Positions 1-64,000 of a stretch of DNA of 64,000 bases are shown here, one piece after another. Both the position numbers and the translations under genes were made by a program. Origin of the DNA: Actinomycetota bacterium (GTDB lineage: Bacteria > Actinomycetota > Acidimicrobiia > IMCC26256 > PALSA-610); contig SXHN01000122.1 in assembly GCA_005773635.1 (NCBI GenBank), positions 1-64,000 on the forward strand. The letters run 5' to 3'. The notes below the pieces were generated by a model. The model did not search any database. It was not told the DNA's origin and saw only the letters and a list, made by a program, of their open reading frames with translations. Every line of letters starts with the position of its first letter. The first letter of the stretch is position 1.

Positions 1-83
1 TAGAGGTCATCGTGCATTTGCGCGGTGAGGTCTTCGTCGTTGAGTGCAGCAAGGTCAATATCGTCGATTTGGTCGTCAGCCAC
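1..83 (-). CDS. N-terminus of a possible corrinoid (B12-binding) protein, cut by the window edge
   Basis: Only 27 codons are visible. They read leftwards from a GTG at 83-81, with an in-frame TTG two codons earlier as an alternative, and run off the window. The peptide is very acidic and contains AQMHDDL. From memory, the N-termini of methyltransferase-associated corrinoid proteins (MttC-like) have a similar EQMHDDLYDGL pattern, which is the only basis for this call. It is transcribed away from the P450 gene, so 84-190 should hold divergent promoters. The open frame and start are fairly plausible; the function is tentative. Confidence 0.35.
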   Translation of the reverse strand, partial: MADDQIDDIDLAALNDEDLTAQMHDDL

Positions 84-190
84 GACCAAGAGTGTATCCC
101 GTATTGTGGTGATTCCCTATCTAGCGGGAAGCTTGAGGGAGCACCAGCTTGTCTTGACACGCCTCATGTCGTTGGACTCCACTGCAGGCC

Positions 191-1357
191 ATGTCGAAAC
201 TGTTCGCCGCGGTTGATTGGAATGATGAAGCCTTCACCAAGGCGCCCCAATCTGTGCTCAGCCAACTCCCGTCGGAGTGCCCGGTGCATGCTGGCGACGG
301 CGGCGCGTTTCATGTGACGTCGCGTGCTGCAGTCGATGCGGTCTTAAAAGATCCGGCGACATTCTCATCCCACGGGGCCATTTCGCTCGGCGCGGCCGAC
401 CCTCTGATTCCGCTTGAAGTCGACCCTCCACATCACCACCGATACCGGGTGCTGCTCGACCCGATCTTTGCGCCCCGCAAAGTCGCGGAAATGGAAGGCA
501 GCGTCACCGCGTTGGTCAACGATCTGATCGACGATTTCATCGATACCGGATCGACGGAACTCGTGCAGTCGTTTACGGAACCGTTGCCGTCGACCGTCTT
601 CTTGAACCTATTGGGTTTGCCGCTCGACAACGTGGCCGAGTTCTTGCGGCTGAAGGACGGCATTATTCGCCCGCCCGGCACCACAGATGACGAACTCGCG
701 GCAGCACGAGTCGCGGCCGGAATGGACATTTACACCATGTTCGAAGGAGTCATCGCGCAACGGTCGGCCTCGCCACAAGACGATCTCGTGAGTCACTTCT
801 TGTCAGCCGAGGTCGAGGGCGAGAAACTCACCCGCGAAGAAATTCTCGGAATTTGTTTTCTCTTTTTGCTGGCTGGCCTTGACACTGTTGCCGGACAACT
901 CTCGGTTTCCTTCGCGTACCTACTCGAGCATCCCGAGGCGCGGCGCACACTGGCCCAACACCCTGAGTCGATACCGGCCGCAGTCGAGGAATTTCTGCGG
1001 TGGGAAACAATCGTGTCCGGTATTGCTCGCAAGACCGTCGTCGATACCGATCTATTTGGAGTTGCAATTCCGGCTGGGTCGCCCGTGCACGTGATGATTG
1101 GTGCCGCCAACGTTGACGAAACTGAGTTCTCCGATGCAATGACTGTCGATTTATACCGCAACCCCAATCGCCACCTTGCTTTTGGTGGAGGCATTCATCG
1201 CTGTTTGGGTTCGCACCTCGCGAGGCTCGAACTCCGCGTGGCACTACGAGAATTTCACCGTCGCATTCCCGAATATCGAGTCGCCGACAACGATGCGGTG
1301 AGTTGGATTCTCAACTCACCGTTGCGCAGCGCAGCCCGTTTACCAATCAGTTTCTGA
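191..1357 (+). CDS. Cytochrome P450
   Basis: A soluble 388-residue bacterial P450, expected to hydroxylate a small organic substrate using electrons from a separate ferredoxin and reductase; neither is encoded nearby. All class landmarks are visible: HHHRYR in the C-helix (about 81-86), AGLDT in the I-helix (228-232, with the oxygen-activating Asp-Thr), ExxR in the K-helix (Glu267/Arg270), and the haem loop FGGGIHRCLG with the axial cysteine at 338. Length is normal for the class. The substrate cannot be read from sequence. The flanking enoyl-CoA hydratases and dehydrogenase fit a terpenoid, steroid or fatty-acid catabolic setting, which is inference. Confidence 0.93.
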   Translation: MSKLFAAVDWNDEAFTKAPQSVLSQLPSECPVHAGDGGAFHVTSRAAVDAVLKDPATFSSHGAISLGAADPLIPLEVDPPHHHRYRVLLDPIFAPRKVAEMEGSVTALVNDLIDDFIDTGSTELVQSFTEPLPSTVFLNLLGLPLDNVAEFLRLKDGIIRPPGTTDDELAAARVAAGMDIYTMFEGVIAQRSASPQDDLVSHFLSAEVEGEKLTREEILGICFLFLLAGLDTVAGQLSVSFAYLLEHPEARRTLAQHPESIPAAVEEFLRWETIVSGIARKTVVDTDLFGVAIPAGSPVHVMIGAANVDETEFSDAMTVDLYRNPNRHLAFGGGIHRCLGSHLARLELRVALREFHRRIPEYRVADNDAVSWILNSPLRSAARLPISF

Positions 1358-1377
1358 CGAGCAGTCTCAACGAGTAG

Positions 1378-2214
1378 TTAGTGCTCTTCGACGCTGCGGT
1401 AATCGCCAAACTTGGTGTCACGATCGCTTAACGCTGCGGTGAGGCCTTGTGACTGCGCAGTCGCCAAGAACTCTCGCATCGCGTTGGTATGGGTGCCTAG
1501 CGCACACAACTCCGTACCCGCACGAATGCCTTGGCGAATGCCCATCACTTCCATCTGTCGGTGCACCACACGTTTATTGAGTTGCACAAGTTCAGGGTCG
1601 ATCTTGGCGATGCGTGCCGCTACTTCGAGTACCGCGTCGTCGAGTTCCTCAACCGGAAACGCATGGTTCGCCCACCCAAATTCGACAGCTTCGGTGCCGC
1701 TGATCGAATCACCGGTGATCATCATTTCCATTGCTGTGCGCATGCCCATAAACCAGGCGTGAAAATGCATGTCGGGTACACCAAAACGCACTGCCGGATA
1801 TCCGATCTTGGCATCCTCGGCCACATAAATGAGGTCACATCCAGTTGCAAGTTCGCTGCCACCAGCAAGGCAATAGCCGTGCACCTGCGCAATGACCGGC
1901 TTCGCAAGATCCCAGATACTCATCCAGCCTTCGGTGACGTGACGCGGCCACTGCGAATCTCCAGGCGGCGTGTAAAACGGCAATTCGTGACCCGCATTGC
2001 CACCACCAAGTTCGTAGCCCGACGAGAAACACTTGCCTGCACCGCGCACAATAGATACGTGCACATTCGGATCCTGGTCTGCCTCACGCAAGGAGTTGAG
2101 AATCGCGCCTCGAAGCGGGTGATTGAGCGCGTTGCGCTTGTCGGGGCGATTCAACGTGATGCGGCGCACATACGGAACCGGTTCGTCGATGATGACCACG
2201 TCTTCGGTGCTCAT
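1378..2214 (-). CDS. Enoyl-CoA hydratase/isomerase (crotonase) family protein
   Basis: A 278-residue crotonase-fold protein. The CoA/oxyanion-hole segments are visible: RGAGKCFSSGYEL (first half of the oxyanion hole) and HGYCLAGGSELATGCDLIY (second half), followed by the IGYPAVRFGVPD stretch. Crotonases act on CoA thioesters through an oxyanion hole, but the general-base glutamates of true hydratases are not clearly in place, so hydration, isomerisation or another reaction is possible. Its ATG overlaps the TGA of the upstream universal stress protein gene (ATGA), so the two are translationally coupled. It converges on the P450 gene with about 20 bp between the stops. Confidence 0.88.
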   Translation of the reverse strand: MSTEDVVIIDEPVPYVRRITLNRPDKRNALNHPLRGAILNSLREADQDPNVHVSIVRGAGKCFSSGYELGGGNAGHELPFYTPPGDSQWPRHVTEGWMSIWDLAKPVIAQVHGYCLAGGSELATGCDLIYVAEDAKIGYPAVRFGVPDMHFHAWFMGMRTAMEMMITGDSISGTEAVEFGWANHAFPVEELDDAVLEVAARIAKIDPELVQLNKRVVHRQMEVMGIRQGIRAGTELCALGTHTNAMREFLATAQSQGLTAALSDRDTKFGDYRSVEEH

Positions 2215-2633
2215 TCTGGTACCACCACAGTCGGGCAGGTTGCGTTGCGCGCGCAGTGTGCCGCGACTGAGCCGAGATTACGTAGCGCCGATCGATGCGG
2301 GCGTCCTACTACCAACACATCTGCCAGCACCCCTGCGTCCACCAACGCGTCCCCTGGAGAACCCGAAATAACTGAACTAGTGATGTTCACAGTAGATCCG
2401 TCGGGAATCGCCGCGTTGACCGTCGCTTCAAGCAACACCTGAGCTTGGGCTTCAACCTGGTCCAGCGGCACACCACCTCCCAGGGTCTCGGAGATGCCCG
2501 CTAACAGTGGGTGCTCATTCCACGACATGATGATTTCGATCGAACCCCCCGACGCCTCGGCATACTCGTGAGCCCAGCGCAACGCCGCTTCCGATGCGGG
2601 GCTGCCGTCTACTCCAACGACAATACGACTCAT
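2211..2633 (-). CDS. Universal stress protein (UspA domain)
   Basis: A 140-residue single-domain Usp. It starts with the family hallmark MSRIVVGVDGSPASEAALRW (first beta strand and phosphate loop) and has VLVVGRPHRSALRNLGSV near the end, a diverged form of the G-2x-G-9x-G(S/T) ATP-binding motif. I chose the ATG at 2633, not the longer reading frame upstream, because Usp proteins begin exactly at this strand and AGGAG lies about 7 nt before it. It is the first gene of a two-gene unit with the crotonase at 1378-2214. Cytoplasmic; probably a nucleotide-binding stress regulator. Confidence 0.9.
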   Translation of the reverse strand: MSRIVVGVDGSPASEAALRWAHEYAEASGGSIEIIMSWNEHPLLAGISETLGGGVPLDQVEAQAQVLLEATVNAAIPDGSTVNITSSVISGSPGDALVDAGVLADVLVVGRPHRSALRNLGSVAAHCARNATCPTVVVPE

Positions 2634-2911
2634 GGAAACTCCTAGATAGACAAACCCGATGTAACAACCTTCGAACTCGTTCAGACTACGCCGGGACAAC
2701 TTCAACGGGGATTCCGATGATCGCGTTGTTGTTGATGACATCGATCAGATGCCTCAGCGGCATCGGATTCGATCGGGGTCCTTGTGTAAACGGCCGATCG
2801 TGGTTCCCGTTGCCCAGGTTCGGACATGGGAGGTCGCGGTAACGGGATCGGTCATCTTCTGAATGTCGCGAGCAGCTCCCTCGGCTGTCATCTGCGTGCT
2901 ACAACCGTGCA

Positions 2912-3919
2912 ATGCGCGCTGCAGTCACACAAGGCACCGGGAAGCTGCTCCAAACACTGGAGATCTCTGATCCCGAACCACTTTCGGGGGAGCTCCTCGT
3001 CAAAATCACGGCCTGCGGAATATGCGGCTCAGATCTTCATCTGTCGGACGCACTCGACTTCCCCGGCATCGTGCTGGGCCATGAGTTTGCGGGAGAGGTC
3101 GTCGAGACCGGGCCCAACGTCGAAGGGTGGAAGATTGGCGACCGTTTGGCTGGCTTTCCACTCATGGGTTGCGGCACCTGCAAGTACTGCGTAGCTGGCG
3201 CCACGTCGAAATGCGCCGCCGCAAACCAGCTCGGGCTGCAACGACCAGGCGGCTTTGCCCAGTACACAACATTGGCCGCCAGCAGCGCGTTTCGAATTCC
3301 CGATTCACTCGACGATCACGCGGGGGCGTTGGTTGAGCCCCTCGCCGTTGCGCATCACGCGCTTGCAGCGACTCGCCGTGATCCTGCTGCGCCGGTGCTC
3401 ATCATCGGTGGAGGGCCGGTCGGCGCGGTGGTCGCATTATGGGCTCGACACCTGGGATCCACAGAGGTGATCGTGAGCGACCCGGTGGCGCATCGGCGTA
3501 CATTGGCCGAGGCGGTCGGAGCAACTGCAACTATCGACCCGACTACCACCGACGTTGCGACCGAGTTCGCAAAGATTGTTGGCCACGCACCTGAGGTAGT
3601 AGTCGAGTGTGTTGGCATCGCTGGCATGATCCAGCACGCGTTCGACGTTGCCGCCGTCGATGCTGCCGTCACCATCGTCGGCGTGTGTATGACCGCCGAT
3701 CAAATGATGCCACTCACCGCATTGCAGAAAGAACTCGCCGCCCAATTTGTGTTGTACTACCGCAAAAGTGATTTCGTCGCGAGTATCGCGGCGCTAGCCG
3801 ATGGCTCGCTGCAACCTCATGCACTCGTCACGGGGGCGGTCACGCTTGATGAGCTGCCTAATCGCTTCCAATCACTAAAAGCACCATCGCACGACTGCAA
3901 AGTGATGCTGGAACCCTAG
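2912..3919 (+). CDS. Zinc-dependent alcohol dehydrogenase (medium-chain family)
   Basis: A 335-residue MDR dehydrogenase. The N-terminal GroES-like half has GICGSDLH (catalytic-zinc cysteine), LGHEFAGEV (zinc histidine and glutamate) and GCGTCKYCVAGATSKC, the four-cysteine structural zinc lobe. The Rossmann half begins IIGGGPVGAVVALWAR and has a following acidic residue, consistent with NAD use. It should oxidise a secondary alcohol or polyol-type substrate; specificity cannot be assigned. The crotonase at 3932 follows by 12 nt in the same direction, so they probably form an operon. The 278 bp upstream contain no recognisable gene. Confidence 0.9.
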   Translation: MRAAVTQGTGKLLQTLEISDPEPLSGELLVKITACGICGSDLHLSDALDFPGIVLGHEFAGEVVETGPNVEGWKIGDRLAGFPLMGCGTCKYCVAGATSKCAAANQLGLQRPGGFAQYTTLAASSAFRIPDSLDDHAGALVEPLAVAHHALAATRRDPAAPVLIIGGGPVGAVVALWARHLGSTEVIVSDPVAHRRTLAEAVGATATIDPTTTDVATEFAKIVGHAPEVVVECVGIAGMIQHAFDVAAVDAAVTIVGVCMTADQMMPLTALQKELAAQFVLYYRKSDFVASIAALADGSLQPHALVTGAVTLDELPNRFQSLKAPSHDCKVMLEP

Positions 3920-3931
3920 AAAGCTGGCACA

Positions 3932-4726
3932 ATGACCGAAGCACTCGTACTGAACTTCCCGCGGCCTGAGGTTGCGGTCATGACACTGAATCGACCGGAT
4001 CGGCTCAACGCGCTCACGACCGAGCTTGTTGCCGCAATCACTTCAACATTGCACAAACTCAGCGCCCGTCGCGAGATCCGAGCAATCATCATCACCGGCG
4101 CGGGGCGCGGCTTCTGTGCCGGGCTCGACCTCATGCAGCCGGGCGACGGGGAACCGGGCGGTGGTATCCCGAAGGCCTACGAGGGCCAAGAGAGATTCTC
4201 GGGAATGATCGAAGCAGTACGAGCGACTCGACAACCAGTGATCGCAGCCGTCAATGGGCCCGCGGCAGGGGCAGGGTTCGGGCTCACCTTGGCGTGCGAT
4301 GTGCGCATCGCCGCACTCACAGCAAAGTTCCATGTCGCGGCGGTAAAAATCGGATTGTCGTCGGGCGAATGCGGTATTTCGTATCACCTACCCCGCCACA
4401 TCGGCAGTGCGCGCGCATTCGAAATCATGTTGACAGGGCGGCCGATCGACGCCGAAGAAGCCGACCGGATCGGATTGGTCACGCGCGTCGTCGCCGAGGG
4501 CGAGGCCTTGAACGCGGCGCTCGAAACCGCCGATGCGATCTGCGCCAACAGTCCTTTCGCGGTCTGGATGACGAAAAAGGTTATGTGGGAAAATCTTGAC
4601 GCATCGTTCGATCAAGCCATCGCACTCGAAAACCGCACGCAAATACTGGCTTTCGGCACGCTCGATGCCAAAGAAGCAATGCGAGCGTTCGTCGAAAAAC
4701 GTACCCCTACATTCACTGGCGAGTGA
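3932..4726 (+). CDS. Enoyl-CoA hydratase (crotonase family)
   Basis: A 264-residue crotonase. TGAGRGFCAGLDL forms the first oxyanion-hole strand, VNGPAAGAGFGLTLACDVRIA the second, and LSSGECGISYHLPRHIG carries a glutamate where the catalytic acid/base of hydratases is expected. The length equals that of the family. It probably hydrates a 2-enoyl-CoA in fatty-acid, branched-chain or terpenoid degradation. It lies 12 nt behind the zinc dehydrogenase and reads as the second gene of that operon. It converges on asd, with 16 bp between the stops. It could supply crotonyl-CoA/3-hydroxybutyryl-CoA interconversion for the nearby ethylmalonyl-CoA genes, but nothing in the sequence proves this. Confidence 0.88.
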   Translation: MTEALVLNFPRPEVAVMTLNRPDRLNALTTELVAAITSTLHKLSARREIRAIIITGAGRGFCAGLDLMQPGDGEPGGGIPKAYEGQERFSGMIEAVRATRQPVIAAVNGPAAGAGFGLTLACDVRIAALTAKFHVAAVKIGLSSGECGISYHLPRHIGSARAFEIMLTGRPIDAEEADRIGLVTRVVAEGEALNAALETADAICANSPFAVWMTKKVMWENLDASFDQAIALENRTQILAFGTLDAKEAMRAFVEKRTPTFTGE

Positions 4727-4742
4727 CGCAGCATCAGCGACG

Positions 4743-5777
<1,035 letters not shown>

Positions 5778-6995
5778 TCAAGCTCCCAGCTCAAATGCGT
5801 CGTGTAGCGACCGCACGGCATTTTCGACCTCGGCTTGGCGAACTACGCACGAGATGCGAATCGTAGAAGTAGAGATCATTTCAATATTGATGTTTTGCGC
5901 CGCAAGCGTTTCGAACATCGTCGCGGCCACGCCGGGGTGCGTCTTCATTCCTGCACCCACGAGCGAAACCCGGCCTACATCTGGATCGGCTTGAAATCCC
6001 TTCGCACCGATCTCGCCAACGACACGAGGCATTACTGCCTCAAGCAACGGCACATCGAGTTTCGGCAATGTGAATGAAATATCGGTGTGGCCTTGGGTCG
6101 AAACGTTTTGGACGATCATGTCAACATTGCAACCGGCATCGGCGAGAAGACGAAATACTTTGCCAGCAACGCCAGGCTGATCGGGGACCTGTTCGATTGT
6201 GACCTTTGCTTCGGAGGTGTCGTGGGTAACCCCCGAGATAATCGCTTGTTCCATCACAGCATTCTCCTCTTCAACCCAAGTGCCGGGCGCCCAGGTGAAA
6301 CTTGACCGGACGTGAATTTTCACTCCGTGATTACGCGCGTACTCGACCGACCGCAATGCCAACACCCGTCCACCGGTGGCGGCCATCTCCAACATTTCTT
6401 CGAGCGTGATACGCGCTTGCTTGCGCGCATTGGGCACGATGCGCGGATCCGCGGTGTACACGCCTTCAACATCGGTGTATATCTCGCAACTCGAAGCGCT
6501 GAAGTGCGCTGCCATCGCCACAGCCGTCAGGTCGGAGGCTCCCCGACCAAGTGTGACGATCTCTTTAGCAGTGCTCACGCCTTGGAATCCCGCGACAACC
6601 GCGACATTGCCAGCATCGAGGGCAGCCTGGATTCGATCGCCTTTGATCTCCACGATTTTGGCGTTGCCGTGCTGGGTATCTGTGACGATGCCAGCCTGGC
6701 TGCCGGTAAAGCTCACCGCTGGAACCCCAAGATCATTAACTGCCATGGACACCAACGCGATCGAGATGCGCTCGCCCGCGGTAAGCAACATGTCCATTTC
6801 TCGACCGCCGGCGGCCTTGGTGGTGACGTCGTTCGCAAGCCGAATGAGGTCGTCGGTGGTCTTGCCCATCGCAGACACTGCAACAATCACCTGGTTACCA
6901 GCACGCGCGGTGCGCGCGATGTGATCGGCAACCGCTTTGATGCGATCGGGATCACCAACGGAGGTGCCGCCATATTTCTGAACTATCAGAGCCAC
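5778..6995 (-). CDS. lysC: Aspartate kinase
   Basis: Phosphorylates aspartate, the first step of the lysine, threonine and methionine pathways. With the GTG at 6995 the protein is 405 residues, the usual length of a monofunctional kinase, and begins VALIVQKYGGTSVGD, the family's standard N-terminus with the KYGGTS ATP/substrate loop. A longer reading frame to 7406 is rejected because it has no homologous sequence and crosses the divergent cyclophilin start. The C-terminal part has two ACT domains, with segments such as VPDQPGVAGKVFRLLADAGCN, which normally give feedback inhibition by lysine or threonine. asd follows directly. Confidence 0.95.
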   Translation of the reverse strand: MALIVQKYGGTSVGDPDRIKAVADHIARTARAGNQVIVAVSAMGKTTDDLIRLANDVTTKAAGGREMDMLLTAGERISIALVSMAVNDLGVPAVSFTGSQAGIVTDTQHGNAKIVEIKGDRIQAALDAGNVAVVAGFQGVSTAKEIVTLGRGASDLTAVAMAAHFSASSCEIYTDVEGVYTADPRIVPNARKQARITLEEMLEMAATGGRVLALRSVEYARNHGVKIHVRSSFTWAPGTWVEEENAVMEQAIISGVTHDTSEAKVTIEQVPDQPGVAGKVFRLLADAGCNVDMIVQNVSTQGHTDISFTLPKLDVPLLEAVMPRVVGEIGAKGFQADPDVGRVSLVGAGMKTHPGVAATMFETLAAQNINIEMISTSTIRISCVVRQAEVENAVRSLHDAFELGA

Positions 6996-7128
6996 GAACA
7001 ACCACGCTACCCGCGGGCAATTGCGCAATTTCGAACGAGTTTCTCTGAGCGGCTCACTCCCGTAGACTCCCGACCCATTGTGCAGTGTCCGCATTTGGGC
7101 TGCCGTGAGCTGATGGAGAACACACCAC

Positions 7129-7944
7129 ATGAGTAAGGCCGATAAGCGGGCCCGCAAGCGCGAGAACCAAAACAAGGCCAAGATCATGCGGGAGGCCGAG
7201 GCAAAACGGGCGAAGCGCAATCGCGGGCTCAAGATTGGCGCTGGTATCGCTGTGGTGATCGTCAGTATCGTTGGGCTTGCGACCGCGTTCGGCGGCGACG
7301 ACAAGAAAACGACCGAGCCCACCACTACGACCCCATCCACCACGAGCACTACGAAGCTGCCCGATGGCTGCGTCGACACCAAGCCAGCGAAAGCTGGCAA
7401 CGGCAAGACCTACAACGCTGCGCCACCGATGACGATCGATCCGGCCAGGACCTACACCGCGACATTCGAAACATCGTGCGGCAAGTTCACCGCCGAACTT
7501 GACGCGAAGAACTCACCGAAAGGCACAAATCAATTCGTGTTTTTGGCCCGCGAAGGCTTCTACGACGGCCTCACTTGGCATCGAGCGGTCAACAATTTCG
7601 TGATCCAAGGCGGTGACCCCCAAGGGACGGGCACCGGAGGCGCGGGCTACAGCGTCGTCACAGAATGGCCCAAACAAGACTTCAAAACTGGTGACCTCGC
7701 GTGGGCGAAGAGCCCTAACGAAGCCGCAGGTACCGCAGGTTCACAGTTCTTCGTTACCACCGGAGATCCCGCAGCACTCAACGGCACGAAAAAGGGCGAC
7801 CAGTACGACTACGGCTACTTCGGACGCGTCACGTCCGGATTAGAGAACGCAAAGAAGATGGAAGGACTCGCGCCAGCAACTCCAGAGGGTGGTACCCCAA
7901 CTCAGCCGATCTACATCCTCAAAGTCACCATCACCGAGTCATAG
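7129..7944 (+). CDS. Membrane-anchored cyclophilin-type peptidyl-prolyl isomerase (first of two)
   Basis: 271 residues. A very basic N-terminus (Lys/Arg-rich to about residue 35) precedes one transmembrane helix (about 37-57), a low-complexity Thr/Pro linker (about 60-80) and a C-terminal cyclophilin domain from about residue 100. The core motif FVIQGGDPQGTGTGGAG and the later GSQFFVTTGDP match the active site of cyclophilins. The anchor orientation, with a positive N-terminus inside, puts the isomerase on the outside of the membrane, where it could assist folding of exported proteins. The gene diverges from lysC (133-bp spacer). The next gene starts at the base after its stop. Confidence 0.92.
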   Translation: MSKADKRARKRENQNKAKIMREAEAKRAKRNRGLKIGAGIAVVIVSIVGLATAFGGDDKKTTEPTTTTPSTTSTTKLPDGCVDTKPAKAGNGKTYNAAPPMTIDPARTYTATFETSCGKFTAELDAKNSPKGTNQFVFLAREGFYDGLTWHRAVNNFVIQGGDPQGTGTGGAGYSVVTEWPKQDFKTGDLAWAKSPNEAAGTAGSQFFVTTGDPAALNGTKKGDQYDYGYFGRVTSGLENAKKMEGLAPATPEGGTPTQPIYILKVTITES

Positions 7945-8721
7945 ATGAACGATCTTCCCGCCAACGGCGACCAATCTGGCGATCAGCCAATAATCCTTGA
8001 CGTGCCAGCAAAGAGCATGTTGGCGACGCCGATCGTCTGGCTCATCGACATCGTGATCGGTGCCGCAATCGCGCTGTTGGTGGTGTTCGCTATCGGCAAG
8101 TACCGAGACAACGACAAGCCCTCGACCGCTCCAACCACAACAGCAACCCCAACAGCAATCACGCAGCCACGCACCACCGTGCCGCCCGGAACCGGCGGAC
8201 CAAAGATGGCGATCGATGTGGCCAAGAAATACACGGCCACCATCGACACGAACTACGGCCAGATTGTCGTCGAACTCGACGCGCAGAATGCGCCCACGGG
8301 CACCAACAATTTTGTGACACTCGCCCGTAAAGGCTTCTTCGACAACACCACGATTCACCGCACGGTCGGCAATTTCGTCATCCAAGGCGGATCCCCCGAC
8401 GGTTCAGGCAACGGTGGTCCGGGGTACACAATGCAAGCTGAGTCACCAAAAACCCCATATAAACTCGGTGATATTGCGTATGCGAAGACCGCTCAAGACC
8501 CACCCGGTTCAGCTGGTTCCCAATGGTTCATCGTGACCGGTTCCACTGCGGCCCTCGATCAAACCATCGCCAACGGTTCGTACGACTACGCAAAGTTCGG
8601 GCGCGTGGTCAAAGGACTAGACGTGGCCACAACGATCGAAAAGCTCGCGCCGCCGACTGCGGAGGGTGGGCCACCCACGAAAGCCGTCAAAGTCAACAAG
8701 GTAACAATTACCGAAGCTTGA
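7945..8721 (+). CDS. Membrane-anchored cyclophilin-type peptidyl-prolyl isomerase (second of two)
   Basis: 258 residues; the ATG is the base after the stop of the preceding cyclophilin. The plan is the same: a short cytoplasmic N-terminus, a transmembrane helix (about 31-52), a Thr/Pro-rich linker, then a cyclophilin domain with FVIQGGSPDGSGNGGPG and GSQWFIVTG. Both the linker and the domain resemble the upstream copy, which points to tandem duplication followed by divergence; the N-terminal cytoplasmic part is acidic rather than basic. Its 3' end overlaps the convergent S51-like gene by 14 bp. Confidence 0.92.
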   Translation: MNDLPANGDQSGDQPIILDVPAKSMLATPIVWLIDIVIGAAIALLVVFAIGKYRDNDKPSTAPTTTATPTAITQPRTTVPPGTGGPKMAIDVAKKYTATIDTNYGQIVVELDAQNAPTGTNNFVTLARKGFFDNTTIHRTVGNFVIQGGSPDGSGNGGPGYTMQAESPKTPYKLGDIAYAKTAQDPPGSAGSQWFIVTGSTAALDQTIANGSYDYAKFGRVVKGLDVATTIEKLAPPTAEGGPPTKAVKVNKVTITEA

Positions 8722-9406
8722 TCGGGCCCTTCTTCAAAGTCCTTATGCTTCCACCCGCGGCATACGTCACCGCAGACCCCGCGGCCAGCGACCAGTCGCC
8801 AACTCCAGTTCGCACCAACGCGGCATGATCGTTGAGCCCCACCAGCGTTGCATCCGCGGGCAGTAGATCGACCGCGCGATCCCAAATGTGATCGGGCTCG
8901 TTGATGTGGTGAGGAAACAACGCAACATTCTCAACCACACCAAAACCCACGGTGTACGCCCCTCCGCGAGAATCGATCATCGGATCGCACAGCACTGTCG
9001 CGCCGGCTCCCGCGGCAGCGAGAACTGCGCCCTTACGATGCGCAGCGATAATCAGTTCGAACAGCTGGGTCTCTTTCAACACCGACCGCAAATGCATCGG
9101 CGAACCATCAGTGAGATACAAGAAACGTGCTGATTTAGCGGTGCGTACTAACGCGTCGTCGTTCGCGTCGCGACGGTTGTAGACGTCGAGCGATCTGACC
9201 GTCGCTCCAAGTTTCTTGAAGTACGCATCTGCCTTCGCCACTTTTTCAGCAGGGTTCTCGAACGCCGCGGCTGCTGCGATGACGAGCACTTCCGTTCCGC
9301 CACTTTCGGCGAGCAGCTGACTGTCGAACACCTTGCAGGGCGCTTCGAACTCTGCGCCTCCGACAAGCGCAAGCGTGCCTCCACTCAATTGAACTTGACC
9401 AGTCAT
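8708..9406 (-). CDS. Peptidase S51/cyanophycinase-like protein, probable pseudoenzyme
   Basis: 232 residues from the ATG at 9406, which has AAGGAG about 9 nt upstream; the open frame beyond it is arginine/serine-rich noise. The fold resembles the class I glutamine-amidotransferase-like S51 family: a GGTLALVGGAEF opening, LYLTDGSPMHLRSVL (substrate loop) and AVLAAAGAGATVLCDPM. In S51 enzymes the last motif reads GSSAGA or GTSAGA with the nucleophilic serine at the first position. Here that position is Gly133 (codon GGA at 9010-9008), so ordinary serine catalysis should be absent. A lone cysteine follows five residues later. It may be a binding protein or have altered chemistry. Confidence 0.8.
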   Translation of the reverse strand: MTGQVQLSGGTLALVGGAEFEAPCKVFDSQLLAESGGTEVLVIAAAAAFENPAEKVAKADAYFKKLGATVRSLDVYNRRDANDDALVRTAKSARFLYLTDGSPMHLRSVLKETQLFELIIAAHRKGAVLAAAGAGATVLCDPMIDSRGGAYTVGFGVVENVALFPHHINEPDHIWDRAVDLLPADATLVGLNDHAALVRTGVGDWSLAAGSAVTYAAGGSIRTLKKGPIKLR

Positions 9407-9452
9407 CGAGCTACTCCTTGTACAGCGTACGCGGGTGACCACCACGCGGTTG

Positions 9453-9833
9453 CTACTTCGTGTATTTGATGTCGCAGTGTTTCTCGTTGTACTGCCGCAT
9501 CTTGTCAGACGTGGCCGTGAGCCTCGTCGTGTCGACCTTGTCGGCGATCGCCGCGATGTCGTTGTCAATAAACTGCGCCTGAATCACCAGAGCCAGGTCG
9601 TCGATATCCTTTTTGGTGACATCTTTGAGATCCTTGGGGATGTTGTTCGCCATAAATTTGTACGCGACCACGGCCTTCACTGCATCTTCGGTGGAAACGT
9701 CAGACTTAGTTCCCAAAGCCTTGGTCAGCTCGCGGGCCTTGTCGCAAAACGGAGTGCCGTTGCCGCCCGAACAGGCACCAAGGCCCACGGAAGTAACACC
9801 AACAAGAAGGATTGAACCCACAAACTTTTTCAT
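9453..9833 (-). CDS. Small secreted lipoprotein, function unknown
   Basis: About 126 residues from the ATG at 9833 (an in-frame TTG precedes it). It starts with a lysine pair, a short hydrophobic stretch and the lipobox LGAC at about residues 18-21, so it should be lipidated at that cysteine and held on the outer face of the membrane. The mature part is helical and charged, with a second cysteine soon after (GTPFCDKA) and another near the end (KHCDIKY), possibly a disulfide. I recognise no family. It is transcribed towards the S51-like gene and away from the 3-hydroxybutyryl-CoA dehydrogenase gene. Confidence 0.8.
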   Translation of the reverse strand: MKKFVGSILLVGVTSVGLGACSGGNGTPFCDKARELTKALGTKSDVSTEDAVKAVVAYKFMANNIPKDLKDVTKKDIDDLALVIQAQFIDNDIAAIADKVDTTRLTATSDKMRQYNEKHCDIKYTK

Positions 9834-9975
9834 CAATTCGCCTTTACGTGGAAGTCGGAGACGATTGGTTTAGCGGTCAGGCCACCCCTATCCGCGGATG
9901 TCACAGTGGGTTGGAGCCAGGTATCTACCTAGCGGTAACCTTTTTGCACGTTTCGTACTGGTCGAGGAGGCCCAA

Positions 9976-10830
9976 GTGGCGATCAAAACTGTTGGTTTGG
10001 TGGGTTCGGGAATCATGGGTTCCGGCATGGCGGAGGTGGCGGCCAAGGCAGGCTTCGAAGTCATCTTGCGCAGCCGAGCGCAGGCCACCGCGGACGCGAT
10101 GGTGGCTGGCCTTGAGAAGTCGCTGGCTAAACAAGTTGAGCGCGGCAAACTTTCCGACGAAGACCGCACTGCAATCCTCGGGCGCGTGACCGCAACCAGC
10201 GACCTCAATGCATTGTCGAACTGCGACTTGGTCATCGAATCGATCGTTGAAGATCTTGCAGCCAAAAAGGCCCTCTTCAACGAACTCGACCGTATCTGCC
10301 AGCCCAATTGCATCATCGCCACCAACACATCCACGCTGCCGGTGATTGAAATGGCGATGGAAACCGGTCGCCCCGACAAGGTCTGTGGCATTCACTTCTT
10401 CAACCCTGCACCAGCAATGGCGCTAGTCGAAGTGGTGCACACCATTACTTCCAGCGACGAAACCATCGCAATCGCTACCGAATATGCAACTACATGTGGC
10501 AAGAAACCGGTGTTGGTCAAGGACCAAGCCGGCTTCATCGTCAACGCATTGTTGTTCCCGTATCTCAACAATGCCGTGAAACTGTTTGATGGCGGCGTGG
10601 CCACGCGCGACGACATTGACACGGCGATGAAGGGCGGCTGCAACTTCCCGATGGGTCCGCTCGAACTCCTCGACCTCGTCGGCCTCGACACCAGCTTGTC
10701 GATCCTTGACGCACTGTACGAAGAATTCAAAGACCCGAACTATGCCGCCGCCCCGTTGTTGCGTCGCATGGTCAGCGCGCAACGTCTAGGCCGTAAAACC
10801 GGCACCGGGTTCTACGACTACCGGAAGTAG
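9976..10830 (+). CDS. hbd: 3-hydroxybutyryl-CoA dehydrogenase (3-hydroxyacyl-CoA dehydrogenase family)
   Basis: NAD(P)-dependent interconversion of acetoacetyl-CoA and 3-hydroxybutyryl-CoA. I chose the GTG at 9976 because GAGGAGG lies 5 nt upstream and the product is then 284 residues, the standard length, beginning VAIKTVGLVGSGIMGSG with the dinucleotide loop at about 7-15. The longer frame from 9898 adds unrelated residues. The catalytic histidine is in GIHFFNPAPAM, and the C-terminal domain has NFPMGPLELLDLVGLDT and the typical ending GRKTGTGFYDY. Ecm starts 36 bp downstream, so this is probably the first gene of an hbd-ecm operon within the ethylmalonyl-CoA region. Confidence 0.92.
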   Translation: MAIKTVGLVGSGIMGSGMAEVAAKAGFEVILRSRAQATADAMVAGLEKSLAKQVERGKLSDEDRTAILGRVTATSDLNALSNCDLVIESIVEDLAAKKALFNELDRICQPNCIIATNTSTLPVIEMAMETGRPDKVCGIHFFNPAPAMALVEVVHTITSSDETIAIATEYATTCGKKPVLVKDQAGFIVNALLFPYLNNAVKLFDGGVATRDDIDTAMKGGCNFPMGPLELLDLVGLDTSLSILDALYEEFKDPNYAAAPLLRRMVSAQRLGRKTGTGFYDYRK

Positions 10831-10866
10831 CCCGCTCGTTCAATTTCAGCTTCGAAAGGTCGACCG

Positions 10867-12822
10867 ATGCGTGACAGACCGTGGGTGATGCGCACCTACT
10901 CAGGGCACAGTTCGGCACGAGCTTCGAATGAGCTCTACCGCACCAACTTGGCCAAAGGGCAAACTGGTCTCTCTGTCGCGTTCGATCTGCCGACCCAAAC
11001 GGGGTACGACCCCGACGACGTGATGGCGCGCGGCGAGGTCGGCAAGGTTGGAGTCCCTGTACCGACGCTCGCAGAGATGCGCGCGTTATTTGACGGCTTG
11101 CCGCTGCAAGACATGAACACGTCGATGACGATTAACGCAACTGCGATGTGGCTGCTCGCGATGTACATCGCCGTCGCAGACGAGACCAACGTCGATCGCG
11201 CTGCGCTCGCTGGCACCACGCAAAACGACATCATGAAGGAATATCTGTCGCGCGGCACCTTCATATTTGGGCCCGCCGAAAGTTTGCGGCTCACAGTCGA
11301 CGTGATTACGTACACCGTTTTGCACGTCCCGAAGTGGAACCCAATCAACGTATGTTCGTACCACCTGCAAGAAGCCGGAGCTACACCCGCACAAGAGCTC
11401 GCGTTCGCGCTCGCGACCGCAGTAGATGTGCTCGACGCCGTCAAGGCGTCTGGCCGTATTCCCGATAGCGAATTCACCGCGGTCTTCGAACGGATTTCGT
11501 TCTTCGTAAATGCAGGTATTCGCTTTATCGAAGAGACCTGCAAAATGCGAGCATTTACGCAGTTGTGGGAGCAGTTGGGCCGCGACCGCTACGGCGTAAC
11601 CGACGACAAAGCGCTTCGATTTCGCTACGGCGTACAGGTCAATTCACTCGGCCTCACCGAAGCACAACCCGAAAACAATGTGCAACGAATTGTGCTCGAA
11701 ACTCTCGGCGTGACGTTGTCGAAATCGGCGCGGGCCCGCGCCGTGCAACTCCCTGCTTGGAACGAAGCAATGGGTCTCCCACGGCCATGGGATCAACAAT
11801 GGTCGTTGCGTATTCAACAGGTGCTCGCGTTAGAGAGCGACCTCCTTGAATATGGAGATATTTTCGAAGGCTCGAAAGTGATCGAAGCTAAGACCGCCGA
11901 GCTGGTCGAAGATGCACAAGCCGAACTGCAACGCATCATTGCCGCGGGAGGGGCCTTCGCCAACATCGACGAGCTCAAAGGCCGACTAGTCCAGTCCAAC
12001 GCGGAACGCGTGCGGCGCATTGAAAGCGGTGACACGACGATCGTTGGTGTCAACGCCTTCACCGAAACTGCACCATCACCGTTGACAGCAGGGCTCGATG
12101 GCGAATCATCGATTCTCGTGGTCGACTCCGCGGCGGAGCGGGAACAAATCGACGCGACGGCAACGTGGCGCGCTGACCGCTCAGAGGCCGCGGTCGCCGT
12201 CGCTCTCGACGCCGTCCGAAAAACCGCGGGCACAAGCGATTCTCTGATGGAAGCAACTATCGACCTCGCAAAGGCGGGCGGGACCGTCGGCGAATGGGCT
12301 GGCGCGCTCCGTGAAGTGTTCGGAGAATTTCGCGCTCCCACCGGTGTCGCCGGGGTGAAGGTAGCTGTGACCGGCGACCTGCTGAAGGTGCGCGAACGAG
12401 TGCAGTCGGCAGCCAAGCAGGGCCGTTCAATCCGCATCCTCGTCGGCAAACCCGGCCTCGACGGCCACAGCAACGGCGCCGAACAAATCGCCGTTGCTGC
12501 CCGCGACGCCGGCATGGAGGTCATCTATCAGGGCATACGGCTCACCCCCGCTCAAATCGTCGCGGCGGCCCGCGATGAAGACGTCGATGTCGTTGGCCTG
12601 TCGATTTTGTCGGGTTCACATATGGATCTTGTGCCCGAGGTCGTGCGATTACTTCGCGTCGAGGGCGTGAGCGCACCAGTTGTCGTGGGCGGCATCATCC
12701 CCGAAATTGACCAAATCGCCCTGCTCAAAGCAGGTGTGGCCCGCGTCTATACCCCGAAGGACTACCGGCTCGGCGAGATAATGGGCGATATCGCAGATTT
12801 AGTACTCGACACGAAGGCTTAG
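10867..12822 (+). CDS. ecm: Ethylmalonyl-CoA mutase (MeaA-type, B12-dependent)
   Basis: A 651-residue single-chain acyl-CoA mutase. The N-terminal barrel begins RDRPWVMRTYSGHSSARASN and has AKGQTGLSVAFDLPTQTGYD and the substrate-loop segment DMNTSMTINATAMW. The C-terminal cobalamin domain has LDGHSNG (Asp532-Gly-His534, the cobalt-ligating DxHxxG), GLSILSGSHMDLV and VVGGIIPE. The opening and the overall length of about 650 match MeaA/ethylmalonyl-CoA mutase, whereas methylmalonyl-CoA mutase large subunits are about 720. Ecm converts (2R)-ethylmalonyl-CoA to methylsuccinyl-CoA. Ccr, epimerase and PCC subunits in the same 15 kb support this over isobutyryl-CoA or methylmalonyl-CoA mutase. Confidence 0.85.
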   Translation: MRDRPWVMRTYSGHSSARASNELYRTNLAKGQTGLSVAFDLPTQTGYDPDDVMARGEVGKVGVPVPTLAEMRALFDGLPLQDMNTSMTINATAMWLLAMYIAVADETNVDRAALAGTTQNDIMKEYLSRGTFIFGPAESLRLTVDVITYTVLHVPKWNPINVCSYHLQEAGATPAQELAFALATAVDVLDAVKASGRIPDSEFTAVFERISFFVNAGIRFIEETCKMRAFTQLWEQLGRDRYGVTDDKALRFRYGVQVNSLGLTEAQPENNVQRIVLETLGVTLSKSARARAVQLPAWNEAMGLPRPWDQQWSLRIQQVLALESDLLEYGDIFEGSKVIEAKTAELVEDAQAELQRIIAAGGAFANIDELKGRLVQSNAERVRRIESGDTTIVGVNAFTETAPSPLTAGLDGESSILVVDSAAEREQIDATATWRADRSEAAVAVALDAVRKTAGTSDSLMEATIDLAKAGGTVGEWAGALREVFGEFRAPTGVAGVKVAVTGDLLKVRERVQSAAKQGRSIRILVGKPGLDGHSNGAEQIAVAARDAGMEVIYQGIRLTPAQIVAAARDEDVDVVGLSILSGSHMDLVPEVVRLLRVEGVSAPVVVGGIIPEIDQIALLKAGVARVYTPKDYRLGEIMGDIADLVLDTKA

Positions 12823-12842
12823 GGCGAGGCATCATCAAGCCG

Positions 12843-13631
12843 ATGAGAGATCCGATGATTGATCGCCGCCTCGCGCTCTCCACAGGGTCCGCGCTCACCG
12901 CTATGGCAGCGGGCGCAGTAGCTATTGCCACCTCGCAACCCGCGTTCGGGGTGGTGTCGGGCATTGCGGGCGCCGTCGCTGGTGGCGGTGCCGCCGCGAT
13001 CGCCGCCCAACTCGCTCGCACCGAAACTGCGCGCGTGCGGGCCGAACGCGATATCACCCGCCTCGGCAAAGAACTCGATGCGCTTTCCGATACTTATAGC
13101 GACGAGGTACGCCGCGCGGCCGCGCTCAAAGCGCCGGAGTCGCCGAAAGAGAAAGCCGAGCACGCGTTCGATCCTGCGACTGGCCTCTACGACGAGCGCT
13201 ATTTCGCAGTGTTGGTGCAGCAACAGGTTGCGGCCGCACGCCGTTCACTGCGACCGATCTCGGTGGTCATTTTCGAGTGCGACTCGTTGAACGATGCCAC
13301 GCCCGAAGATCGCGACCAAGGTCTCATGGTGATCGGTGATGTCATTCGCCGCACCCTGCGCGAAAGCGACAGTGCGTGCAGGCTTGGAGACGTCATGGTT
13401 GGAGCGATTTTGGAGGACACCGCCGAAGCGGGTGCCGTCTGGGCCGCAGAACGCGTGCGAGGCACGTTGCTCGCATCACCCGTCGGCGAGGCGCTCACGG
13501 TCTCGGCTGGAGTCGCGTGCTATCCGTCACATGCGCTGGGCGCAGCCGAACTGGTGCAGCAGGCTGGTAAAGCACTCGACGAGGCTCGCCGCCATGGCGC
13601 CGACCGCGTCGAAATCGCCCCCGAAGCCTGA
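12843..13631 (+). CDS. Membrane GGDEF-like protein with a degenerate active site
   Basis: 262 residues. Two closely spaced hydrophobic helices (about 10-31 and 36-58, Ala/Gly-rich) are followed by a charged coiled-coil-like stretch (about 59-85) and a GGDEF-type domain from about 107, starting DPATGLYDERYF, the usual GGDEF lead-in. Where the signature RxGGDEF should stand the sequence is RLGDVMVGA (180-188), so the metal-binding acid and the glycine pair are largely lost. The allosteric RxxD and product chemistry are unlikely. It probably binds GTP or c-di-GMP, or acts as a scaffold. It begins 20 bp after ecm and may share its transcript. Confidence 0.75.
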   Translation: MRDPMIDRRLALSTGSALTAMAAGAVAIATSQPAFGVVSGIAGAVAGGGAAAIAAQLARTETARVRAERDITRLGKELDALSDTYSDEVRRAAALKAPESPKEKAEHAFDPATGLYDERYFAVLVQQQVAAARRSLRPISVVIFECDSLNDATPEDRDQGLMVIGDVIRRTLRESDSACRLGDVMVGAILEDTAEAGAVWAAERVRGTLLASPVGEALTVSAGVACYPSHALGAAELVQQAGKALDEARRHGADRVEIAPEA

Positions 13632-13650
13632 GCGGTACCGCGCTAGGGCA

Positions 13651-13699
13651 TTTTGCGCGCGCCAGAGCGCCCTTTTGGGCACTCCCAGTGGATCAGAAC
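13651..13699 (+). repeat. 49-bp direct repeat, copy 1, with hairpin core
   Basis: Matches the sequence at 13766-13814 with a handful of substitutions; the copies begin 115 bp apart. The middle holds GCCC-TTTT-GGGC, a short GC hairpin with a T-rich loop. It lies just after the GGDEF-like gene stop and could act as a transcription terminator. Confidence 0.7.
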
Positions 13700-13765
13700 T
13701 GCAGAGCGTAGAGAACTGCGGTGAGCGATAGGCCGTCGGGCAACCTTATTGACTACCTCATAGAG

Positions 13766-13814
13766 TTTTGCGCGCGCCAGTGCGCCCATTCGGGCGCTGC
13801 CAGCGGATCAGAAC
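13766..13814 (+). repeat. 49-bp direct repeat, copy 2, overlapping the CoA-transferase stop
   Basis: Second copy of the 13651-13699 repeat. The hairpin core is stronger here: a perfect 6-bp GCGCCC/GGGCGC stem around ATTC. Its right end overlaps the last codons of the convergent CoA-transferase gene (stop at 13810-13808). The pair therefore fills the convergent gap between two operons. Confidence 0.7.
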
Positions 13815-14947
13815 CGAAATTTAGGGGGCCAGGGGGATTGGCGGATGGTGTCGTTGTCGGCGTTGAAGCGCTTGCCGACGTGGCGTATGTCTGCAGGCGA
13901 AGCCGAAAGCCGCGCGACAGCACGCTGTTGCGCAACGCCGTCAACCACCGGCACAATGTCACGTTCGACCACATGTGGGTCGCGCAACAGTTCGGTCATT
14001 GAGTACACCGGCGCAATGGCAGCGTTGGCAGCTTCGAATGCCTCGATCACTTCACCCGAAGTGCGTTGCGCGATCCATGCGGTCACAATCGCGTTGAGCT
14101 CATCACGATGCTGTGAACGCCCGGCAAACGATGTGAAACGCGCATCGTCCCCAACACCGACCAACTCCAGCACCCGTGCCGCTACCGACTCTGCCGACGT
14201 ACTCACTGCAACCCATTTACCGTCGGAACACTGAAACGTGCCCCGAGGAACCGTGTACGGAATACCACTGCCGAGACGCGGTTGGTCGTAGCCGAGATGA
14301 TGAGCAGCCGACGGCAACGCGCTCATCATCTGCAACATCGACTCCAACAAATTCACATCGATCACTTGCCCAAGCCCTGTCGCGTCACGGTGCCGCAACG
14401 CAACCATGACCGCGAACGCTCCTGCTAGCGCGGCGACTTCATCGGTCAATGCAATCGGCGGCAACAGCGGGGCACCATCGGGTTCACCGTTCATGGCAGC
14501 GAACCCGCTCATCGCTTCGGCCATCGTCGCGAAGCCGGCCTTCGACGCGTACGGACCAGCTTGACCAAAACCTGAGATCCTCAAAAGCACCAGCCGAGGG
14601 TTGCGTTCGTGCAGCACTGCAGGCCCAAAGCCAAGTCGCTCCAATGCTCCGGGTCGAAGGTTTTCGACCAACACATCCGCGCCGTCAACAATGCGATGCA
14701 TGACTGCGATGTCTGCATCAGCTTTGAGATCGAGACTGATACAACGCTTGTTTCGATTTAACAGCTTCCACGTATAGCTATCGGGATCGTCGGGCGGGAA
14801 CCATCCCATGCGCCGCACGCCGTCACCACCGGGTGCTTCTACTTTGATGACATCGGCACCGAAATCTGCAAGGTGCCGCGCCGCGCCCGGCCCCGCAAAA
14901 ACCGTCGCCATGTCGACAACTCGTAAACCTTCCAGCGCTCCGACCAC
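13808..14947 (-). CDS. Family III (CaiB/BaiF) CoA-transferase
   Basis: 379 residues from the GTG at 14947, which gives the classic opening GALEGLRVVDMATVFAGPGA and leaves a 35-nt gap after the upstream gene. Other family III features are DFGADVIKVEAPGGDGVRR, NRNKRCISLDLK (with the CoA-binding arginine/lysine region) and the catalytic-aspartate region DVLVENLRPGALERLG. These enzymes move CoA between carboxylic acids or racemise 2-methylacyl-CoA. In this setting it might be a mesaconyl-CoA/C4 CoA-transferase or an alpha-methylacyl-CoA racemase; the sequence alone does not decide. It is the last gene of the pcc-linked minus-strand unit. Confidence 0.85.
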   Translation of the reverse strand: MVGALEGLRVVDMATVFAGPGAARHLADFGADVIKVEAPGGDGVRRMGWFPPDDPDSYTWKLLNRNKRCISLDLKADADIAVMHRIVDGADVLVENLRPGALERLGFGPAVLHERNPRLVLLRISGFGQAGPYASKAGFATMAEAMSGFAAMNGEPDGAPLLPPIALTDEVAALAGAFAVMVALRHRDATGLGQVIDVNLLESMLQMMSALPSAAHHLGYDQPRLGSGIPYTVPRGTFQCSDGKWVAVSTSAESVAARVLELVGVGDDARFTSFAGRSQHRDELNAIVTAWIAQRTSGEVIEAFEAANAAIAPVYSMTELLRDPHVVERDIVPVVDGVAQQRAVARLSASPADIRHVGKRFNADNDTIRQSPWPPKFRF

Positions 14948-14982
14948 AGACTCAGAATAACAAGCACTCGAATCGTCAATCG

Positions 14983-16092
14983 CTACCAAAGATGCGCGAA
15001 GCAACGATCGGAGAGGGCACCAAGCGAATAATCGCGATAGAGGCCAGCGTAGAGACCTCGCGTACGTTCGGCCCAAGCCATGGCTTCAGGAGCCGACGCG
15101 CGGCGGCCGATCTGCAGGTATCCGCCGTCGTACACGCGATACTCCGCCCACGCTCCCGGATACTCCTTTGTAGAAGCGACTTCAACGATCGGCACGTTGC
15201 GCGCGCCCGAGAAACGCCGGACGCGATTGCGATGGGTATGCCCGGCGAAGTACCCGCCCACATGACTGTGGCGACCAATGATTTCAATGATTGCTTCACT
15301 AGCCCCTGGCACTACCCCGAAGGTGTTTTCGTTGCGTTCATCGCTCGCAGGATCCCACAATTGATGATGTCCGAAGATCAATACCGGTTGTTGTGATGCC
15401 GCACACACTGCTTCAAGCCACTGCAACTGATCGTGGCCCAGATGCCCATTCACCCGCCGAAGTTCGGCGGTATCGAGCAACACGTTCGTAACGCCGTCGA
15501 GTGCGACAATTTGGGGCCCCAGGTTCGCGACGTCGTCTGAGTAGTACGACTCGTGGTTGCCGCGCACGTGATGCATCCGGTCGCCAAGCGCGCCGTAGGC
15601 CTGCAGAAACTGTTCGTATTCCTGCTGCGTACCCTGACTGGTGAGATCACCTTTCACCAACACCGCGTCGAAGTCGCCACCTGCAATATCAGCGATCACC
15701 GAAGCATTCATCAGTCGCGGGTATGGAAGCTGGCCCGCAGGAGTTGTAAAGACCGGTCCGACTTCGGATTCTCCGCCAATGAGACCGCACAGCTCTTCAC
15801 CGAAATGCACGTCGTTCACCGTTGCGAAGCAACTTCGCAACGACCCCGAAGGCAACGCCAACGTAGTGACCTCGGCCGGACACAGCCGATCTGGAACGAC
15901 TCCATCGACCCTCAGGGCATAGGTCGTATCGGCTTCAAGACCTTGGACAGTCGCGTGATGAAGCCGACCCTCAGTCGTGACAGATCTCTCGCCAACCGCG
16001 GTCGTGACCGCAGCGTCCGAATCGGTCGTAAAGGTGACGACCACTTCATCGGGACCAACGGTATAAAGCTCAGCGTTAAAAACTGTTGCCAT
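14983..16092 (-). CDS. Calcineurin-like metallophosphoesterase with N-terminal beta domain
   Basis: 369 residues from the ATG at 16092. Residues 1 to about 90 look like a fibronectin-III-type beta sandwich (phrases such as DEVVVTFTTDSDAAV and DTTYALRVDG), as in purple-acid-phosphatase-like proteins. The catalytic domain shows the complete metal set: NDVHFG, VLVKGDLTSQG, VRGNHESYY, IFGHHQL and AGHTHRNR. No signal peptide or transmembrane helix is evident, so it should be cytoplasmic. The substrate (phosphodiester or phosphomonoester) is unknown. It lies between the carboxylase epsilon subunit and the CoA-transferase on the same strand, with short gaps. Confidence 0.87.
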   Translation of the reverse strand: MATVFNAELYTVGPDEVVVTFTTDSDAAVTTAVGERSVTTEGRLHHATVQGLEADTTYALRVDGVVPDRLCPAEVTTLALPSGSLRSCFATVNDVHFGEELCGLIGGESEVGPVFTTPAGQLPYPRLMNASVIADIAGGDFDAVLVKGDLTSQGTQQEYEQFLQAYGALGDRMHHVRGNHESYYSDDVANLGPQIVALDGVTNVLLDTAELRRVNGHLGHDQLQWLEAVCAASQQPVLIFGHHQLWDPASDERNENTFGVVPGASEAIIEIIGRHSHVGGYFAGHTHRNRVRRFSGARNVPIVEVASTKEYPGAWAEYRVYDGGYLQIGRRASAPEAMAWAERTRGLYAGLYRDYSLGALSDRCFAHLW

Positions 16093-16127
16093 GGCATGCA
16101 CAGTACGCGCCACCAACACGTAGCGCG

Positions 16128-16340
16128 TTAGACGCGGTTGCGGCGCGCGATTCGGCCTGACATTCTCCATGGGCCGCGTTGCATGCCGGCACGTTGCGCT
16201 GATCGTCGCGATACCTCGAGCCAAAGGTGCAACGAGTCGTCGCGAGATTTACCCGAAGTGGTCACAGGGGCAGTGACAATCGACATCACCGCAGCAATCG
16301 CGGCGGCTTCTTCTGGTGTGGGGTTCGGGGTGATCTGCAT
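16128..16340 (-). CDS. pccE: Acyl-CoA carboxylase epsilon subunit
   Basis: 70 residues, beginning 18 nt after the pccB stop. The N-terminal half, NPTPEEAAAIAAVMSIV, and the C-terminal tail, with WRMSGRIARR, are the two short conserved segments of the actinobacterial epsilon subunit (PccE/AccE). The epsilon subunit joins alpha and beta subunits into an active propionyl/acetyl-CoA carboxylase complex. The gene is easily missed because of its size, but position, strand and both motifs agree. The biotin-carrying alpha subunit is not in this window. Confidence 0.82.
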   Translation of the reverse strand: MQITPNPTPEEAAAIAAVMSIVTAPVTTSGKSRDDSLHLWLEVSRRSAQRAGMQRGPWRMSGRIARRNRV

Positions 16341-16358
16341 CTCAGTTGCGTAACCCGT

Positions 16359-17885
16359 TTAGAGGGGCCCATTGCCATGCTTGCGTGACGGCAGATTCTC
16401 TTTTTTGGTACGCAACACATCGAGTGCAGCGACCAACACCTTGCGCGTGTCACGCGGGTCGATGACATCATCGACATACCCACGTTCCGCAGCTTGGTAA
16501 GGATTGAGGAACTTCTCTTCGTAATCCTCTTTAGTCAAGCCCTTGTTGCCGAGAATTTGAATCGCACCGTCGGTACCCATAACCGCAATTTCTGCCCCCG
16601 GCCACGCGTACGCGAGATCGGCACCAATCGACTTCGAGTTCATCACCACATACGCGCCGCCGTAACCCTTGCGAGTGATGATTTGAACCCGCGGAACTGT
16701 CGCTTCGCAATAGGCGTATAACAACTTCGCGCCATGGCGAATAATGCCGCTGTGCTCTTGATTGGTGCCCGGTAAAAATCCCGGGACGTCGACGAACGTC
16801 ACCAACGGAATGTTGAACGCATCACACGTGCGCACGAATCGTGCGGCTTTCTCCGAGGCGTCGATGTCGAGACAACCGGCGAGCACCTGCGGTTGGTTGC
16901 CCACCACGCCAACGACATGACCGTCGACGCGAGAGAAACCACAGACAATGTTCATCGCCCACTTCGGAAATACTTCGAAAAACTCACCGTCGTCGGCAAT
17001 CTCGGCGATGACCTTTTTCATGTCATAAGCCTTGTTGACCGAATCCGGAATCAACGAGACAATGTTGTCGCACACACGCCCTGGGTCGTCGGAGGGCTCG
17101 AAATATGGCGGGTCTTCAAGGTTGTTGGAAGGCAAAAACGACAACAAATATCGCACCATTTCGATGCATTGCGGTTCATCATCGGCTGTGAACGTAGCTA
17201 CACCCGATTTCGTGGCATGAGCAACCGCGCCACCAAGTTCTTGTTGGGTCACGTCCTCACCCGTTACGGTCTTCACAACATCAGGGCCGGTTATGAACAT
17301 GTACGAGGTGTCTTTCACCATGAAGATGAAATCCGTCATTGCTGGGCTATACACCGCGCCACCGGCACACGGCCCCATGATCACCGAAATCTGGGGGATG
17401 ACTCCACTGTTTTGCACATTGCGGTGAAAAATGCCGCCATAGCTAGCGAGGCTCACAACACCTTCTTGAATGCGTGCACCTGCCCCATCGTTGAGGCCTA
17501 CGAACGGAGCGCCTACTGAGGCCGCGAGATCCATGACCTTGTGAATTTTTTCGGCGAACACTTCACCAAGCGCGCCACCAAACAACGTGAAATCTTGCGA
17601 GAACAAAAAGATCTTGCGACCATCAACCGTGCCCCAACCCGTAACAACGCCATCAGTCAGCGGTCGGTTGTTCTCGATCCCGAAGCCGTGCGCGCGGTGG
17701 CGCACCAACATATCGAGTTCGTGGAAACTGCCTGGGTCGACCAAGAGGTCGATGCGTTCACGAGCCGTAAGTTTGCCACGGTCGTGTTGTCGTTGCACTG
17801 CAGCTTCGGAGCCAGCATGGCGCGCCTGGTCTTTGAGTTCAGCAAGCTGAACGATGCGCGCTTCGATCGGGTTTGGATTCGACAT
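16359..17885 (-). CDS. pccB: Propionyl-CoA carboxylase beta subunit (carboxyltransferase)
   Basis: 508 residues. Transfers the carboxyl group from carboxybiotin to propionyl-CoA, making (S)-methylmalonyl-CoA. The N-terminal carboxyltransferase half has [33 protein letters not shown] and the oxyanion loop [17 protein letters not shown]. The C-terminal half has [37 protein letters not shown] and [11 protein letters not shown]. This is very close to actinobacterial PccB/AccD consensus. The epsilon subunit follows at once. In the ethylmalonyl-CoA pathway it would process the propionyl-CoA released with glyoxylate. Confidence 0.95.
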
Positions 17886-17908
17886 GGGGCCAAAGGGTAC
17901 CTGCGCCG

Positions 17909-18793
17909 CTAACAGCGGCTTCCAACGACGGCGGCCACCACGTCACCGAATCGCTCCAACATCCCCAAATGACCGAGCTCGGGCCAAATTCTGAGTTGCG
18001 CTCCAGGAATCTTGGCCGCGTACGTGCGCGCGTCATTGCCATTGTTGCGGTCACTGCCTCCGTGGAATACCGACGTCGGGACCAACACGTCTTGTAACGC
18101 AAAGCCAAACGGCATCCACATTGCGATGAGGTCCTGGCCAATGCCATCAGGGCCAGGGCGCAGAGCCTCACATATTTGCGCTTCCAGCATCTCCCGATGC
18201 TCAGCATCATTGAGAATCGTGGCGTCGACGCCGGTACCTACGCCAAGGAACGCAGTTGGCGTCTCTAGAAACGGAGCCATCGTGCGCGCAATCCCTCGCG
18301 TCGCTCGATGAGGTTCTCCGGCGCGGGCCACCTCAGCTGCTGGTCTGCGTTTCGCACCAAGCGCTTCCCATGCGTCGGGGACTTCATCGAGCGGCCCCGG
18401 GCCGCTTACCAATGCGAGACGGGTTATTCGTTTCGGACCCAAGCCGAACGCCGTCGCGACCCCAAACGGACACCCGCCCGACCATGCGATCAAACCCGCG
18501 GTGTCGATTTCAAGGTGGTCGAGCAACCCCGCAACATCGGACGCGCAATCAAGAACGCACCGGCCTTCGTGCGAATCGCTCCCGCCGTATCCCGGTCGGT
18601 CGAAGGTAATTATGCGGAGCTTCGGAGGGAGATCGACGGGGCAGAACAGCCGCGAGCCCGGGGACCCGTGCAATAACAAGACAGGCTGTCCGCCAGGGTC
18701 ACCATGGAGTGCGTAGGCAAGGCGTCGACGAGCGACATCATCGCGATTTCCAGATCCCACGAAGAGGTCGCCTTCGACCATCTCGTGGGCCAC
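17909..18793 (-). CDS. Alpha/beta hydrolase
   Basis: 294 residues from a GTG at 18793, 4 nt after the epimerase stop, so clearly in the same operon. Fold landmarks: [10 protein letters not shown] (oxyanion hole), the DRPGYGGSD strand, the nucleophile elbow AWSGGCPFG (Ser, with Ala instead of the first Gly of GxSxG), a late acidic residue in [10 protein letters not shown] and the catalytic histidine in ELGHLGML. This fits a soluble serine hydrolase of the epoxide-hydrolase/haloperoxidase-like group. Its place between pccB and the epimerase suggests a CoA-ester or lactone side reaction, but no substrate can be named. Confidence 0.88.
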
Positions 18794-18797
18794 CGAG

Positions 18798-19199
18798 CTA
18801 CTCCTGAACCAGCTCGATTAACGTCCCGAACGCGGTCTTCGGATGCACAAACGCCACGGTTGTGCCACGCGATCCTGGCCGCGGAGCCTCGTCGATCACC
18901 TTGTGGCCTTGTGCCTTCACTGCATCGAGCGCAACGGCACAATCAGCCACCCGGTATCCAATGTGATGAATGCCTTCGCCCTTTTTCTCCATGTATTTGG
19001 CGACCGGCGAATCGGGGCGTGACGGCGTGAGCAACTGAATATACGAGTCGGCAACCTTCAGCAGGGCTTCCTCAACTCCGTCTTTGTCAACCGTTTCACG
19101 GTGTTCGACCTCACAACCAAAGGTGTCGCGGTAATACGCGATAGCGGCTTCAAGATCATTGACGGCGATAGCTACATGGTCAATTTCGGTAAACAACAT
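18798..19199 (-). CDS. epi: Ethylmalonyl-CoA/methylmalonyl-CoA epimerase
   Basis: 133 residues, one VOC unit of two beta-alpha-beta-beta-beta modules. The start at 19199 (MLFTEIDHVAIAVNDLEAAI) gives the family's usual beginning and length; the upstream extension is noise. The metal-binding residues are visible as the His in TEIDHVAIAV, IQLLTP and GIHHIGYRV (His), plus the final GTLIELVQE glutamate. The enzyme interconverts the (R) and (S) forms of methylmalonyl-CoA; the homologue in ethylmalonyl-CoA pathway organisms also handles ethylmalonyl-CoA. It heads the minus-strand unit epi - hydrolase - pccB - pccE - phosphoesterase - CoA-transferase. Confidence 0.92.
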   Translation of the reverse strand: MLFTEIDHVAIAVNDLEAAIAYYRDTFGCEVEHRETVDKDGVEEALLKVADSYIQLLTPSRPDSPVAKYMEKKGEGIHHIGYRVADCAVALDAVKAQGHKVIDEAPRPGSRGTTVAFVHPKTAFGTLIELVQE

Positions 19200-19289
19200 G
19201 CCTGCGAGTGTAGAGAAACGCGGTTCAGGGTTGTGCAAGCACGCCGCTATCCGTAGTGTGACCACAATTCCCAGGCAAGGAGCATCGAC

Positions 19290-20474
19290 GTGCGGATCCA
19301 ACTGATCGTCGTAGTTTCGATCGCAACACTCGCAGTCAGCGCATGTTCTACGCTGCCGTCAGGGCTCATCGAACCTCCTGGCCCCAGCCCCAAAGAACCC
19401 GCAACGGCCGCGACGTCTGCCAGCCTCCCGATTGCCTGGTCGAAAATCCTCACCCAAACCGCGACTCGTCCGGTAGTGATCGGCGACCTCGCCATCACGA
19501 CCCATGGTTCCAACATTGATGCCGTCATGGTCGCCACTGGAGCGTCGGTGTGGTCTCGTAACTTGTCCGACCCGGCCGTCGGGTCGGTGTACTTAGGGCC
19601 TCCGACATTGTCGCAGGGACGGATCTTGACCGCAGCATCCACAGCTGGCCTCGGCGGGTTGTACTCGTTCGCCACCGACGGTTCCAACACAGGCAGCTTG
19701 GCGTTTCATCACTTCGTCGGCAACCTCGCGGCCGATGGATCCCTGACTGCAAGGGTCGGTGGTTCGTACGGCAGCGGTACTCCTGCGCTCGCGACATTGC
19801 AGTTTGGTCGCACCTGGTTCGTGAGTTTTGGCGGCGGCCCAACGACCGGGCCCATCTCCATTACCGGAGGTCGGGCATTCATGGTGGCAGGTGGCAGAGT
19901 GTTGGGCTTTGATCCCACCACTCCGTGCACGCCGGTTCCACCGCCGTTTCCCTTCGGTTATTGCACCGCTACGTGGTCAACAAGTATTCCGGGAGCCCAA
20001 GCGGCCGCAAGCGCCGGAGGTGGCCGCGTCGCCATTGGATCAACCAACGGCACCCTTTCGGTCCTCAATGGAGCAACCGGCGCGGTGGAATTCACAACCG
20101 CGAATGCCAGCACGCCGTTGTCACCTTCCTCTCACGGTTACCAGGGTCGCCTATTCACAACTGGTGGCGACGGCGTGTTGCGGGTTTACAACGCCAGCGG
20201 TTGCGGCGGCACCGCGTGCGCGCCGCTATGGACCGGCGCGGTGGGATCCGCAAGTACGGTCGCTCCGACTGTGAGCAACGGCAAGGTGTACGTGGCAACG
20301 ACCGACGGTCGCCTAGTGGTATTCCCCGCAGCGGGGTGCTCAACACCGCCGTGCGAACCAATCGCAATCGGTGATTCCGCAACGGGATCAGCAGCGGGCG
20401 GTCGGCCGCTTGTAACGCGCACGCGAATACTCGTGCCGTTGGGCGACCAACTCGTCGCGTTTGCGAATTTGTAG
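19290..20474 (+). CDS. Extracytoplasmic lipoprotein with PQQ/WD-like beta-propeller
   Basis: 394 residues from a GTG at 19290, with AAGGAG about 6 nt upstream. A short hydrophobic signal ends in the lipobox AVSAC (about 15-19), followed by a Pro-rich linker and repeated beta-blade phrases such as DGVLRVYNASG, NGTLSVLNGATG, NGKVYVATTDGRLVV and GRAFMVAGGRVLGF, spaced at about 40-50 residues. That is the pattern of PQQ-type or quinoprotein-like propellers, without the tryptophan-docking consensus of PQQ enzymes. A cysteine pair recurs in the loops (GCGGTAC, GCSTPPC). It is probably a surface binding or assembly factor. It diverges from epi and converges on ccr. Confidence 0.82.
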   Translation: MRIQLIVVVSIATLAVSACSTLPSGLIEPPGPSPKEPATAATSASLPIAWSKILTQTATRPVVIGDLAITTHGSNIDAVMVATGASVWSRNLSDPAVGSVYLGPPTLSQGRILTAASTAGLGGLYSFATDGSNTGSLAFHHFVGNLAADGSLTARVGGSYGSGTPALATLQFGRTWFVSFGGGPTTGPISITGGRAFMVAGGRVLGFDPTTPCTPVPPPFPFGYCTATWSTSIPGAQAAASAGGGRVAIGSTNGTLSVLNGATGAVEFTTANASTPLSPSSHGYQGRLFTTGGDGVLRVYNASGCGGTACAPLWTGAVGSASTVAPTVSNGKVYVATTDGRLVVFPAAGCSTPPCEPIAIGDSATGSAAGGRPLVTRTRILVPLGDQLVAFANL

Positions 20475-20500
20475 ATCTATTCCTGGTCGCGAAACTGTCG

Positions 20501-21856
20501 CTACGACATTGCGTCGTAGCGACGGAACAACGTGATCTTGTCGATGTGTTGCTCCCGCAGCGCTTCGTTGCGAACGCCGAGCCCTTCCTCAGGCGACAGG
20601 CACAGCACGCCGAGCTTGCCCTCACTCATGTTCTTGTGCACGTTGTACGCGGCCTCGCCGGTTTGATCAAGCGTGAACACCTTCGACATCGTCGGATGCA
20701 CCTTGCCCTCGCCAATCAATCGATTCGCTTCCCACGCCTCGCGGTAGTTCGCGAAGTGACAGCCCTTCAACGTCTTGAGGTTCATCCAGAGGTATCGATT
20801 GTCGAATTCCAGCATGTACCCACTCGTCGCCGCGCACGTGATGATGAGACCCCCGCGCTTTGCAACAAACACAGAAGCTCCCATAGTGGAACGGCCTGGG
20901 TGTTCGAAGACGACGTCGACGTCGCGACCGATAAGCGACCGAATTTTCTTACCAAGGCGTAGCCATTCCTTGGGATCTTGTTCGTGTTCGTTTTTCCAGA
21001 AGTTGTATCCCTCAGCGCGACGATCGATCACTGCATCGCATCCCAATGCACGCAACAATTCGGCGCGCTTTTCACTGGAAACGACACCGACAGGGGTACC
21101 GCCACCGTTTTGCACGTACTGCACGGCGTACGCACCAATGCCACCAGTGGCGCCCCATACGAGCACACTGTCACCCTGCTGCATACCTGAGCCATTTTTG
21201 CTCACGATCATGCGATAACTCGTGGAGTTACACAGGCCATTCACAGCCGACTCTTCCCAAGAAAGATGCTCCGGTTTCGGCATCAATTGGTTGGCCTTCA
21301 CCACACTCACTTCCGCGAGGCCGCCGAAGTTTGTTTCGAAACCCCAAATTCGTTGATTCGATGCGAACATCGAATCGTCGTGAGCGGTCGGATCCTGATC
21401 GTCGACGTGGTTGCACTGCACGGTCACCCGGTCACCGGGTTTCCAGTTACGAACTGCGTTACCCACTCGCAACACCACACCAGAAGCATCAGAGCCAATC
21501 ACGTGATACGGCAGGTCGTGGCGCTTTCCCCAGTAACTCTCCTTGCCGAGGCGATTCAAGAAACTGAACGTTGACACCGGCCGAAAAATCGAAGTCCACA
21601 CCGTGTTGAAGTTGATCGAGCTTGCCATGACCGCGACATATGCCTCGTCGGGGGCAAGTTCAGGAAGCGGAAATTCATCAACCTTCACTGCTTGTCGCGG
21701 ATCGCGGTCATCGTCGGCCAGATCGCCGAACATCTCTTGATCTTCGGCTCGCACCATCGCACCACGTGCGGTAGTGGGTATCTCCAAGGAGGCAAACTCC
21801 TCAGCAGGTGCGTTGTTCACAATGGCATCACGGATAGCAGCAATGGCGTTCGACAT
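20501..21856 (-). CDS. ccr: Crotonyl-CoA carboxylase/reductase
   Basis: 451 residues from the ATG at 21856 (MSNAIAAIRDAI). It belongs to the MDR superfamily but carries the Ccr-specific long N-terminus and the segments SSINFNTVWTSIF, HVIGSDASGVVLRVG, VQCNHVDDQDPTAHDDSM, WGFETNFGGLAEVSVVKA and CNSTSYRMIVS, all characteristic of Ccr. WGATGGIGAYAVQYVQ is the NADPH site. The enzyme reductively carboxylates crotonyl-CoA with CO2 and NADPH to (2S)-ethylmalonyl-CoA, the defining step of the ethylmalonyl-CoA pathway; homologues also make polyketide extender units. No polyketide synthase is seen here. Confidence 0.93.
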   Translation of the reverse strand: MSNAIAAIRDAIVNNAPAEEFASLEIPTTARGAMVRAEDQEMFGDLADDDRDPRQAVKVDEFPLPELAPDEAYVAVMASSINFNTVWTSIFRPVSTFSFLNRLGKESYWGKRHDLPYHVIGSDASGVVLRVGNAVRNWKPGDRVTVQCNHVDDQDPTAHDDSMFASNQRIWGFETNFGGLAEVSVVKANQLMPKPEHLSWEESAVNGLCNSTSYRMIVSKNGSGMQQGDSVLVWGATGGIGAYAVQYVQNGGGTPVGVVSSEKRAELLRALGCDAVIDRRAEGYNFWKNEHEQDPKEWLRLGKKIRSLIGRDVDVVFEHPGRSTMGASVFVAKRGGLIITCAATSGYMLEFDNRYLWMNLKTLKGCHFANYREAWEANRLIGEGKVHPTMSKVFTLDQTGEAAYNVHKNMSEGKLGVLCLSPEEGLGVRNEALREQHIDKITLFRRYDAMS

Positions 21857-21919
21857 AGGCGCGAAACTAGTTGCGTGCCGGCGTGCATTCCCAACCTCCA
21901 ACCTTCTAGGGTCTCAGGA

Positions 21920-22216
21920 ATGAAGCGACAAAACGTGTTGGTGCTCTACCTCGGAGATTCGGCACTCGATTCTGCGGTCATCGCCTGGTCGTATTGGGAT
22001 GGCACCGGCACGGTCTGGCGGATGGCTGGCGACGAGAACGAAGCGCCGTACCCCACCGGGATCGCGGCGCTGCGAGATGGTTGGCGACTCTTTCAGACCT
22101 CGCAGCTCATCCCCCACTACCCCGGTACAGAAACGCAGACGTCATATCTCAAATACGAGTTCTTGTTCGAGCAAATCGTCGATGTTGATGTTGCTGCAGA
22201 AGGAGTAGCGCCATGA
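21920..22216 (+). CDS. Conserved-looking 98-residue protein of unknown function
   Basis: 98 residues from the ATG at 21920, preceded by CAGGA, and diverging from ccr across 63 bp. Its stop overlaps the start of the PhyH-family gene (ATGA), so the two are translationally coupled, which is the best evidence that it is real. The sequence is rich in Trp and Tyr (AVIAWSYWDGTG, LKYEFLFEQIVD), has no signal or membrane helix and matches no family I recognise. It may be a partner or stability factor for the downstream dioxygenase. Confidence 0.7.
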   Translation: MKRQNVLVLYLGDSALDSAVIAWSYWDGTGTVWRMAGDENEAPYPTGIAALRDGWRLFQTSQLIPHYPGTETQTSYLKYEFLFEQIVDVDVAAEGVAP

Positions 22217-23121
22217 GCGAATACCGCAAGCTCAGCACCAAGGAAGTCGCGCGATTCGCGGCACGCGGCCACTTGATGTTTGAAGGTCTCATTGGCGACG
22301 ACCTCAACCAAAAATACATCGATGAGGCAGGAGCCGGTGGCGTCGCGGAGGTTGCTGCTGGCACCCCGCTCGCGGACGCGTACGCGCCCGGCACATCGTT
22401 GCACGCTCTCGTCAACGAACCCGCGGTACGAGGCATCCTCGACAGTCTGGTCGGGCCCGGTCCCCTTGTTGATCACCATTTTGTGCACCTCACCCTCGGC
22501 CGCACCCAAAGAGAGTCGTTCGGAATCGCCAACCCGATGCCTTCGCAACATTGGCACCAAGATTCCACAATCGATACCCGAGCCGCTTTCGACGTACAGA
22601 TCATGTGGTACCCGCATGAAGTGACATTAGAAATGGGTGGTACTCGCTATCTTCCCGGCAGCCACCTTCGCATTGTCAGCGAAGCCGCAATCGGCCGGTA
22701 CCAAAACATTCGAGGTCAACGACACGTTGTGTGCCCCGCCGGTTCGCTGCTCGTACTCCACCATGGGATGTGGCATGGTGGCGGTTTCAATGCGAGCGAC
22801 ACGACTCGTCACATGGTCAAAATTCGGCTCAACCCAACGGTGCCGCAACAGAGACTTTGGGATACCTCCGACATCACGCCAGCCGACCGCGCCCAGCGCT
22901 CGATCTTTTGGCAACTCGCGGCACGCGAAGCCGACGATCTCCACGACATCTTGTGTGAATACCAGCCCTGGTTTGAGGCCGACACCGCCCGGTTGGAATT
23001 CGTGAACCGAGTTCGGTTCTTCCGCTATCTCCTTGGCGATGACACCTTCGATGCCGACTATTGGCTGACCCGCATAGAAAACCAGCCCGCTCGACGAGTG
23101 GAAAGCACGACCGGCAGCTAG
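22213..23121 (+). CDS. Phytanoyl-CoA dioxygenase (PhyH) family Fe(II)/2-oxoglutarate oxygenase
   Basis: 302 residues. The double-stranded beta-helix iron site is visible: HWHQD supplies the His-x-Asp pair (about 117-119) and LLVLHHGMWHGGGFNAS supplies the distal histidine. RHMVKIRLNPT carries the arginine that should hold 2-oxoglutarate. GGTRYLPGSHLR is the common strand between them. Members hydroxylate fatty acyl-CoAs, ectoine-type compounds or natural products, so the substrate is open. It is coupled to the small upstream gene by an ATGA overlap. The last codons are followed within 7 bp by the first 46-bp intergenic repeat. Confidence 0.87.
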   Translation: MSEYRKLSTKEVARFAARGHLMFEGLIGDDLNQKYIDEAGAGGVAEVAAGTPLADAYAPGTSLHALVNEPAVRGILDSLVGPGPLVDHHFVHLTLGRTQRESFGIANPMPSQHWHQDSTIDTRAAFDVQIMWYPHEVTLEMGGTRYLPGSHLRIVSEAAIGRYQNIRGQRHVVCPAGSLLVLHHGMWHGGGFNASDTTRHMVKIRLNPTVPQQRLWDTSDITPADRAQRSIFWQLAAREADDLHDILCEYQPWFEADTARLEFVNRVRFFRYLLGDDTFDADYWLTRIENQPARRVESTTGS

Positions 23122-23127
23122 CGGCAC

Positions 23128-23173
23128 GCGGTCCCACAGAGGCCGCGCAACCCGCCAGATCGTGGGACCACCC
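23128..23173 (+). repeat. 46-bp dispersed intergenic element, copy A
   Basis: One of four copies in the window (A, B here; C, D at 34345 and 34418). It begins GCGGTCCCAC and ends GTGGGACCACCC, so 8-bp arms GGTCCCAC and GTGGGACC form a perfect inverted repeat around a GC-rich middle. Copy B differs from A by a single base. It lies just after the PhyH stop. Confidence 0.85.
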
Positions 23174-23200
23174 GGGATGAGACTTGACACGACGGCGGCC

Positions 23201-23246
23201 GCGGTCCCACAGAGGCCGCGCAAGCCGCCAGATCGTGGGACCACCC
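23201..23246 (+). repeat. 46-bp dispersed intergenic element, copy B
   Basis: Starts exactly 73 bp after copy A, separated by a 27-bp spacer that is not itself repeated at this locus. The inverted arms are intact. It sits about 90 bp upstream of the thiolase start, so it lies in the thiolase 5' region or promoter zone. Confidence 0.85.
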
Positions 23247-23337
23247 TCGCCTGCGGGACGGTTGCGACTTGGGCGGCGGGCGTCCCGGAGGTTTACACTT
23301 TCGACCTCTTACAACTCGGACATCTCGGAGGTCCATC

Positions 23338-24522
23338 ATGCCTGGTTCGGTGATCGTTAGTTCCGCCCGCACTCCTATCGGCAAACTGTCGGGCGCATTG
23401 GCTCAATTCAGTGGCGCCGACCTCGGAGGCATCGCCATCAAGGCTGCGCTCGAGCGCGCGGGCCTCACCGGCGACCAGATTGATCACGTGATCATGGGCC
23501 AGGTGCTCCAAGCGGGCGCTGGGCAAATCACTGCACGTCAAGCAGCGGTGGCCGCAGGCATCCCGATGAACGTACCTTCGATCACCATCAACAAGGTGTG
23601 CTTGTCGGGCTTGAACTCGATCTACATGGCCGACCAGATGATTGCGGCAGGCGAAGCCGACATCGTGGTCGCCGGTGGCATGGAATCCATGACCAACGCT
23701 CCGTACATCCTCCCGAAAGCGCGCGCGGGCTACCGCATGGGCAACGGCGAACTTATCGACACTCTGATTCACGACGGCTTGTGGTGCGCGTTCGATGCAG
23801 TACACATGGGCACCGGCACCGAAAAGTACTGCGGAGAATTCGGAAACATCACGCGTGAAATGCAAGACGAGATGTCCGCACAAAGCCACGAACGCGCCGC
23901 GAATGCTCAAAAAGAGGGCCGCTTCACTGAAGAAATCACCACGGTAGCGATTCCGCAACGCAAGGGTGACCCGGTACTCGTCGACACCGATGAAGGTGTG
24001 CGCCCCGGCACCACTGCCGAATCACTCGGCGCCTTGCGGCCAGCGTTCGACAAAAACGGCACGATCACCGCCGGCAACGCGTCGCAAATTTCCGATGGTG
24101 GCGCAGCCGTTGTTGTGATGAGCCGCACCAAAGCAGAACAACTCGGCATCGCTCCGCTCGCAGAGCTTGTTGGCTTCGGAATGGTCGCAGGCCCCGATGC
24201 TTCGCTGCTGACACAACCGAGCCGCTCCATCAACAAGGCACTCGATCGAGCCGGTCTCAAGGTCTCCGATGTCGACCTGTTTGAGCTCAACGAGGCGTTC
24301 GCGGCCGTTGGTCTCGCCTCGATGCGCGACCTTTCGATTAGCGACGACATCGTGAACGTCAACGGAGGGGCTATTGCACTCGGTCACCCCGTTGGTATGT
24401 CGGGCACACGTGTCGTGCTCACGCTGATCAACGAACTCCGGCGCCGCGGTGGCGGTCTCGGCGCAGCCGCGCTCTGCGGCGGCGGCGGGCAGGGCGACGC
24501 CGCATTGGTACGCGCGCTCTAG
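23338..24522 (+). CDS. phaA/atoB: Acetyl-CoA acetyltransferase (thiolase)
   Basis: 394 residues from the ATG at 23338, with GGAGG about 6 nt upstream. Condenses two acetyl-CoA to acetoacetyl-CoA, or the reverse. The acyl-accepting cysteine is Cys88 in NKVCLSGLNSI; VVAGGMESMTNAPY, NEAFAAVGLAS, NGGAIALGHPVGMSG (His) and LCGGGGQGDA (second Cys) complete the active site. It supplies the entry step of the ethylmalonyl-CoA pathway or of storage-polymer synthesis, feeding the 3-hydroxybutyryl-CoA dehydrogenase at 9976. A strong hairpin follows the stop. Confidence 0.94.
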   Translation: MPGSVIVSSARTPIGKLSGALAQFSGADLGGIAIKAALERAGLTGDQIDHVIMGQVLQAGAGQITARQAAVAAGIPMNVPSITINKVCLSGLNSIYMADQMIAAGEADIVVAGGMESMTNAPYILPKARAGYRMGNGELIDTLIHDGLWCAFDAVHMGTGTEKYCGEFGNITREMQDEMSAQSHERAANAQKEGRFTEEITTVAIPQRKGDPVLVDTDEGVRPGTTAESLGALRPAFDKNGTITAGNASQISDGGAAVVVMSRTKAEQLGIAPLAELVGFGMVAGPDASLLTQPSRSINKALDRAGLKVSDVDLFELNEAFAAVGLASMRDLSISDDIVNVNGGAIALGHPVGMSGTRVVLTLINELRRRGGGLGAAALCGGGGQGDAALVRAL

Positions 24523-24545
24523 AGCGGTAAGCAACAACAGCTCCT

Positions 24546-24579
24546 GATGAGGGCGTGGCATTCGTGCCACGCCCTCATC
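24546..24579 (+). terminator. Intrinsic-terminator-like hairpin after the thiolase gene
   Basis: A perfect 15-bp inverted repeat (arms 24546-24560 and 24565-24579) around a stable TTCG tetraloop, 23 bp after the thiolase stop. No clear T-run follows, as is common in actinobacteria. It separates the thiolase transcript from the membrane-protein operon. Confidence 0.85.
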
Positions 24580-24603
24580 GCGTATCTGCCGTAGTTTGCA
24601 CAC

Positions 24604-25611
24604 ATGCAGTGGGTACCTCAATCTGGTTCACCGTTCGGCGTCCGCCCAATGAGCGTGGGCGAGCTCATCGACGGCGCGTTTCAAGTCATGAAACGGCATT
24701 TCGGCACACTCGTGAAGATCTCAGCCGTAGTAGTCGTGCCCTTCGGAATATTGTCGATGCTTGTGAGCCTCTCGGCACAAGCCGATCCGAATGACTTCAC
24801 TCGCACCGACACGTTCGGCAACCAAACGTTGGACTTCTCGGAACTTCGCGTCTTCCTTGCAGGAACCCTGCTCACCGTGGTAATTGGATTCATTGCCCAA
24901 GCAATAGCTGCCGGAGCGATCACGCATGTTGTAGCGAGCGACTACCTAGGCAGTGAAATCGATACAAAAAGCGCTATCCGGGTCGGCTTGGCGCGATGGT
25001 TCGCGCTGTTGCTGTCCGGAATTCTGCTCTTCCTAGGGGTCGCGGCAGGGGCGGTGCTGTGCATACTGCCAGGCGTCTTTCTTGCCGTCGCATGGACGGT
25101 GAATACACCAGCGTTAATCGTTGAACGCATCGGCCCAGCCAAGGCACTCGGCCGGTCGCTCAAGTTGGTGAAACCGCGCTGGTGGCCCACATTCGGCTTC
25201 GTACTCTTGCTCGCGCTCATGACTGGTATCGCCAGTTCCATGGTGGCGCTCCCCGTTGGGTTCATTTGGCAAAGCGGCTCCGCGAACGTGATCGCGAGTG
25301 GCGTCGTCAACATTCTCACCAGCCTCGCCATCACACCCTTTACTGCAGCGGCAACGGTGTTGCTGTACTTCGATCTTCGGGTGCGCCACGAAGGCTTCGA
25401 CGTGCAAATCCTTGCGCAATCACTTGATGTGCCTGTACCCGTGGCCGACGCGCCGACTTCTGGGGCTTTGGCGTCATGGCAAGGCGGAGGCCAACCGGCA
25501 CCGTCGTTGGGCACGCCTTGGGGCGGGCCCGCAACGCCACCACCCGCGCCACCCGCACCGTGGGGTCAGCCCGACATGCCCCCTCCACCACCGTCGCCGC
25601 CCGTCGAATGA
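24604..25611 (+). CDS. Polytopic membrane protein, glycerophosphodiester phosphodiesterase membrane-domain type
   Basis: 335 residues. After a short N-terminus with RPMSVGELIDGAF, it has about six hydrophobic helices: roughly 39-60, 88-115, 129-160, 186-210, 222-245 and a shorter last one. It ends in a Pro/Gly/Trp-rich disordered tail (about 285-335). The layout and the RPMSVGELIDGAF opening match proteins found at the head of MoxR/DUF4129/DUF58 blocks in actinobacteria. No enzymatic domain is present. The next gene overlaps its stop (ATGA). Function unknown; membrane assembly or quality control is inferred from the neighbours. Confidence 0.8.
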   Translation: MQWVPQSGSPFGVRPMSVGELIDGAFQVMKRHFGTLVKISAVVVVPFGILSMLVSLSAQADPNDFTRTDTFGNQTLDFSELRVFLAGTLLTVVIGFIAQAIAAGAITHVVASDYLGSEIDTKSAIRVGLARWFALLLSGILLFLGVAAGAVLCILPGVFLAVAWTVNTPALIVERIGPAKALGRSLKLVKPRWWPTFGFVLLLALMTGIASSMVALPVGFIWQSGSANVIASGVVNILTSLAITPFTAAATVLLYFDLRVRHEGFDVQILAQSLDVPVPVADAPTSGALASWQGGGQPAPSLGTPWGGPATPPPAPPAPWGQPDMPPPPPSPPVE

Positions 25612-26234
25612 TCGCTGCGGCCACTACTCCTGGCCAGGCTCGCCGCGATGCGCAAGCCATTCTCGACGGAGAGGCGTTCCAAACAAAAACGGGGTCACGA
25701 CCATTGCGAGGAGTGTTGGAGTGGATAGGCGACGGGTTGGCGCCAATCGGCAGAGCAATCACCCGCACCTGGAATGCAACGCTCGGACAACTCCCACCGA
25801 TGGCCATGTGGGTCGTGGTGATCGCCATTATCGCGGGCGCGATTTTTCTCATCGCTCGCAATGCGCAGTCGCGCGCAGCCGCGCGCAGCCTCAGTAACAC
25901 CAACTACACGCCCGACGACCGTTTCGACACACTCACCGCCACCGACCTCGAATCTGAGGCCGCATCAGCTGAACAACACGGCGATCTCGCGCTCGCATTA
26001 CGGCTGCGCTTCCGTGCCGGGCTGCTTCGTCTCGAATACGACGCTCATGCAATCGTGAACCGTCCGGGCCTCACCACTCGCGAAGTGCGATCCACACTGC
26101 AACTCGAACAATTCAACTCGTTGGCAAACACGTTCGAGGGAGTCACCTACGGTAACCAGGTTGCCGACCACGACGACACCGCCGAATCTCGAACGCAATG
26201 GCCCAGCGTCATTCGCGAGGCCTCGCGTGGCTGA
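25608..26234 (+). CDS. DUF4129-type membrane protein
   Basis: 208 residues from the ATG at 25608, which overlaps the previous stop. One transmembrane helix (about 66-85, WVVVIAIIAGAIFLIA) separates an N-terminal region from a cytoplasmic C-terminal domain with LALRLRFRAGLLRL and RPGLTTREV. The latter resembles the DUF4129 pattern (leucine/arginine helix, then TxxE/REx). DUF4129 proteins accompany MoxR AAA ATPases and DUF58 proteins. The following gene begins inside its last codons (8-nt overlap). No catalytic residues can be assigned. Confidence 0.78.
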   Translation: MIAAATTPGQARRDAQAILDGEAFQTKTGSRPLRGVLEWIGDGLAPIGRAITRTWNATLGQLPPMAMWVVVIAIIAGAIFLIARNAQSRAAARSLSNTNYTPDDRFDTLTATDLESEAASAEQHGDLALALRLRFRAGLLRLEYDAHAIVNRPGLTTREVRSTLQLEQFNSLANTFEGVTYGNQVADHDDTAESRTQWPSVIREASRG

Positions 26235-27366
26235 AACAACACGCATACGAATCGGCACTCCCACAGCCCGCAAAGGAATCTTCGCCGCGCTCGTCTTGAT
26301 CGTTGGATTTACGCTGATCGTCGAATTCTTGGGTGCCGCGACTGATGACACGCGACCGTCGCAAGGCCGCCGCGGCAGTTCGTACAACGCCGGCGACGAC
26401 GGCACGCGCGCGTACATCGAGCTACTCGACCGCTACGACTTCAATGTCCGTCGAGCACGCACACTCGATGAGAACACCATCAAAACGAACGAAACTGCGA
26501 TTGTGATCGACCCCGTCGAACTGCGCCGAAGCGAAGCCGAAGTGCTCCAGAATTTTGTTCGCAGCGGTGGACATCTCATTATCGGTGGCGGATACGTTGA
26601 CGTATCGAACTTGAGTTCGCAGCCCCCTCAATGGCAAAGCGAACGTCGCGAAAACTGGACGGTAAGCACCCCGAACGAATTCAACGACGCGCAACGGCTT
26701 TTGACAGCAAGCGAGGGCTACTGGGTCCAGCCTGGCAATGCAACACCTATCGTCGGCGACGAAAACGCAGCACTGCTCGTGCGCGAAACGCTGGGCGCGG
26801 GATCAATCGACTTCGTGGCCGATGCAACGCTGTTCAACAACGCTCTCATCGCCGAGGCCGACAACGCTGCGTTCGCAGTGGGTATGGCCGACAACGGCAC
26901 GCGCAACGTGGTGTTCGTCGAGCTCGACGGTTCGGCTGAACCTGCGCAGGGGTTCAGTGCACTCCCCAACCGTTGGAAACTGGCGATCCTCGTATTTGTG
27001 CTGGCCGCCGCGCTGTTTGCGTGGAGCACGGCCCAGCGGTTTGGACCTCCCGAAGCACGCGAACGCGAACTCGCACCTGCACGCGGCGAATACATCGAAG
27101 CCATGGGCGCAGCGCTCGCCCGTAGCAAAGACATGGAGTCGAATCGCGGCGCATTGTGCGAAAAAACGCTGCGCACGCTGCGTCGCGATCGTATTGACGC
27201 TGACGAAGTCAGCGAGATCGCGCTGCTGCACCATTGTGATGCGCACGACCTCAGCGTGCTGCTCGGTCACGCGCCAGCCACCGATGCATTCGCCGCCGCT
27301 CGAGCATTCGCGGCTATCCAAACAACTTCCAACCTGATGCAATCCACTGGAAAGGACCGTTCATGA
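26227..27366 (+). CDS. DUF4350-domain membrane protein
   Basis: 379 residues from a GTG at 26227 that overlaps the DUF4129 stop by 8 nt. An N-terminal helix (about 16-36), an extracytoplasmic or soluble domain with GTRAYIELLDRYDFNVRRAR, AIVIDPVELRRSEAEVL and GGHLIIGGGY (a Rossmann-like, glutamine-amidotransferase-like DUF4350 pattern), then a second helix near 255-273 followed by an Arg-rich cytoplasmic tail. DUF4350 proteins are regularly found between DUF4129 and MoxR genes. The next gene overlaps by ATGA. No known enzymatic role. Confidence 0.78.
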   Translation: MAETTRIRIGTPTARKGIFAALVLIVGFTLIVEFLGAATDDTRPSQGRRGSSYNAGDDGTRAYIELLDRYDFNVRRARTLDENTIKTNETAIVIDPVELRRSEAEVLQNFVRSGGHLIIGGGYVDVSNLSSQPPQWQSERRENWTVSTPNEFNDAQRLLTASEGYWVQPGNATPIVGDENAALLVRETLGAGSIDFVADATLFNNALIAEADNAAFAVGMADNGTRNVVFVELDGSAEPAQGFSALPNRWKLAILVFVLAAALFAWSTAQRFGPPEARERELAPARGEYIEAMGAALARSKDMESNRGALCEKTLRTLRRDRIDADEVSEIALLHHCDAHDLSVLLGHAPATDAFAAARAFAAIQTTSNLMQSTGKDRS

Positions 27367-28307
27367 TTCATGAACTCAGCCAACGTCTCCGCACCGAAGT
27401 CGCAAAGGTGGTAGTCGGTCAAAGCAATGTGGTCGATGTCATGTTGGCGGCCGCCGTCGTAGGCGGGCATGTGCTCCTCGAGGGCCCTCCGGGCGTCGCG
27501 AAAACGCTTACTGCAAACGCATTCGCACGTGCGCTCGGCCTGTCGTTTCGACGAGTGCAGTTCACACCCGACATGTTGCCATCCGACATCACCGGCACCG
27601 TGACGCTGATCACGAAATCAACCGGCAATGAGCTCGGCTTTCGCCAAGGGCCGGTATTTACCAACGTGTTACTGGCCGACGAAATCAATCGAACTCCACC
27701 GAAAACACAATCGGCGCTGCTCGAAGCAATGCAAGAGTCGCAAGTAACCGTTGATGGCACTGCCCACATACTTCCGCAACCATTCGTGGTCATCGCCACC
27801 CAAAACCCCATCGAATACGAAGGCACCTACCCTCTGCCCGAGGCGCAGCTTGATCGCTTCTTCGCCAAAGTCGACGTTGGGTATCCAAGTGCCGAGGACG
27901 AAACCCGCCTGTTGCTGCTCACCCATACGGGTCTCGCGCCATCGACGCTCAACGATGTGCAGGTGGTGACTACTCCGCAAGAAGTCCTGGCGGCTCGTTC
28001 GGCAGTTGATGCGATCACCGTTCAAGATTCGATTGTTCAATACGTAGCTGCAATCATTCGACGAACCCGAGAACTTCCAAGTGTTGCATTGGGTGCGAGC
28101 CCCCGTGCTGGCGTACATCTCTTGTCTGCGTCGAGGGCAATCGCCGGGCTTGCAGGGCGGGGTTTCGTAATCCCAGAAGACGTGCAGGCAGCCACGCCTG
28201 CCGTCTTGCGTCATCGATTGCTGTTACGCCCCGAAGCCGAATTGGAGCGATACACAGCCGATGACGCGCTGCGCGCAACGCTCGCGGCGGTCACAGTTCC
28301 GCGATGA
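27363..28307 (+). CDS. moxR: MoxR-family AAA+ ATPase
   Basis: 314 residues. Walker A is LLEGPPGVAKTLTANAFA (about 37-47), Walker B is VLLADEINRTPPKTQSALLEAM, and sensor 1 is VIATQNPIEYEGTYPLPEAQLDRF, the MoxR hallmark. MoxR ATPases act as chaperones that mature or insert metal cofactors, usually together with VWA- or DUF58-type partners. Such a partner follows at once with an ATGA overlap. Cytoplasmic, probably a hexamer at the membrane. The tight chain of overlaps from 24604 to 29566 implies one operon. Confidence 0.95.
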   Translation: MIHELSQRLRTEVAKVVVGQSNVVDVMLAAAVVGGHVLLEGPPGVAKTLTANAFARALGLSFRRVQFTPDMLPSDITGTVTLITKSTGNELGFRQGPVFTNVLLADEINRTPPKTQSALLEAMQESQVTVDGTAHILPQPFVVIATQNPIEYEGTYPLPEAQLDRFFAKVDVGYPSAEDETRLLLLTHTGLAPSTLNDVQVVTTPQEVLAARSAVDAITVQDSIVQYVAAIIRRTRELPSVALGASPRAGVHLLSASRAIAGLAGRGFVIPEDVQAATPAVLRHRLLLRPEAELERYTADDALRATLAAVTVPR

Positions 28308-29566
28308 CACCCACCCGACGCGTCGCGATAATCGCAGGATTCATTGCGCTCGCTGCACTCGTGCTGCCGAGTGCCGCGGTGAAAATCGCTCTGGTTGTGC
28401 TCGGCGTGTCTGTTGTGATCGACGCGTTGTTCGCTCGCCGTCCCATCAGTCTGCGTCGTGCGGTCGCGCCGGTCTTGATACTTGGACAACCCTCGCCCTT
28501 GACAGTGACTGCAGGTTTAGATGGCGACGCGGTACGCCACATCGGCAACGTAACCATCCGTCAGCCGCGTACTGCGGATCTTCGTATCGATACCGAACCC
28601 GCATTGGCTCCGTATACAACGAGCATCACCGCGTTGCGCCGCGGCACGCACACGATCCCGGCAGTAGCCGCCCGCCGAACTGGCCCACTCGGTCTCGGAG
28701 CATGGGACTTTCGCGGCGATGGTTCAGCCCACGTCACGGTGTACCCCGATGTGCCAACCGCGCGCCGTATCGCACATGCAGTGCGCACCCGGTCCTTTAT
28801 CGACGCAGGTGAGATTCGCCGCGGCCCACTCGGCCTCGGCACCGAATTCGAATCGATACGTGAATATCAGCCCGACGATGACGTGCGGCAAGTGAACTGG
28901 CAAGCCACTATGCGCGTCGGGCGCCCGATGAGCAACCAGTACCGCGTCGAAACCGAACGTCAAGTGCTGTGCCTTATCGACTGCGGTCGACTCATGGCGG
29001 CTCCGATCGGCGACAAGACCCGGCTCGACATCGCAATTGATGCCGTAACGGCAGTCGCTCATGTGGCTGATGCGCTGGGCGACCGGAGCGGCGCAATCGC
29101 ATTCGACCGCACCGTGTTGCGGAATCTGGGAGATCGCCGCCGCGGCGCAGATGCACTCGTGCATTCAATCCACGATCTCGAACCCAGTGAATACGACAGC
29201 GACTACGACCTCGCGTTTCGCAATGTTCGCAACACCAAACGCGCGTTGATCGTCGTCATGACCGACCTCCTCGATGAGGCGGCCGCGACCTCGCTCATTG
29301 ATGCCGTCCCGGTGTTGGCTCGTCGACACGCGGTTATGGTTTGTTCGGTCAACGACCCGCAGCTCACCGCCGCGCTCATCGCCCAGCCAACCGACAACCA
29401 AGCGATGTTCCGTACCGTCGCGGCAATCGACATGGCCGACGCGCGCCAGCGCGTGCGCAGCCGACTTCGCGGAGCGGGGGCAACGGTCGTTGAGGCTGAA
29501 CCCACAAACTTCAGTGCTGCGGTGGTGCGGGCCTACTTGAAACTGAAGGATTCCGCGAGGCTCTGA
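28304..29566 (+). CDS. DUF58 / VWA-like protein partner of MoxR
   Basis: 420 residues; ATG overlaps the moxR stop. One or two N-terminal hydrophobic helices (about 8-50), then a beta-rich region, then the DUF58 signature: GLGTEFESIREYQPDDDVRQ followed by NWQATMRVGRPMSNQYR and ETERQVLCLIDCGR. The last stretch starts a von Willebrand A-like fold; the usual MIDAS DxSxS is replaced by DCGRL. DUF58 proteins are delivered or assembled by MoxR ATPases. The 3' end overlaps the convergent SpoIIM-like gene by 34 bp. Confidence 0.88.
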   Translation: MTPTRRVAIIAGFIALAALVLPSAAVKIALVVLGVSVVIDALFARRPISLRRAVAPVLILGQPSPLTVTAGLDGDAVRHIGNVTIRQPRTADLRIDTEPALAPYTTSITALRRGTHTIPAVAARRTGPLGLGAWDFRGDGSAHVTVYPDVPTARRIAHAVRTRSFIDAGEIRRGPLGLGTEFESIREYQPDDDVRQVNWQATMRVGRPMSNQYRVETERQVLCLIDCGRLMAAPIGDKTRLDIAIDAVTAVAHVADALGDRSGAIAFDRTVLRNLGDRRRGADALVHSIHDLEPSEYDSDYDLAFRNVRNTKRALIVVMTDLLDEAAATSLIDAVPVLARRHAVMVCSVNDPQLTAALIAQPTDNQAMFRTVAAIDMADARQRVRSRLRGAGATVVEAEPTNFSAAVVRAYLKLKDSARL

Positions 29567-30567
29567 GCTTGGGCATCGTCGTGATCGGTTCTGATCGGGT
29601 TCGCGACACGTTCCGGTCGTCCGAGTACAAAAACCGGAATCCAAAATGCTAGCCCGAACACGACTCCAACCAAAGTAGCCATTTCGAACCCAACGCGCCG
29701 CGGGGTGATGAATCCCTCAATCAAACCGGCCACTATCAGCCATAGCGAGACTCCAACAATCATCAACACCGCACGTTGCGCTTCGTCTCGCAAGGCAATC
29801 ACCCGAGGGCGGTAGCCGGGAGCCAATATTCCGCTCGCGAGACGGAACCCCGCCGCGCCCGCAACGACGATGCAACTCAACTCCAAAATACCGTGCGGCA
29901 GAATCAATTCGAAAAAGGGACGGCTGTTGCCTGCGCCAATTGCTAAGCCACTCAGCACTCCAAGCAACATGCCGTTCTGAAAGAGCGCGAATATTGTCCC
30001 GAGGCCCAGCAACAACCCTCCGCCAAACGCGAAGAACGTCACTCGGATGTTGTTCGTCATGATTTGCGAAGCAAACGCGGCCGACTCTGCAGGATCAATG
30101 TCATTGAGACTTGAATCATCAAAGTGCGACGGATCACCAATTGATCGGTATTGACTCGGCACAAACCGTTCGGCTCGGTCCGGCGCCTGCTCACCCCACA
30201 CCCCGCTCACCACCGCCGGGCCAAACAACATGAGTGCAGCAGCGATCAAGTGGGCGGGTCGCTCAAGCACCGAGCGCCAAAAGTCGCGCTTGAAGAAGTC
30301 CAAGATCGCGCGGGTGACTTTGGCACTACCGTAGACCGAGGCTCTCGCCTGCAGTACTGAACGTTCCAAGCGCAACACCACGGGGTCGGTTGGCCACCGC
30401 CGACGGGCAACGGCAAGGTCCCCGGACGCCGAACGATACAAATCGCCGAGCCGGCGCATTCCTGTCGATCCCAACCGACGCCCTGGCTGTGATCCACCAT
30501 TGCGGACCAGCATGTCGAGTTCGTCCCATTGCGAATGCTTGGAGGAAACGAAGTCAGCAAGGTTCAT
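29533..30567 (-). CDS. Stage II sporulation protein M (SpoIIM)-like membrane protein
   Basis: 344 residues. The N-terminal cytoplasmic part (to about 105) starts WDELDMLV and contains LGDLYRSASGDLAVARRR, typical of this family; it is followed by about five to six transmembrane helices, with NPGxx-like loops around FFELILPHGILELSCIVVAG. In Bacillus SpoIIM works with SpoIID/P in engulfment. In non-sporulating actinobacteria the homologue is simply a partner of the RDD and MoxR genes. It diverges from the RDD gene with only 18 bp between the starts, so the promoters must overlap the coding starts. Confidence 0.88.
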   Translation of the reverse strand: MNLADFVSSKHSQWDELDMLVRNGGSQPGRRLGSTGMRRLGDLYRSASGDLAVARRRWPTDPVVLRLERSVLQARASVYGSAKVTRAILDFFKRDFWRSVLERPAHLIAAALMLFGPAVVSGVWGEQAPDRAERFVPSQYRSIGDPSHFDDSSLNDIDPAESAAFASQIMTNNIRVTFFAFGGGLLLGLGTIFALFQNGMLLGVLSGLAIGAGNSRPFFELILPHGILELSCIVVAGAAGFRLASGILAPGYRPRVIALRDEAQRAVLMIVGVSLWLIVAGLIEGFITPRRVGFEMATLVGVVFGLAFWIPVFVLGRPERVANPIRTDHDDAQAQSLAESFSFK

Positions 30568-30585
30568 TAGGTTACGGTCTCACCC

Positions 30586-31380
30586 GTGACGGATGCTCGC
30601 TTCGAAAATCGGCTTGCAGTAATCACACCAGAGGGTGTGCGGCTTGAACTCGCAATCGCGGGGATTGGTTCGCGTTTCGCAGCCCGGCTGCTCGATTCAC
30701 TCATACAGATGGCGTTCATCATCGCGCTGTATTTCGCGGTAATCGCGGCAGCAGGGGGGCTCTTCGCGTTGGGCGCGTCGAGAAATGGCTTGGAAACCGG
30801 AGCATTGGTGCTCGTGGCGGTGATCATGGTTGTGGTCTTCATCACAATCTTTTTGTATGACTTGATCTTTGAACTCGCCATGGGCGGCCAAACACCCGGA
30901 AAAAGGGCCGTCGGGCTACGCGTTGTCGACGCCAGCGGCGCACCCGCCCGACCCGCCTCAATTCTGGTGAGGAATCTCGTTCGAATTGTCGACTTCCTAC
31001 CCCTCTATTACATCGTTGGCTTCGTCACGATGCTCGCCACCCAAAAGACCCAACGACTCGGCGACCTCGCGGCGCACACGATCGTGATCCGCGAACGCAA
31101 GGGCGATACTCGCACGCACACGCAAGCTTCTGCAGGCCTGCGAACCACTGTTCCACCCCATGTCATCGAGACGTGGGATGTCAGCGGCGTCAGCGCCGAA
31201 GAACTCCAACTCTGCCGCCAGTTCCTCGCCCGTCGGTTCACGCTGCCATTCGATGTTCGATACTCGTTGAGCGTCGACGTAGCGAATCGCCTCGCAACTA
31301 AAGTGACGGGGCTCCCCGCAACGTGTCATCCCGAGATGGTGATCGAGGGCGTTGTACTCGCGAAGGAACTCCGAGCATGA
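30586..31380 (+). CDS. RDD-family membrane protein
   Basis: 264 residues from a GTG. TPEGVRLELAIAGIGSRFAARLLDSLIQ contains the RxxxxxxD motif (Arg-Phe-...-Asp) that names the family. Two long helices follow (about 40-65 and 75-100), then GGQTPGKRAVGLRVVD and the RNLVRIVDFLPLYYIVG segment, all standard for RDD. A soluble C-terminal extension of about 90 residues is charged. RDD proteins sit beside SpoIIM genes in many actinobacteria; a transport role has been suggested for some members. The next gene overlaps by ATGA. Confidence 0.88.
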   Translation: MTDARFENRLAVITPEGVRLELAIAGIGSRFAARLLDSLIQMAFIIALYFAVIAAAGGLFALGASRNGLETGALVLVAVIMVVVFITIFLYDLIFELAMGGQTPGKRAVGLRVVDASGAPARPASILVRNLVRIVDFLPLYYIVGFVTMLATQKTQRLGDLAAHTIVIRERKGDTRTHTQASAGLRTTVPPHVIETWDVSGVSAEELQLCRQFLARRFTLPFDVRYSLSVDVANRLATKVTGLPATCHPEMVIEGVVLAKELRA

Positions 31381-31736
31381 ACAACACCACAACATTTGAC
31401 CCTCGTGCGCTTCAGCGGCTCAGTGTTGGTCTGTTGGGTTCCGGTGCAATTTACGCAGCGTTGCCGGTTCATGTCCCGCTTCCGTGCCCTTTGCTCACGC
31501 TCACCGGTATTCCGTGCCCACTGTGCGGCATGACTCGTTCCGTCACTGCGCTGTTTCGCGCCGATTTCATTGGTTCACTGCGATTCAACCCCGGCGGCAT
31601 CTTCCTAGTGTTTCTAGCGGCGGTGCTGTTGGTGTGGCGTCCACGCGTGCAATTGCAAGTAGCAGTTTGGGTGATACCAATAGTCACACTCGCGTTGTGG
31701 GTCTGGAACATCGGGTTCAACCCAACGTTCGCATAG
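31377..31736 (+). CDS. DUF2752 membrane protein
   Basis: 119 residues from the ATG at 31377 (overlapping the RDD stop). Three hydrophobic helices. LTGIPCPLCGMTRS with its two cysteines and the downstream RADFIGSLRFNPGG are the defining DUF2752 motifs. No biochemical role is known. Position makes it the last gene of the RDD pair, ending 5 bp before the convergent recR stop. Confidence 0.88.
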   Translation: MNNTTTFDPRALQRLSVGLLGSGAIYAALPVHVPLPCPLLTLTGIPCPLCGMTRSVTALFRADFIGSLRFNPGGIFLVFLAAVLLVWRPRVQLQVAVWVIPIVTLALWVWNIGFNPTFA

Positions 31737-31741
31737 CTGCA

Positions 31742-32341
31742 TCAGATTTCGCGGCGCCCCGACATCGCACGCCCAAGAGTGACCTCGTCCGCGTACTCCA
31801 GATCGCCGCCGACCGGTAAGCCACTCGCGATACGACTCACCGTTAACCCCGCAGGCTTGAGGAGATTCGCGAGATACATCGCAGTCGCTTCTCCTTCGAT
31901 GTTGGGGTTTGTCGCAACGATGACTTCGGTGATTCCCTCAGCGCTGATACGCCCAATGAGTTCTCGCACCCGCAACTGTTCGGGGCCAATTCCTTCGATT
32001 GGAGAAATTGCGCCCTGTAACACGTGATAGCGCCCCCGATATTCTGCGGTTCGTTCAATCGCCACAATGTCGCGCGGTTCCTCAACCACACACACCACAT
32101 GATTGTCACGCCGTTCATCACTGCAATACGAACACAACTCAGTCTCCGCGATGTTGAAACACCGCTTACACCAGATCACTTTCGCCTTGACTTCGACAAT
32201 CACATCAGCGAGTCGGTGCGCGTCTTCTTTCGAGAGCTTCAAGACGTGAAAGGCAATGCGTTGGGCGCTTTTCGGACCAATCCCTGGCAGACGACCCAAC
32301 TCATCAATGAGTCGTTGGACTGAGCCTTCATAACTTGCCAT
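31742..32341 (-). CDS. recR: Recombination protein RecR
   Basis: 199 residues. RecR clamps DNA with RecO to load RecA at gaps. In order: a helix-hairpin-helix [20 protein letters not shown] (about 16-35), a four-cysteine zinc finger [16 protein letters not shown] (about 58-73), the Toprim domain with [13 protein letters not shown] and the C-terminal [17 protein letters not shown] and [18 protein letters not shown] (Walker-like end). Length is exactly standard. It follows dnaX by 20 bp on the same strand, the very common dnaX-recR order. Confidence 0.97.
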
Positions 32342-32361
32342 AGTGCAACAGTTCTAGCGGA

Positions 32362-34284
32362 CTAATCGCCGCGCGGGCGTTCTTCAACGACCTGGGCGCC
32401 TAATTCCGCCATCAACAATTGCTCAGTGTCGCGGCCCATCGGAGCATCCGGCGCGTCGACTAACTCGGCGAGGTCTACGAGATCGGGAAGATCATCTTGC
32501 GATGGCTGATATTCGGATTCACCATCACTGCCCTCAGAAGCCGCGGCTCGCCCAAAATCGTGTTCTCTAAGATTGAATCGCACCCGCATCCCGAGGTGCT
32601 GCGCTAGCACCTCGCGAATTTCATCTGCGTTGCTCTTGAAACGCGCCCGAACTGCGGTGAATTGATCGTGCGGAACCCCAAACAAAACGACGTCGTCGTC
32701 GAGTGATATCGGCTGCGCTTGCTGTACAACAGACCGAGTCATCGCGTTCAAACTCCCGACGGCAGCGCCCCACGCCACGACAACGTCAGCGAGCACCACT
32801 GGTGTGGTCCGAGTTGACGTTGCTGGGGCGACTGCTGCGACGGGCGCTTTCTTCATTGCCGCGCTCGGCGGTGGGGCCGGAGACTCACGGCGTAACGAGC
32901 CAATGGTGGGTCGAGACACAGAACTTGCCGGTGACTCTGCACTCGGTTTGGCTGGCTCCGATGACGCACCGGCGCTTGGGCCAGGCTTCGGTGGCATTGC
33001 GCCGCGCGGCGAGGCCCCCGAACGCGATGAAGGCATCGACGATGAGTTCGGCGCGCTCACTACGCCCGCACCGGAACTCAGCTGCTGTACTTTCGATTCC
33101 AAGTGCGCAACGCGTTCCATCAACCCATCAAGATCGCCATGCGCTTCGCGACGGGCCAAACGCACGACTGCAACCTCAAGCACAAGCCGAGGATCGGGCG
33201 CGCCCTGGCCGCGCATATCAGCGATTGCTTCGCCCACTGTTTCAATCATGCGAGCACAACGCGGCAATCCCGCCGCCTGTGCGAACGTGGAGAGCTGCGC
33301 CGTTTCTTCAGCCGGGCCGTCATGGGCAATTTTGCCGCCGCCCGCGGTAAACACGAACGCGTCGCGAGTGGTGGCAAGTAGTTCTTCCGCCAAAGTTCGC
33401 GGATCGATGCCGCTTCGCAATGCATCAGCGACGCTGAGCAATGCGCCAGCTACGTCTTCGTCGGCAATTGCCTGCAACACTGCGATGCGGCGTTCAAATC
33501 CGGTGCCTCCAAAGGCCGCGAGCACACTCGCGCTGTCGAGGTGATGATTACTGCCCTCAATGCCTACCGCGATCGCGATGTCGAGCTTCGACATGGCGTC
33601 GCGAGCCGAACCCGCGCCCTGACGTACCACAGCCTCAAGCGCGTCCGCATCTACCTCGACACCTTCGCGGCCCGCGATGTCTGTGAGATGTTCGCGCAGC
33701 TCGTCGTTAGTGAGTAGCGAGAATTCCAAGTGCTGCGTTCGCGACCGGATGGTCGGCAGCACCTTGTTGGGGTCGGTGGTCGCAAGAATAAATACAACAT
33801 GATCAGGTGGTTCTTCGAGCGTTTTCAACAGCGCATTCGATGCTGCCGTCGTGAGCATGTGCACTTCGTCGACCACATACACCTTGCGTTTGCCGTTTGC
33901 GCTCAGGCCACCGTGCACCGCGCCCACAAGATCGCGGGCGTGTTCAACTTTGTTGTTGGACGCGGCGTCGAGTTCGATGAGATCAGCGAAGTTGCCAGCT
34001 GCGACGCCCTGACAGTTCACACAGGCACCGCACGGCTCACCCTCGTTGGTGAGCTCAAGGCAGTTCAGTGCCTTGGCGAGAATACGCGCCGTCGTGGTCT
34101 TGCCGGTGCCGCGTGGCCCCGAAAATAGGTATGCGTGGCCGATGCGATCTTCCAGGAGTGCGTTGCGAAGTGCAGCAATGATGTGGTGCTGGCCTTTCAA
34201 TTCACCAAAAAACTGTGGGCGATATTTGCGATAGAGAGACTGCGACTTCAGTTTTTCACGCGGCTCCGGCTCCATTGAAGGCAT
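32362..34284 (-). CDS. dnaX: DNA polymerase III gamma/tau subunit
   Basis: 640 residues from the ATG at 34284 (an ATG three codons later is an alternative). The longer frame to 34557 is rejected because it is coded by the 46-bp repeats and the SRP RNA gene. Clamp-loader ATPase: SLYRKYRPQFFGELKGQ, Walker A SGPRGTGKTTTA (56-64), zinc site CGACVNC, Walker B region VYVVDEVHML, sensor IRSRTQHLEF. A long Pro/Ser/Ala-rich linker (about 405-510) separates it from a C-terminal tau-like region. Whether a short gamma form is made here is unknown. Confidence 0.95.
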   Translation of the reverse strand: MPSMEPEPREKLKSQSLYRKYRPQFFGELKGQHHIIAALRNALLEDRIGHAYLFSGPRGTGKTTTARILAKALNCLELTNEGEPCGACVNCQGVAAGNFADLIELDAASNNKVEHARDLVGAVHGGLSANGKRKVYVVDEVHMLTTAASNALLKTLEEPPDHVVFILATTDPNKVLPTIRSRTQHLEFSLLTNDELREHLTDIAGREGVEVDADALEAVVRQGAGSARDAMSKLDIAIAVGIEGSNHHLDSASVLAAFGGTGFERRIAVLQAIADEDVAGALLSVADALRSGIDPRTLAEELLATTRDAFVFTAGGGKIAHDGPAEETAQLSTFAQAAGLPRCARMIETVGEAIADMRGQGAPDPRLVLEVAVVRLARREAHGDLDGLMERVAHLESKVQQLSSGAGVVSAPNSSSMPSSRSGASPRGAMPPKPGPSAGASSEPAKPSAESPASSVSRPTIGSLRRESPAPPPSAAMKKAPVAAVAPATSTRTTPVVLADVVVAWGAAVGSLNAMTRSVVQQAQPISLDDDVVLFGVPHDQFTAVRARFKSNADEIREVLAQHLGMRVRFNLREHDFGRAAASEGSDGESEYQPSQDDLPDLVDLAELVDAPDAPMGRDTEQLLMAELGAQVVEERPRGD

Positions 34285-34344
34285 CGTAACCGAGCGATAG
34301 GACAACGCACTTGGCCCCAAGCCCCGGCGCACCCATCCACCCCC

Positions 34345-34390
34345 GCGGTCCCACACACACCGCGCAAACCACCAGATCGTGTGACCACCC
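34345..34390 (+). repeat. 46-bp dispersed intergenic element, copy C
   Basis: Third copy of the element seen at 23128. The core is identical to copy D. Relative to A/B a few bases differ, and the right arm becomes GTGTGACC, giving one mismatch in the inverted repeat. It lies between the SRP RNA gene and dnaX. Confidence 0.85.
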
Positions 34391-34417
34391 AAGCCCCGGC
34401 GCACCCATCCACCCCCC

Positions 34418-34463
34418 GCGGTCCCACACACACCGCGCAAACCACCAGATCGTGTGACCACCC
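34418..34463 (+). repeat. 46-bp dispersed intergenic element, copy D
   Basis: Starts exactly 73 bp after copy C. Here the 27-bp spacer is also repeated before copy C and, partly, after copy D, so the whole 73-bp unit has been tandemly duplicated at this locus. Confidence 0.85.
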
Positions 34464-34489
34464 CGAGCTCCGGCGCACCCAGCCACCGC

Positions 34490-34608
34490 TCAGGAGGCTC
34501 GCCCAGGCAACCCGGCGGCACCCGAGAGTTTCCGCTGAGAGCTGCTTGCTTCCGCATCTGACTCGGTTCACGGACTCCCGTCGCGCCGGACCCGGGCGAA
34601 CCACCTCA
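34490..34608 (-). ncRNA. ffs: Signal recognition particle RNA (4.5S, small bacterial type)
   Basis: Read on the minus strand, it holds the conserved SRP core GTCAGATGCGGAAGCAAGCA, with the GGAA tetraloop and the asymmetric-loop AGCAG. Compared with the E. coli core the stem is U-G-C/G-C-A in place of U-C-C/G-G-A, a compensated pair. A distal 12-bp pairing of GGTTCGCCCGGG (about 34592-34603) with CCTGGGCGAGCC closes the hairpin. Location directly upstream of dnaX is classic for ffs. Ends are approximate to within about 5 bases. Confidence 0.85.
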
Positions 34609-34672
34609 ACGGTGCCACGCCGGACTCCGAGAGGTTACCCAGTCCCGCCGCCAACTACGATCTGCGACCCCG

Positions 34673-34757
34673 GGAGGGATGCGAGAGCGGCCGAATCGGC
34701 ACGCTTGGAAAGCGTGTGAGGTGCAAGCCTCCGTGGGTTCGAATCCCACTCCCTCCG
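34673..34757 (+). tRNA. tRNA-Ser (anticodon GGA)
   Basis: 85 nt. A 7-bp acceptor stem GGAGGGA/TCCCTCC, anticodon stem CACGC/GCGTG around TTGGAAA (anticodon GGA), a long variable arm, and GGGTTCGAATCCC for the T-arm. The discriminator is G34757, and CCA is not encoded. It points away from the divergent SRP RNA gene and converges on the aldolase gene. Confidence 0.95.
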
Positions 34758-34810
34758 CGTTGTCAGATCAACAACTTGTGCCGCGGCCTCCGAATCACCG
34801 CGCGAGCAGT

Positions 34811-35722
34811 TCAAGCGACGGAGATCGACGTATCGAGGTAGACGTCTTGGATCGTGTTGAGTAGCGCGATCCCCTCGGCCATCGGGCGCTGGAACGCCTT
34901 GCGGCCCGAGATCAGGCCCGTGCCGCCCGCCCGCTTGTTGATCACCGCAGTGCGTACGGCTTCGGCGAGGTCGGATTCGCCCGACGACGCGCCACCACTG
35001 TTGATGAGGCCGGCACGGCCCATGTAGCAGTTGGCGACCTGCCAACGAGTGAGGTCGATCGGGTGGTCGGTGGTCAGCTTCTCGTACGCCGCCTTGTGGG
35101 TCTTGCCGTAGCCCGTGAACGCGTTGAACCCGCCATTGTTCTCCGGCAGCTTCTGCTTGATGATGTCAGCCTCGATGGTGACGCCGAGGTGATTGGCCTG
35201 CGCAGTCAGGTCGGCCGCGACGTGGTAGTCGGCGGCGTCGGTCTTGAAGCCGGTGTAGCGCAGGTAACACCACAGCACCGTGAACATGCCTAATCGGTGC
35301 GCCTCTTCGAACATTGCCGCGACCTCCTGGATCTGGCGAGTTGCTTCTTCGGAACCGAAGTAGATCGTCGCGCCGACACCTGCCGCACCGAGGTCGCAAG
35401 CTTGGCGCACGGAACCGAACATGATCTGGTCGAACTTGTTCGGCAGCGTCATCAACTCGTTGTGGTTGACCTTCACAATGAAAGGAATCTTGTGGGCGTA
35501 GCGGCGCGCGACGGAACCGAGCACCCCAAAGGTGGTGGCCACCGCGTTGCAGCCGCCTTCTATCGCCAGCTCGACAATGTTGGCCGGGTCGAAGTACTTC
35601 GGGTTCGGCGCGAACGACGCGGCCGCGGAGTGCTCGATGCCCTGGTCGACTGGCAGGATTGACACGTAGCCAGTGCCCGCGAGCCTCCCGTGGTTGTAGA
35701 GCTGTTGGAGGCTTCGCAGCAC
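34811..35722 (-). CDS. fbaB: Class I fructose-bisphosphate aldolase (DhnA/FbaB type), open part downstream of an amber codon
   Basis: A 303-codon frame beginning at a GTG just after an in-frame TAG (35743-35741). It carries the main barrel of the DhnA-type aldolase: [17 protein letters not shown], the [12 protein letters not shown] segment, [28 protein letters not shown] with the Schiff-base lysine region, and [15 protein letters not shown] with the phosphate-binding part. Homologues are about 350 residues, and the missing 47 are found upstream in the same frame (35863-35723). The visible part contains the catalytic residues, but function without the N-terminus is doubtful unless the TAG is read through. 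GC-rich codons are frequent in this gene. Confidence 0.85.
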
Positions 35723-35740
35723 CTGAATCGGCCGGTCGCT

Positions 35741-35863
35741 CTAGGTCCACACCCGGTCGACGAAATCAGGACCGGGAAGTTGAAGGTCGTCCCTGCTGAT
35801 CCCGGTGCAAGTGTGCGCAAGAAGGGACTCAGCATCTGCGCCGAGTAGCGATTCGAGGTTCAT
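35741..35863 (-). pseudogene. fbaB': N-terminal segment of the aldolase, ended by an in-frame TAG
   Basis: The ATG at 35863 opens 40 codons ending RVWT then TAG. The peptide contains LLGADAESLLAHTCTG and LQLPGPDFVDRVW, which is the expected N-terminus of a class I DhnA-type aldolase. After the TAG the same frame reads [12 protein letters not shown], the expected continuation, without gap or frameshift. A single base change therefore explains the break. TACGAT lies about 7 nt before the ATG, as in a leaderless promoter; this is only suggestive. Possible readings are a recent nonsense mutation, a sequencing error, or amber read-through. Confidence 0.8.
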
Positions 35864-36044
35864 GAGCGAATCGTACACACGTCGTCGTTCATCGAGGATG
35901 TCGACTGCGGGGTGCTCTGTACGCCAGAATCTTGCGCTGGGGTGGCTTCCCAGATCTCGTCCCGGGCAACGGATCTATGGCTCTTGCTCTGCATCGCAGC
36001 GGAGTGCCGAACGCGATACGCCCCGTCCAGGATCGCTGGTCTAC

Positions 36045-36224
36045 CTACACCATCGCGTGAGCGAGTCGGTAGAACTCGTGGCCACGAATCCTGCTGGCCG
36101 CACTGCCGTAGTAGAGGGGGCGATATTCCGCGGCGCCGATGTCGCTCACTTGGTGAAGACCGCGTTCGGCGAGGTATCCGGCGAGCTCAGCGGGGACGAG
36201 CCCAAACGTCAGCTCCTCACCGGC
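36045..36224 (-). pseudogene. C-terminal remnant of a TIGR00027-type SAM-dependent methyltransferase
   Basis: About 59 codons up to the stop at 36047-36045 read EELTFGLVPAELAGYLAERG, then VSDIGAAEYR and a tail with GHEFYRLA. This pattern matches, from memory, the end of leucine-carboxyl-methyltransferase-like actinobacterial methyltransferases (FGxxPxEL, D-GAxEYR, YEFxRxA). The SAM-binding part is absent; the frame continues upstream, but with unrelated sequence. The gene is thus a truncated relic. The region 35864-36044 beside it shows nothing recognisable. Confidence 0.5.
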
Positions 36225-36251
36225 GCGCCGCGATGTTGCGATCACGCGGCC

Positions 36252-36413
36252 AGCACGCTCGGACCGTTCAATGTCGCACGCCAGCACGCCATGGAGTCCT
36301 TCCGCCAGCTCGCACGTCTCGAGGGTGACATCGCATGCTTCGGTCACGGCCCGCCGCTCCTCGGCGATGCCAGCACCGCCCTGCGCAAGACGGCTCAAGA
36401 GCTCGACGCGTAG
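36252..36413 (+). pseudogene. C-terminal remnant of a metallo-beta-lactamase-fold hydrolase
   Basis: About 53 codons ending at the TAG 36411-36413. It contains FNVARQHAMESFRQLARLEG and ACFGHGPPL, the final helix and the last metal-ligand histidine (GHG) of MBL-fold hydrolases; the HxHxDH part is missing. The upstream part of the same frame runs antisense to the methyltransferase relic and is not homologous. Both relics and the broken aldolase lie side by side, indicating a decayed or rearranged stretch. Confidence 0.5.
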
Positions 36414-36462
36414 GCGAGGAATTCGAAAGGCACCTCAGAAGACCCGTCCGTAAGCTAACGAA

Positions 36463-37491
36463 ATGAGTGAGCCGACGTTCAGATTCCGCGTCCGTCGCGT
36501 CGGATTTCGCCACGGTTCGGATGCAGAGTTGGCGGCGATGCACCTGGTCGAGTCCGAGATCGAGTCCGAGCGTTTTCCGGGGGCGGAGCCGCAGCCGCTC
36601 GCCTCGTACATGAGATACGCAAGGAATCTGCCGTCGTTGTTCGACGACCACACATGGGTCGCCGACCTCAGTGACGGGACACCTGTCGGCTGCGGCGCGT
36701 GCTGGTCGAATTCAGCCGGCGATGTCGGACACATGGAAAGCTACGTGTATGTCCGTCGTCCGTGGCGACAAAGTGGAGTGGGCTCAGCGCTCGCCCGAGA
36801 AGTGTTGCACACCGCTATCGACGAGGGTCGGGCGAGCATCAGTTGGTCGACCCACGACGCGATTCCAGCAGGTGAACCGTTCTCAAAGGGCCTCGGTGCT
36901 TCCGTCGGCCGGGTGAATCGAAACAGTGAACTCCAAGTCGCTCGACTCGATCTCGACCAGCTCGATTCGTGGATCGCTTCTGCGCGTTCCCGAGCGCCCG
37001 GCTACCGATTGCAGTTTTGGGACGGCCCATACTCGAAGCAGTTGCGTGGTGACGCAGCCAGCTTCCACCACCTCATGAACACCCAGCCCCGAGACACCTT
37101 GGCAACTGGCGACATCCTGATCGATACTGAGCACGTCGCTCAGCTTGATCGCGCTCTCGAAGAAGCTGGTCGGCATCGGTGGACCGTGTTCGTGCGGAAT
37201 CCAAGTGGCATCGCTATTGGCGGGACCGAGATCGTGTTCGAACCCTGGGCTCCAGCGATGGCCTACCAAAGGAACACCGCGATCGATCCGGCACACCGAG
37301 GCCTCGGCTTGGCTAAGTGGGCAAAAGCCGAAGTCCTTCTCCGGCTTCGCCGGGAGAGACCAGCCGTCGCGACCGTACGCACCGGCAACGCGTTCTCGAA
37401 CGCCGCGATGCTCGCCATCAATGACGCCCTCGGATTTGAGATCGTCGAAGTGCGCACTGAGTGGAGACTCACTGTCAACTCCAGCAATTGA
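36463..37491 (+). CDS. Tandem GNAT N-acetyltransferase
   Basis: 342 residues with two GNAT units. The first (about 10-155) has VYVRRPWRQSGVGSALAREVL, the acetyl-CoA pyrophosphate loop (Q-x-G-V-G). The second (about 175-338) has TAIDPAHRGLGLAKWAKAEVL, again R-G-x-G-L, and TGNAFSNAAMLAINDALGF. Two-domain GNATs of this size include mycothiol-synthase-like and antibiotic-modifying enzymes; the sequence gives no substrate. No membrane segment. A short TAAGCT lies about 9 nt before the ATG, possibly a leaderless promoter. It is the only intact gene in the disturbed stretch after tRNA-Ser(GGA). Confidence 0.85.
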   Translation: MSEPTFRFRVRRVGFRHGSDAELAAMHLVESEIESERFPGAEPQPLASYMRYARNLPSLFDDHTWVADLSDGTPVGCGACWSNSAGDVGHMESYVYVRRPWRQSGVGSALAREVLHTAIDEGRASISWSTHDAIPAGEPFSKGLGASVGRVNRNSELQVARLDLDQLDSWIASARSRAPGYRLQFWDGPYSKQLRGDAASFHHLMNTQPRDTLATGDILIDTEHVAQLDRALEEAGRHRWTVFVRNPSGIAIGGTEIVFEPWAPAMAYQRNTAIDPAHRGLGLAKWAKAEVLLRLRRERPAVATVRTGNAFSNAAMLAINDALGFEIVEVRTEWRLTVNSSN

Positions 37492-37608
37492 TCCAGTCAA
37501 TGCGCCGCGATCCACTCCACCGGACCAGATGGATCGAACACGGCCGCGCTCGTCACGCCCTGGAGTGCGGAGATACGAAACAATCAAACGACTCGCGAGC
37601 TCAGTCCG

Positions 37609-38493
37609 CTACGAGTCGGCGAGATCGAAAATGGCAACCACTGCAGGTTGATTCAGGAACTCTGCCCATCGGCGCGGCGTTGCACGATAGATCGGGTCCG
37701 CAGCACTCGGGTCCGCGCCGCGTTCAAGCAACATTCGAACCACCTCCACTTCACCGGCGCCCGCCGCATAGTGCAACGGAGTCGTGCCCGATGTTGTGGG
37801 CGGCGCGCCACCTCGCACGAGATCGGCAACGAGATCCCATCGCGCGTATGCGGCAGCCTGTTCAACTAGTTCAGCCGTGAAGCCCGCTTGGGGCAGGGTG
37901 TCCACCAAACTGCGATCGCCACGGGCAATTCGCTCCATCCGGCTGGATTCAAACGGATGTTGCCACCGCCACAAGTCTCGCAATAGTGCGATCTCCGCGC
38001 CATGGTGGATGAACTCATCGAACATGTGCAATACGAAAGCCGCACGGGTTGCTGATGCAAAACCCGGTCCGGCAACACCGCCGACGAGTTCTTGCATCGA
38101 CACTTCGCTCGCGAGCGCAAGGTGAGATTCCCACCGATCATGGGCGCGCTCGAGCATCTCAATAGCCGCGGCAGCCGACTGCGGCGGTTGTGGATCTGGC
38201 GCGTCGAGTCCAAACGCTTCGCCTTGTGCCTCGACATCGAGCCAACGGTGCGCACGATCTTCGCCGTACATATCGATCAGATGCCAGAGCCGCCATGCGA
38301 TCGTTGTAAACGGCTCAGGCTCGGGTCTCGGAAACACCGAGTCAGCAAACCAACTGCCATCGACCCGTCGACGAATACTCCAACATCCTGGCGCAGGTTC
38401 CCAGAAATATTCTTCATCGCTCAGTCCATCGAGACGCCGCTGTATCCGCCGCCAAACCTCGTCGGAGAGATCAAGAAACTCAGACTGTGCCAC
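37609..38493 (-). CDS. DinB-like domain fused to ankyrin repeats
   Basis: 294 residues from the GTG at 38493. The first about 195 residues form a DinB/YfiT-type four-helix domain: WRRIQRRLDGLSDEEYFWEP, CWSIRRRVDG, WRLWHLIDM (first metal histidine region) and HMFDEFIHHGAEIALLRDLW with the closing histidines. The last 90 residues are ankyrin-like: LVRGGAPPTTSGTTPLHYAAGAGEVEVV and LLERGADPSAAD. DinB-fold proteins act in thiol-dependent (often mycothiol) transfer reactions; ankyrins bind proteins. The fusion is unusual. The gene follows the arylamine N-acetyltransferase by 62 bp. Confidence 0.82.
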   Translation of the reverse strand: MAQSEFLDLSDEVWRRIQRRLDGLSDEEYFWEPAPGCWSIRRRVDGSWFADSVFPRPEPEPFTTIAWRLWHLIDMYGEDRAHRWLDVEAQGEAFGLDAPDPQPPQSAAAAIEMLERAHDRWESHLALASEVSMQELVGGVAGPGFASATRAAFVLHMFDEFIHHGAEIALLRDLWRWQHPFESSRMERIARGDRSLVDTLPQAGFTAELVEQAAAYARWDLVADLVRGGAPPTTSGTTPLHYAAGAGEVEVVRMLLERGADPSAADPIYRATPRRWAEFLNQPAVVAIFDLADS

Positions 38494-38555
38494 ATGCCGA
38501 TCGTACCAAGCGGGGAATGCACGTACTTGTGGGGACAAGCGATATCGAAAATCGT

Positions 38556-39434
38556 TCAGTGCCGCGCGGCCCAAGCTTCGTGGGTTGTGAGCGCGCGTAA
38601 CCACAAGGCGTCCACCATTTCGGCAGAAACGTTGGCAAACGTAAGGCCGAAGATGTCAGCAAGCGCTGCAAACCAATTCGCGCGTTCGGTCAGAAATGTC
38701 GGTTCAGGTATCCCTTCCCCAAGTCGAACGAGCATGAGCCCTCGCATCATGTCGACACCCGTCGCGTCGCGTCGCATCGCCAATGCGACTTTGGCAAAGT
38801 TCGACTCTGGCGAAGTTGACAACACCAAGTTGCGTTGCTCAAAGTCGCGCATCTCGGCAGGTTCCGCGCACCAATTCATGCCAACAAATACGCCGTTCGG
38901 ATCGTGCTGCAGATGCCAATCTCCAACCCGACCACCTTCGCTATGCCGCTGTTGGTTCAACGTCAGCACAAACGGACCTTGCGTGAACTGACCCTCACTC
39001 AACGGCAACGGTTCATACAAGGCATCGCCGAGACCGACGTCAATGTACCAGTCGCCGACCGAGTTCGTGTCAGTAGGCAAACCATGCACGGTCAATACGA
39101 GATGATTCGTCAACGTCAATGGGTCGGGCCCCTCAGGTCCGTGCACACCGCCAACGTGTCGTTGCACGCTATAACCCAATGTCGCAAGCAATGAGCTGAA
39201 TGCTCCGTTGAGATGAAAGCAATAACCACCACGATCGCTCATCGCAATGCGCCGCGCTGATTCAACCGGATCGACGTTCCATAGATCGCCCATATGAATC
39301 CACATGGTTTCGTAGGGAACTCGTTGCACGTGACGGCGCATCAACGCGCCTAGTGCCTCGACAGACGGCGGCTCCGCGTAGAGCCCTAGCCGTCGCAAGT
39401 ACGCGGCGCACATATCGGATGTCAAGCCAACCAT
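38556..39434 (-). CDS. nat: Arylamine N-acetyltransferase
   Basis: 292 residues from the ATG at 39434; the much longer frame upstream is antisense to the small helical gene and rejected. The Cys-His-Asp triad is clear: RGGYCFHLNGAFSSLL (Cys, about 73), LTNHLVLTV (His, about 112) and YIDVGLGDALYEPL (Asp, about 131). The N-terminus AAYLRRLGLYAEPPSVEAL is typical. Transfers acetyl from acetyl-CoA to aromatic amines or hydrazines; in mycobacteria it is linked to cholesterol-derived acyl-CoA metabolism. Cytoplasmic. Confidence 0.92.
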   Translation of the reverse strand: MVGLTSDMCAAYLRRLGLYAEPPSVEALGALMRRHVQRVPYETMWIHMGDLWNVDPVESARRIAMSDRGGYCFHLNGAFSSLLATLGYSVQRHVGGVHGPEGPDPLTLTNHLVLTVHGLPTDTNSVGDWYIDVGLGDALYEPLPLSEGQFTQGPFVLTLNQQRHSEGGRVGDWHLQHDPNGVFVGMNWCAEPAEMRDFEQRNLVLSTSPESNFAKVALAMRRDATGVDMMRGLMLVRLGEGIPEPTFLTERANWFAALADIFGLTFANVSAEMVDALWLRALTTHEAWAARH

Positions 39435-39608
39435 CGCACACCCATTCGAACGTTTGAACGCGAACTTTGCCAGTAACTCCGTTCGGCGTGCTCTCGGATT
39501 TCCATCAACCAGCCTTGCACACATGGAAAGGGCACCCGTGACCCGCGGCGACCTTTTGCGTATAGTGCCACTGGGCGGATGTACCACCCGAGCCGAACGG
39601 AGACTCGC

Positions 39609-39821
39609 ATGGACAACATTTTCGACAAAGTCAAGGGCCTCGCTGATGACGCCAAAGACAAACTCGGTGATCTCGCCGAAGATCATGGCGACAAAATGAA
39701 AATGGGCATCGACAAAGCCGCCGATTTCGTCGAGAGCAAGGCTGGCGATCACAAGGACAAAGTGGAAAGCGCCGCCGACACGGCGAAGGGCTTCATCGAC
39801 GACATGGCGAAGAAAGACTGA
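39609..39821 (+). CDS. Small helical protein of the MT0933-antitoxin type
   Basis: 70 residues from the ATG at 39609, with CGGAG about 7 nt before. All-helical, Lys/Asp/Ala-rich with heptad-like repeats (FDKVKGLADDAKDKLGDLAE, then KAADFVESKAGDHKDKVE). This fits the MT0933-like antitoxin family or generally LEA/CsbD-like stress proteins. No toxin gene is next to it: the neighbours are nat (divergent) and a methyltransferase. The antitoxin label is therefore only a family name here; a stress-protective role is equally possible. Confidence 0.75.
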   Translation: MDNIFDKVKGLADDAKDKLGDLAEDHGDKMKMGIDKAADFVESKAGDHKDKVESAADTAKGFIDDMAKKD

Positions 39822-39910
39822 CGCTACGTCGCCGTCACAACCCAGGTCGCGACCGTTGCCGCGTCCGAAATATCCGATGCAAACACACGCTGCGCCGATA
39901 CCGTGAGGCG

Positions 39911-40576
39911 ATGCGCGATTTGGAACACATAACGACAACCCGCGATGTGTACAACCGCACCGCTGATGAATACGCGGCAGCCATCGGGACCACAATCTCA
40001 GCAGGGATCGAAGCTCCGATCGACCGGGCTGCGCTCGCCGCCTTCGTTGAGACCGTGTCGCTCAATCCTGGCACGATCGCGGATATCGGATGCGGCCCTG
40101 GTCGCGTCGCTGCGTACCTTGCGGGATTCGGCCTTGAAGCGGTGGGCACCGACCTTTCGGAATCGATGCTGGGCCAGGCCCGCCGCGCGCATCCACACAT
40201 CCAATTCGAAATTGGAGCGCTCGACGCACTGCCGTATGCAACGGCCTCGTTGCGCGGCGCTGTGTGTTGGTACTCGATCATCCACACGCCGCCTGCGGAG
40301 CTCACAATTGCATTCACTGAACTCTTTCGCGTGTTGCAACCGGGCGGGGATGCCCTCCTTGCGTTTCAAGCCGGCGACGGCCATGCGGTCACGAAACCCA
40401 ACGCGTACGGGTCGGGATCCGCGCTCACGAACTACCGCCACAATGTGCGCGATGTCGTCGAGCACCTCGTCAACGCCAACTTCGAGGTGACCACCACCAT
40501 CGTGCGAGAAGTGATACACGACCACGAATCAACACCCCAAGCATTCCTGTTTGCTCGCTCCAGTGGCAGTGATTGA
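39911..40576 (+). CDS. Class I SAM-dependent methyltransferase
   Basis: 221 residues. Motif I is ADIGCGPGRVAAYLAGFG (about 57-70) with the following acidic GTDLSESML; motif IV region is AVCWYSIIHTPPAE; a post-motif is LFRVLQPGGDALLAFQAG. The N-terminus VYNRTADEYAAAIG is common in the Methyltransf_11/25 group that modifies small molecules. The substrate is unknown. It stands alone between the small helical gene and the large ABC exporter on the same strand. Confidence 0.88.
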   Translation: MRDLEHITTTRDVYNRTADEYAAAIGTTISAGIEAPIDRAALAAFVETVSLNPGTIADIGCGPGRVAAYLAGFGLEAVGTDLSESMLGQARRAHPHIQFEIGALDALPYATASLRGAVCWYSIIHTPPAELTIAFTELFRVLQPGGDALLAFQAGDGHAVTKPNAYGSGSALTNYRHNVRDVVEHLVNANFEVTTTIVREVIHDHESTPQAFLFARSSGSD

Positions 40577-40716
40577 GGCAACGAACATAGATTCGAGGGT
40601 TCGCGAGCAGTTACGATCGGAATCACTCAGTGCCAGGAGCCAAACGACAAGTTTGACAAATCGACGCCAAACAAAACGCGGTGGTGAAGTCAGCGCAGGA
40701 GCGAGGGACGAGCGAA

Positions 40717-43700
40717 ATGCGTGAGGAACCACTCGTAAGCGCCGGACGAAGTAAGCGCCAGACAACAGGATGGATTCGCCAGCTCCTGTTGTGGATGCTG
40801 CCTCATAAAGCACACGCGTTTGTGGCGTTTGGCGTCGCGATCGCGGGCACGGTCGTCGCGGCCTTCGCGCCGTTGATACAAAAAATCGTGATCGACGATG
40901 TGATCTTGAACAATCGTCGACCGCTAGCACCGTGGCTGACAGTGATCGTCATCATTGGACTGCTGCGTTTCGTACTCGCATACGTGCGCCGATACCGCGG
41001 CGGGCGCATCGCGCTTGATGTACAGCACGATCTACGCACATCGATCTTTGGTCAGCTCCAACGACTCGATTTTCAAAGCCACGACGAGCTCTCAACTGGT
41101 CAGCTCGTAACTCGAGCCAGCTCTGACATTGCGCTCGTGCAAGGCCTCCTGATGTTCCTGCCGATCGGCATGGCGAACGTGATCATGTTTGTGGTCTCAA
41201 TCACCATCATGGTCTTTCTGTCACCGTTGCTCACAGTGATTCTGCTGGCAATGGCGCCGTTGCTGCTCTTCACTGCGTTGCGATTGCGCACCAGCGTGTT
41301 TCCGGCGAGCTGGGACGCGCAACAACGCGCAGGCGACGTGGCCGCCGTCGTAGAAGAATCCGTTACGGGCGTGCGCGTCGTCAAAGGATTCGGGCAGGAA
41401 CAGCAACAAATTGACCGCCTAATTGCCGACGCCACCGGCTTGTACGGATCGCGGCTGCGACTAGTCAACCTTCAAGCCCGACTTTCTCCCATGCTGCAAG
41501 TAATACCAGCTCTGGGTCAGGTGGCGGGTTTGGCGCTCGGTGGCTGGCTAGTGATCAACCGACGTATTCAGGTCGGTACTTTCCTTGCGTTCAGTACGTA
41601 CATGATTCGACTCGTCCCACCCGTGCGCATGCTCGCGGCAATCTTGACCGTCGGCCAAATGGCGCGCGCTGGCGTCGAACGCATCGCTGACTTGTTGGCC
41701 TGCACGCCGCTTGTAGAAGATGCGCCCGACGCGCAGCCGCTCGCGGCCACTTCCGGCGCGATCGAACTTCAAGATGTGCATTTCGGATACACCAGCACCG
41801 AACCTGTGTTGAGCGGCTTTTCGTTGTCGATCCAACCCGGCGAAACGGTGGCGCTGGTTGGTGCATCAGGGTCAGGGAAATCAACTGTCGCGTTGTTGGT
41901 TCCTCGGTTTTACGACGCGCAACGCGGAAGCGTCAGCATCGATGGCATCGACGTACGTAAGGTTACGCTGGCCAGCCTTCGGCAGCAGATCGGCGTAGTT
42001 TTCGAAGACAGCTTCTTGTTTTCCGATTCGATTCGTTCCAACATCGGTTTCGGTAAACCCGGAGCGACGGACGATGAAATACAAGCCGCGGCTCAGGCCG
42101 CTGAGGCCCACAAATTCATCCTTGCACTGCCCGATGGTTACGACACAGTCGTCGGCGAGAACGGACTCACGTTGTCGGGGGGCCAACGCCAACGGATCGC
42201 ACTCGCCCGCGCGCTCATCAGCGACCCGCAAGTGCTCATTCTTGACGACGCGACATCGTCGATTGATGCGAAAGTGGAGGAGGAAATACACGCAACGCTG
42301 GAGCGGTTGCTGGGCGAACGCACAACCATTTTGATTGCCCACCGGCGATCCACGCTTGCCCTCGCTGATCGCATCGTTGTGGTGGATCACGGCCAAGTGC
42401 TCGACAGCGGAACGCACGATGACCTGTGGACTCGTTGCGACGCCTATCGCGCGCTGTTGGCTGGACCGGGCGACGACGCAGAAGGCAACGATGTACTTCC
42501 AACACCCGACCTCGAAGCGGCAACTGAGTCTCAAGCTGTCGGGATCACTCCAACAGCGTGGCGCAGACCGGGCGACGAGCTCGGTCCACGGGTACACGCA
42601 CTGAGTTCCGAAGCAGTTGGTCGCATCGGCCCTCCAGGTGGAGGCGGCATGGTCGGCATGGCATCCGGCCTTGCAGGTCGACTTGAGGCGACTCCCGAGC
42701 TCATGGCGCAAGTCGCGGCGCTCGCACCAGCGACACATTCACCTCAGCTTGACGCAATCGTATTACAACAGCCCGACCCGAATTTTCGGCTCGCGCGCCT
42801 GCTCCATCGATTCCGCCGCAGCCTCGCTCTCGGATTGTTGTTGGTGACACTCGACGCGCTCGCCACTTTGTCGTCTCCCTTGTTTGTGCGCATCGGCATC
42901 GACAAGGGCGTCAAAAATGCCGATACTTACGTACTTTTTCTCGCAGTCAGCGTCTTTTTAGTGGTCACGCTTTCTGACTGGGTCATCATGTGGGGCCAGC
43001 AACGAGTGTTGGGCCGCACCGCCGAACGCATTCTGTTTGCATTGCGAGTCAAGGTGTTCTCACATCTGCAACGGCTTGGCGTGGATTACTACGAACGCGA
43101 AATGGCGGGACGGGTAATGACCCGCATGACTACCGATATCGATTCGCTCGCGCAGCTCTTGCAGACGGGCCTCGTTACCGCGCTCGTGAGCGGCGTCACC
43201 TTCGTGGGCGTCGGTGTCGCGCTCGCAGTGATGAACCCGAAACTCGCGCTTATCGCTTCGATTGCAGTGCCACCATTAACCATTGCAACGTTGTGGTTCC
43301 GGCGTGAATCGTCGCGTGCCTATGAGACCGCGCGAGAACGCATCGCCACGGTGAACGCGAACCTGCAAGAAGGGCTTTCCGGCGTGCGCGTCTCCCAAGC
43401 CTACGTGCGTGAAGGATCGAACGAAAAAGACTTCGCGAAGGTTTCCAAAAAGTATCTTGATGCTCGCCTCGGAGCCCAGAAGCTCGTGGCGTTGTATTTT
43501 CCGTTTGTCGAGATGCTCTCAGATCTCACAGGCGCGCTGGTATTGGGCGCTGGCAGCGTCTACGTGGCTGACGGTTCGTTATCTAGCGGTGCCCTTATTG
43601 CGTTTTTGCTATATCTGGATCTGTTCTTTTCTCCCATCCAGCAACTGTCGCAAGTGTTCGACTCGTGGCAACAGGCTCAGGTTTCGTTGACTCGGATCGG

Positions 43701-44514
43701 TGACCTGCTTGCAACCGAGACGACAGTGCCCGCAGCCGCCGAGCCCATCGTGCCGTCGCGATTGCGCGGTTCGATCGAACTGCGCGATGTCACCTTCCGA
43801 TACGCAACCTCGACCACCGATGCCCTCCACAACGCCTCGCTCACCATCAAACCTGGTCAATCAGTGGCGCTGGTCGGTGAAACCGGCGCGGGGAAGTCGA
43901 CAATTCTCAAGCTCGTCGCACGCTTCTACGACGTCAACGACGGCACCGTACGAGTCGATGGCGTCGACGTGCGCGACTATGACGCAGTCGCGTATCACGC
44001 CCAACTCGGCATCGTTCCCCAAGAGGCGTTCCTATTCGCGGGCACGATCCGCGACAACATCGCATACGGTCGACGTGATTGTTCCGACGCCGAAGTCGAA
44101 GCGGCGGCTCGAGCGGTCGGCGCACACGATTTCGTCGCCACGCTTCCATGGGGATACCACTCGCCAGTCTCGGAACGCGGACGTTCGCTGTCGAGCGGAC
44201 AACGCCAGCTCATTGCATTGGCGCGTGCGCACCTCGTCGACCCGGCGATCCTGCTACTCGATGAAGCAACGTCGAATCTCGATCTTCACACCGAAGCACT
44301 CGTCACCGAAGCGATCAGCGTGGCCGCGCAGGGTCGTACCACGATCTTGATTGCGCACCGGCTTCAGACGGCTCGCCTTGCCGATCGAATCCTCGTGATC
44401 GATCAAGGTCGCGTTGTCGAAGATGGCGATCACGATTCGTTAATCACCCACGACGGCCTCTACGCCCGCCTCTGGGCGGCTAGCAACGGCGAAACCGCAC
44501 CGGTCACGTCGTAA
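40717..44514 (+). CDS. Fused ABC exporter (two TMD-NBD halves in one chain)
   Basis: About 1265 residues from the ATG at 40717 (a GTG at 40681 is an alternative). Two six-helix membrane domains each precede an ATPase. NBD1: Walker A GASGSGKST (about 382-390), signature LSGGQRQRIALARAL, Walker B ILDDATSS with Asp511 in place of the catalytic Glu. NBD2: Walker A GETGAGKST (about 1054), signature LSSGQRQLIALARA, Walker B LLDEATSN (Glu1183). The non-canonical Walker B of NBD1 pairs with the altered signature of NBD2, giving one degenerate and one active site. A drug, lipid or peptide exporter by family. Confidence 0.93.
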   Translation: MREEPLVSAGRSKRQTTGWIRQLLLWMLPHKAHAFVAFGVAIAGTVVAAFAPLIQKIVIDDVILNNRRPLAPWLTVIVIIGLLRFVLAYVRRYRGGRIALDVQHDLRTSIFGQLQRLDFQSHDELSTGQLVTRASSDIALVQGLLMFLPIGMANVIMFVVSITIMVFLSPLLTVILLAMAPLLLFTALRLRTSVFPASWDAQQRAGDVAAVVEESVTGVRVVKGFGQEQQQIDRLIADATGLYGSRLRLVNLQARLSPMLQVIPALGQVAGLALGGWLVINRRIQVGTFLAFSTYMIRLVPPVRMLAAILTVGQMARAGVERIADLLACTPLVEDAPDAQPLAATSGAIELQDVHFGYTSTEPVLSGFSLSIQPGETVALVGASGSGKSTVALLVPRFYDAQRGSVSIDGIDVRKVTLASLRQQIGVVFEDSFLFSDSIRSNIGFGKPGATDDEIQAAAQAAEAHKFILALPDGYDTVVGENGLTLSGGQRQRIALARALISDPQVLILDDATSSIDAKVEEEIHATLERLLGERTTILIAHRRSTLALADRIVVVDHGQVLDSGTHDDLWTRCDAYRALLAGPGDDAEGNDVLPTPDLEAATESQAVGITPTAWRRPGDELGPRVHALSSEAVGRIGPPGGGGMVGMASGLAGRLEATPELMAQVAALAPATHSPQLDAIVLQQPDPNFRLARLLHRFRRSLALGLLLVTLDALATLSSPLFVRIGIDKGVKNADTYVLFLAVSVFLVVTLSDWVIMWGQQRVLGRTAERILFALRVKVFSHLQRLGVDYYEREMAGRVMTRMTTDIDSLAQLLQTGLVTALVSGVTFVGVGVALAVMNPKLALIASIAVPPLTIATLWFRRESSRAYETARERIATVNANLQEGLSGVRVSQAYVREGSNEKDFAKVSKKYLDARLGAQKLVALYFPFVEMLSDLTGALVLGAGSVYVADGSLSSGALIAFLLYLDLFFSPIQQLSQVFDSWQQAQVSLTRIGDLLATETTVPAAAEPIVPSRLRGSIELRDVTFRYATSTTDALHNASLTIKPGQSVALVGETGAGKSTILKLVARFYDVNDGTVRVDGVDVRDYDAVAYHAQLGIVPQEAFLFAGTIRDNIAYGRRDCSDAEVEAAARAVGAHDFVATLPWGYHSPVSERGRSLSSGQRQLIALARAHLVDPAILLLDEATSNLDLHTEALVTEAISVAAQGRTTILIAHRLQTARLADRILVIDQGRVVEDGDHDSLITHDGLYARLWAASNGETAPVTS

Positions 44515-44525
44515 CCAGGCATCCG

Positions 44526-45719
44526 TTAGCGCATGGTGTCTGCGACATCAGCAAGGATGTTCGCGGCAATCACCAAGTTGGTTTCATCGAGTGTCGCAAA
44601 CGACAAGCGCGCAAAGTCGTTCCACATTTGGTCAACGGAAAATGCCGCGCCAGGGACGAAGGCAACCCCTTCCAAAATTGAGCGCGCAAGCAGCACCTCG
44701 GTGTCGACGCCCGGCATCTGCACCCAAGTGAACATTCCACCCTTCGGCATCGCTGCAAAATATCCTCGGGCCTCGATTGCTGAGCCGAGCGCCAACGAAC
44801 GAGTGGCATACCGAACACGGTTCGCAGTGATGTGGGAATCAATGAAGCCCGGTAGTTCAAGGATTTGCAGCGCAATCATTTGCGTCAGCGTTGAGGTGTG
44901 AAGATCGCACGCCTGCTTGGCGCGCACGATCGCCTCACGAATCCACATCGGCGCTCGAAGCCAGCCGAGACGCATACCCGGTGACAGCACTTTGGACAAG
45001 GAACCGATCGAAATGACGACTTCAGCATTCAGCGAACCCAACGACGACAACAGCTCACCAGTGAAAGACAACGACCGATACGGATCGTCCTCAATAATCA
45101 CAAATCCGTACTGTTCTGCGAGCGCAACTAACGCCAATCGCCGTTGCTCGCTCAGTGTGGCACCACTGGGATTCTGAAAATTGGCGACGGTGTAGACCAA
45201 ACGAGGCCGATATCCAGTTGCCAACATCTCCGCAAGCACCTCGGTTTGGAGCCCACAGCTATCCACGGGGATACCGCGCAATGTCGCGCCACCGGCAAGA
45301 AATGTCTGGCGCGCCCCGAGGTAGCAAGGATCATCAACGGCTATGTCGTCTCCTGGATCGATCATTGTGCGAGTGAGCAAGTCAAGGGCTTGCTGCGATC
45401 CGGTCGTCACGACAAGTTCATCGGGATTCATCTCGGCAATGCCGTGCAATGATTGATTCGCAGCAATCGCGACCCGAAAGTCGAACACGCCGTCAGTCGG
45501 GCCGTACTGCAACGCTCGATGTGCGGCATCCGATCCTTCGACCAACACCCGTTGTGCGGCCGCTCGCAATGCGTCCACCGGAAACGTCGCAGGGTCGGGC
45601 AACCCACCGGCCATGGATCGCATACCCGGTTGGTCTGTCAGTGCGAGCAACTCACGGATCGTGGACGTCGGCGCCAATGACGCACGCATGGAGAGACGGG
45701 CCTTTGAGGAGGTCAACAT
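44526..45719 (-). CDS. PLP-dependent aminotransferase (class I/II, 2-aminoadipate/LysN type)
   Basis: 397 residues from the ATG at 45719. MAGGLPDPATFPVDAL and LQYGPTDGVFDFR are typical of the aminoadipate/MocR-like aminotransferase subgroup without the GntR domain. VTTGSQQALDLL starts the large domain; YTVANFQNPSGATLS, IIEDDPYRSLSF (Asp for PLP) and ISIGSLSKVLSPGMRLGW (Schiff-base lysine) complete the PLP site. The exact amino donor is unknown. It diverges from an XRE regulator at 45822, 102 bp away, which may control it. Confidence 0.9.
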   Translation of the reverse strand: MLTSSKARLSMRASLAPTSTIRELLALTDQPGMRSMAGGLPDPATFPVDALRAAAQRVLVEGSDAAHRALQYGPTDGVFDFRVAIAANQSLHGIAEMNPDELVVTTGSQQALDLLTRTMIDPGDDIAVDDPCYLGARQTFLAGGATLRGIPVDSCGLQTEVLAEMLATGYRPRLVYTVANFQNPSGATLSEQRRLALVALAEQYGFVIIEDDPYRSLSFTGELLSSLGSLNAEVVISIGSLSKVLSPGMRLGWLRAPMWIREAIVRAKQACDLHTSTLTQMIALQILELPGFIDSHITANRVRYATRSLALGSAIEARGYFAAMPKGGMFTWVQMPGVDTEVLLARSILEGVAFVPGAAFSVDQMWNDFARLSFATLDETNLVIAANILADVADTMR

Positions 45720-45821
45720 GGGTCTATAGAACGACGCATTGCCACCTGGGCACAAGGGCGGGTCGATCCTGGGACTGGAAGTACCACCCTACGAGAGCAG
45801 CAGACGTGCTCGAATAGGGAG

Positions 45822-46646
45822 ATGTCACGTCGCACCGACCTTGCGGAGTTTCTCCGTGCCCGCCGAGCGGTGCTCACTCCTGGCGATGTCGGGCTCATCG
45901 CGGGGGCGCGGCGCCGAACGCAGGGGCTACGCCGCGAGGAGGTTGCACTGCTCGCAAACGTGTCGGTCAGTTGGTATACCTGGCTCGAACAGGGCCGTCC
46001 CATCAACGCATCCCTTGACGTGATCGATGCACTCGCGCGCGCGCTACTACTCGACCCAGTCGAACGCGAGCATCTGCTCGCATTAAGCGGTTATCCCAAC
46101 CGCGGGGCGATCAACCCAGGGCGAGATACGGCACCGGACGCCGTAGTGCGCATTCTCGATTCACTTGCTCCATCACCGGCGTATGTGATCGGGCCGCGCT
46201 GGGATTTCTTGGCGTGGAATGCGCCATTCGAATGTTTGTATCCACAGGTGAAAGACCTTGCACCCGAGGTGCGCAACCTTGTGTGGGTGATGTTCGCCGA
46301 ACCCAGCGCGCGGACGCTGATTGGCGACTGGGAAGCTGAGGCGCGCCGAGTGCTCTCCCAATTTCGCGCGGAGTCACTCCCGGTGCGCGATGACCCTGCG
46401 GTCGCCAACATGGTCGCCAACTTGCGATCCTTAAGCCACGAATTCAATACGTGGTGGACCCGCCACGACATCGGCGGATTCGAAAGTCATCGTCGAGTGT
46501 TTCATCACAACGACGCGGGACGTCTTGAGTTCATCACCCAGCAACTCATCCCTGCTGGTGATCCCGACCTACGAATCGTCGTACACCTTGCAATCGACGG
46601 CGACGACAGTACCGAGCGACTCAGCGCGGCACTCCACCCTCACTAG
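45822..46646 (+). CDS. XRE-family transcriptional regulator with MmyB-like ligand domain
   Basis: 274 residues. The N-terminal helix-turn-helix holds the family phrases ARRRTQGLRREEVALLANV and WYTWLEQGRPINAS (to about 80); the C-terminal MmyB-like PAS-type domain contains YVIGPRWDFLAWNAPFE, NLVWVMFAEPSARTLIGDWE and the late HHNDAGRLEF and LIPAGDPDLRIVVH phrases. Such proteins often bind small hydrophobic ligands and regulate a divergent neighbour, here the aminotransferase. The alpha-glucosidase follows by 9 bp and may be co-transcribed. Confidence 0.9.
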   Translation: MSRRTDLAEFLRARRAVLTPGDVGLIAGARRRTQGLRREEVALLANVSVSWYTWLEQGRPINASLDVIDALARALLLDPVEREHLLALSGYPNRGAINPGRDTAPDAVVRILDSLAPSPAYVIGPRWDFLAWNAPFECLYPQVKDLAPEVRNLVWVMFAEPSARTLIGDWEAEARRVLSQFRAESLPVRDDPAVANMVANLRSLSHEFNTWWTRHDIGGFESHRRVFHHNDAGRLEFITQQLIPAGDPDLRIVVHLAIDGDDSTERLSAALHPH

Positions 46647-46655
46647 TCTCACTGC

Positions 46656-48278
46656 ATGACAACCTCCCCGGGCGGACACGACTGGGTATGGTGGCGCGAC
46701 GGCGTGCTGTACCAGATCTATCCACGTTCATTCAGCGATTCCAACGGCGATGGCATCGGCGACCTCCGCGGAATTACCGGAAAACTCGACTACCTCCAGT
46801 GGCTCGGTGTCGAAGGCATCTGGATCAACCCGATCACTGCCAGCCCAAACGACGACTGGGGTTATGACGTCAGCGATTACTGCGCAGTGCATCCAGAACT
46901 GGGCACGCTGGATGACCTCGACGACCTGATCGCCGAGGCGACCGAACGCGGTATTCGGGTGTTGCTCGACCTTGTGCCCAACCACTCGAGTGATCAACAT
47001 TCCTGGTTCGCGGATGCATTGCAGTCGCCCACGTCCTCGAAGCGGGACTACTACGTCTGGGCCGACCCGGCGCCCGACGGCGGCTCGCCCAACAATTGGG
47101 TCAATACCTTTAATCCCGGTGCAAGTGCCTGGACTCTCGATACCGTGAGTGGTCAGTACCACCTCAGTCAGTTTCTTGCTTCGCAACCGGATTTGAACTG
47201 GTGGAACGATGACGTTCGCGACGAGTTTGATCGAATTTTTCGCTTCTGGTACGACCGCGGGGTGGCCGGTTTTCGCCTCGATGTTTGCCACGCAGTCGTA
47301 AAGGATCGAGAACTTCGCGACAACCCACCGACCGAAGCCGACGATCATTGGTACACGCGAATGTACGGGCAACGTTTCGTGTACAACACCAATCGCCCCG
47401 AGGTTCATGACGTCATCCGACGTTGGCGTGCGGTCGCCGATAGCTACGCCGACCCTCGCGTGCTCGTCGGTGAGACCTACGTACTTGATTCGAACGCGTA
47501 TGCCGCGTATTACGGCAACGATGACGAACTCAACTTGGCGTTCAACATGATCTTGTTGCATGCACGATTCGACGCCACCGAGATGCGCACCGCCGTGGAA
47601 TCAGCCGAGGCGTTACTACCAGCAACCGCGTGGCCGACATGGACTGGCGGCAACCACGACAATCATCGGTGGGCTACTCGTTGGTGCAACAACGAACCAG
47701 CCAAAATTCGCGCGGCGATGTTGATGTTGATGACGCTACGCGGCACACCGTTTTTGTACTACGGCGATGAGATCGGCATGCCCGACACCGACGTGCCTGA
47801 GCCCGAAATTCTTGATCCTGTAGGCCACATGTTCGGGCCGCGTATGGGCCGCGACAATGAGCGCACCCCAATGCATTGGAACGCGGCATCGGGCGCGGGA
47901 TTTAGTGACCCTGGCGTTGTGCCCTGGCTCCGCTACGGCGACCACGAAGCGTGCAACGTTGCCGCGCAAGTTGATGATCCGCAATCGATGCTCGCGTTGA
48001 CCCGCCGCCTCATCAAACTGCGACGTGAATCCGACGACCTGCGGCGAGGCGCGTACACGTCGATACCCACCGGCGATGACACTCTGGCATGGGCGTGGCG
48101 ACGGGGAGAATCCACAGTCGTGGCAATGAACTTCGGGGCCATCCCAGTCACAATCGACGATGTGTTTGGCACGGTCGCACTCTCAACCGATAGCGGATCA
48201 ACCAACCGAGAGGGACACGTGATTGCGGGGACTATCACGCTGAGCGCGCACGAGGCGATCGTCGTTGTTTCGCAATGA
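46656..48278 (+). CDS. Alpha-glucosidase, glycoside hydrolase family 13
   Basis: 540 residues. WWRDGVLYQIYPRSFSDSNG is the standard N-terminus; DLVPNHSSDQHSWF (conserved region I), GFRLDVCHAVVKD (region II, nucleophilic Asp), VLVGETYVL (region III, acid/base Glu) and TGGNHDNHRWATRW (region IV, His-Asp) are in order. This matches oligo-1,6/alpha-1,4-glucosidases that release glucose from short oligosaccharides. No signal peptide, so cytoplasmic. It lies 9 bp behind the XRE regulator. No sugar transporter is next to it. Confidence 0.93.
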   Translation: MTTSPGGHDWVWWRDGVLYQIYPRSFSDSNGDGIGDLRGITGKLDYLQWLGVEGIWINPITASPNDDWGYDVSDYCAVHPELGTLDDLDDLIAEATERGIRVLLDLVPNHSSDQHSWFADALQSPTSSKRDYYVWADPAPDGGSPNNWVNTFNPGASAWTLDTVSGQYHLSQFLASQPDLNWWNDDVRDEFDRIFRFWYDRGVAGFRLDVCHAVVKDRELRDNPPTEADDHWYTRMYGQRFVYNTNRPEVHDVIRRWRAVADSYADPRVLVGETYVLDSNAYAAYYGNDDELNLAFNMILLHARFDATEMRTAVESAEALLPATAWPTWTGGNHDNHRWATRWCNNEPAKIRAAMLMLMTLRGTPFLYYGDEIGMPDTDVPEPEILDPVGHMFGPRMGRDNERTPMHWNAASGAGFSDPGVVPWLRYGDHEACNVAAQVDDPQSMLALTRRLIKLRRESDDLRRGAYTSIPTGDDTLAWAWRRGESTVVAMNFGAIPVTIDDVFGTVALSTDSGSTNREGHVIAGTITLSAHEAIVVVSQ

Positions 48279-48286
48279 GCGAACCG

Positions 48287-49309
48287 CTATAGCGATTCGT
48301 GGCTCGCGCACCAAGCGAGAAGCTCATCGACCGGCCAGGTATTCACAATTGATTGCACTGGCACTCCGCACTCCGCGGCACGATTACAACCGTATGGATG
48401 CCACTGCAACTGATGTGTTGCATGGGCGTCGGTATCGATCGATACCTTGATGCCGAGCTCCACCACTCGCCGCAACATGCGCTTCGGTGGATCGAGCCGT
48501 TCCGGCCGGCAGTTAATCTCAACGGCCTTGTCAAAGTGCAAACACGACGCGAACACCATGTCGGCGTCGAATTCCGATTCAGGGCGACCACGACCCGTGA
48601 CCAATCGACCAGTGCAATGGCCGAGTATGTCGGCGAGCGGGTTCGCCATTGCCAAAATCATCCGTTCCGTCATCGGTTGGCGTTCCATTCGCAGCTTCGA
48701 ATGCACACTGGCGACCACCACATCAAGGCGCGACAGCAACTCGGGCTCACCATCGAGTGCGCCGTCATCAAGAATGTCGGTTTCGACACCGGTGAGTAGT
48801 CGAAAGGGTGCGAACTCACGGTTGATTGCCGCCACTGCATCAAGCTGATCACTCAACCGTTGCGCATCCAGCCCGTTCGCGACCTTTAAGCGGGGCGAGT
48901 GGTCGGTAAGCGCCAAATACTCATGGCCGATCTCGCGTGCCGCGGCGGCCATGGCATGCATCGTGTCGCCACCATCGGACCAATCGGAATGCAAATGAAG
49001 ATCGCCCCGGAGAGCCTTCTGCAGAGCCCGCCCCGCTTCAGTGGCAACATCGGCACGGGATTCAGCCCGAAGCTGCAACAAATATGCGGGTACCACTCCC
49101 GTCAGCGCCTCGGTGATCACTGCCGCAGTCTTGTCGCCCACTCCCGGCAGCGCGGCCAACTGGCCTGCGGCCGAAATCCGTTGCAGATCTTCGAGGCTTG
49201 CACCTTGAATGGCTCGGGCGGCGTTGGTAAATGCTCGCGCCCGAAAGCCAGCATCACGTTGGTACGCGAGCAGTTCGGCGATCTCTTGCAACGCCGCAAC
49301 GGGGTCCAC
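48287..49309 (-). CDS. PHP-domain protein with PolX-like helix-hairpin-helix N-terminus but no polymerase domain
   Basis: 340 residues from the GTG at 49309; the longer frame runs antisense through tRNA-Ser and is rejected. Residues 1 to about 85 resemble the pol-beta/PolX N-terminal HhH region (EIAELLAYQRDAGFRARAFT, LAALPGVGDKTAAVI). Directly after comes a complete PHP metal site: GDLHLHSDWSDG, LALTDHSP, TGVETDIL, VVASVHSKL, ILGHCTGR, and DTDAHATHQL. PolX enzymes have palm/thumb domains between these parts; here they are absent, so it is a stand-alone phosphoesterase or nuclease, perhaps in repair. Confidence 0.87.
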   Translation of the reverse strand: MDPVAALQEIAELLAYQRDAGFRARAFTNAARAIQGASLEDLQRISAAGQLAALPGVGDKTAAVITEALTGVVPAYLLQLRAESRADVATEAGRALQKALRGDLHLHSDWSDGGDTMHAMAAAAREIGHEYLALTDHSPRLKVANGLDAQRLSDQLDAVAAINREFAPFRLLTGVETDILDDGALDGEPELLSRLDVVVASVHSKLRMERQPMTERMILAMANPLADILGHCTGRLVTGRGRPESEFDADMVFASCLHFDKAVEINCRPERLDPPKRMLRRVVELGIKVSIDTDAHATHQLQWHPYGCNRAAECGVPVQSIVNTWPVDELLAWCASHESL

Positions 49310-49377
49310 GTAGTCACCGTATCGCCCAAGCCGTATCGCTGCCGGGAATGGGTTACGCCTCCGGTATGCTCGACAAC

Positions 49378-49470
49378 GGAGGGCTGACCGAGTGGCCGAA
49401 GGTGCTCGCCTGCTAAGCGAGTAGGGGGTCATAAGCTCCCTCGAGGGTTCAAATCCCTCGCCCTCCGCCA
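49378..49470 (+). tRNA. tRNA-Ser (anticodon GCT)
   Basis: Acceptor stem GGAGGGC/GCCCTCC, anticodon stem CTCGC/GCGAG around CTGCTAA (anticodon GCT), long variable arm, T-arm AGGGTTCAAATCCCT. The tRNA body ends at 49467, and CCA is encoded at 49468-49470. It diverges from the PHP gene with about 70 bp between. Confidence 0.96.
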
Positions 49471-49524
49471 ATCATCACGTCTGTAGTGGCGAGACCGTCG
49501 CGTTCGGCGCTAAGCATCACACCA

Positions 49525-50160
49525 ATGGACCACGACACAATTATCTCGTCCCTGCAACAACTGGGTGCCGCGACCGTCGGAGAATCGGGCGGCGAAGCAA
49601 TGCGCGACCGCGTTCGCCCGGCATGGCGGGGCGCCCAAGTGATTGGGCTCGCAGTTCCGGTTGTCTGCACCCCGGGCGACAACCTTGCGATTCACGTCGC
49701 AGTCGCGCAGGCGCCCGCTGGCAGCGTCTTAGTGGTCAACGTTGGTGACATCCCCGAACTCGGGTATTGGGGTGAAGTGCTCACCACGGGCGCACAAGCT
49801 CGGGGCATCGCTGGCCTCGTGATTGACGGAGGCGTTCGCGATATCGATGCACTACAACGCCTTGGATTCCCCGCGTTTTCCAGCACGATTGCCTTGCGCG
49901 GCGCATCCAAGATTCGACCTGGCAGTGTCGGGAGCACCACGTCGGTTGGCGGCGTCGAGGTGAAACTTGGTGACTGGGTTGTGGGCGATGCAGACGGAGT
50001 GACAATCGCTGATGGGGCGACGATCGAAGACATCATCGCTGCGGGGCGAGAGCGCGCCCAAGCCGAACGACGGTACTTTGAACAGCTTCGCGCTGGCTCC
50101 ACAACCGTCCAGCTCCTCGAACTCGATGAGACAGCGGTGAAAGTTACGCTCACCGACTGA
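49525..50160 (+). CDS. RraA-family protein (4-hydroxy-4-methyl-2-oxoglutarate aldolase/oxaloacetate decarboxylase-like)
   Basis: About 211 residues from the ATG at 49525. The core GEVLTTGAQARGIAGLVIDGGVRDIDAL contains the RraA/HMG-aldolase metal and substrate loop (G-G-x-R-D), and the C-terminal VVGDADGVTIAD is also conserved. Members either cleave 4-hydroxy-4-methyl-2-oxoglutarate to pyruvate, decarboxylate oxaloacetate, or inhibit RNase E (RraA proper). The neighbouring hydroxyacid dehydrogenase and ureidoglycolate-lyase-like genes favour a metabolic aldolase/decarboxylase role. Convergent with the dehydrogenase at 50167, 6 bp apart. Confidence 0.87.
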   Translation: MDHDTIISSLQQLGAATVGESGGEAMRDRVRPAWRGAQVIGLAVPVVCTPGDNLAIHVAVAQAPAGSVLVVNVGDIPELGYWGEVLTTGAQARGIAGLVIDGGVRDIDALQRLGFPAFSSTIALRGASKIRPGSVGSTTSVGGVEVKLGDWVVGDADGVTIADGATIEDIIAAGRERAQAERRYFEQLRAGSTTVQLLELDETAVKVTLTD

Positions 50161-50166
50161 TCCGAA

Positions 50167-51141
50167 TCAGTCGCTATTGGGTTCGCGGGCAATCAGGTTC
50201 GCGGGTCGACCGCCTTGCAAATATTGCGCTACGGCATTCGTAGCCGACAATGCCATGTTGCGGCGTGTCGCTTGCGAGGCCGAGCCAATATGCGGGAGCA
50301 ATACAGTTCGTGGCGCGGTCAACAATCGCGGATGAACTTCGGGTTCGCGTTCGAACACATCAAGACCCGCGGCAAAGATCGATCCGGCATGCAGCGCTTC
50401 AGCCAGCGCCGCTTCGTCGACCACCGACCCTCGGGCCGTGTTCACCAACACGGCAGTCGTCTTCATCAATGCGAGGCGCCGGCCATCGATGAGATGCACG
50501 GTGTCGGGGCCACCGGGGGTATGGATCGAAATGATGTCCGCCACGCGACATAGCTCATCGAGATCATCCATATACCCGGGTTCGCCGGTTTCACGTCGGC
50601 TGTGATGAAGCACGCGCATCCCGAAACCTTGTGCGCGCCGAGCGACTGCACGTCCAATTCGGCCGAAGCCAATGATTCCGAGCGTGGCTCCGTGTATATC
50701 GACACCCAAATACTGTGTGATTCCCCAACCTGGCCAATCCCCTGCCCGCAAATCCGACTCGGCTGCAAACGTCAGACGCGACGCCGCAAGCATCAACAAC
50801 ACCGCAGCATCGGCAGTGGTTTCGTCGAGTACTCCTGGAGTATTCGACACTTCAATGCCGAGACGATGCGCCGAACGCCAATCGATATTGTCGTAGCCAA
50901 CTGCAACGTTTGCGATCACTCGCAAAGAATGCGCCGCGCCGACACTCAGGATTTCGTAATCGATGAGATCCGTGAGCAAGCAGACGATCGCGTCAACTGA
51001 CTCAGCCAATCCAAGCAATTCCTCGCTGGAATACGGGGTGTCGTCGTCACGTGGCCCCACGATTTCAAATCCGGCGTTAATAAGTGGGTCAAGACCGCCT
51101 TCGGGGAGTCGGCGCGTGACCAATACTCTCGGGCTAGTCAT
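50167..51141 (-). CDS. D-2-hydroxyacid dehydrogenase (glyoxylate/hydroxypyruvate reductase type)
   Basis: 324 residues from the ATG at 51141, which overlaps the cupin stop (TGATG). NAD(P) loop GIIGFGRIGRAVARRAQGFGMRV with basic residues after it (HHSRRETG), suggesting NADPH. Catalytic Arg in NTARGSVVDE, Glu in FEREPEVHPRL and His in LLPHIGSAS are all present. The VANVAVGYDNID and GVLDETTADAAVLLML segments are typical of glyoxylate/hydroxypyruvate reductases. Reduction of glyoxylate to glycolate would suit the divergent ureidoglycolate-lyase-like gene, whose product would be glyoxylate. Confidence 0.92.
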   Translation of the reverse strand: MTSPRVLVTRRLPEGGLDPLINAGFEIVGPRDDDTPYSSEELLGLAESVDAIVCLLTDLIDYEILSVGAAHSLRVIANVAVGYDNIDWRSAHRLGIEVSNTPGVLDETTADAAVLLMLAASRLTFAAESDLRAGDWPGWGITQYLGVDIHGATLGIIGFGRIGRAVARRAQGFGMRVLHHSRRETGEPGYMDDLDELCRVADIISIHTPGGPDTVHLIDGRRLALMKTTAVLVNTARGSVVDEAALAEALHAGSIFAAGLDVFEREPEVHPRLLTAPRTVLLPHIGSASQATRRNMALSATNAVAQYLQGGRPANLIAREPNSD

Positions 51142-51524
51142 CAATGCGAGGTGTAGTCAATGGCTTCAGCGTCGGGCGTACCCACCGCAAAACAGAAGCA
51201 GTGAATCGGTGCATGCTCGCTCACCGGCCGCAAGCTGTGCACGGCGTTCGGCGGAATATGCACAAGATCGCCCTGCGCGATTTCCCGAGATTCACCCGAG
51301 ATCTCCATGATTCCCCGCCCTGCAGTCACGTAATAAAACTCATGGGTCGGGTGATGGTGCGGGTCGACGTAGCCCCCACCCGCAACTTCGAATTCGCTCA
51401 CCAATTCAAGGTGTCCGCCTTTGGTGATGTCGAACATCTCGCGAGGGTTCACGAGCCACCAGACCGGCACGGTTCCGTTGTGTTCAACAACAGGTGCAAC
51501 GTCTTTTATCGAACGGACGTCCAT
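51141..51524 (-). CDS. Cupin-domain protein
   Basis: 127 residues. The cupin motif 1 is seen as VDPHHHPTHEFYYVTAGRGIME (G-x5-H-x-H-x-x-x-E pattern: His-x-His, then Glu) and motif 2 as GDLVHIPPNAVHSLRP (PxG-like with the last His). These give a mononuclear metal site in a beta barrel. Small single cupins like this act as isomerases, dioxygenases or sugar/acid sensors. It is the first gene of a two-gene unit with the hydroxyacid dehydrogenase and shares a 91-bp divergent control region with the ureidoglycolate-lyase-like gene. Confidence 0.85.
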   Translation of the reverse strand: MDVRSIKDVAPVVEHNGTVPVWWLVNPREMFDITKGGHLELVSEFEVAGGGYVDPHHHPTHEFYYVTAGRGIMEISGESREIAQGDLVHIPPNAVHSLRPVSEHAPIHCFCFAVGTPDAEAIDYTSH

Positions 51525-51615
51525 AACAATTCTCCTTGCGGTTCGGCGCCATCAGCGATCCAGCGTCTCTACACTCAAGCAGGCTACGGGTTCGCGCAGC
51601 ACAGGAGCAACGGCA

Positions 51616-52134
51616 ATGAATGCAACGCAGCGACATTTCTCGCTCAATCTTCAACCGCTCACGCCAGAGGCGTGGGCAAGATTTGGCACGTTGCCAAGTG
51701 ACGAACGTGATGAGAACGCGTACCGTCGCAGCGACCTCGAATTTCTTTGGAACGATGGTCAGGTCAACTTCATCGCGCACGACAACAACGAAGTGACGCT
51801 GAGCGAAGGGCGTGTTCGTTGCGAACTCCTGAACCGCCACGATACCCACACACAAACGCTCATGCCCATGACCAGTGATGCCTACATTGTTGTGGCACCG
51901 GCAAGCGTCGACTTCACATCCTCTGACCATTTCCTCGAAGTTGCAGCATTTCGAGTGCCCCAACACGTACCGGTTCACCTCAACCGAGGAACCTGGCATT
52001 GGGGGCCGTACCCTCTCGGCGCCGACTCCTTGCGTATCTTCAATATCCAAGGCCGCGGCTACGTCAACGACAACGAAATCGCGTGGCTCAACCGAGACCA
52101 CAACACGACCTACGAGGTTGCAATCAATGAATGA
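51616..52134 (+). CDS. Ureidoglycolate lyase (AllA)-like protein
   Basis: 172 residues from the ATG at 51616, with AGGAG about 7 nt upstream. HTQTLMPMTSDAYIVVAPAS, FLEVAAFRVPQHVPVHLNRG and GTWHWGPYPLG are the characteristic AllA strands with the two substrate-side histidines. AllA releases urea from ureidoglycolate, giving glyoxylate, in purine/allantoin breakdown. No other allantoin genes are seen here, so a related ureido or hydroxy acid substrate is possible. The SDR gene starts within its last codons (8-nt overlap). Confidence 0.84.
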   Translation: MNATQRHFSLNLQPLTPEAWARFGTLPSDERDENAYRRSDLEFLWNDGQVNFIAHDNNEVTLSEGRVRCELLNRHDTHTQTLMPMTSDAYIVVAPASVDFTSSDHFLEVAAFRVPQHVPVHLNRGTWHWGPYPLGADSLRIFNIQGRGYVNDNEIAWLNRDHNTTYEVAINE

Positions 52135-52921
52135 ATTCGCAAACCGAGGCGCGATCGTGACGGGAGGTGCTTCGGGCATCGGTGCGGCAACCGCGGCACG
52201 ATTCGCGCAAGCCGGTGCACGCGTCGCGGTGGTCGATCGCGATCTCGACGCGGCCGCCACTATCGCTCGCACGTTGCCAGGAGCGATCGCGTTCGAATGC
52301 GACGTGCGTAACACTGCTGCGGTCGATGAAACGGTCGGTTTGGCGATGGACACGTTCGGCGATTGCTCGCTACTCGTCAACAATGCCGGCGTCGGCGACC
52401 TGCGCCCGATGCATACCGTCGACGACAAACTCTGGCACCGGCTCATCGACGTCAACCTCACCGGCACGTTCTCCATGATGCGCGCGGTGCTGCCCCACAT
52501 GCTGGCCGCGCAACGGGGCGCGATCGTGAACAATGCTTCGCTATCCGGCCTCGCTCCCACTCGCAACGAAGCGGCCTACTCGGCGGCCAAAGCGGGTGTG
52601 ATCGCGCTCACCAAGAGCGGGGCACTTGAGTACGGGCCCTTCGTACGCGTGAACTGCGTAGCGCCGGGCTTCATCGCGACGCCCCTCACTGTGGCATTTC
52701 AACAGATGCCCGAGACCTTCGAACCAATTCGGGACTCCATTCCGTTGCAACGCATGGGTACCGCCGAGGACGTGGCCGAAGTCATCGCGTTTCTTTGCTC
52801 CGACAAGGCCGCATACGTAACTGGCCAAACCCTTGTTGTCGACGGCGGCCTCGGCCTTCCGCAGGCGGGAACCGACGCCGCGCTTGCGGCCCTGTTTGCG
52901 AAGTTCTCAGAGCTGAATTAG
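52127..52921 (+). CDS. Short-chain dehydrogenase/reductase (SDR)
   Basis: 264 residues. Classical SDR: cofactor loop AIVTGGASGIGAATAARFAQAG with Asp after strand 2 (VAVVDRDL), pointing to NAD(H); NNAGVG; catalytic Ser in NNASLSGLAP and YSAAK (Tyr-x-x-x-Lys); CVAPGFIATPL; C-terminal YVTGQTLVVDGGLGLP. It overlaps the AllA-like gene by 8 nt, so both form one unit. The substrate is probably a hydroxy acid or its ester linked to the cluster, but this is inference. Confidence 0.92.
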   Translation: MNEFANRGAIVTGGASGIGAATAARFAQAGARVAVVDRDLDAAATIARTLPGAIAFECDVRNTAAVDETVGLAMDTFGDCSLLVNNAGVGDLRPMHTVDDKLWHRLIDVNLTGTFSMMRAVLPHMLAAQRGAIVNNASLSGLAPTRNEAAYSAAKAGVIALTKSGALEYGPFVRVNCVAPGFIATPLTVAFQQMPETFEPIRDSIPLQRMGTAEDVAEVIAFLCSDKAAYVTGQTLVVDGGLGLPQAGTDAALAALFAKFSELN

Positions 52922-53024
52922 CAAACCAACCAGCCCGAGACGTGGACGGAACATCCTTCCCGCGCCACGCCGCGCGAAACCTTTAGAGCCGAAGCCGACA
53001 ATTCGGTTAGAGTGACGGCTCCAA

Positions 53025-53100
53025 GCGCTCGTAGCTCAATGGATAGAGCATCTGGCTACGGACCAGAAGGTTGGGAGTTCGACTCTCTCCGAGCGCGCCA
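53025..53100 (+). tRNA. tRNA-Arg (anticodon ACG)
   Basis: Acceptor stem GCGCTCG/CGAGCGC, D-arm with AGCTCAATGGATAGAGC, anticodon stem TCTGG/CCAGA around CTACGGA (anticodon ACG), T-arm GGGAGTTCGACTCTC, discriminator G53097, CCA encoded at 53098-53100. An exact copy of its 3' part is found at 57187, so it is the attachment site of the island that follows. Confidence 0.97.
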
Positions 53101-53106
53101 CACAAA
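53063..53106 (+). other. attL: Left attachment-type repeat (3' part of tRNA-Arg)
   Basis: 44 bp from the 3' half of the anticodon stem to 6 bp beyond CCA. It is identical at every base to 57187-57230, and the flanking bases differ on both sides. An identity block ending just beyond a tRNA 3' end is the normal footprint of tyrosine-integrase attachment sites. Confidence 0.88.
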
Positions 53107-53188
53107 TCATGTTCTGACCTGGAGCGATGCATCCGCGTGCGTACTGAGCGTTAACTTTGGCTGTTCCCAGTCAGGTTATGCTCCGCGA

Positions 53189-55252
53189 GTGACCGAGCCT
53201 GATCCAATGCGACCCGGTTGCTCGCCGCCGCTGCATTTCGCAGCCACTCATCAACTATCACGCGAACGCTGGGTATTTGTCGAGTACCTCGCGCTGAGTG
53301 GTGTTGCATTCGCGCAACCGCTGCTCGACACGCTCGGTCGCAACGCGAACTATCTGGTGACATCGGGCGTAACGGTAGCGCGAGCAATCATGTTGATCAT
53401 CTTGGTGTGCATCGTTCCGCCCTGCGTAATGTGGGCGTGCGAACGGCTGAGTGGCTATGCGGGCCATCGCGTTCGATTCGCAACCCACCAACTCATTACT
53501 TGCGCAATTTTGATTGTTCTATTTGTCCAAGTGATCCGGCGCAGCACCTCACTGGGGGCCAATGAGGTCATAGCAGGGGCCATCGCCCTGGGGATCGCCT
53601 CAACCTGGACGTTGCACAATTGGAAGTTGTCCCGACAGTTCCTGCGTTATCTCGCATGGACACCGTTACTCGCCGCAGTTCTCTTCTTACGTTTCAGCCC
53701 GGCGACCGACGCGATCTTCTCGAAGTCCCAGCCAGGCATCAAAGGCGTTCGCGTCGGCGCTCCGCATCGGGTCGTGTTCATCGTTCTCGACGAGATGCCG
53801 ACACGATCCCTGCTTGACGGCAAAGGCCACGTCGATCAGCAACTCTTTCCGAACTTCGCGAAGTTGGAGCAGCAATCCACTTGGTATCGCAACTCCACAA
53901 CAGTCGCCGGGTACACACAGGGTGCGGTTCCGGCACTGCTCACCGGCCGAACTCCCAGATCGCTCAAAACGCTGTCAACGAGTTCCGAACATCCAGGCAA
54001 CTTGTTTGCCCTACTCGAAAATTCCTACAGCCTCAAGGTGCACGAAGCAGTGACACGCCTCTGCCCTTCGGCATCGTGCACAAGCTTCAAAGGCGCCGGC
54101 CTTAGCGGACTACTGCGAACCAGCACTGACCTGTGGCGCACAAGTGCATCACCCAAGAAACGGCCAAAAATTTCAGCCGACTTCGACGACGCCAACGCGT
54201 CGGCATTCGCGCTCGATAACGCCACCGATTTCGTCAATTCCATCAATGGCTCCGCTCCCAACCACCTCGACTTTCTCCATGTGTTACTGCCTCATTATCC
54301 GTGGCACTACGTCAACACGCTGCAAGGTCACCGTGCGACATCACATTCACTCCCAGGAGAGAAGTATCTCTCGCCGTGGAGCCCGACCGGCGCACAAACC
54401 GCCCGTCAGCGCCACCTACTTCAAGTACAAGCAACCGACACGCTGCTCGGTCAAATCGTCGAACGCCTAGAAGACCTCGAAGCGTTCGACGACACAATGC
54501 TCATCGTCACCGCCGACCACGGAATTTCCTTCAGCGCGACTGAACCGGCACGCAACGTCACCAACACAAACAGTGCTGATTTGATGTGGACGCCGCTGTT
54601 CGTAAAGTATCCGAACCAGAGCGCGGGTGTCATCGACGACCGCAGCGCGCTATCCATTGACGTGTTTCCGACGATCCTCGATGTCCTCAAAATCGACGTC
54701 CCCTCAACAGTCCCCGGCGCAGATGGAATCTCGCTGCGAGCCACCGCTCGTGCAACAAATGAGCGGTTCATGTATCCGGCCACCGGACTCACCGACGCAC
54801 AGGCAAACACCGAATTCACAAAGCTGCTCCAATCCCGAGCGGTCGCACCGAACCTCGACGCCGAATTACGGATCTACCGCGACTCGCAACTCGGAGCACT
54901 CATTGGCACTCGAATGCCGACCGCGTATAGGTCTCGCGACGTTGTCACTACTGGGGCGAAAGTAAACATCGACAACCGCAAGGCATTTCGTAGCGTCGAT
55001 CGTGATGCCCGAAACGCAGAATGGCTATGGAGCCTCGCAGAATTTACAAACGTGACAGCAGGTGCGACCGCAGTTTTCACAGTGAATGACACCATCGCCG
55101 CAACTTGCACCACCGTACGCGACCCCGGCAATGATGTGCGCTGCAGTTTTACGGTGCCACCCTCACTTGTAGCGGACGGCGACAATGAAATAGCGATGTA
55201 TCTAGTGGACGACCCGATCCGTTTGCGTTTCACCAAGATTGCAGTCACATGA
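53189..55252 (+). CDS. Membrane-anchored sulfatase-fold (alkaline-phosphatase superfamily) hydrolase/transferase
   Basis: About 687 residues from the GTG at 53189 (an ATG at 53207 is also possible); the frame that starts inside the tRNA is rejected. About five hydrophobic helices fill residues 25-175. The catalytic domain then begins VVFIVLDEMP (metal Asp201-Glu202), has GYTQGAVPALLTGR with the likely nucleophile Thr243, and VTADHGISF (Asp443-His444). This is the layout of membrane phosphoglycerol or phosphoethanolamine transferases and related sulfatase-fold proteins that decorate cell-surface glycans or lipids. The acyltransferase gene overlaps its stop (ATGA). First cargo gene of the tRNA-Arg island. 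Confidence 0.85.
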   Translation: MTEPDPMRPGCSPPLHFAATHQLSRERWVFVEYLALSGVAFAQPLLDTLGRNANYLVTSGVTVARAIMLIILVCIVPPCVMWACERLSGYAGHRVRFATHQLITCAILIVLFVQVIRRSTSLGANEVIAGAIALGIASTWTLHNWKLSRQFLRYLAWTPLLAAVLFLRFSPATDAIFSKSQPGIKGVRVGAPHRVVFIVLDEMPTRSLLDGKGHVDQQLFPNFAKLEQQSTWYRNSTTVAGYTQGAVPALLTGRTPRSLKTLSTSSEHPGNLFALLENSYSLKVHEAVTRLCPSASCTSFKGAGLSGLLRTSTDLWRTSASPKKRPKISADFDDANASAFALDNATDFVNSINGSAPNHLDFLHVLLPHYPWHYVNTLQGHRATSHSLPGEKYLSPWSPTGAQTARQRHLLQVQATDTLLGQIVERLEDLEAFDDTMLIVTADHGISFSATEPARNVTNTNSADLMWTPLFVKYPNQSAGVIDDRSALSIDVFPTILDVLKIDVPSTVPGADGISLRATARATNERFMYPATGLTDAQANTEFTKLLQSRAVAPNLDAELRIYRDSQLGALIGTRMPTAYRSRDVVTTGAKVNIDNRKAFRSVDRDARNAEWLWSLAEFTNVTAGATAVFTVNDTIAATCTTVRDPGNDVRCSFTVPPSLVADGDNEIAMYLVDDPIRLRFTKIAVT

Positions 55253-57153
55253 AAAATCGCTTGACCTACCAACCCGCGCTCGACGGCTTGCGAGCAATCG
55301 CAGTCATCGCAGTGTTGATCTACCACGATCACAAGATTCCCGGATCTGACGGCGGTCTCACCGGTGGCTTCCTCGGAGTTGAGGTGTTTTTCGTACTCTC
55401 GGGTTACCTCATTACGTCGCTACTCCTGAACGAAATCGTTGCAACTGGGCGAGTCGCATTCGGCACCTTCTTTGCACGCCGGCTGCGAAGATTGACACCC
55501 GCGCTGATCGTGATGCTTCTCGGTATTGCGTTGTACACCGCCACATTGGCGGAGTCGTGGAATCGCAGCCGCATTCGCAGCGATGCGATCGCGACGCTGC
55601 TCAATTCCCAGAACTGGCATCTCATACTGGGGCACTTTCGCAGCGGCTCGATACTCAACCACACATGGTCGCTCTCAATTGAAGAGCAGTGGTACTTCTT
55701 GTGGCCTTTAGCACTCACTGGGCTCATGTTGATCACAACCCACGGCCTACGACGCGTCGCAATCATCGTCTCTTCAATAGCGCTGGGTTCGGCAACGATG
55801 AATGCCTTCCTCATCAGTCGCCCAAACACAACGAACCTACGGATGTATTACGGCACAGACACGAGGTCGCTTGGTCTCCTACTCGGCGCCGCGTTCGCTA
55901 TCTGGGTGAGTTACTTTGGCGGCAGGCTCCCGCTCTCCGATGCGATCACACGATTCCTCGGCAGCGCCGGGTTGCTGATCGTCGGCGGGATGATGGTGCT
56001 TATGCAGGACAGTGACACGCTGCTCTTTCAGGGCGGTCTATTGGTATTCGGTCTCGCTGTCGTGGCAATTATCAACGCAACGTTGCATAGCTCGCCGACG
56101 TATATCGGTCGGGCGTTGTCAGCGAAGCCGTTGCGATCGATTGGGATCGTGTCGTACGGCTTGTACTTGTATCACTGGCCTCTGTATTTCGTGCTCACAC
56201 CTGCACGTATTGAAATTTCTGGGGCGCCGCTATTGGCCGTGCGCCTCATCGTCACACTTGCAGCTGCAACCGCTTCATACTTCCTGTTCGAGCGTCCGAT
56301 CCGCAACGCATCTGTCCGCCCACGTTATGTGGCACTCGCTGCGTTGATCTCGATTGGCACCACCGCCGCCGTTGCAACCGTCAGCGCATCCGGCGCGGTC
56401 AAGTTGCAGTACGCCGAACCCGCTTCCGAACCGAATCCGTTGGCACTGGTGCACCTTGGAACCATTGCCAAAGCGGCGCCAAGAGCGCATCGCGTACTTG
56501 TTGTCGGCGATGTCTTCGCTGTCCAAATGGGCGTCGGCAGCAACGGAAAGTTCGAGCGCGACGGCATGGTGGGAACCACCTTCGGATCCCTTGGTTGTGG
56601 ACTGGCCGAAGGTGGGCTCGTGGGTCCCGGAGGTGTCGCGCATGACGAACTCCCCAACTGCTACCGATGGCCCGACCAGTATCGTGCCGCGGTTGCGACA
56701 TTTCGACCGAACACCGTCGTCCTGGCCGCAACATCACGAGAATTGTTCAACCGCAGAATCGGCGGCAAAGTATTGCGTTTCACAACCAGCGAACTCTCAA
56801 CCCAGATCAAACGCGAACTCGAACGAACGCACGTAATCGTCACGAAACATGGCGCACGACTGGTGTTGCTCACGGTGCCATGTATCCCCAATATTGCAAT
56901 CGACCGCGCCACACCCGAAGTTCGCGTCGACCCAAGACGCATCGCGGAATACAACACCATCCTTCGCGATTTCGCCAAAGCTCATTCCGCAACGACCTCA
57001 GTCGCGGAACTCGCCGACGTGCTGTGCCCAACGCAGCCCCTCAATGGTGTTGACTGGGCGCGTACATATTGGCAACGTCCCGGCGCGATTACTCCAGCTG
57101 GTGCCAATGCGGTATGGCAATGGATCTCTAGATTGCCCGAGCTGAGCAAGTAA
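55249..57153 (+). CDS. Acyltransferase 3 (OafA-type) with degenerate SGNH C-terminal domain
   Basis: 634 residues. The N-terminal membrane acyltransferase has the family motifs YQPALDGLRAIAVIAVLIYH (catalytic His), GGFLGVEVFFVLSGYLITSLL, ARRLRRLTPAL and NHTWSLSIEEQWYFLWPL, with about ten helices to residue 385. The periplasmic C-terminal part (about 395-634) has the SGNH plan, but the first block reads VLVVGDVFAVQ: the nucleophilic Ser of GDS is Val422, and the final DxxH motif is also lost. O-acetylation of surface polysaccharide is the likely role, possibly with another protein supplying the SGNH activity. Second cargo gene of the island. Confidence 0.88.
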   Translation: MKNRLTYQPALDGLRAIAVIAVLIYHDHKIPGSDGGLTGGFLGVEVFFVLSGYLITSLLLNEIVATGRVAFGTFFARRLRRLTPALIVMLLGIALYTATLAESWNRSRIRSDAIATLLNSQNWHLILGHFRSGSILNHTWSLSIEEQWYFLWPLALTGLMLITTHGLRRVAIIVSSIALGSATMNAFLISRPNTTNLRMYYGTDTRSLGLLLGAAFAIWVSYFGGRLPLSDAITRFLGSAGLLIVGGMMVLMQDSDTLLFQGGLLVFGLAVVAIINATLHSSPTYIGRALSAKPLRSIGIVSYGLYLYHWPLYFVLTPARIEISGAPLLAVRLIVTLAAATASYFLFERPIRNASVRPRYVALAALISIGTTAAVATVSASGAVKLQYAEPASEPNPLALVHLGTIAKAAPRAHRVLVVGDVFAVQMGVGSNGKFERDGMVGTTFGSLGCGLAEGGLVGPGGVAHDELPNCYRWPDQYRAAVATFRPNTVVLAATSRELFNRRIGGKVLRFTTSELSTQIKRELERTHVIVTKHGARLVLLTVPCIPNIAIDRATPEVRVDPRRIAEYNTILRDFAKAHSATTSVAELADVLCPTQPLNGVDWARTYWQRPGAITPAGANAVWQWISRLPELSK

Positions 57154-57186
57154 CGCATCGTCGCAACAAACACCGTTCACACGCGT

Positions 57187-57230
57187 CCAGAAGGTTGGGA
57201 GTTCGACTCTCTCCGAGCGCGCCACACAAA
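57187..57230 (+). other. attR: Right attachment-type repeat: 44-bp copy of the tRNA-Arg 3' end
   Basis: Exact duplicate of 53063-53106, including the T-arm, the acceptor 3' strand, CCA and 6 bp beyond. It is not a working tRNA, since the 5' half is absent. It marks the right edge of a 4,124-bp island (distance between the two repeat starts). The next 171 bp (57231-57401) contain nothing I can assign. Confidence 0.88.
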
Positions 57231-57401
57231 GCCCAAGGTGAACACCCCAAGGCGGAGTCACTCGGGCGGCTGCAACGCCATTGAGATCGACGTGTCACTT
57301 GGCACCATCGCGCGGGCTACTTGAGTTTTCCCCACCGCTGCGCCGATACCCACCCAGGAAGACTTCGTATTGCTGCCTGTTGCGAGACCGAGGGAACGAG
57401 T

Positions 57402-58097
57402 ATGTACATGATCCGAATACATCGATACGTCGCCACAACCGCTGCGGTCGCGGCATTGACCGTCAGCGGGCCCGGGCCTGCGGTACGTGCCGCTACCGAG
57501 CATCTCCCCAGTAACCAAACCTCACAGGCAGCTCCGGCTCCCGTCGTTCGTGTGTTGCCATTTCGCGGCGCGTTTCGCGTGACTGCTACCTGGGGCGGGT
57601 CCTACGGCCACGCCACGCCTGCAATCGATTTCTCGATGCCCATTGGTACGCGTATCTACGCAACTGCGGCGGGCAACGTCGACTATGTCTCGACCGACAA
57701 ACGCAACTGCAACCCCGCTGCGCACATTCCTCCCGGGGGTACGTCCCGAGACGGCATCAAATGGTGCATCGATCAAGGCATCACCGGCACCCGCATTCGC
57801 ATCCGCCACGACGACGGTACGTTTTCAATGTACGTGCATCTCAACCGAATCAAATTTGGGATCTCGGCGAGCCCATCCACTCGCGTCGCAGCAGGACAGC
57901 TCATTGGTTGGAGCGGCAACACCGGAATTTCATCTGGGCCGCATTTGCATTACAGCAAGATCAACAGCGCACAGACAGCGACAGTAGATCCGATCATGCT
58001 ACGTGCGTGCTGGGGAACCAAGGTCCACGCCTACACAAACCTGAAACTCCTCGCCGGCAAGATCGTCCGCAACGACAACCACACATGTAGCACGTAA
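57402..58097 (+). CDS. Secreted M23 (LytM-type) peptidase domain protein
   Basis: About 231 residues from the ATG at 57402 (ATG 57408 also possible). A signal peptide (basic start, hydrophobic core to about 25, cleavage near VRA-AT) is followed by a lysostaphin-type domain: SYGHATPAIDFSMPIGTRIYAT (the H...D metal pair), GTRIRIRHDDGTFSMYVHLN and SSGPHLHYSKI (HxH). Several cysteines (KRNCNPA, IKWCIDQ, RACWGT, HTCST) suggest disulfides. It should act on peptidoglycan cross-bridges outside the cell, or be a regulator if inactive. It lies just right of the island end. Confidence 0.87.
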   Translation: MYMIRIHRYVATTAAVAALTVSGPGPAVRAATEHLPSNQTSQAAPAPVVRVLPFRGAFRVTATWGGSYGHATPAIDFSMPIGTRIYATAAGNVDYVSTDKRNCNPAAHIPPGGTSRDGIKWCIDQGITGTRIRIRHDDGTFSMYVHLNRIKFGISASPSTRVAAGQLIGWSGNTGISSGPHLHYSKINSAQTATVDPIMLRACWGTKVHAYTNLKLLAGKIVRNDNHTCST

Positions 58098-58267
58098 TAC
58101 GCGTTGAGTTAGCTGCAAAATTTCGCCATTCGTCTCTGTGCCGCGCGAGCGTGCAGTTCGCCAAGGATCTCTTCGTTAAGTTCACCGAGGCCCGGAGCGC
58201 CGAAGCCAGCTCGCTCCGCTCTCACCAAACTGTGCCGCCTACTACGAGGACGCTCTCGGGCATAGCG

Positions 58268-59050
58268 CTACACCGCCACGATGTTCACTCGATGGTGTTG
58301 CGTCCGCACAATTCGTTCATGGGATTGAAACGCGAAACCTCCGCCTTCGAAACCAGTGCAGCCCTCGACCACATCAAGTGCTCGCTGCTGTACCAATGCC
58401 CGCACGAGCATTCCCTTAGCCGCTTTGGCGGCGTGCCCTGCCGCGCTGGCACCATTTGTGCTCACGAACTTCAACGCCAGCGTGCGCCTCGAAACTTCAG
58501 AGACATCCAACGCGGCGGCGTGTTCATTGGGAAGCACATCAACCAGCACCGCGCTCCCCATCGTTGCTCGCGCGGCTTCGAATAAACGCGGCCGCCACCA
58601 CTGCGCGAGACCTCCGATTTCGGGGAGCCGAGCGCCCATCTTGAGGCGATAGTCGGGCACCGGATCTCCCGCGCAGACCATCCCCAACAAACCCGAAACG
58701 ACAACCACATGCGAGGCGCACCATCGACGCGCCCCTACATCCATGGACGCAATATCGAGATGTCCGAACACAACACCCGAGTATCGATCGCGTGCTGACA
58801 ACGCAGGGGCTCCGACGAAACCATCCTCCGCAAGCGCAACCGCACGTTCGAGATGTGCGCCAGAAACTCCGAAGAACTTCGCTAACTCCGCGCTACCCGC
58901 GTTGCGCACGAACTTCTGAACGCGTTCTGCGATTTCTAAGCGAGCGTCTCCCAACAGGCTGCCAAATCGACCCGATTCCGCACTCCACAATCCCTTGCCG
59001 CCTGCCGCTTTACCTTCGCTGGGTGGCATCAAGAAAAAGCCCGCTTTCAT
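58268..59050 (-). CDS. yaaA: YaaA/UPF0246 family peroxide-stress protein
   Basis: 260 residues. MPPSEGKAAGGKG near the start and VVSGLLGMVCAGDPVPDYRLKM in the middle are YaaA family signatures; DVLPNEHAAALD and the later VSTNGASAAGHAAKAAKGMLVRALV also match. In E. coli YaaA limits Fenton damage by lowering free iron during hydrogen peroxide stress and binds DNA. The protein is cytoplasmic. Its start overlaps the stop of the upstream VOC gene (ATGA). Confidence 0.87.
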   Translation of the reverse strand: MKAGFFLMPPSEGKAAGGKGLWSAESGRFGSLLGDARLEIAERVQKFVRNAGSAELAKFFGVSGAHLERAVALAEDGFVGAPALSARDRYSGVVFGHLDIASMDVGARRWCASHVVVVSGLLGMVCAGDPVPDYRLKMGARLPEIGGLAQWWRPRLFEAARATMGSAVLVDVLPNEHAAALDVSEVSRRTLALKFVSTNGASAAGHAAKAAKGMLVRALVQQRALDVVEGCTGFEGGGFAFQSHERIVRTQHHRVNIVAV

Positions 59051-59874
59051 CGTGCTTCTCGAAGTCGCAATCGCACGCCGTGATTCATGAGAGGGTCGAT
59101 TTCGAAGGTGTCTTCACGTATCAGCGCCGCCCCACGAACGCTGCCTGCGTCGACCAAGCTGAACTCGATCCGATGCACGCGACCAGGTCGATCACCAAGC
59201 CACTCGTTGAGGTCTCCGTCGGTTGGCTGAATAAGTTGCAGCCGACCCGCACCGGGCCAAGTCAATTCGACCGAGCGCCCATCAACACCGTCAACCACCT
59301 CGGTTTGCATGGCACCGCCCAACACATCGCGAAACAACACAAGCGCTCCGTCAAGATCACCAACCAGGTGCACAATTCGATCCAACGTCGCTGGGCGTTT
59401 GCAACGCGATGGCGGCAGCACGTGGTGGTGAACGTCTTCGTCCCACTCGTGATGCGCAGCCTGTGCCAACTGCACCACGATGCCGTGACACTGCTTGGGA
59501 TGCAGAAATGCTTCCTTCCAGAATTCCTGGGACAAGTCGCTGCGCACGGGTGGAAATCCCGCAGCGGTTGCAGCGTCCATCGCCGCCACGATGTCGGGCA
59601 CCTTGAATGTGAGGTGATGCGGACCATCGCCCGAACGGTCGATAAATCGCCGAAGAAAATCATCGAGGTGCACATCGTGCGGCTGCAGCATTTCAATGAT
59701 CATGCCATTGGCGTAACGCACCTGGCCCCAATAGAAACCGGGACTGTGCATTCCGCCGTTCCACTCGCCGCCCAGATCACCGCGGTATCGGTCGAAGTTG
59801 TCCCACGCAACGTCAGCCGCGAGGGCGACGTGGTCGAGAAATATCGGCACGGGTGCCGCATCAGCAGTTGCCAT
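59047..59874 (-). CDS. Two-module VOC (glyoxalase/dioxygenase) family protein
   Basis: 275 residues with two VOC modules. The first (about 8-130) has FLDHVALAADVAWDNF, IIEMLQPHDV and GPHHLTFKVPDI; the second (about 160-270) has TLDRIVHLVGDLDGALVLF, GRLQLIQP and GRVHRIEFSL. His and Glu residues at the metal positions are largely retained in the first module. The substrate is unknown; a ring-cleaving or lyase activity would be typical. Translationally coupled to yaaA downstream. The palindrome at 59889 ends 15 bp before its start. Confidence 0.85.
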   Translation of the reverse strand: MATADAAPVPIFLDHVALAADVAWDNFDRYRGDLGGEWNGGMHSPGFYWGQVRYANGMIIEMLQPHDVHLDDFLRRFIDRSGDGPHHLTFKVPDIVAAMDAATAAGFPPVRSDLSQEFWKEAFLHPKQCHGIVVQLAQAAHHEWDEDVHHHVLPPSRCKRPATLDRIVHLVGDLDGALVLFRDVLGGAMQTEVVDGVDGRSVELTWPGAGRLQLIQPTDGDLNEWLGDRPGRVHRIEFSLVDAGSVRGAALIREDTFEIDPLMNHGVRLRLREAR

Positions 59875-59888
59875 CTCGCCAAACTAAC

Positions 59889-59924
59889 GCAGTCATGCGT
59901 CAGAAGATTCTGACGCATGACTGC
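59889..59924 (-). terminator. 36-bp perfect palindrome, probable terminator of the 39-residue gene
   Basis: Arms of 17 bp (59889-59905 and 59908-59924) are exact reverse complements around a 2-bp centre. It lies 9 bp after the stop of the small gene at 59934 and 15 bp before the VOC start on the same strand. A terminator/attenuator hairpin is likely; an operator for a dimeric regulator is the alternative. Confidence 0.7.
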
Positions 59925-59933
59925 CTTTCGTAA

Positions 59934-60053
59934 TTATGGGGCTCGCCTGCCGTTGCGCAAATGTCGTTTGAGGCGAGCTTCGGTTGCTTGAGTCAACAGA
60001 CGCCGCTGGTGTTCACGGGCCAACAGCGCGACAGTCAAAGGATGGTTATGCAT
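59934..60053 (-). CDS. 39-residue basic small protein
   Basis: ATG at 60053, stop TAA at 59936-59934, and TTGGAG about 7 nt before the start. The peptide is one probable amphipathic helix, LAREHQRRLLTQATEARLKR flanked by basic residues, similar in style to short arginine-rich actinobacterial proteins (LAxEHxxxLLxxA). A strong palindrome follows 9 bp after the stop. These three features together make a real gene more likely than chance. No membrane segment. Function unknown. Confidence 0.55.
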   Translation of the reverse strand: MHNHPLTVALLAREHQRRLLTQATEARLKRHLRNGRRAP

Positions 60054-60127
60054 GAGGTACTCCAAAGTGGCGGCGCGCGCTGAGGCACACCAAAGGGAAT
60101 CGACCAGTTTCGCGGAATTGCGAAGGG

Positions 60128-60202
60128 TCAGAGAATGCCGAGCGAGGTGAGGATCACAGGCACAGGCATTCCGGTTGGGTTGTTCGGATTCATTCCACTC
60201 AC
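60128..60202 (-). CDS. Candidate 24-residue peptide gene with a near-consensus ribosome binding site
   Basis: GTG at 60202, with AAGGAGGTG ending 6 nt before it, the best ribosome binding site noticed in the window. The ORF reads MSGMNPNNPTGMPVPVILTS plus four residues and stops at 60130-60128. A second start, ATG 60193, is in frame. The same frame is open upstream to about 60328, so it could instead be the end of a decayed gene. A leader or short regulatory peptide upstream of the 39-residue gene is possible. The rest of 60203-60356 shows nothing assignable. Confidence 0.35.
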   Translation of the reverse strand: MSGMNPNNPTGMPVPVILTSLGIL

Positions 60203-60356
60203 TGTGACACCTCCTTCACGTCGCTGGTACGGCAACACATGATCGCGCGCCAGCCGCGGCAAGTCCAAACGAATTACGACGCCAGCCGTGCTACCGCTAG
60301 AACCACCACCGAAGTGCTCCCGTTATTCGAAGAGCCGTCCAGGTTGCGCACCAAAC

Positions 60357-61451
60357 TCAGAAGCTAATTACGGTGCGTAGCCCGATCCCCGCGTGCATAT
60401 CGGCGAAACCCTCGTTCACCTCAGAAAGCGGCCGCCGCGCCGTGATCATGCCTTCAAGATCGAGTCGACCGGCGCGCCACAAATTCAACAAGCGTGGTAC
60501 TTCACGTTTACCGTTGCAACCACCGAGCAACGTTCCGATGAGTTTGCGCTCCGTCGCCATAAAGATCGTGGCTGGCACTTGCACGATGTGATCGATGGGG
60601 GCTGCGCCCACCATCACCGTGGTTCCGCCCGCACGACAAGCCCACATGCCGGTTTCGATCAACGCTGCAGCACCCACGGCATCAAAGGCGTAATCGACGC
60701 CGCCCGCAGCGATGCCCATTACCCGTGACATCACGTCTTCATTCGTAGGGTCAATCGCGTCGGTAGCACCAAAACGCGCGGCGAGATCTCGGCGGCCGCC
60801 GTTGGGATCGCTCACGATCACCCGCGACGCACCCGCGATACGAGCACCTTGCACGATCGAGATACCAACACCGCCCAAGCCCATCACCAATACGGTCGCG
60901 CCCGCTTCAACCTTTGCAGCATTGAGCACCGCCCCGACACCGGTTTGCACCGAGCAACCGATCACACACGCAACATCAAGTGGAACATCATCATCGACTT
61001 TGATCACAGCATTGGCGTCGAGCAGCGCGTACTCGCCGAACGCGCCAACGCCAAGACCGCGGTACACCACTGTGCCGCTTCGAGACAGCCCAGTAGCGCC
61101 TCCTACGAAGGTGCTAGAGGTGATCGCCGACGCGTTCACACAGACACCGAATTCGCCCCGCACGCAGCCATAACACGAACCGCACGCCGCGATTGGCGAG
61201 AGCACGACCCGATCACCGGGCTTCAAATCCTTTACTCCCAAGCCGACTTCTTGCACGACCCCCGAAGCCTCGTGTCCCAACACGATTGGGCCAGGCGCCG
61301 GGAACTGACCGTTGACATTGGAGTAGTCGGAATGACATAAACCGCAGTGCGCCACCTTGATCAGCACCTCGCCCGCCCCGGGATCGGAGATGGTGATGTC
61401 GTCGACAATGACAAGCGGAGTATTAGGAGCTTCTAGCAAGGCTGCACGCAT
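60357..61451 (-). CDS. Zinc-dependent alcohol dehydrogenase (class III/MDR type)
   Basis: 364 residues. CGLCHSDYSNVNG (zinc Cys), LGHEASGVV (His-Glu), CGSCYGCVRGEFGVC (structural zinc cysteines), IGCSVQTGVGAVLNAA with the second catalytic-zinc cysteine, and VLVMGLGGVGISIVQGARIAGA (NAD loop) followed by SDPNGGRR. The length and the GCSVxTG motif match class III-like dehydrogenases, including mycothiol- or glutathione-linked formaldehyde and aryl-alcohol dehydrogenases. A detoxification or alcohol-oxidation role is likely. Start overlaps no gene; the SRPBCC gene diverges 68 bp away. Confidence 0.9.
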   Translation of the reverse strand: MRAALLEAPNTPLVIVDDITISDPGAGEVLIKVAHCGLCHSDYSNVNGQFPAPGPIVLGHEASGVVQEVGLGVKDLKPGDRVVLSPIAACGSCYGCVRGEFGVCVNASAITSSTFVGGATGLSRSGTVVYRGLGVGAFGEYALLDANAVIKVDDDVPLDVACVIGCSVQTGVGAVLNAAKVEAGATVLVMGLGGVGISIVQGARIAGASRVIVSDPNGGRRDLAARFGATDAIDPTNEDVMSRVMGIAAGGVDYAFDAVGAAALIETGMWACRAGGTTVMVGAAPIDHIVQVPATIFMATERKLIGTLLGGCNGKREVPRLLNLWRAGRLDLEGMITARRPLSEVNEGFADMHAGIGLRTVISF

Positions 61452-61519
61452 TGGACGACCCTATCGAGACGGTTACATCCACTTCAACCTCGTGTGCTGC
61501 AACGCGTACGCTCAAGACC

Positions 61520-61957
61520 ATGGTGCACTCTTGGCAAGTTCAACAACACACCAGCGCCTCGATCGAAACAGTATGGAGCATCTTGGTGGACGCGCCCCGC
61601 TGGAACGAATGGGGGCGGTTCAAGGTCGCAAAATACGAGCGCGAAGGCAGTCCAGATATTCATGGTGTCGGTGCCATTCGGGTGTTCGGTCAGCCACCAA
61701 TGCTCAGCAGAGAAGAGGTCGTGGCGTTCGAACCGCAGACTCACTTCGCTTACAAGATGCTCTCGGGGATGCCAATCGACGGCTACCGCGCCGACGTGCA
61801 CCTAACAACAACCCCGACAGGTACCGAGATCACCTGGAAATCGTCGTTCGTGACCGCTCGCCCAAACTTCACGGGAAAGTTCTTCGCGTGGTTCCTTCGC
61901 AAGTTCATCGAAGACACCGCAAAGCGGCTCGCGAAAAGGGCCGAGTCGCCAAAATAG
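61520..61957 (+). CDS. SRPBCC (START-like) family protein
   Basis: 145 residues from the ATG at 61520; the upstream ATG at 61451 would overlap the divergent dehydrogenase and adds low-complexity sequence. HSWQVQQHTSASIETVWSILVDAPRWNEWGR is the usual polyketide-cyclase/START opening, followed by beta strands (GAIRVFGQPP, HFAYKMLSGMPIDGYRADVHL, TEITWKSSF) and a long C-terminal helix (FFAWFLRKFIEDTAKRL). These proteins bind a hydrophobic ligand in a helix-grip cavity. No ligand can be named. Followed by the MBL-fold gene at 62000 on the same strand. Confidence 0.85.
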   Translation: MVHSWQVQQHTSASIETVWSILVDAPRWNEWGRFKVAKYEREGSPDIHGVGAIRVFGQPPMLSREEVVAFEPQTHFAYKMLSGMPIDGYRADVHLTTTPTGTEITWKSSFVTARPNFTGKFFAWFLRKFIEDTAKRLAKRAESPK

Positions 61958-61999
61958 GCAACGCGCCAAACCCGGAAGCAAATTGCCTACGCTGCACGT

Positions 62000-63277
62000 A
62001 TGAACATGCTTGAACGCTCTGCTCGAATCATTGATGGCGACGAGCCAATGACAATGCACGGCCTGATGTCGGGGTCGCAAGGCGAGCTCCACGAAGTTGC
62101 CGACGGGGTCGCGCTCATCGATGCCTTTTCCAACGTGATTGCATTCTCAACGGATCGCGGCTTGACCCTTTTCGATGTGTCGCATGAACTCTTCGCACCG
62201 ACCGTCTTGAAATCGTTGCGAGAGTGGACCCAACAACGAGTCGATACCGCCGTGTACACCCACGGCCACGTGGATCACGTGACCGGTTCGAAAGTTTTCG
62301 AGGCCGAGGCTGCAGTGGGAAGCACCGGTCACATCAACTTCGTCGGCCATGAAGCCGTCGCGCAACGGTTCGATCGCTATCAGCTGACCAACGGCTACAA
62401 CGGTCACATCAACATGCGCCAGTTCCGCCTCCCCGAACCCGCGTTCCCGAGCGATTTTCGTTATCCCGATATCCAATACCGAGATCATCACCTGCTCGAC
62501 GTAGGCGGCACGCATTTCGAACTTCATCACGCCCGCGGCGAGACCGACGATCACACCTGGGCATGGGTGCCCGACCAACGAGCAGTTTGCGTCGGAGACT
62601 TGTTCATCTGGCAATTCCCGAACGCAGGAAATCCACAAAAAGTGCAACGCTACGCATGGGATTGGGCCGTGGCATTGCGGGCCATGGCCGCGCTCGATCC
62701 GGAACTATTGCTGCCCGCACACGGCCCGGCAGTCGGCGGCGCTCACTACGTCAACAGCGTGTTGATCGACACTGCAACTGCCCTCGAATCGCTGCACACG
62801 CAAGTGCTCGAACTCATGAATCAAGGTGCGCGCTTAATCGACGTCGTTCACAGTGTTCGGCTTCCAGAGTCGCTGGCGGGCAAGCCCTACCTGCAGCCGA
62901 CCTACGACGAACCCGAATTCGTCGTACGCAATCTGTGGCGACTCTACGGCGGTTGGTACGACGGCAACCCCGCGAACCTCAAACCAGCCAACGACGTAGC
63001 AATCGCCACGGAAACCGCAGCACTGTGTGGAGGCGCAATGGCGCTCGCCACGAAGGCGGAATCATTGGTAAACACCGACTTGCGACTCGCCTGCCACTTC
63101 GCCGAGCTCGCGGTACTCGCAGAACCCGACAACGTTCGCGTGCATCAGGTACGCGCCGCCGTCTACGAGACTCGGCGCGACCAAGAGCGGTCATTCATGG
63201 CGAGCGGGATCTACCGCACCGCAGCACGTGACTCGCGACAACGATTGCGGGAACTCGGCGCCAATGATGCATCTTGA
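62000..63277 (+). CDS. Alkylsulfatase-like metallo-beta-lactamase-fold hydrolase
   Basis: 425 residues. The MBL motif is YTHGHVDHVTG (His-x-His-x-Asp-His form), with VGHEAV, FELHHARGETDDH and LFIWQFP/PAHGP for the further ligands. The later part contains LQPTYDEPEFVVRNLWRLYGGWYDGNPANL, the dimerisation segment typical of SdsA1/BDS1-type alkylsulfatases. Those enzymes release sulfate from alkyl sulfates. Full SdsA1 is longer and has a C-terminal SCP2-like domain that is absent here. No signal peptide, so cytoplasmic. Substrate could be another sulfate or phosphate ester. Confidence 0.87.
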   Translation: MNMLERSARIIDGDEPMTMHGLMSGSQGELHEVADGVALIDAFSNVIAFSTDRGLTLFDVSHELFAPTVLKSLREWTQQRVDTAVYTHGHVDHVTGSKVFEAEAAVGSTGHINFVGHEAVAQRFDRYQLTNGYNGHINMRQFRLPEPAFPSDFRYPDIQYRDHHLLDVGGTHFELHHARGETDDHTWAWVPDQRAVCVGDLFIWQFPNAGNPQKVQRYAWDWAVALRAMAALDPELLLPAHGPAVGGAHYVNSVLIDTATALESLHTQVLELMNQGARLIDVVHSVRLPESLAGKPYLQPTYDEPEFVVRNLWRLYGGWYDGNPANLKPANDVAIATETAALCGGAMALATKAESLVNTDLRLACHFAELAVLAEPDNVRVHQVRAAVYETRRDQERSFMASGIYRTAARDSRQRLRELGANDAS

Positions 63278-63334
63278 CGCACGGCAGGGATTCACAGTTA
63301 GCTAGTAACGACGCCTAGCGAAACTCGGTGACGA

Positions 63335-64000
63335 ATGGATCGCGTACGCATTGGAATTCTCGGCGCGGGCAACATCGCCCCGCTCAACGTTGCGGCATAT
63401 CTCGCCCATCCGCGTTGTGATGTGCTTGCGGTGTGCGACAACCGCGAAGAAAAAGCACAGGCGGCGGCCACCAACTGGGGAGTACCGAAGGTGTATACCG
63501 ACATCGACGAAATGCTCGCCGATGATGATCTCGACGCCATTGAAATACTCACTCCCACCATGCTGCACAAAGAACACGTGCTCGCAGCGTTGAGTGCGGG
63601 CAGACACGTCAGCGTGCAAAAGCCGATTGCCAACACCGTTTCTGACGGCATGGAGATGGCAGCAGCCGCGTTAGCTTCGGGCAGAACGTTGCGCATCTCA
63701 GAGTGCAACTTCGGCTACCCGCCACTCGTGAAAGCCAAACAACTCGTAACGCAGGGCGCGATCGGGCATCCCACAATGTGCCGCATCAAGACGGTCGTTG
63801 GAAAAACCGATACGGCATTCCAAAACGGGCTCGATCCGTCTGGTTACACCTGGCGCTTCAACGATCAAAGCCCCGGCGGACATCTCTTCGACGACATGGT
63901 GCACAAATACGGCACCGCGCTGTGGCTTTTCGATCAAGACATCACAAGCGTGCAAGCAATCGTGCGCCAAGCCCCAGCGTTCTTCGAAGCACCCACGGCC
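63335..64000 (+). CDS. Gfo/Idh/MocA-family oxidoreductase, cut by the window edge
   Basis: 222 codons visible from the ATG at 63335; the gene continues beyond the window. It starts VRIGILGAGNIAPLNVAAYL (NAD(P) loop GAGNIA), then DVLAVCDNREEKA, AIEILTPTMLHKEHVLAALSAGRHVSVQKPIANT with the catalytic EKP-like motif written QKP, and GGHLFDDMVHKYGTALW with the GGxxxDxxxH signature. These enzymes oxidise or reduce sugars, inositols or related compounds. The replacement of EKP by QKP is worth noting. It follows the sulfatase-like gene by 57 bp on the same strand. Confidence 0.9.
   Translation, partial: MDRVRIGILGAGNIAPLNVAAYLAHPRCDVLAVCDNREEKAQAAATNWGVPKVYTDIDEMLADDDLDAIEILTPTMLHKEHVLAALSAGRHVSVQKPIANTVSDGMEMAAAALASGRTLRISECNFGYPPLVKAKQLVTQGAIGHPTMCRIKTVVGKTDTAFQNGLDPSGYTWRFNDQSPGGHLFDDMVHKYGTALWLFDQDITSVQAIVRQAPAFFEAPTA

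Follow-up and report, generated by a model that had tools for sequence, protein, structure and literature searches.

The window analysed here, a 64,000-nucleotide stretch of an Actinomycetota genome (G000), contains two copies of a short near-palindrome between a PhyH-domain gene and a thiolase (acetyl-CoA acetyltransferase) gene, and two further copies next to the small SRP RNA gene (Table 1). Copies A and B of the thiolase leader are 98% identical over 47 nt (23127-23173 and 23200-23246), differ in one base and lie 73 bp apart. Both have perfect 8-bp arms, GGTCCCAC and GTGGGACC, all of which agrees with the first-pass annotation of this DNA. Shuffled windows yielded no match at all, and by this control chance alone would not produce an arm pair of this kind in the 64-kb window. 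The elements had also been described as filling the gap between the two genes, of which (23122-23337) they make up about half. The spacer, described as non-repeated, is diverged at the thiolase, but arrays elsewhere in the genome have a loosely conserved 33-bp spacer.

Table 1. Genes, elements and the nuclease-containing form of the element in G000 (window positions unless a contig is named).
Feature	Position	Strand	Remark
PhyH-domain gene, upstream	22213..23121	+	stop codon 8 bp ahead of copy A
Copy A, 40-bp core GGTCCCAC-N24-GTGGGACC	23130..23169	+	repeat identity spans 23127-23173
Spacer between cores A and B, 33 bp	23170..23202	+	diverged here; loosely conserved elsewhere in genome
Copy B, 40-bp core GGTCCCAC-N24-GTGGGACC	23203..23242	+	repeat identity spans 23200-23246
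Thiolase (acetyl-CoA acetyltransferase) gene, downstream	23338..24522	+	ATG 95 bp past copy B
Element copy, second site, right arm GTGTGACC	34347..34386	+	
Tandem element copy, second site, 73 bp further	34420..34459	+	38 bp from SRP RNA 3' end
Small SRP RNA gene	34498..34597	-	3' end towards 34-kb elements
Array - nuclease gene - array form	C51:19530-20939		

The copies at 34 kb are likewise 73 bp apart and carry a single altered base, confined to the right arm. The earlier remarks that the changes at this site fall in one arm only, and that the orientation relative to the downstream gene differs between the two loci, were correct. The longest dnaX reading frame (window 34251-34557) passes through these elements. 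Since homology to the sister species begins well downstream, we consider the elements probably non-coding and the start of this longest frame probably wrong. The search of the window for structured RNAs returned the SRP RNA and tRNAs only, and identity of the element with a known structured RNA was therefore rejected. In the sister species, G001 of the same genus, the dnaX-SRP gap contains another 40-bp palindrome, TGTCCCAC-N24-GTGGGACA, located at the corresponding position beyond the SRP RNA.

The elements of both sites are members of a genome-wide family of near-palindromes with about 65 copies. This number follows from a search with the arm-only pattern (two mismatches at most), which matched 76 places in G000 versus 11 for the reversed control; shuffles and reversed-pattern controls led us to reject a chance origin of the repeats. 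The core has a fixed length of 40 bp from GGTC to GACC, with GGTC.CAC and GTG.GACC almost invariant and an internal sequence that splits into sub-types. At the ends of arrays, good conservation beyond the core is limited to two motifs, a left-hand CGC and a right-hand ACC. Copies are solitary or form arrays of two to four with a period of usually 73 bp, sometimes 71-81 bp. A CRISPR array was rejected, as there are only one to six repeats, no array exceeds six, and spacers are related between arrays. The longest array seen, six tandem palindromes with a 51-bp period, is located in the sister species (L254:3286-3580).

Most G000 copies lie, in either orientation, 8-60 bp past a neighbouring gene's stop codon, and simple gene calls place about 11 loci between convergent genes, 16 between co-directional and none between clearly divergent ones. 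Elements of the sister species show a like preference for gene 3' ends. REP elements have been reported from the same kind of location, at gene 3' ends in unidirectional or convergent gaps (PMC3733652). That the element regulates the thiolase in particular, one of the options raised earlier and in keeping with the position in the thiolase leader, is highly improbable: copies of it, in both orientations, lie at the ends of about 30 unrelated genes, and the thiolase leader of the sister species has none. Element arrays also bracket other genes, namely a single gene at L026:4069-5247 and a block at L044:4312-8199 that encodes enzymes and a MarR-type regulator. The equivalent place of this block in the sister species (L260) holds different genes, suggesting that arrays may indicate where genes are gained and lost. 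At L041:2436-4074, G000 has two genes and one element where the sister species has about 54 bp (L107:16687-16741).

The exact element family was absent from the 99 relatives searched, and the arm search did not find it in 13 genomes of the family; neither did it appear in the genome-contig or viral-contig collections searched. Gene order around the window sites is kept in the sister species, and its PhyH-thiolase gap lacks such an element. This gap is not conserved outside the elements either; such conservation had been named in advance as the sign that the similarity is part of a larger ordinary sequence. The gap is filled there by one copy of another dispersed repeat (CGGAGCAAGNCGAGNCGACNGACCANTTCA core, 61-bp period), for which about 42 places were counted in G001 (for example L121:5503-5670, L117:1-217 and L076:2202-2264) and four in G000 (for example C68:2627 and, outside the window, C122:82660); no partner gene was found for it. 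The sister species possesses its own element family, GGTCCCT-N26-AGGGACC, with the same 40-bp architecture and a different internal sequence (52 places versus 1 for the control, two mismatches at most). Elements of both species occupy several common gaps (G001/G000 loci L256/L032, L260/L044, L262/L035 and L273/L034). In the comparison of G000 with the sister species, no insertion was seen base by base and no target-site duplication could be shown; the two are too diverged between genes to provide an exact empty site.

In each of the three genomes with GGTCCC-type elements (G000, G001 and G006), one locus (L030, L262 and L265, respectively) was conspicuous for element arrays on either side of a single gene. 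The three encoded proteins are homologous, were the closest set in a family-wide search and form one supported clade. We predict from their sequences that they are nucleases in which an AbiEi-like N-terminal domain is fused to a Vsr/DUF559-type nuclease domain. Their N-terminal part matches AbiEi models, and the C-terminal part matches REase_MTES_1575 below the cut-off in two of the three; the PF18741 matches in this clade are under the curated cut-off. The C51 protein of G000 itself gave no Pfam match. Among its relatives, AbiEi_4, AbiEi_1 and, in one homologue, DUF559 were matched above the cut-off. A PDB profile search yielded weak matches to abortive-infection AbiEi-type chains, the mobile-intron protein 3r3p and the endonuclease-like 3hrl. 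Both the AbiEi-like N-terminus and the Vsr/DUF559-type C-terminus with conserved acidic and histidine residues were thus recognizable, and D246, E257, H264, D274 and R277 are invariant across 11 diverse family members. At L262 of the sister species, three palindromes precede the nuclease gene and two follow it, and the syntenic L035 of G000 consists of two palindromes only, which is what autonomous versus non-autonomous versions would look like. G000 encodes two more AbiEi/nuclease homologues (C59:8729-9595 and C45:20581-21366; L285 and L289), each near its own repeats; for the C59 type, there is in addition a far-off dispersed pair (L027:5530 and 5594). No homologues of the nuclease were found in phages or viral contigs and, for most queries, none in plasmids. 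Spread by phage or plasmid was rejected, with the weak 'plasmid' matches sitting on large Tsukamurella, Arthrobacter and other records.

The association between nuclease and palindrome extends beyond this clade. Nearly all of 20 homologues have palindromes or repeats of about 40-46 bp near one or both ends, and these are type-specific. Although some homologues fell below the set threshold, flanks with a common repeat were detected in 13 of 19 homologues versus 4 of 299 ordinary genes (gene-anchored control), and in 14 of 19 versus 4 of 300 random intervals. The best-scoring control gene proved to be a nuclease homologue itself and the second-best a phage integrase, where flanking repeats are expected. 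In Tsukamurella and Arthrobacter, which belong to two other actinobacterial orders, the palindrome of one flank is wholly or partly repeated on the other. The Tsukamurella homologue shows a 33-bp match between its flanks, and additional copies of its palindrome lie between genes in two other records. Across genera, the termini of the palindrome track the protein clade and not the host genome: GGTCCC in G000, G001 and G006, TGTCCCAC in G010 and G001, and GGTACTGC in G002 and G001. With termini assigned by hand, the correlation is a modest one (r 0.35, permutation p 0.011).

Copies 8-60 bp beyond stop codons, often between convergent genes, might also be expected if the palindromes were 3'-end signals (bidirectional terminators or mRNA-stabilising hairpins) that selection has kept at gene ends. 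The thiolase copies form stable folds as RNA (z about -3), in line with the terminator pair suggested in the first-pass annotation, and the sister species likewise has its palindrome past the SRP RNA. In the TGTCCCAC family, which is dispersed in G001, inner pairs co-vary, with 12 double-change cells that preserve pairing versus 4.5 in shuffles (0 of 500 shuffles), a pattern for which quasi-palindrome correction in replication could be an alternative source. However, one strand of the 34-kb copies folds no better than shuffles, a hairpin is present in some copies but the U-run of an intrinsic terminator is absent, and the single common variable arm position of the G000 family is uncompensated (20 paired versus 24 expected). 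The difference between the two families suggests that pairing may matter in one and recognition of the letters in the other. Selection for 3'-end signals would also leave the near-identical copies, the fixed 40-bp length and the nuclease genes between arrays unexplained. We therefore regard it as unlikely, and a side effect of the elements on transcript ends as possible.

Among known systems, REP/REPIN elements with their RAYT (TnpA-REP) show the closest resemblance. They are intergenic imperfect palindromes of 20-40 bp near gene 3' ends, occur singly and in clusters in co-directional or convergent gaps, and have the gene of their cognate enzyme bordered by the repeat (PMC3733652, PMC3116915, PMC8266576). 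The G000 elements share the palindrome type, with many intergenic copies, as well as the sites at gene ends, the singles and clusters, and the repeat-flanked enzyme gene. In contrast to REP elements, which have GTAG or CGTC as a tetranucleotide on one side (PMC3733652), they end in GGTC/GACC with no conserved GTAG/CGTC tag outside, and the flanked gene encodes an AbiEi/Vsr-type nuclease and not a RAYT. The RAYT model (Y1_Tnp, PF01797) had no match in G000, which is about 95% complete, and matched in 5 of 14 control genomes; RAYT as the partner of these elements was accordingly rejected. The elements further resemble MITEs in being short, non-coding and dispersed with inverted ends, but no parent DDE transposase was identified in the transposase search, which covered Y1_Tnp, and the candidate parent is the array-gene-array form, whose enzyme is not a known transposase. 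A MITE or REP moved by an ordinary transposase encoded at another locus, with the nuclease as a coincidental neighbour, would account for the terminal inverted arms, the dispersal and the species-limited spread. Given the missing Y1_Tnp/RAYT gene and the flank association in many homologues with differing palindromes from three actinobacterial orders, we rate this as a little less probable still than selection for 3'-end signals. The N-terminal half of the nuclease resembles AbiEi antitoxins of AbiE systems, matching their models and, weakly, solved abortive-infection chains, but is fused here to a nuclease domain in a single gene between palindromes. The C-terminal half weakly matches the Vsr-fold mobile-intron endonuclease (PDB 3r3p) and a DUF559-like protein (PDB 3hrl), yet dispersed palindromes were seen here instead of an intron or intein. 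Our literature search, weak on subscription journals and without bioRxiv preprints, found no description of a pairing of palindromes with such a nuclease.

We posit that the elements of the window are REP-like, probably non-autonomous repeats that depend on the AbiEi/Vsr-like nuclease, and assign this reading a probability of roughly 60%. Of the three options in the first-pass annotation, the non-autonomous mobile repeat fits best, with about 65 dispersed copies, none in 99 relatives and a link to a nuclease; the movement itself we infer. The reading builds on the family and its architecture, the 3'-end location, the absence from relatives, the nuclease flanking in several lineages, the termini by clade and the conserved nuclease-type residues, from which binding, cutting and copying by the nuclease are extrapolated. 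The N-terminal AbiEi-like winged-helix domain would recognise the palindrome ends, and the C-terminal Vsr/DUF559-fold domain would nick or cut the palindrome or its hairpin. Repair or replication might then copy the palindrome into new intergenic sites, where mainly insertions past gene ends would be tolerated, and slippage or recombination may afterwards build the tandem arrays of 51-75 bp period. The palindrome array - nuclease gene - palindrome array on C51 would represent the autonomous form.

Against this reading, the nuclease might use its flanking palindromes solely as operators, or might be a passenger. AbiEi antitoxins regulate by binding DNA at inverted repeats, and the palindromes adjoin the nuclease gene on both sides, as they would if they served the AbiEi-like protein as operators or decoys, for autoregulation or control of the toxin-antitoxin type, and were not mobile DNA. 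Such sites should lie in front of promoters, but the copies follow the 3' ends of about 30 genes that are unrelated, and tandem arrays of up to six copies would be unexpected. This explanation thus appears improbable to us.

Few repeats in bacteria are as common as REP elements, whose spread is usually credited to RAYT. G000 harbours a REP-like family without a RAYT in the genome; the family is linked to nucleases whose sole annotation is 'AbiEi antitoxin' or 'DUF559'. More tentatively, and at somewhat less than even odds, Actinomycetota may possess a second, RAYT-independent kind of REP system, in which solitary AbiEi/Vsr-fold nucleases each copy their own palindrome of about 40-46 bp round the chromosome. 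If the nuclease moves or maintains the repeats, orphan 'AbiEi antitoxin' and 'DUF559' proteins would gain a function, and the matched enzyme-palindrome pairs would allow direct tests of recognition.

Follow-up and report, generated by a model that had tools for sequence, protein, structure and literature searches.

In the REP/RAYT system, the gene of a DNA-cutting enzyme is flanked by the palindrome that is cognate to it, and the palindromes of paralogous enzymes differ (PMC2817692, PMC3733652). Palindromic sites are also known for AbiEi, the antitoxin of type IV toxin-antitoxin systems: the characterised protein binds an inverted repeat at its own promoter, TGTTGCTTTTA-N27-TAAAAGCAACA, with 11-bp arms 27 bp apart (PMC3985639), as well as related sites at other positions of its element (PMC11062541). 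The MTES_1575 domain has been named merely as a novel Vsr-type nuclease (PMC3710099). Our search of the openly accessible literature returned no role for nucleases combining AbiEi_4 with REase_MTES_1575/DUF559 nor any description of palindromes linked to DUF559/MTES_1575 nucleases. The repeat described here was likewise not found described, and the initial annotation of this DNA had not recognised it as a described family. This element is probably the scattered and mostly gene-less part of a mobile system formed by such a nuclease and its palindrome, with the 40-bp core as the cognate site of a protein encoded elsewhere in the genome, on contig C51.

The window, that is the whole 64,000-nucleotide stretch that was analysed, is part of contig C122 of a 3.56-Mb draft genome (G000; 125 contigs, 95% complete) and carries four copies of the element on the plus strand. 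Copies A (23130-23169) and B (23203-23242) are each 40 bp long, differ at a single core position and are separated by a linker of 33 bp (23170-23202); copy A begins 8 bp past the stop codon of the upstream gene. Copies C (34347-34386) and D (34420-34459), also of 40 bp, are identical and separated by another 33-bp linker (34387-34419), which is homologous to linkers in other arrays. This second array lies between ffs (34498-34597) and the start of dnaX, both on the minus strand. In all four copies, CGC precedes and ACC follows the core, giving a 46-bp unit (34344-34389 for copy C). The initial annotation had reported two identical copies 73 bp apart at 34345 and the same element, with the same step, at 23128/23201; coordinates and steps agree with ours, identity between C and D extending over 51 bp, and shuffled windows gave a chance expectation of zero for these repeats. 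It had further noted that the 27-bp spacer is duplicated at 34345 and unrelated at 23128. Indeed, the former recurs at 34316-34344 and 34388-34416, with a degraded version at 34462-34490, and the 23128 spacer has no detectable relation to the linkers of the family (z -0.5).

Throughout the genome, 42 places match the element with three mismatches or fewer while the reversed pattern, used as a control, matches none, and a 47-position profile built from 33 distinct copies detects 55 copies at E<=0.01. These ca. 55 copies fall into about 30 intergenic loci, 18 of which are arrays of two to four units that are always arranged head to tail. Nineteen of the 25 spacings between neighbours are exactly 73 bp, the others being 75 bp (two), 72 bp (two), 71 bp and 81 bp (one each). 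The genome-wide search suggested with the initial annotation has therefore produced a strong peak at 73 bp, and neither of the outcomes that would have spoken against a functional array, mostly single copies at random spacing or an element confined to the two window loci, was seen. Outside this genome the element appears absent: the congener described below and 56 further genomes from the order contain no copy, bar one weak partial match, and an exact pattern scan of named genomes gave none.

The initial annotation had regarded the 73-bp period as unexplained by copying of the whole unit. At genome scale this no longer holds, since linkers, although fast-changing, are homologous in 14 of the 18 arrays, where the repeated unit is 73 bp (40-bp core plus 33-bp linker), and copying explains most of the period. 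The exceptions are the 23128 array and two or three others; at 23128, L001 and largely L020 the linker is unrelated to those of other arrays and is still 33 bp long. A fixed helical phasing, proposed earlier on the ground that 73 bp is close to seven turns, is not needed, as related families use 51, 61-66, 68, 71 and 75 bp. Signatures of tandem duplication in situ are carried by the array flanks at L012, L018, L020 and L032. These signatures and the head-to-tail arrays of one to four units are what would be expected of a neutral MIRU/VNTR-like repeat, arisen by chance between genes and grown by slippage with no dedicated enzyme. The MIRU and other actinobacterial intergenic repeats are similarly made of tandem units of tens of bases located between genes, but here there is a palindromic core, a cognate nuclease and a period that is uniform within the family. 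Slippage moreover leaves unexplained both the dispersal to about 30 loci, with conserved cores beside diverged linkers, and the association with nuclease genes in dozens of genomes (see below), so that this reading is considered improbable. Nor do the linkers make the arrays CRISPR-like: in place of unique spacers, homologous or identical sequences recur within a locus and from one locus to another.

The family core reads GGTC[C/A]CACANNNGCCGCGCA[A/T]NCCGCCAGAT[C/T]GTG[G/T]GACC, with nearly invariant 8-bp arms that are 24 bp apart. According to ORF-based gene calls, most copies occur 6-40 bp past a stop codon and beside unrelated genes, the gaps being convergent or co-directional, and none of the loci was seen in a clearly divergent gap. 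This position, together with the ability of the 8-bp arms to pair in many copies, could suit a transcription terminator or a hairpin at mRNA 3' ends. The middle arm pair (positions 5 and 36) is however mismatched in 20 of the 33 distinct copies, the loop would be of 24 bases, no T run follows, and a 34345-type copy folds no better than its shuffles. Among the copies of this genome, compensatory changes at positions 5/36 never rise above shuffles, and some of the gaps of the congener that are orthologous to element loci hold no palindrome. Terminators or 3'-end hairpins are consequently the least probable of the readings weighed here. The check for a conserved RNA structure that had been recommended was likewise negative in this genome, in which no covariation was found although a related family of the congener does covary.

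At position 5 of the half-site the choice is between C and A in both arms alike, which suggests that a protein reads the two arms independently. In the absence of compensatory changes the arms resemble DNA half-sites, GGTC[C/A]CAC, and not an RNA stem. A protein-binding site is thus the best reading of the arms. Of the two options raised by the initial annotation, protein binding is favoured by these features and by a predicted cognate AbiEi-like DNA-binding protein, whereas this genome is unlikely to form a cruciform, or an RNA hairpin, from the element.

The candidate protein is encoded by the C51 gene, which has arrays of the 40-bp-core element on both sides. Its 316-aa product is predicted to consist of an AbiEi-like winged-helix domain at the N-terminus and a PD-(D/E)XK nuclease domain of Vsr/DUF559 type at the C-terminus. 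Among 20 members of this protein family, profile matches were obtained for AbiEi_4 in 15, REase_MTES_1575 in 18 and DUF559 in 11, and PADLOC AbiEi models match all 20. The residues of the catalytic motif are kept, the conserved positions being E215, D246, E257, H264, D274 and R277. By sequence profile, the nearest solved structures are the endonuclease-like 3hrl, proteins of AbiEi/AbiGI type and the mobile intron nuclease 3r3p.

A comparable arrangement is found in a genome of another genus (G002), where all three copies of a 40-bp GGTCCC...GGGACC element surround a single gene that is homologous to C51. Overall, 29 homologues of the nuclease occur in 13 of 14 family genomes. When the 400 bp before each gene were compared with the 400 bp after it, using mismatched pairs as the null and a 99% threshold, 23 of 28 testable loci shared a repeat across the gene, against 0/26 for control windows 950-1400 bp away. 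In an independent set of 29 further genomes of the phylum, 19/29 loci exceeded the 99% level and none of the 25 matched controls did. Nuclease gene and flanking repeat are associated in both sets. The remaining loci (5/28 and 10/29) have no shared flanking repeat above threshold; divergence or short flanks account for some of these, and others are perhaps truly bare. AbiEi_4 combined with REase_MTES_1575/DUF559 was detected in 104 of 246 genomes sampled across the phylum, often in several copies. Plasmid records yielded no close relative.

The shared repeats are mostly palindromes of 40-50 bp, each gene having a different one, and the association is specific as judged by their termini. Flanks with palindromes of the form GTC[C/A]C...G[T/G]GAC belong to the six proteins nearest to the C51 protein, itself included, and to none of the others among the 29. 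The formal odds of such a match are 1 in 475,020 assuming independent assignments, a value that overstates independence because the six proteins are mutually related, though they come from five genomes. The same half-site position also alternates between C and A in the elements of C91, a nuclease of the congener, and in genome G001. Other nuclease loci have periods of 51, 61, 62, 63, 66 and 71 bp, and a third paralogue (C59, L225) is accompanied by an element of its own, repeated at steps of 64-65 bp. Nuclease and palindrome are very probably cognate. In some homologues (L215, L214), the flanking palindrome overlaps the end of the gene, so that the final residues of the nuclease are encoded within it.

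These features bring the system close to REP/RAYT and REPINs: in both, short GC-rich imperfect palindromes are found at gene 3' ends, are species-specific, flank the gene of a dedicated enzyme and differ between paralogues. The copies might accordingly be REP-like and owe their movement to a RAYT-type (Y1, HUH) transposase, and their size, palindromic form, copy number, distance of a few tens of bases from gene 3' ends and intergenic placement in convergent or co-directional gaps (ORF-based) all match REPs (PMC3733652). The enzyme nevertheless differs, being an AbiEi winged helix with a Vsr-like PD-(D/E)XK nuclease in place of the Y1 HUH transposase. Matches to the Y1 transposase (Y1_Tnp, PF01797) number zero in this genome (95% complete) and in the congener (98%), and one of 14 family genomes has it; in place of the transposase linkage that was to be looked for, the element flanks the gene of a different nuclease. 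The elements are also longer (40-50 bp) and form head-to-tail arrays, and head-to-tail dimers are rare in REPs (PMC3733652) but the rule here. Beside the stem there is no clear GTAG or CGTC tag; GTGG, which is listed as a degenerate form of the REP tetranucleotide (PMC3733652), occurs on the reverse strand, with its GG within the stem. The system resembles REP/RAYT in its working and is set apart from it by its enzyme, and mobilisation by a RAYT-type transposase, already disfavoured, is highly improbable.

A further possibility is that the palindromes are only operators of an AbiEi-like autoregulator or antitoxin, the flanking copies controlling the gene and the scattered ones being by-products of local duplication or recombination, or a dispersed regulon, with the nuclease domain uninvolved in spread. 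The match of all 20 proteins to AbiEi models speaks for it, as do the geometry that the element shares with the inverted repeats of AbiEi own promoters (PMC3985639), 8-bp arms 24 bp apart flanking a predicted AbiEi-like gene, and the existence of related AbiEi sites elsewhere (PMC11062541). Yet copies also lie downstream of the nuclease gene, the scattered ones are near gene 3' ends and not at promoters, with no clearly divergent gap, and ca. 55 copies beside unrelated housekeeping genes point to spread rather than to a regulon. Operators alone are therefore an unlikely explanation. Compared with AbiEi antitoxins, with which it has in common the N-terminal winged helix matching AbiEi models and inverted-repeat sites with widely spaced arms, the present protein is fused to a nuclease, and its candidate sites occur on both sides of the gene and dispersed over the genome.

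Comparison with a congener (G004, 98% complete; its dnaX locus is identical over 2,607 bases to that of the public draft JANYBW01, Actinomycetes bacterium isolate 336R_metabinner_10, to which it corresponds) shows that nuclease genes are present or absent at orthologous sites. By DnaX, the next named relative is an Acidimicrobiia bacterium. Two nuclease loci of the congener, C91 and C65, can be aligned through both flanks to gaps L027 and L031 of the present genome, which contain only two-copy arrays. Since no protein is closer to the C51 protein than that of C91 (50%), L027 looks like a gene-less form of the same element; at L031 the palindrome differs in type from that of the congener gene, which indicates a shared insertion site rather than a simple loss of the gene. 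Conversely, the C51 site in G004 has no nuclease gene and is occupied by a palindrome of the type flanking another nuclease of that genome (C16). Two further nuclease pairs of the two genomes are orthologous. Such presence in one lineage and absence at the orthologous site of the other (C51; C91 and C65) is shared with Vsr-like EDxHD homing endonucleases (e.g. 3r3p), to which the nuclease domain has a weak profile similarity and with which it has in common the conserved E, D, E, H and D; unlike these, no intron is involved, and the palindromes are found with the gene and also, in many copies, by themselves.

An arm search in G004 revealed a family of near-perfect palindromes of 40-50 bp, TGTCCCAC...GTGGGACA, flanked by CCCTG/CAGGG, one copy of which lies in the dnaX-ffs gap orthologous to that of the window copies. 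A second family, GGTCC...GGACC, is 40 bp long and likewise arranged head to tail, in arrays whose steps are 75, 68, 63 and 53 bp. Another dispersed repeat of the congener, GTCAGTCGACTCGCC...CGGGACGCTCCCT, is located at L170 (~19205-19250), at L178 (~18670-18730) and at L078, downstream of a palindrome; it occupies gaps orthologous to the 23128 array of the window and to L003. The near-perfect palindromes of G004 (L076-L090) display strong compensatory changes in the middle of each arm, of which the family of the present genome has none.

How the palindrome might have spread can be outlined as follows. The winged helix would bind the two GGTC[C/A]CAC half-sites, and the nuclease would cut DNA either at such sites or close to them, or else at gene ends that are unoccupied. 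With a copy bearing the element as template, repair would then spread the palindrome and sometimes the gene too, tandem 73-bp arrays presumably forming later by duplication between direct repeats. Copies may have accumulated at gene 3' ends because insertions there do little harm. The chances that the nuclease itself drives the spread are put somewhat short of even. The compensatory changes in the G004 stems are easier to reconcile with a hairpin intermediate than with simple binding to a double-stranded site, and another transposase acting in trans may copy the palindrome instead of break repair. In more general terms, we tentatively suggest, with slightly less assurance, that AbiEi-Vsr fusions and their cognate palindromes are a separate selfish class that is common in Actinobacteria: by break-and-copy repair, the nuclease would propagate the 40-50 bp palindrome that it binds, either together with its gene or alone, and REP-like families would arise without any transposase. 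If so, this would explain where REP-like repeats come from in genomes devoid of RAYT transposases, and tiny palindromes would have a second, unrelated way of spreading; the cognate palindrome would also be the predicted DNA target of each such nuclease.

A second palindromic family is found in the window, with two plus-strand copies (TTTTGCGCGCG...GGATCAGAA; 13651-13699 and 13766-13814) that lie 115 bp apart within one convergent gene gap. It comprises eight copies in this genome and none in the congener, and flanks a second nuclease gene, a paralogue on contig C45 (L232), with three copies upstream, 73 bp apart, and one near the 3' end. Finally, a 44-bp sequence made up of the 3' part of tRNA-Arg(acg) and its flank is repeated exactly, 4.1 kb apart, at 53063-53106 and 57187-57230. 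Sulfatase-like and acyltransferase-like genes, with no obvious integrase, are located in between, and the pair resembles the two ends of a tRNA-integrated element.

Follow-up and report, generated by a model that had tools for sequence, protein, structure and literature searches.

The window analysed in this study is a 64,000-nucleotide stretch of DNA from an Acidimicrobiia MAG (3,557,840 bp in 125 contigs, 95% complete), in which a tRNA-Arg(ACG) gene and a displaced copy of its 3' part enclose two protein-coding genes, hereafter the islet. The features of the locus are as follows:

48287..52921, no strand given: conserved upstream block, adjoining tRNA-Arg(ACG) in relatives (tblastn/blastn synteny)
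53025..53100, plus strand: tRNA-Arg(ACG), intact, CCA encoded, the integration target (ARAGORN)
53063..53106, plus strand: attL, the copy of the att-like 44-bp repeat on the tRNA side, one of a pair unique in the genome (repeat search)
53107..53188, plus strand: left end of the islet, with CTGACCTG at 53114-53121 and no tandem arm-type repeat
53207..55252, plus strand: gene 1, membrane alkaline-phosphatase-superfamily enzyme, PF00884 (Pfam, alignments, AlphaFold2, Foldseek)
55249..57153, plus strand: gene 2, AT3-SGNH membrane O-acyltransferase, OafA/SucT-like (PF01757, phrog_6705, NCBIfam SucT)
57154..57186, plus strand: right end of the islet, 33 bp, without a match to the module conserved at the right ends of relatives' islets
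57187..57230, plus strand: attR, the displaced copy of the 44-bp repeat on the far side, not sharing the anticodon loop of the tRNA
57402..58097, plus strand: secreted M23 peptidase, first gene past the islet (Pfam)

Two genes between copies of a tRNA tail

The repeat search showed that the 44 bp at 53063-53106 have an identical, directly oriented copy 4124 bp farther on, at 57187-57230. With tRNA-Arg(ACG) placed at 53025-53100 by ARAGORN, the repeat begins at C39, on the 3' side of the anticodon stem, and extends through the CCA to 6 bp past it; the exact repeat described in the earlier note is confirmed. When the tRNA was used as a query against the whole genome, the two 44-bp sites were recovered, together with weak matches (73-74%) to other tRNAs, and no third copy was present in the 3,557,840 bp. 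Since the repeat is seen at these two places only, chance and a genome-wide repeat are ruled out as its source, and the earlier view of a repeat tied to the tRNA, not scattered through the genome, holds.

The host tRNA-Arg(ACG) carries a G31-C39 pair (positions 53055 and 53063) in place of the A31-T39 of most relatives, and the displaced tail likewise has C39. Both copies bear the host-specific bases C39 and GGGAG/CTCTC, whereas nearly all phage cores have T39 and GGGGG/CCCTC; the last exchange would therefore have drawn on a donor whose tRNA is the same, or else on gene conversion. In most of the relatives compared, the repeated core spans the region from the anticodon loop to near the end of the tRNA, while the core of the islet extends from C39 to past the CCA, which seems to fit a T-stem-type rather than an anticodon-centred crossover in Islander's terms. 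Because the collinear DNA of G000 and the same-genus G001 differs by about 22-30%, yet all 44 positions of the displaced copy are unchanged, the sequences would imply an event younger than most of the divergence between the two genomes.

Between the repeats, Pfam and the ORF list place only the PF00884 gene and the AT3-SGNH gene, joined by an ATGA overlap, with non-coding DNA limited to 82-100 bp at the left end and 33 bp at the right. Pfam detected neither an integrase nor an excisionase or relaxase there, no integrase remnant rose above noise with 18 integrases as queries (E <= 1e-4), and the bare two-gene content reported earlier was thus upheld. No ICE or IME remnant lies inside the islet, a decay series being present only in relatives, and phage structural, packaging or regulatory genes are also absent, since Pfam and PHROGs report enzymes for both genes. 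The left-end octamer CTGACCTG is shared with phage attPs; of 67 tRNA-Arg att copies, 19 have an octamer of this type no farther than 45 bp away, where 0.29 would be expected, in a set of sequences that are not independent of one another. Tandem arm-type repeats are missing from both ends, and neither end has a significant match elsewhere in 14 genomes of the family. A foreign composition was rejected, as both genes have the GC3 and codon usage typical of the host; with host-like codon usage and att-core bases, any exchange would therefore be recent and local.

Concerning gene 1, translation starts at ATG 53207 or GTG 53189 and stops at 55252. Its AlphaFold2 model (mean pLDDT 86.5) comprises an N-terminal helical part, presumably a membrane domain, an alkaline-phosphatase-superfamily part and a C-terminal beta-rich part, and Foldseek with this model returned sulfatases and phosphonate monoester hydrolases, with MCR-1 and PbgA over longer alignments. 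The formylglycine sulfatase motif C/S-x-P-x-R is not found in the protein; the alignments place Thr237, within YTQGAVPALLTG, at the nucleophile position and show D195 and D437-H438 to be conserved. Because of these residues, gene 1 more probably encodes a phosphotransferase or hydrolase than a formylglycine sulfatase. The host genome contains four paralogues, at 34-39%.

In gene 2, PF01757 scores above its cut-off and the SGNH-like PF19040 just below it. The nearest named models are the PHROG O-antigen acetylase phrog_6705 (239 bits, over most of the length) and NCBIfam SucT (78.9 bits, far below the cut-off); in mycobacteria, SucT succinylates cell-envelope arabinans (PMC10503756). Judging from their families, both genes plausibly decorate surface glycans or lipids. 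The surface-modifying cargo proposed in the earlier note is plausible by family and fold. A pattern scan found no close viral relatives of either gene. Two genomes from the host's family, G007 and G010, have sulfatase-acyltransferase pairs, and a conserved pair was found at 0 of 61 loci outside that family.

The tRNA-Arg(ACG) site in relatives and phages

The upstream block contains genes for a PHP/DNA polymerase X-like protein, a demethylmenaquinone methyltransferase-like protein, a 2-hydroxyacid dehydrogenase, a cupin, a ureidoglycolate-lyase-like protein and an SDR, the last named from PF13561 and the others read from ORFs. These genes are collinear in G001 (70-78% DNA identity) and partly so in G003, G004, G005, G034, G050 and G056. 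In G001 the similarity ends at the tRNA, and the DNA downstream of the tRNA differs in every genome compared. Since the upstream side is kept and the downstream side differs throughout, the tRNA is a synteny breakpoint.

After its tRNA, G001 has genes for a putative secreted protein, another AT3 acyltransferase and sugar transferases, which are absent from the host genome at the DNA level; this polysaccharide-biosynthesis region (L042, G001:C95, 8812-20000) follows the same tRNA with no displaced tRNA tail. The M23 gene past the islet and the genes at 58268-61451 are collinear with G001 contig C9, apart from the tRNA of that genome, and the order M23, YaaA-like, VOC-like, alcohol dehydrogenase is kept there, with no tRNA tail on the contig. 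Just upstream of the minus-strand gene 59047-59874, positions 59886-59927 hold a near-perfect 20-bp inverted repeat (AACGCAGTCATGCGTCAGAA / TTCTGACGCATGACTGCCTT), a possible operator or terminator.

The two islet genes were found at tRNA-Arg(ACG) in none of the relatives examined, so that the case which the earlier note had named as counting against it, with all close relatives carrying these genes but lacking the repeat, did not arise. The empty site that it had suggested looking for, with the tRNA directly followed by 57231 onward, was not found in 58 genomes of the order.

BLAST with the tRNA gave matches in 55 of 61 relatives, some partial or to other tRNAs. Displaced tRNA-Arg tails are clear in 13 of 58 order genomes, and in at most 16 when contig-end copies are counted; with the variety of islands that they bound, these tails substantiate the hot spot proposed earlier. 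The elements at this tRNA encode tyrosine integrases, in different states of preservation. G017 has two islands bounded by tRNA tails, of 12.3 kb with an intact integrase and of 7.9 kb with integrase fragments 59% identical to the integrase of its neighbour. The integrase is intact in the 9.3-kb island of G035, broken and read in two frames in the 13.4-kb island of G030, and reduced to its N-terminal arm-binding and SAM-like domains, with the catalytic domain gone, in a 3.9-kb island of G014. Integrase-less segments were found in G014 (2.2 kb), G044 (2.6 kb), G050 (2.0 kb), G053 (1.0 kb) and G056 (1.1 kb), beside the 4.1 kb of the studied islet, and islets without an intact integrase outnumber islands with one.

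The cargo in relatives comprises PIN, AbiEi, nucleotidyltransferase, Fic, NYN, DoxX-like and polysaccharide deacetylase genes, as well as type I restriction-modification-like and DarTG-like genes read from ORFs, and therefore surface genes are a minority at this tRNA. The 12.3-kb integrase-bearing island of G017 (L044, G017:C128, 2400-14800) lies directly after the tRNA with apparent type I restriction-modification and DarTG-like genes, and may be read as a defence island.

The tRNA-Arg core was also found on 14 IMG/VR contigs, most with an adjoining integrase, which indicates that phages use tRNA-Arg(ACG). On L143, L145, L146, L149 and L151-L155 the core adjoins the integrase, and several have tandem 12-bp repeats about 60 bp from this core and share the octamer CTGACC(A/T)G; these contigs probably represent a phage group specific for this tRNA. 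The exchange by phages suggested in the earlier note is thus supported as to the site, but not as to the cargo or the core, as the pattern scan found no close viral relatives of either islet gene and the host-specific core bases are absent from nearly all phage cores. The cargo suggests that cell-surface chemistry may be exchanged at a site where phages also integrate.

A further group of islets at this tRNA has conserved ends:

L043 (G014:C38), 10.6-12.9 kb
L053 (G044:C119), 1236-1360 and 3807-3912
L075 (G023:C28), 257-381

A right-end module of about 125 bp with a tandem GCT(A/C)ACC repeat is common to five islet ends, two in G014, two in G044 and one in G023, and the second G014 islet and that of G044 have a matching tandem repeat about 60 bp inside the left end. 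These islets occur in three genera of two families, carry unrelated cargo, and have absent or truncated integrases. Among 296 genomes of the class, no further one contained the full-length module, and IMG/VR gave no match to either of two exact core versions of 22-23 nt. These islets may be non-autonomous cassettes that are mobilised in trans at this tRNA. Both the module and the tandem GCT(A/C)AC arm repeats are absent from the studied islet, and the islets of G014, G044 and G023 are better candidates for trans-mobilised cassettes, as well as the more novel lead.

Origin of the islet

We consider the islet to be a real site-specific islet, a small and compact case of a known element type, and judge it probable that it is an att-bounded, integrase-less, CIME-like remnant of an island that lost its integrase. 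In this process, site-specific recombination, presumably through a tyrosine integrase, would have inserted a larger island into the 3' end of tRNA-Arg(ACG); the incoming att core would have restored the tRNA and displaced the original tail to 57187. An internal deletion would then have removed the integrase and the arm-type sites, leaving the two surface-glycan or lipid genes as cargo. The islet would now be immobile alone, and would move only with an arriving tRNA-Arg-specific integrase, acting in trans, or in cis once a new element has inserted next to the islet.

This reading follows from the exact, correctly oriented and unique 44-bp repeat together with the stop of synteny at the tRNA across genus, family and order. 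It is also based on the displaced tails in 13-16 of 58 genomes with the same-site series from intact through broken to no integrase, on the phage contigs in which the core accompanies an integrase, on the retained left-end octamer, and on the size of CIMEs with cargo in S. salivarius, 1.2-13 kb (PMC7563491). Several observations weigh against it: the islet shows no decay directly, as it retains no remnant of an integrase, relaxase or phage gene; the layout is as tight as that of a purpose-built cassette; the core omits the anticodon loop used in most compared relatives and may point to a different integrase class; the host-specific bases in both copies would need a local donor or gene conversion; no empty site was found; and, the genome being a MAG, a misjoin at the 44-bp repeat is conceivable.

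The tight layout, with both genes co-directional with the tRNA, is what would be expected of a minimal non-autonomous cargo cassette, as proposed in the earlier note, whose two genes and single att site circularise and reinsert through the integrase of another element. Trans mobilisation at this tRNA is plausible in principle, because integrase-less islets found there in other families have retained tandem arm-type repeats that match between the left and right ends, and host-like codon usage with a host-specific att core fits repeated local movement. The studied islet, however, has neither the tandem arm repeats nor the common end module, and no other element in the genome has its ends. Seven PF00589 genes, two Xer-like and five non-Xer, were found in the host genome; none adjoins the 44-bp core, and a tree of 23 integrases, over which the tRNA-Arg integrases are spread, places no host integrase in a supported tRNA-Arg clade. 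With none of the five non-Xer integrases tied to this tRNA, a trans-acting integrase in the host genome was rejected, and movement of this islet as such a cassette appears rather unlikely. We regard as more doubtful still the broader idea that tRNA-Arg(ACG) in this uncultured order of Acidimicrobiia is a capture site for one- to two-gene integrase-less cassettes, trans-mobilised by phage or island integrases with the same core, the islet being one member of an integron-like cassette economy.

The start of the repeat at C39, which omits the anticodon loop, covers the whole T arm and passes the CCA, would also suit an inactive remnant of a T-stem-type (Islander 'J') integrase or prophage whose cargo represents phage morons, including a serotype-converting acyltransferase. 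Phages do use this tRNA, and gene 2 matches the moron family phrog_6705; nevertheless, ordinary chromosomes of the order encode many AT3 proteins, with 14 matches in the host genome, and the pattern scan found no near viral counterpart of either gene, which makes this origin improbable. An artefact, in which short reads were misjoined at the 44-bp repeat or a small duplication placed the tail ectopically beside resident genes, has to be kept in mind for a MAG in 125 contigs, as these repeats coincide with contig breaks in other MAGs. Against this, both junctions lie within a 128-kb contig of nearly uniform composition, and same-orientation displaced tails occur independently in many order genomes, unlike random duplication; we consider an artefact the least probable origin.

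Relation to known mobile elements

The natural series at tRNA-Arg(ACG), from whole island to bare cargo, offers a means to separate decay from trans-mobilisation by the survival of the cis ends. Among known systems, CIMEs are cis-mobilizable elements, decayed ICE- or IME-derived islands with attL and attR, e.g., in Streptococcus (PMC5704250, PMC7563491). The islet resembles them in that two direct repeats, attL and attR, bound it at a conserved target gene's 3' end with no recombination, conjugation or mobilisation genes between, and its size lies with the 1-13 kb of cargo-bearing CIMEs, which likewise show tandem accretion at such a site. It differs in that no trace of an ICE or IME parent is seen, the host is an acidimicrobiian, and no active element adjoins it in the genome.

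The tRNA islands of Islander and TIGER (PMC4383910, PMC12424338) share with the islet an intact tRNA gene followed by a co-oriented displaced 3' fragment, which together mark the ends. For Islander an integrase gene within the island is obligatory, whereas the islet has none, and surveys with such a demand would therefore skip islets like the one studied here. Integron gene cassettes rely on an attC site and an IntI platform; the att site of the islet is a tRNA tail. In Dehalococcoides, 16 of 31 ssrA genomic islands are described as carrying an integration module (PMC3146451); these islands differ in using a serine recombinase and a 20-bp repeat, where the tRNA-Arg(ACG) elements have tyrosine integrases, but as at this tRNA they form tandem cargo islands between repeats of the 3' end of one small-RNA gene.
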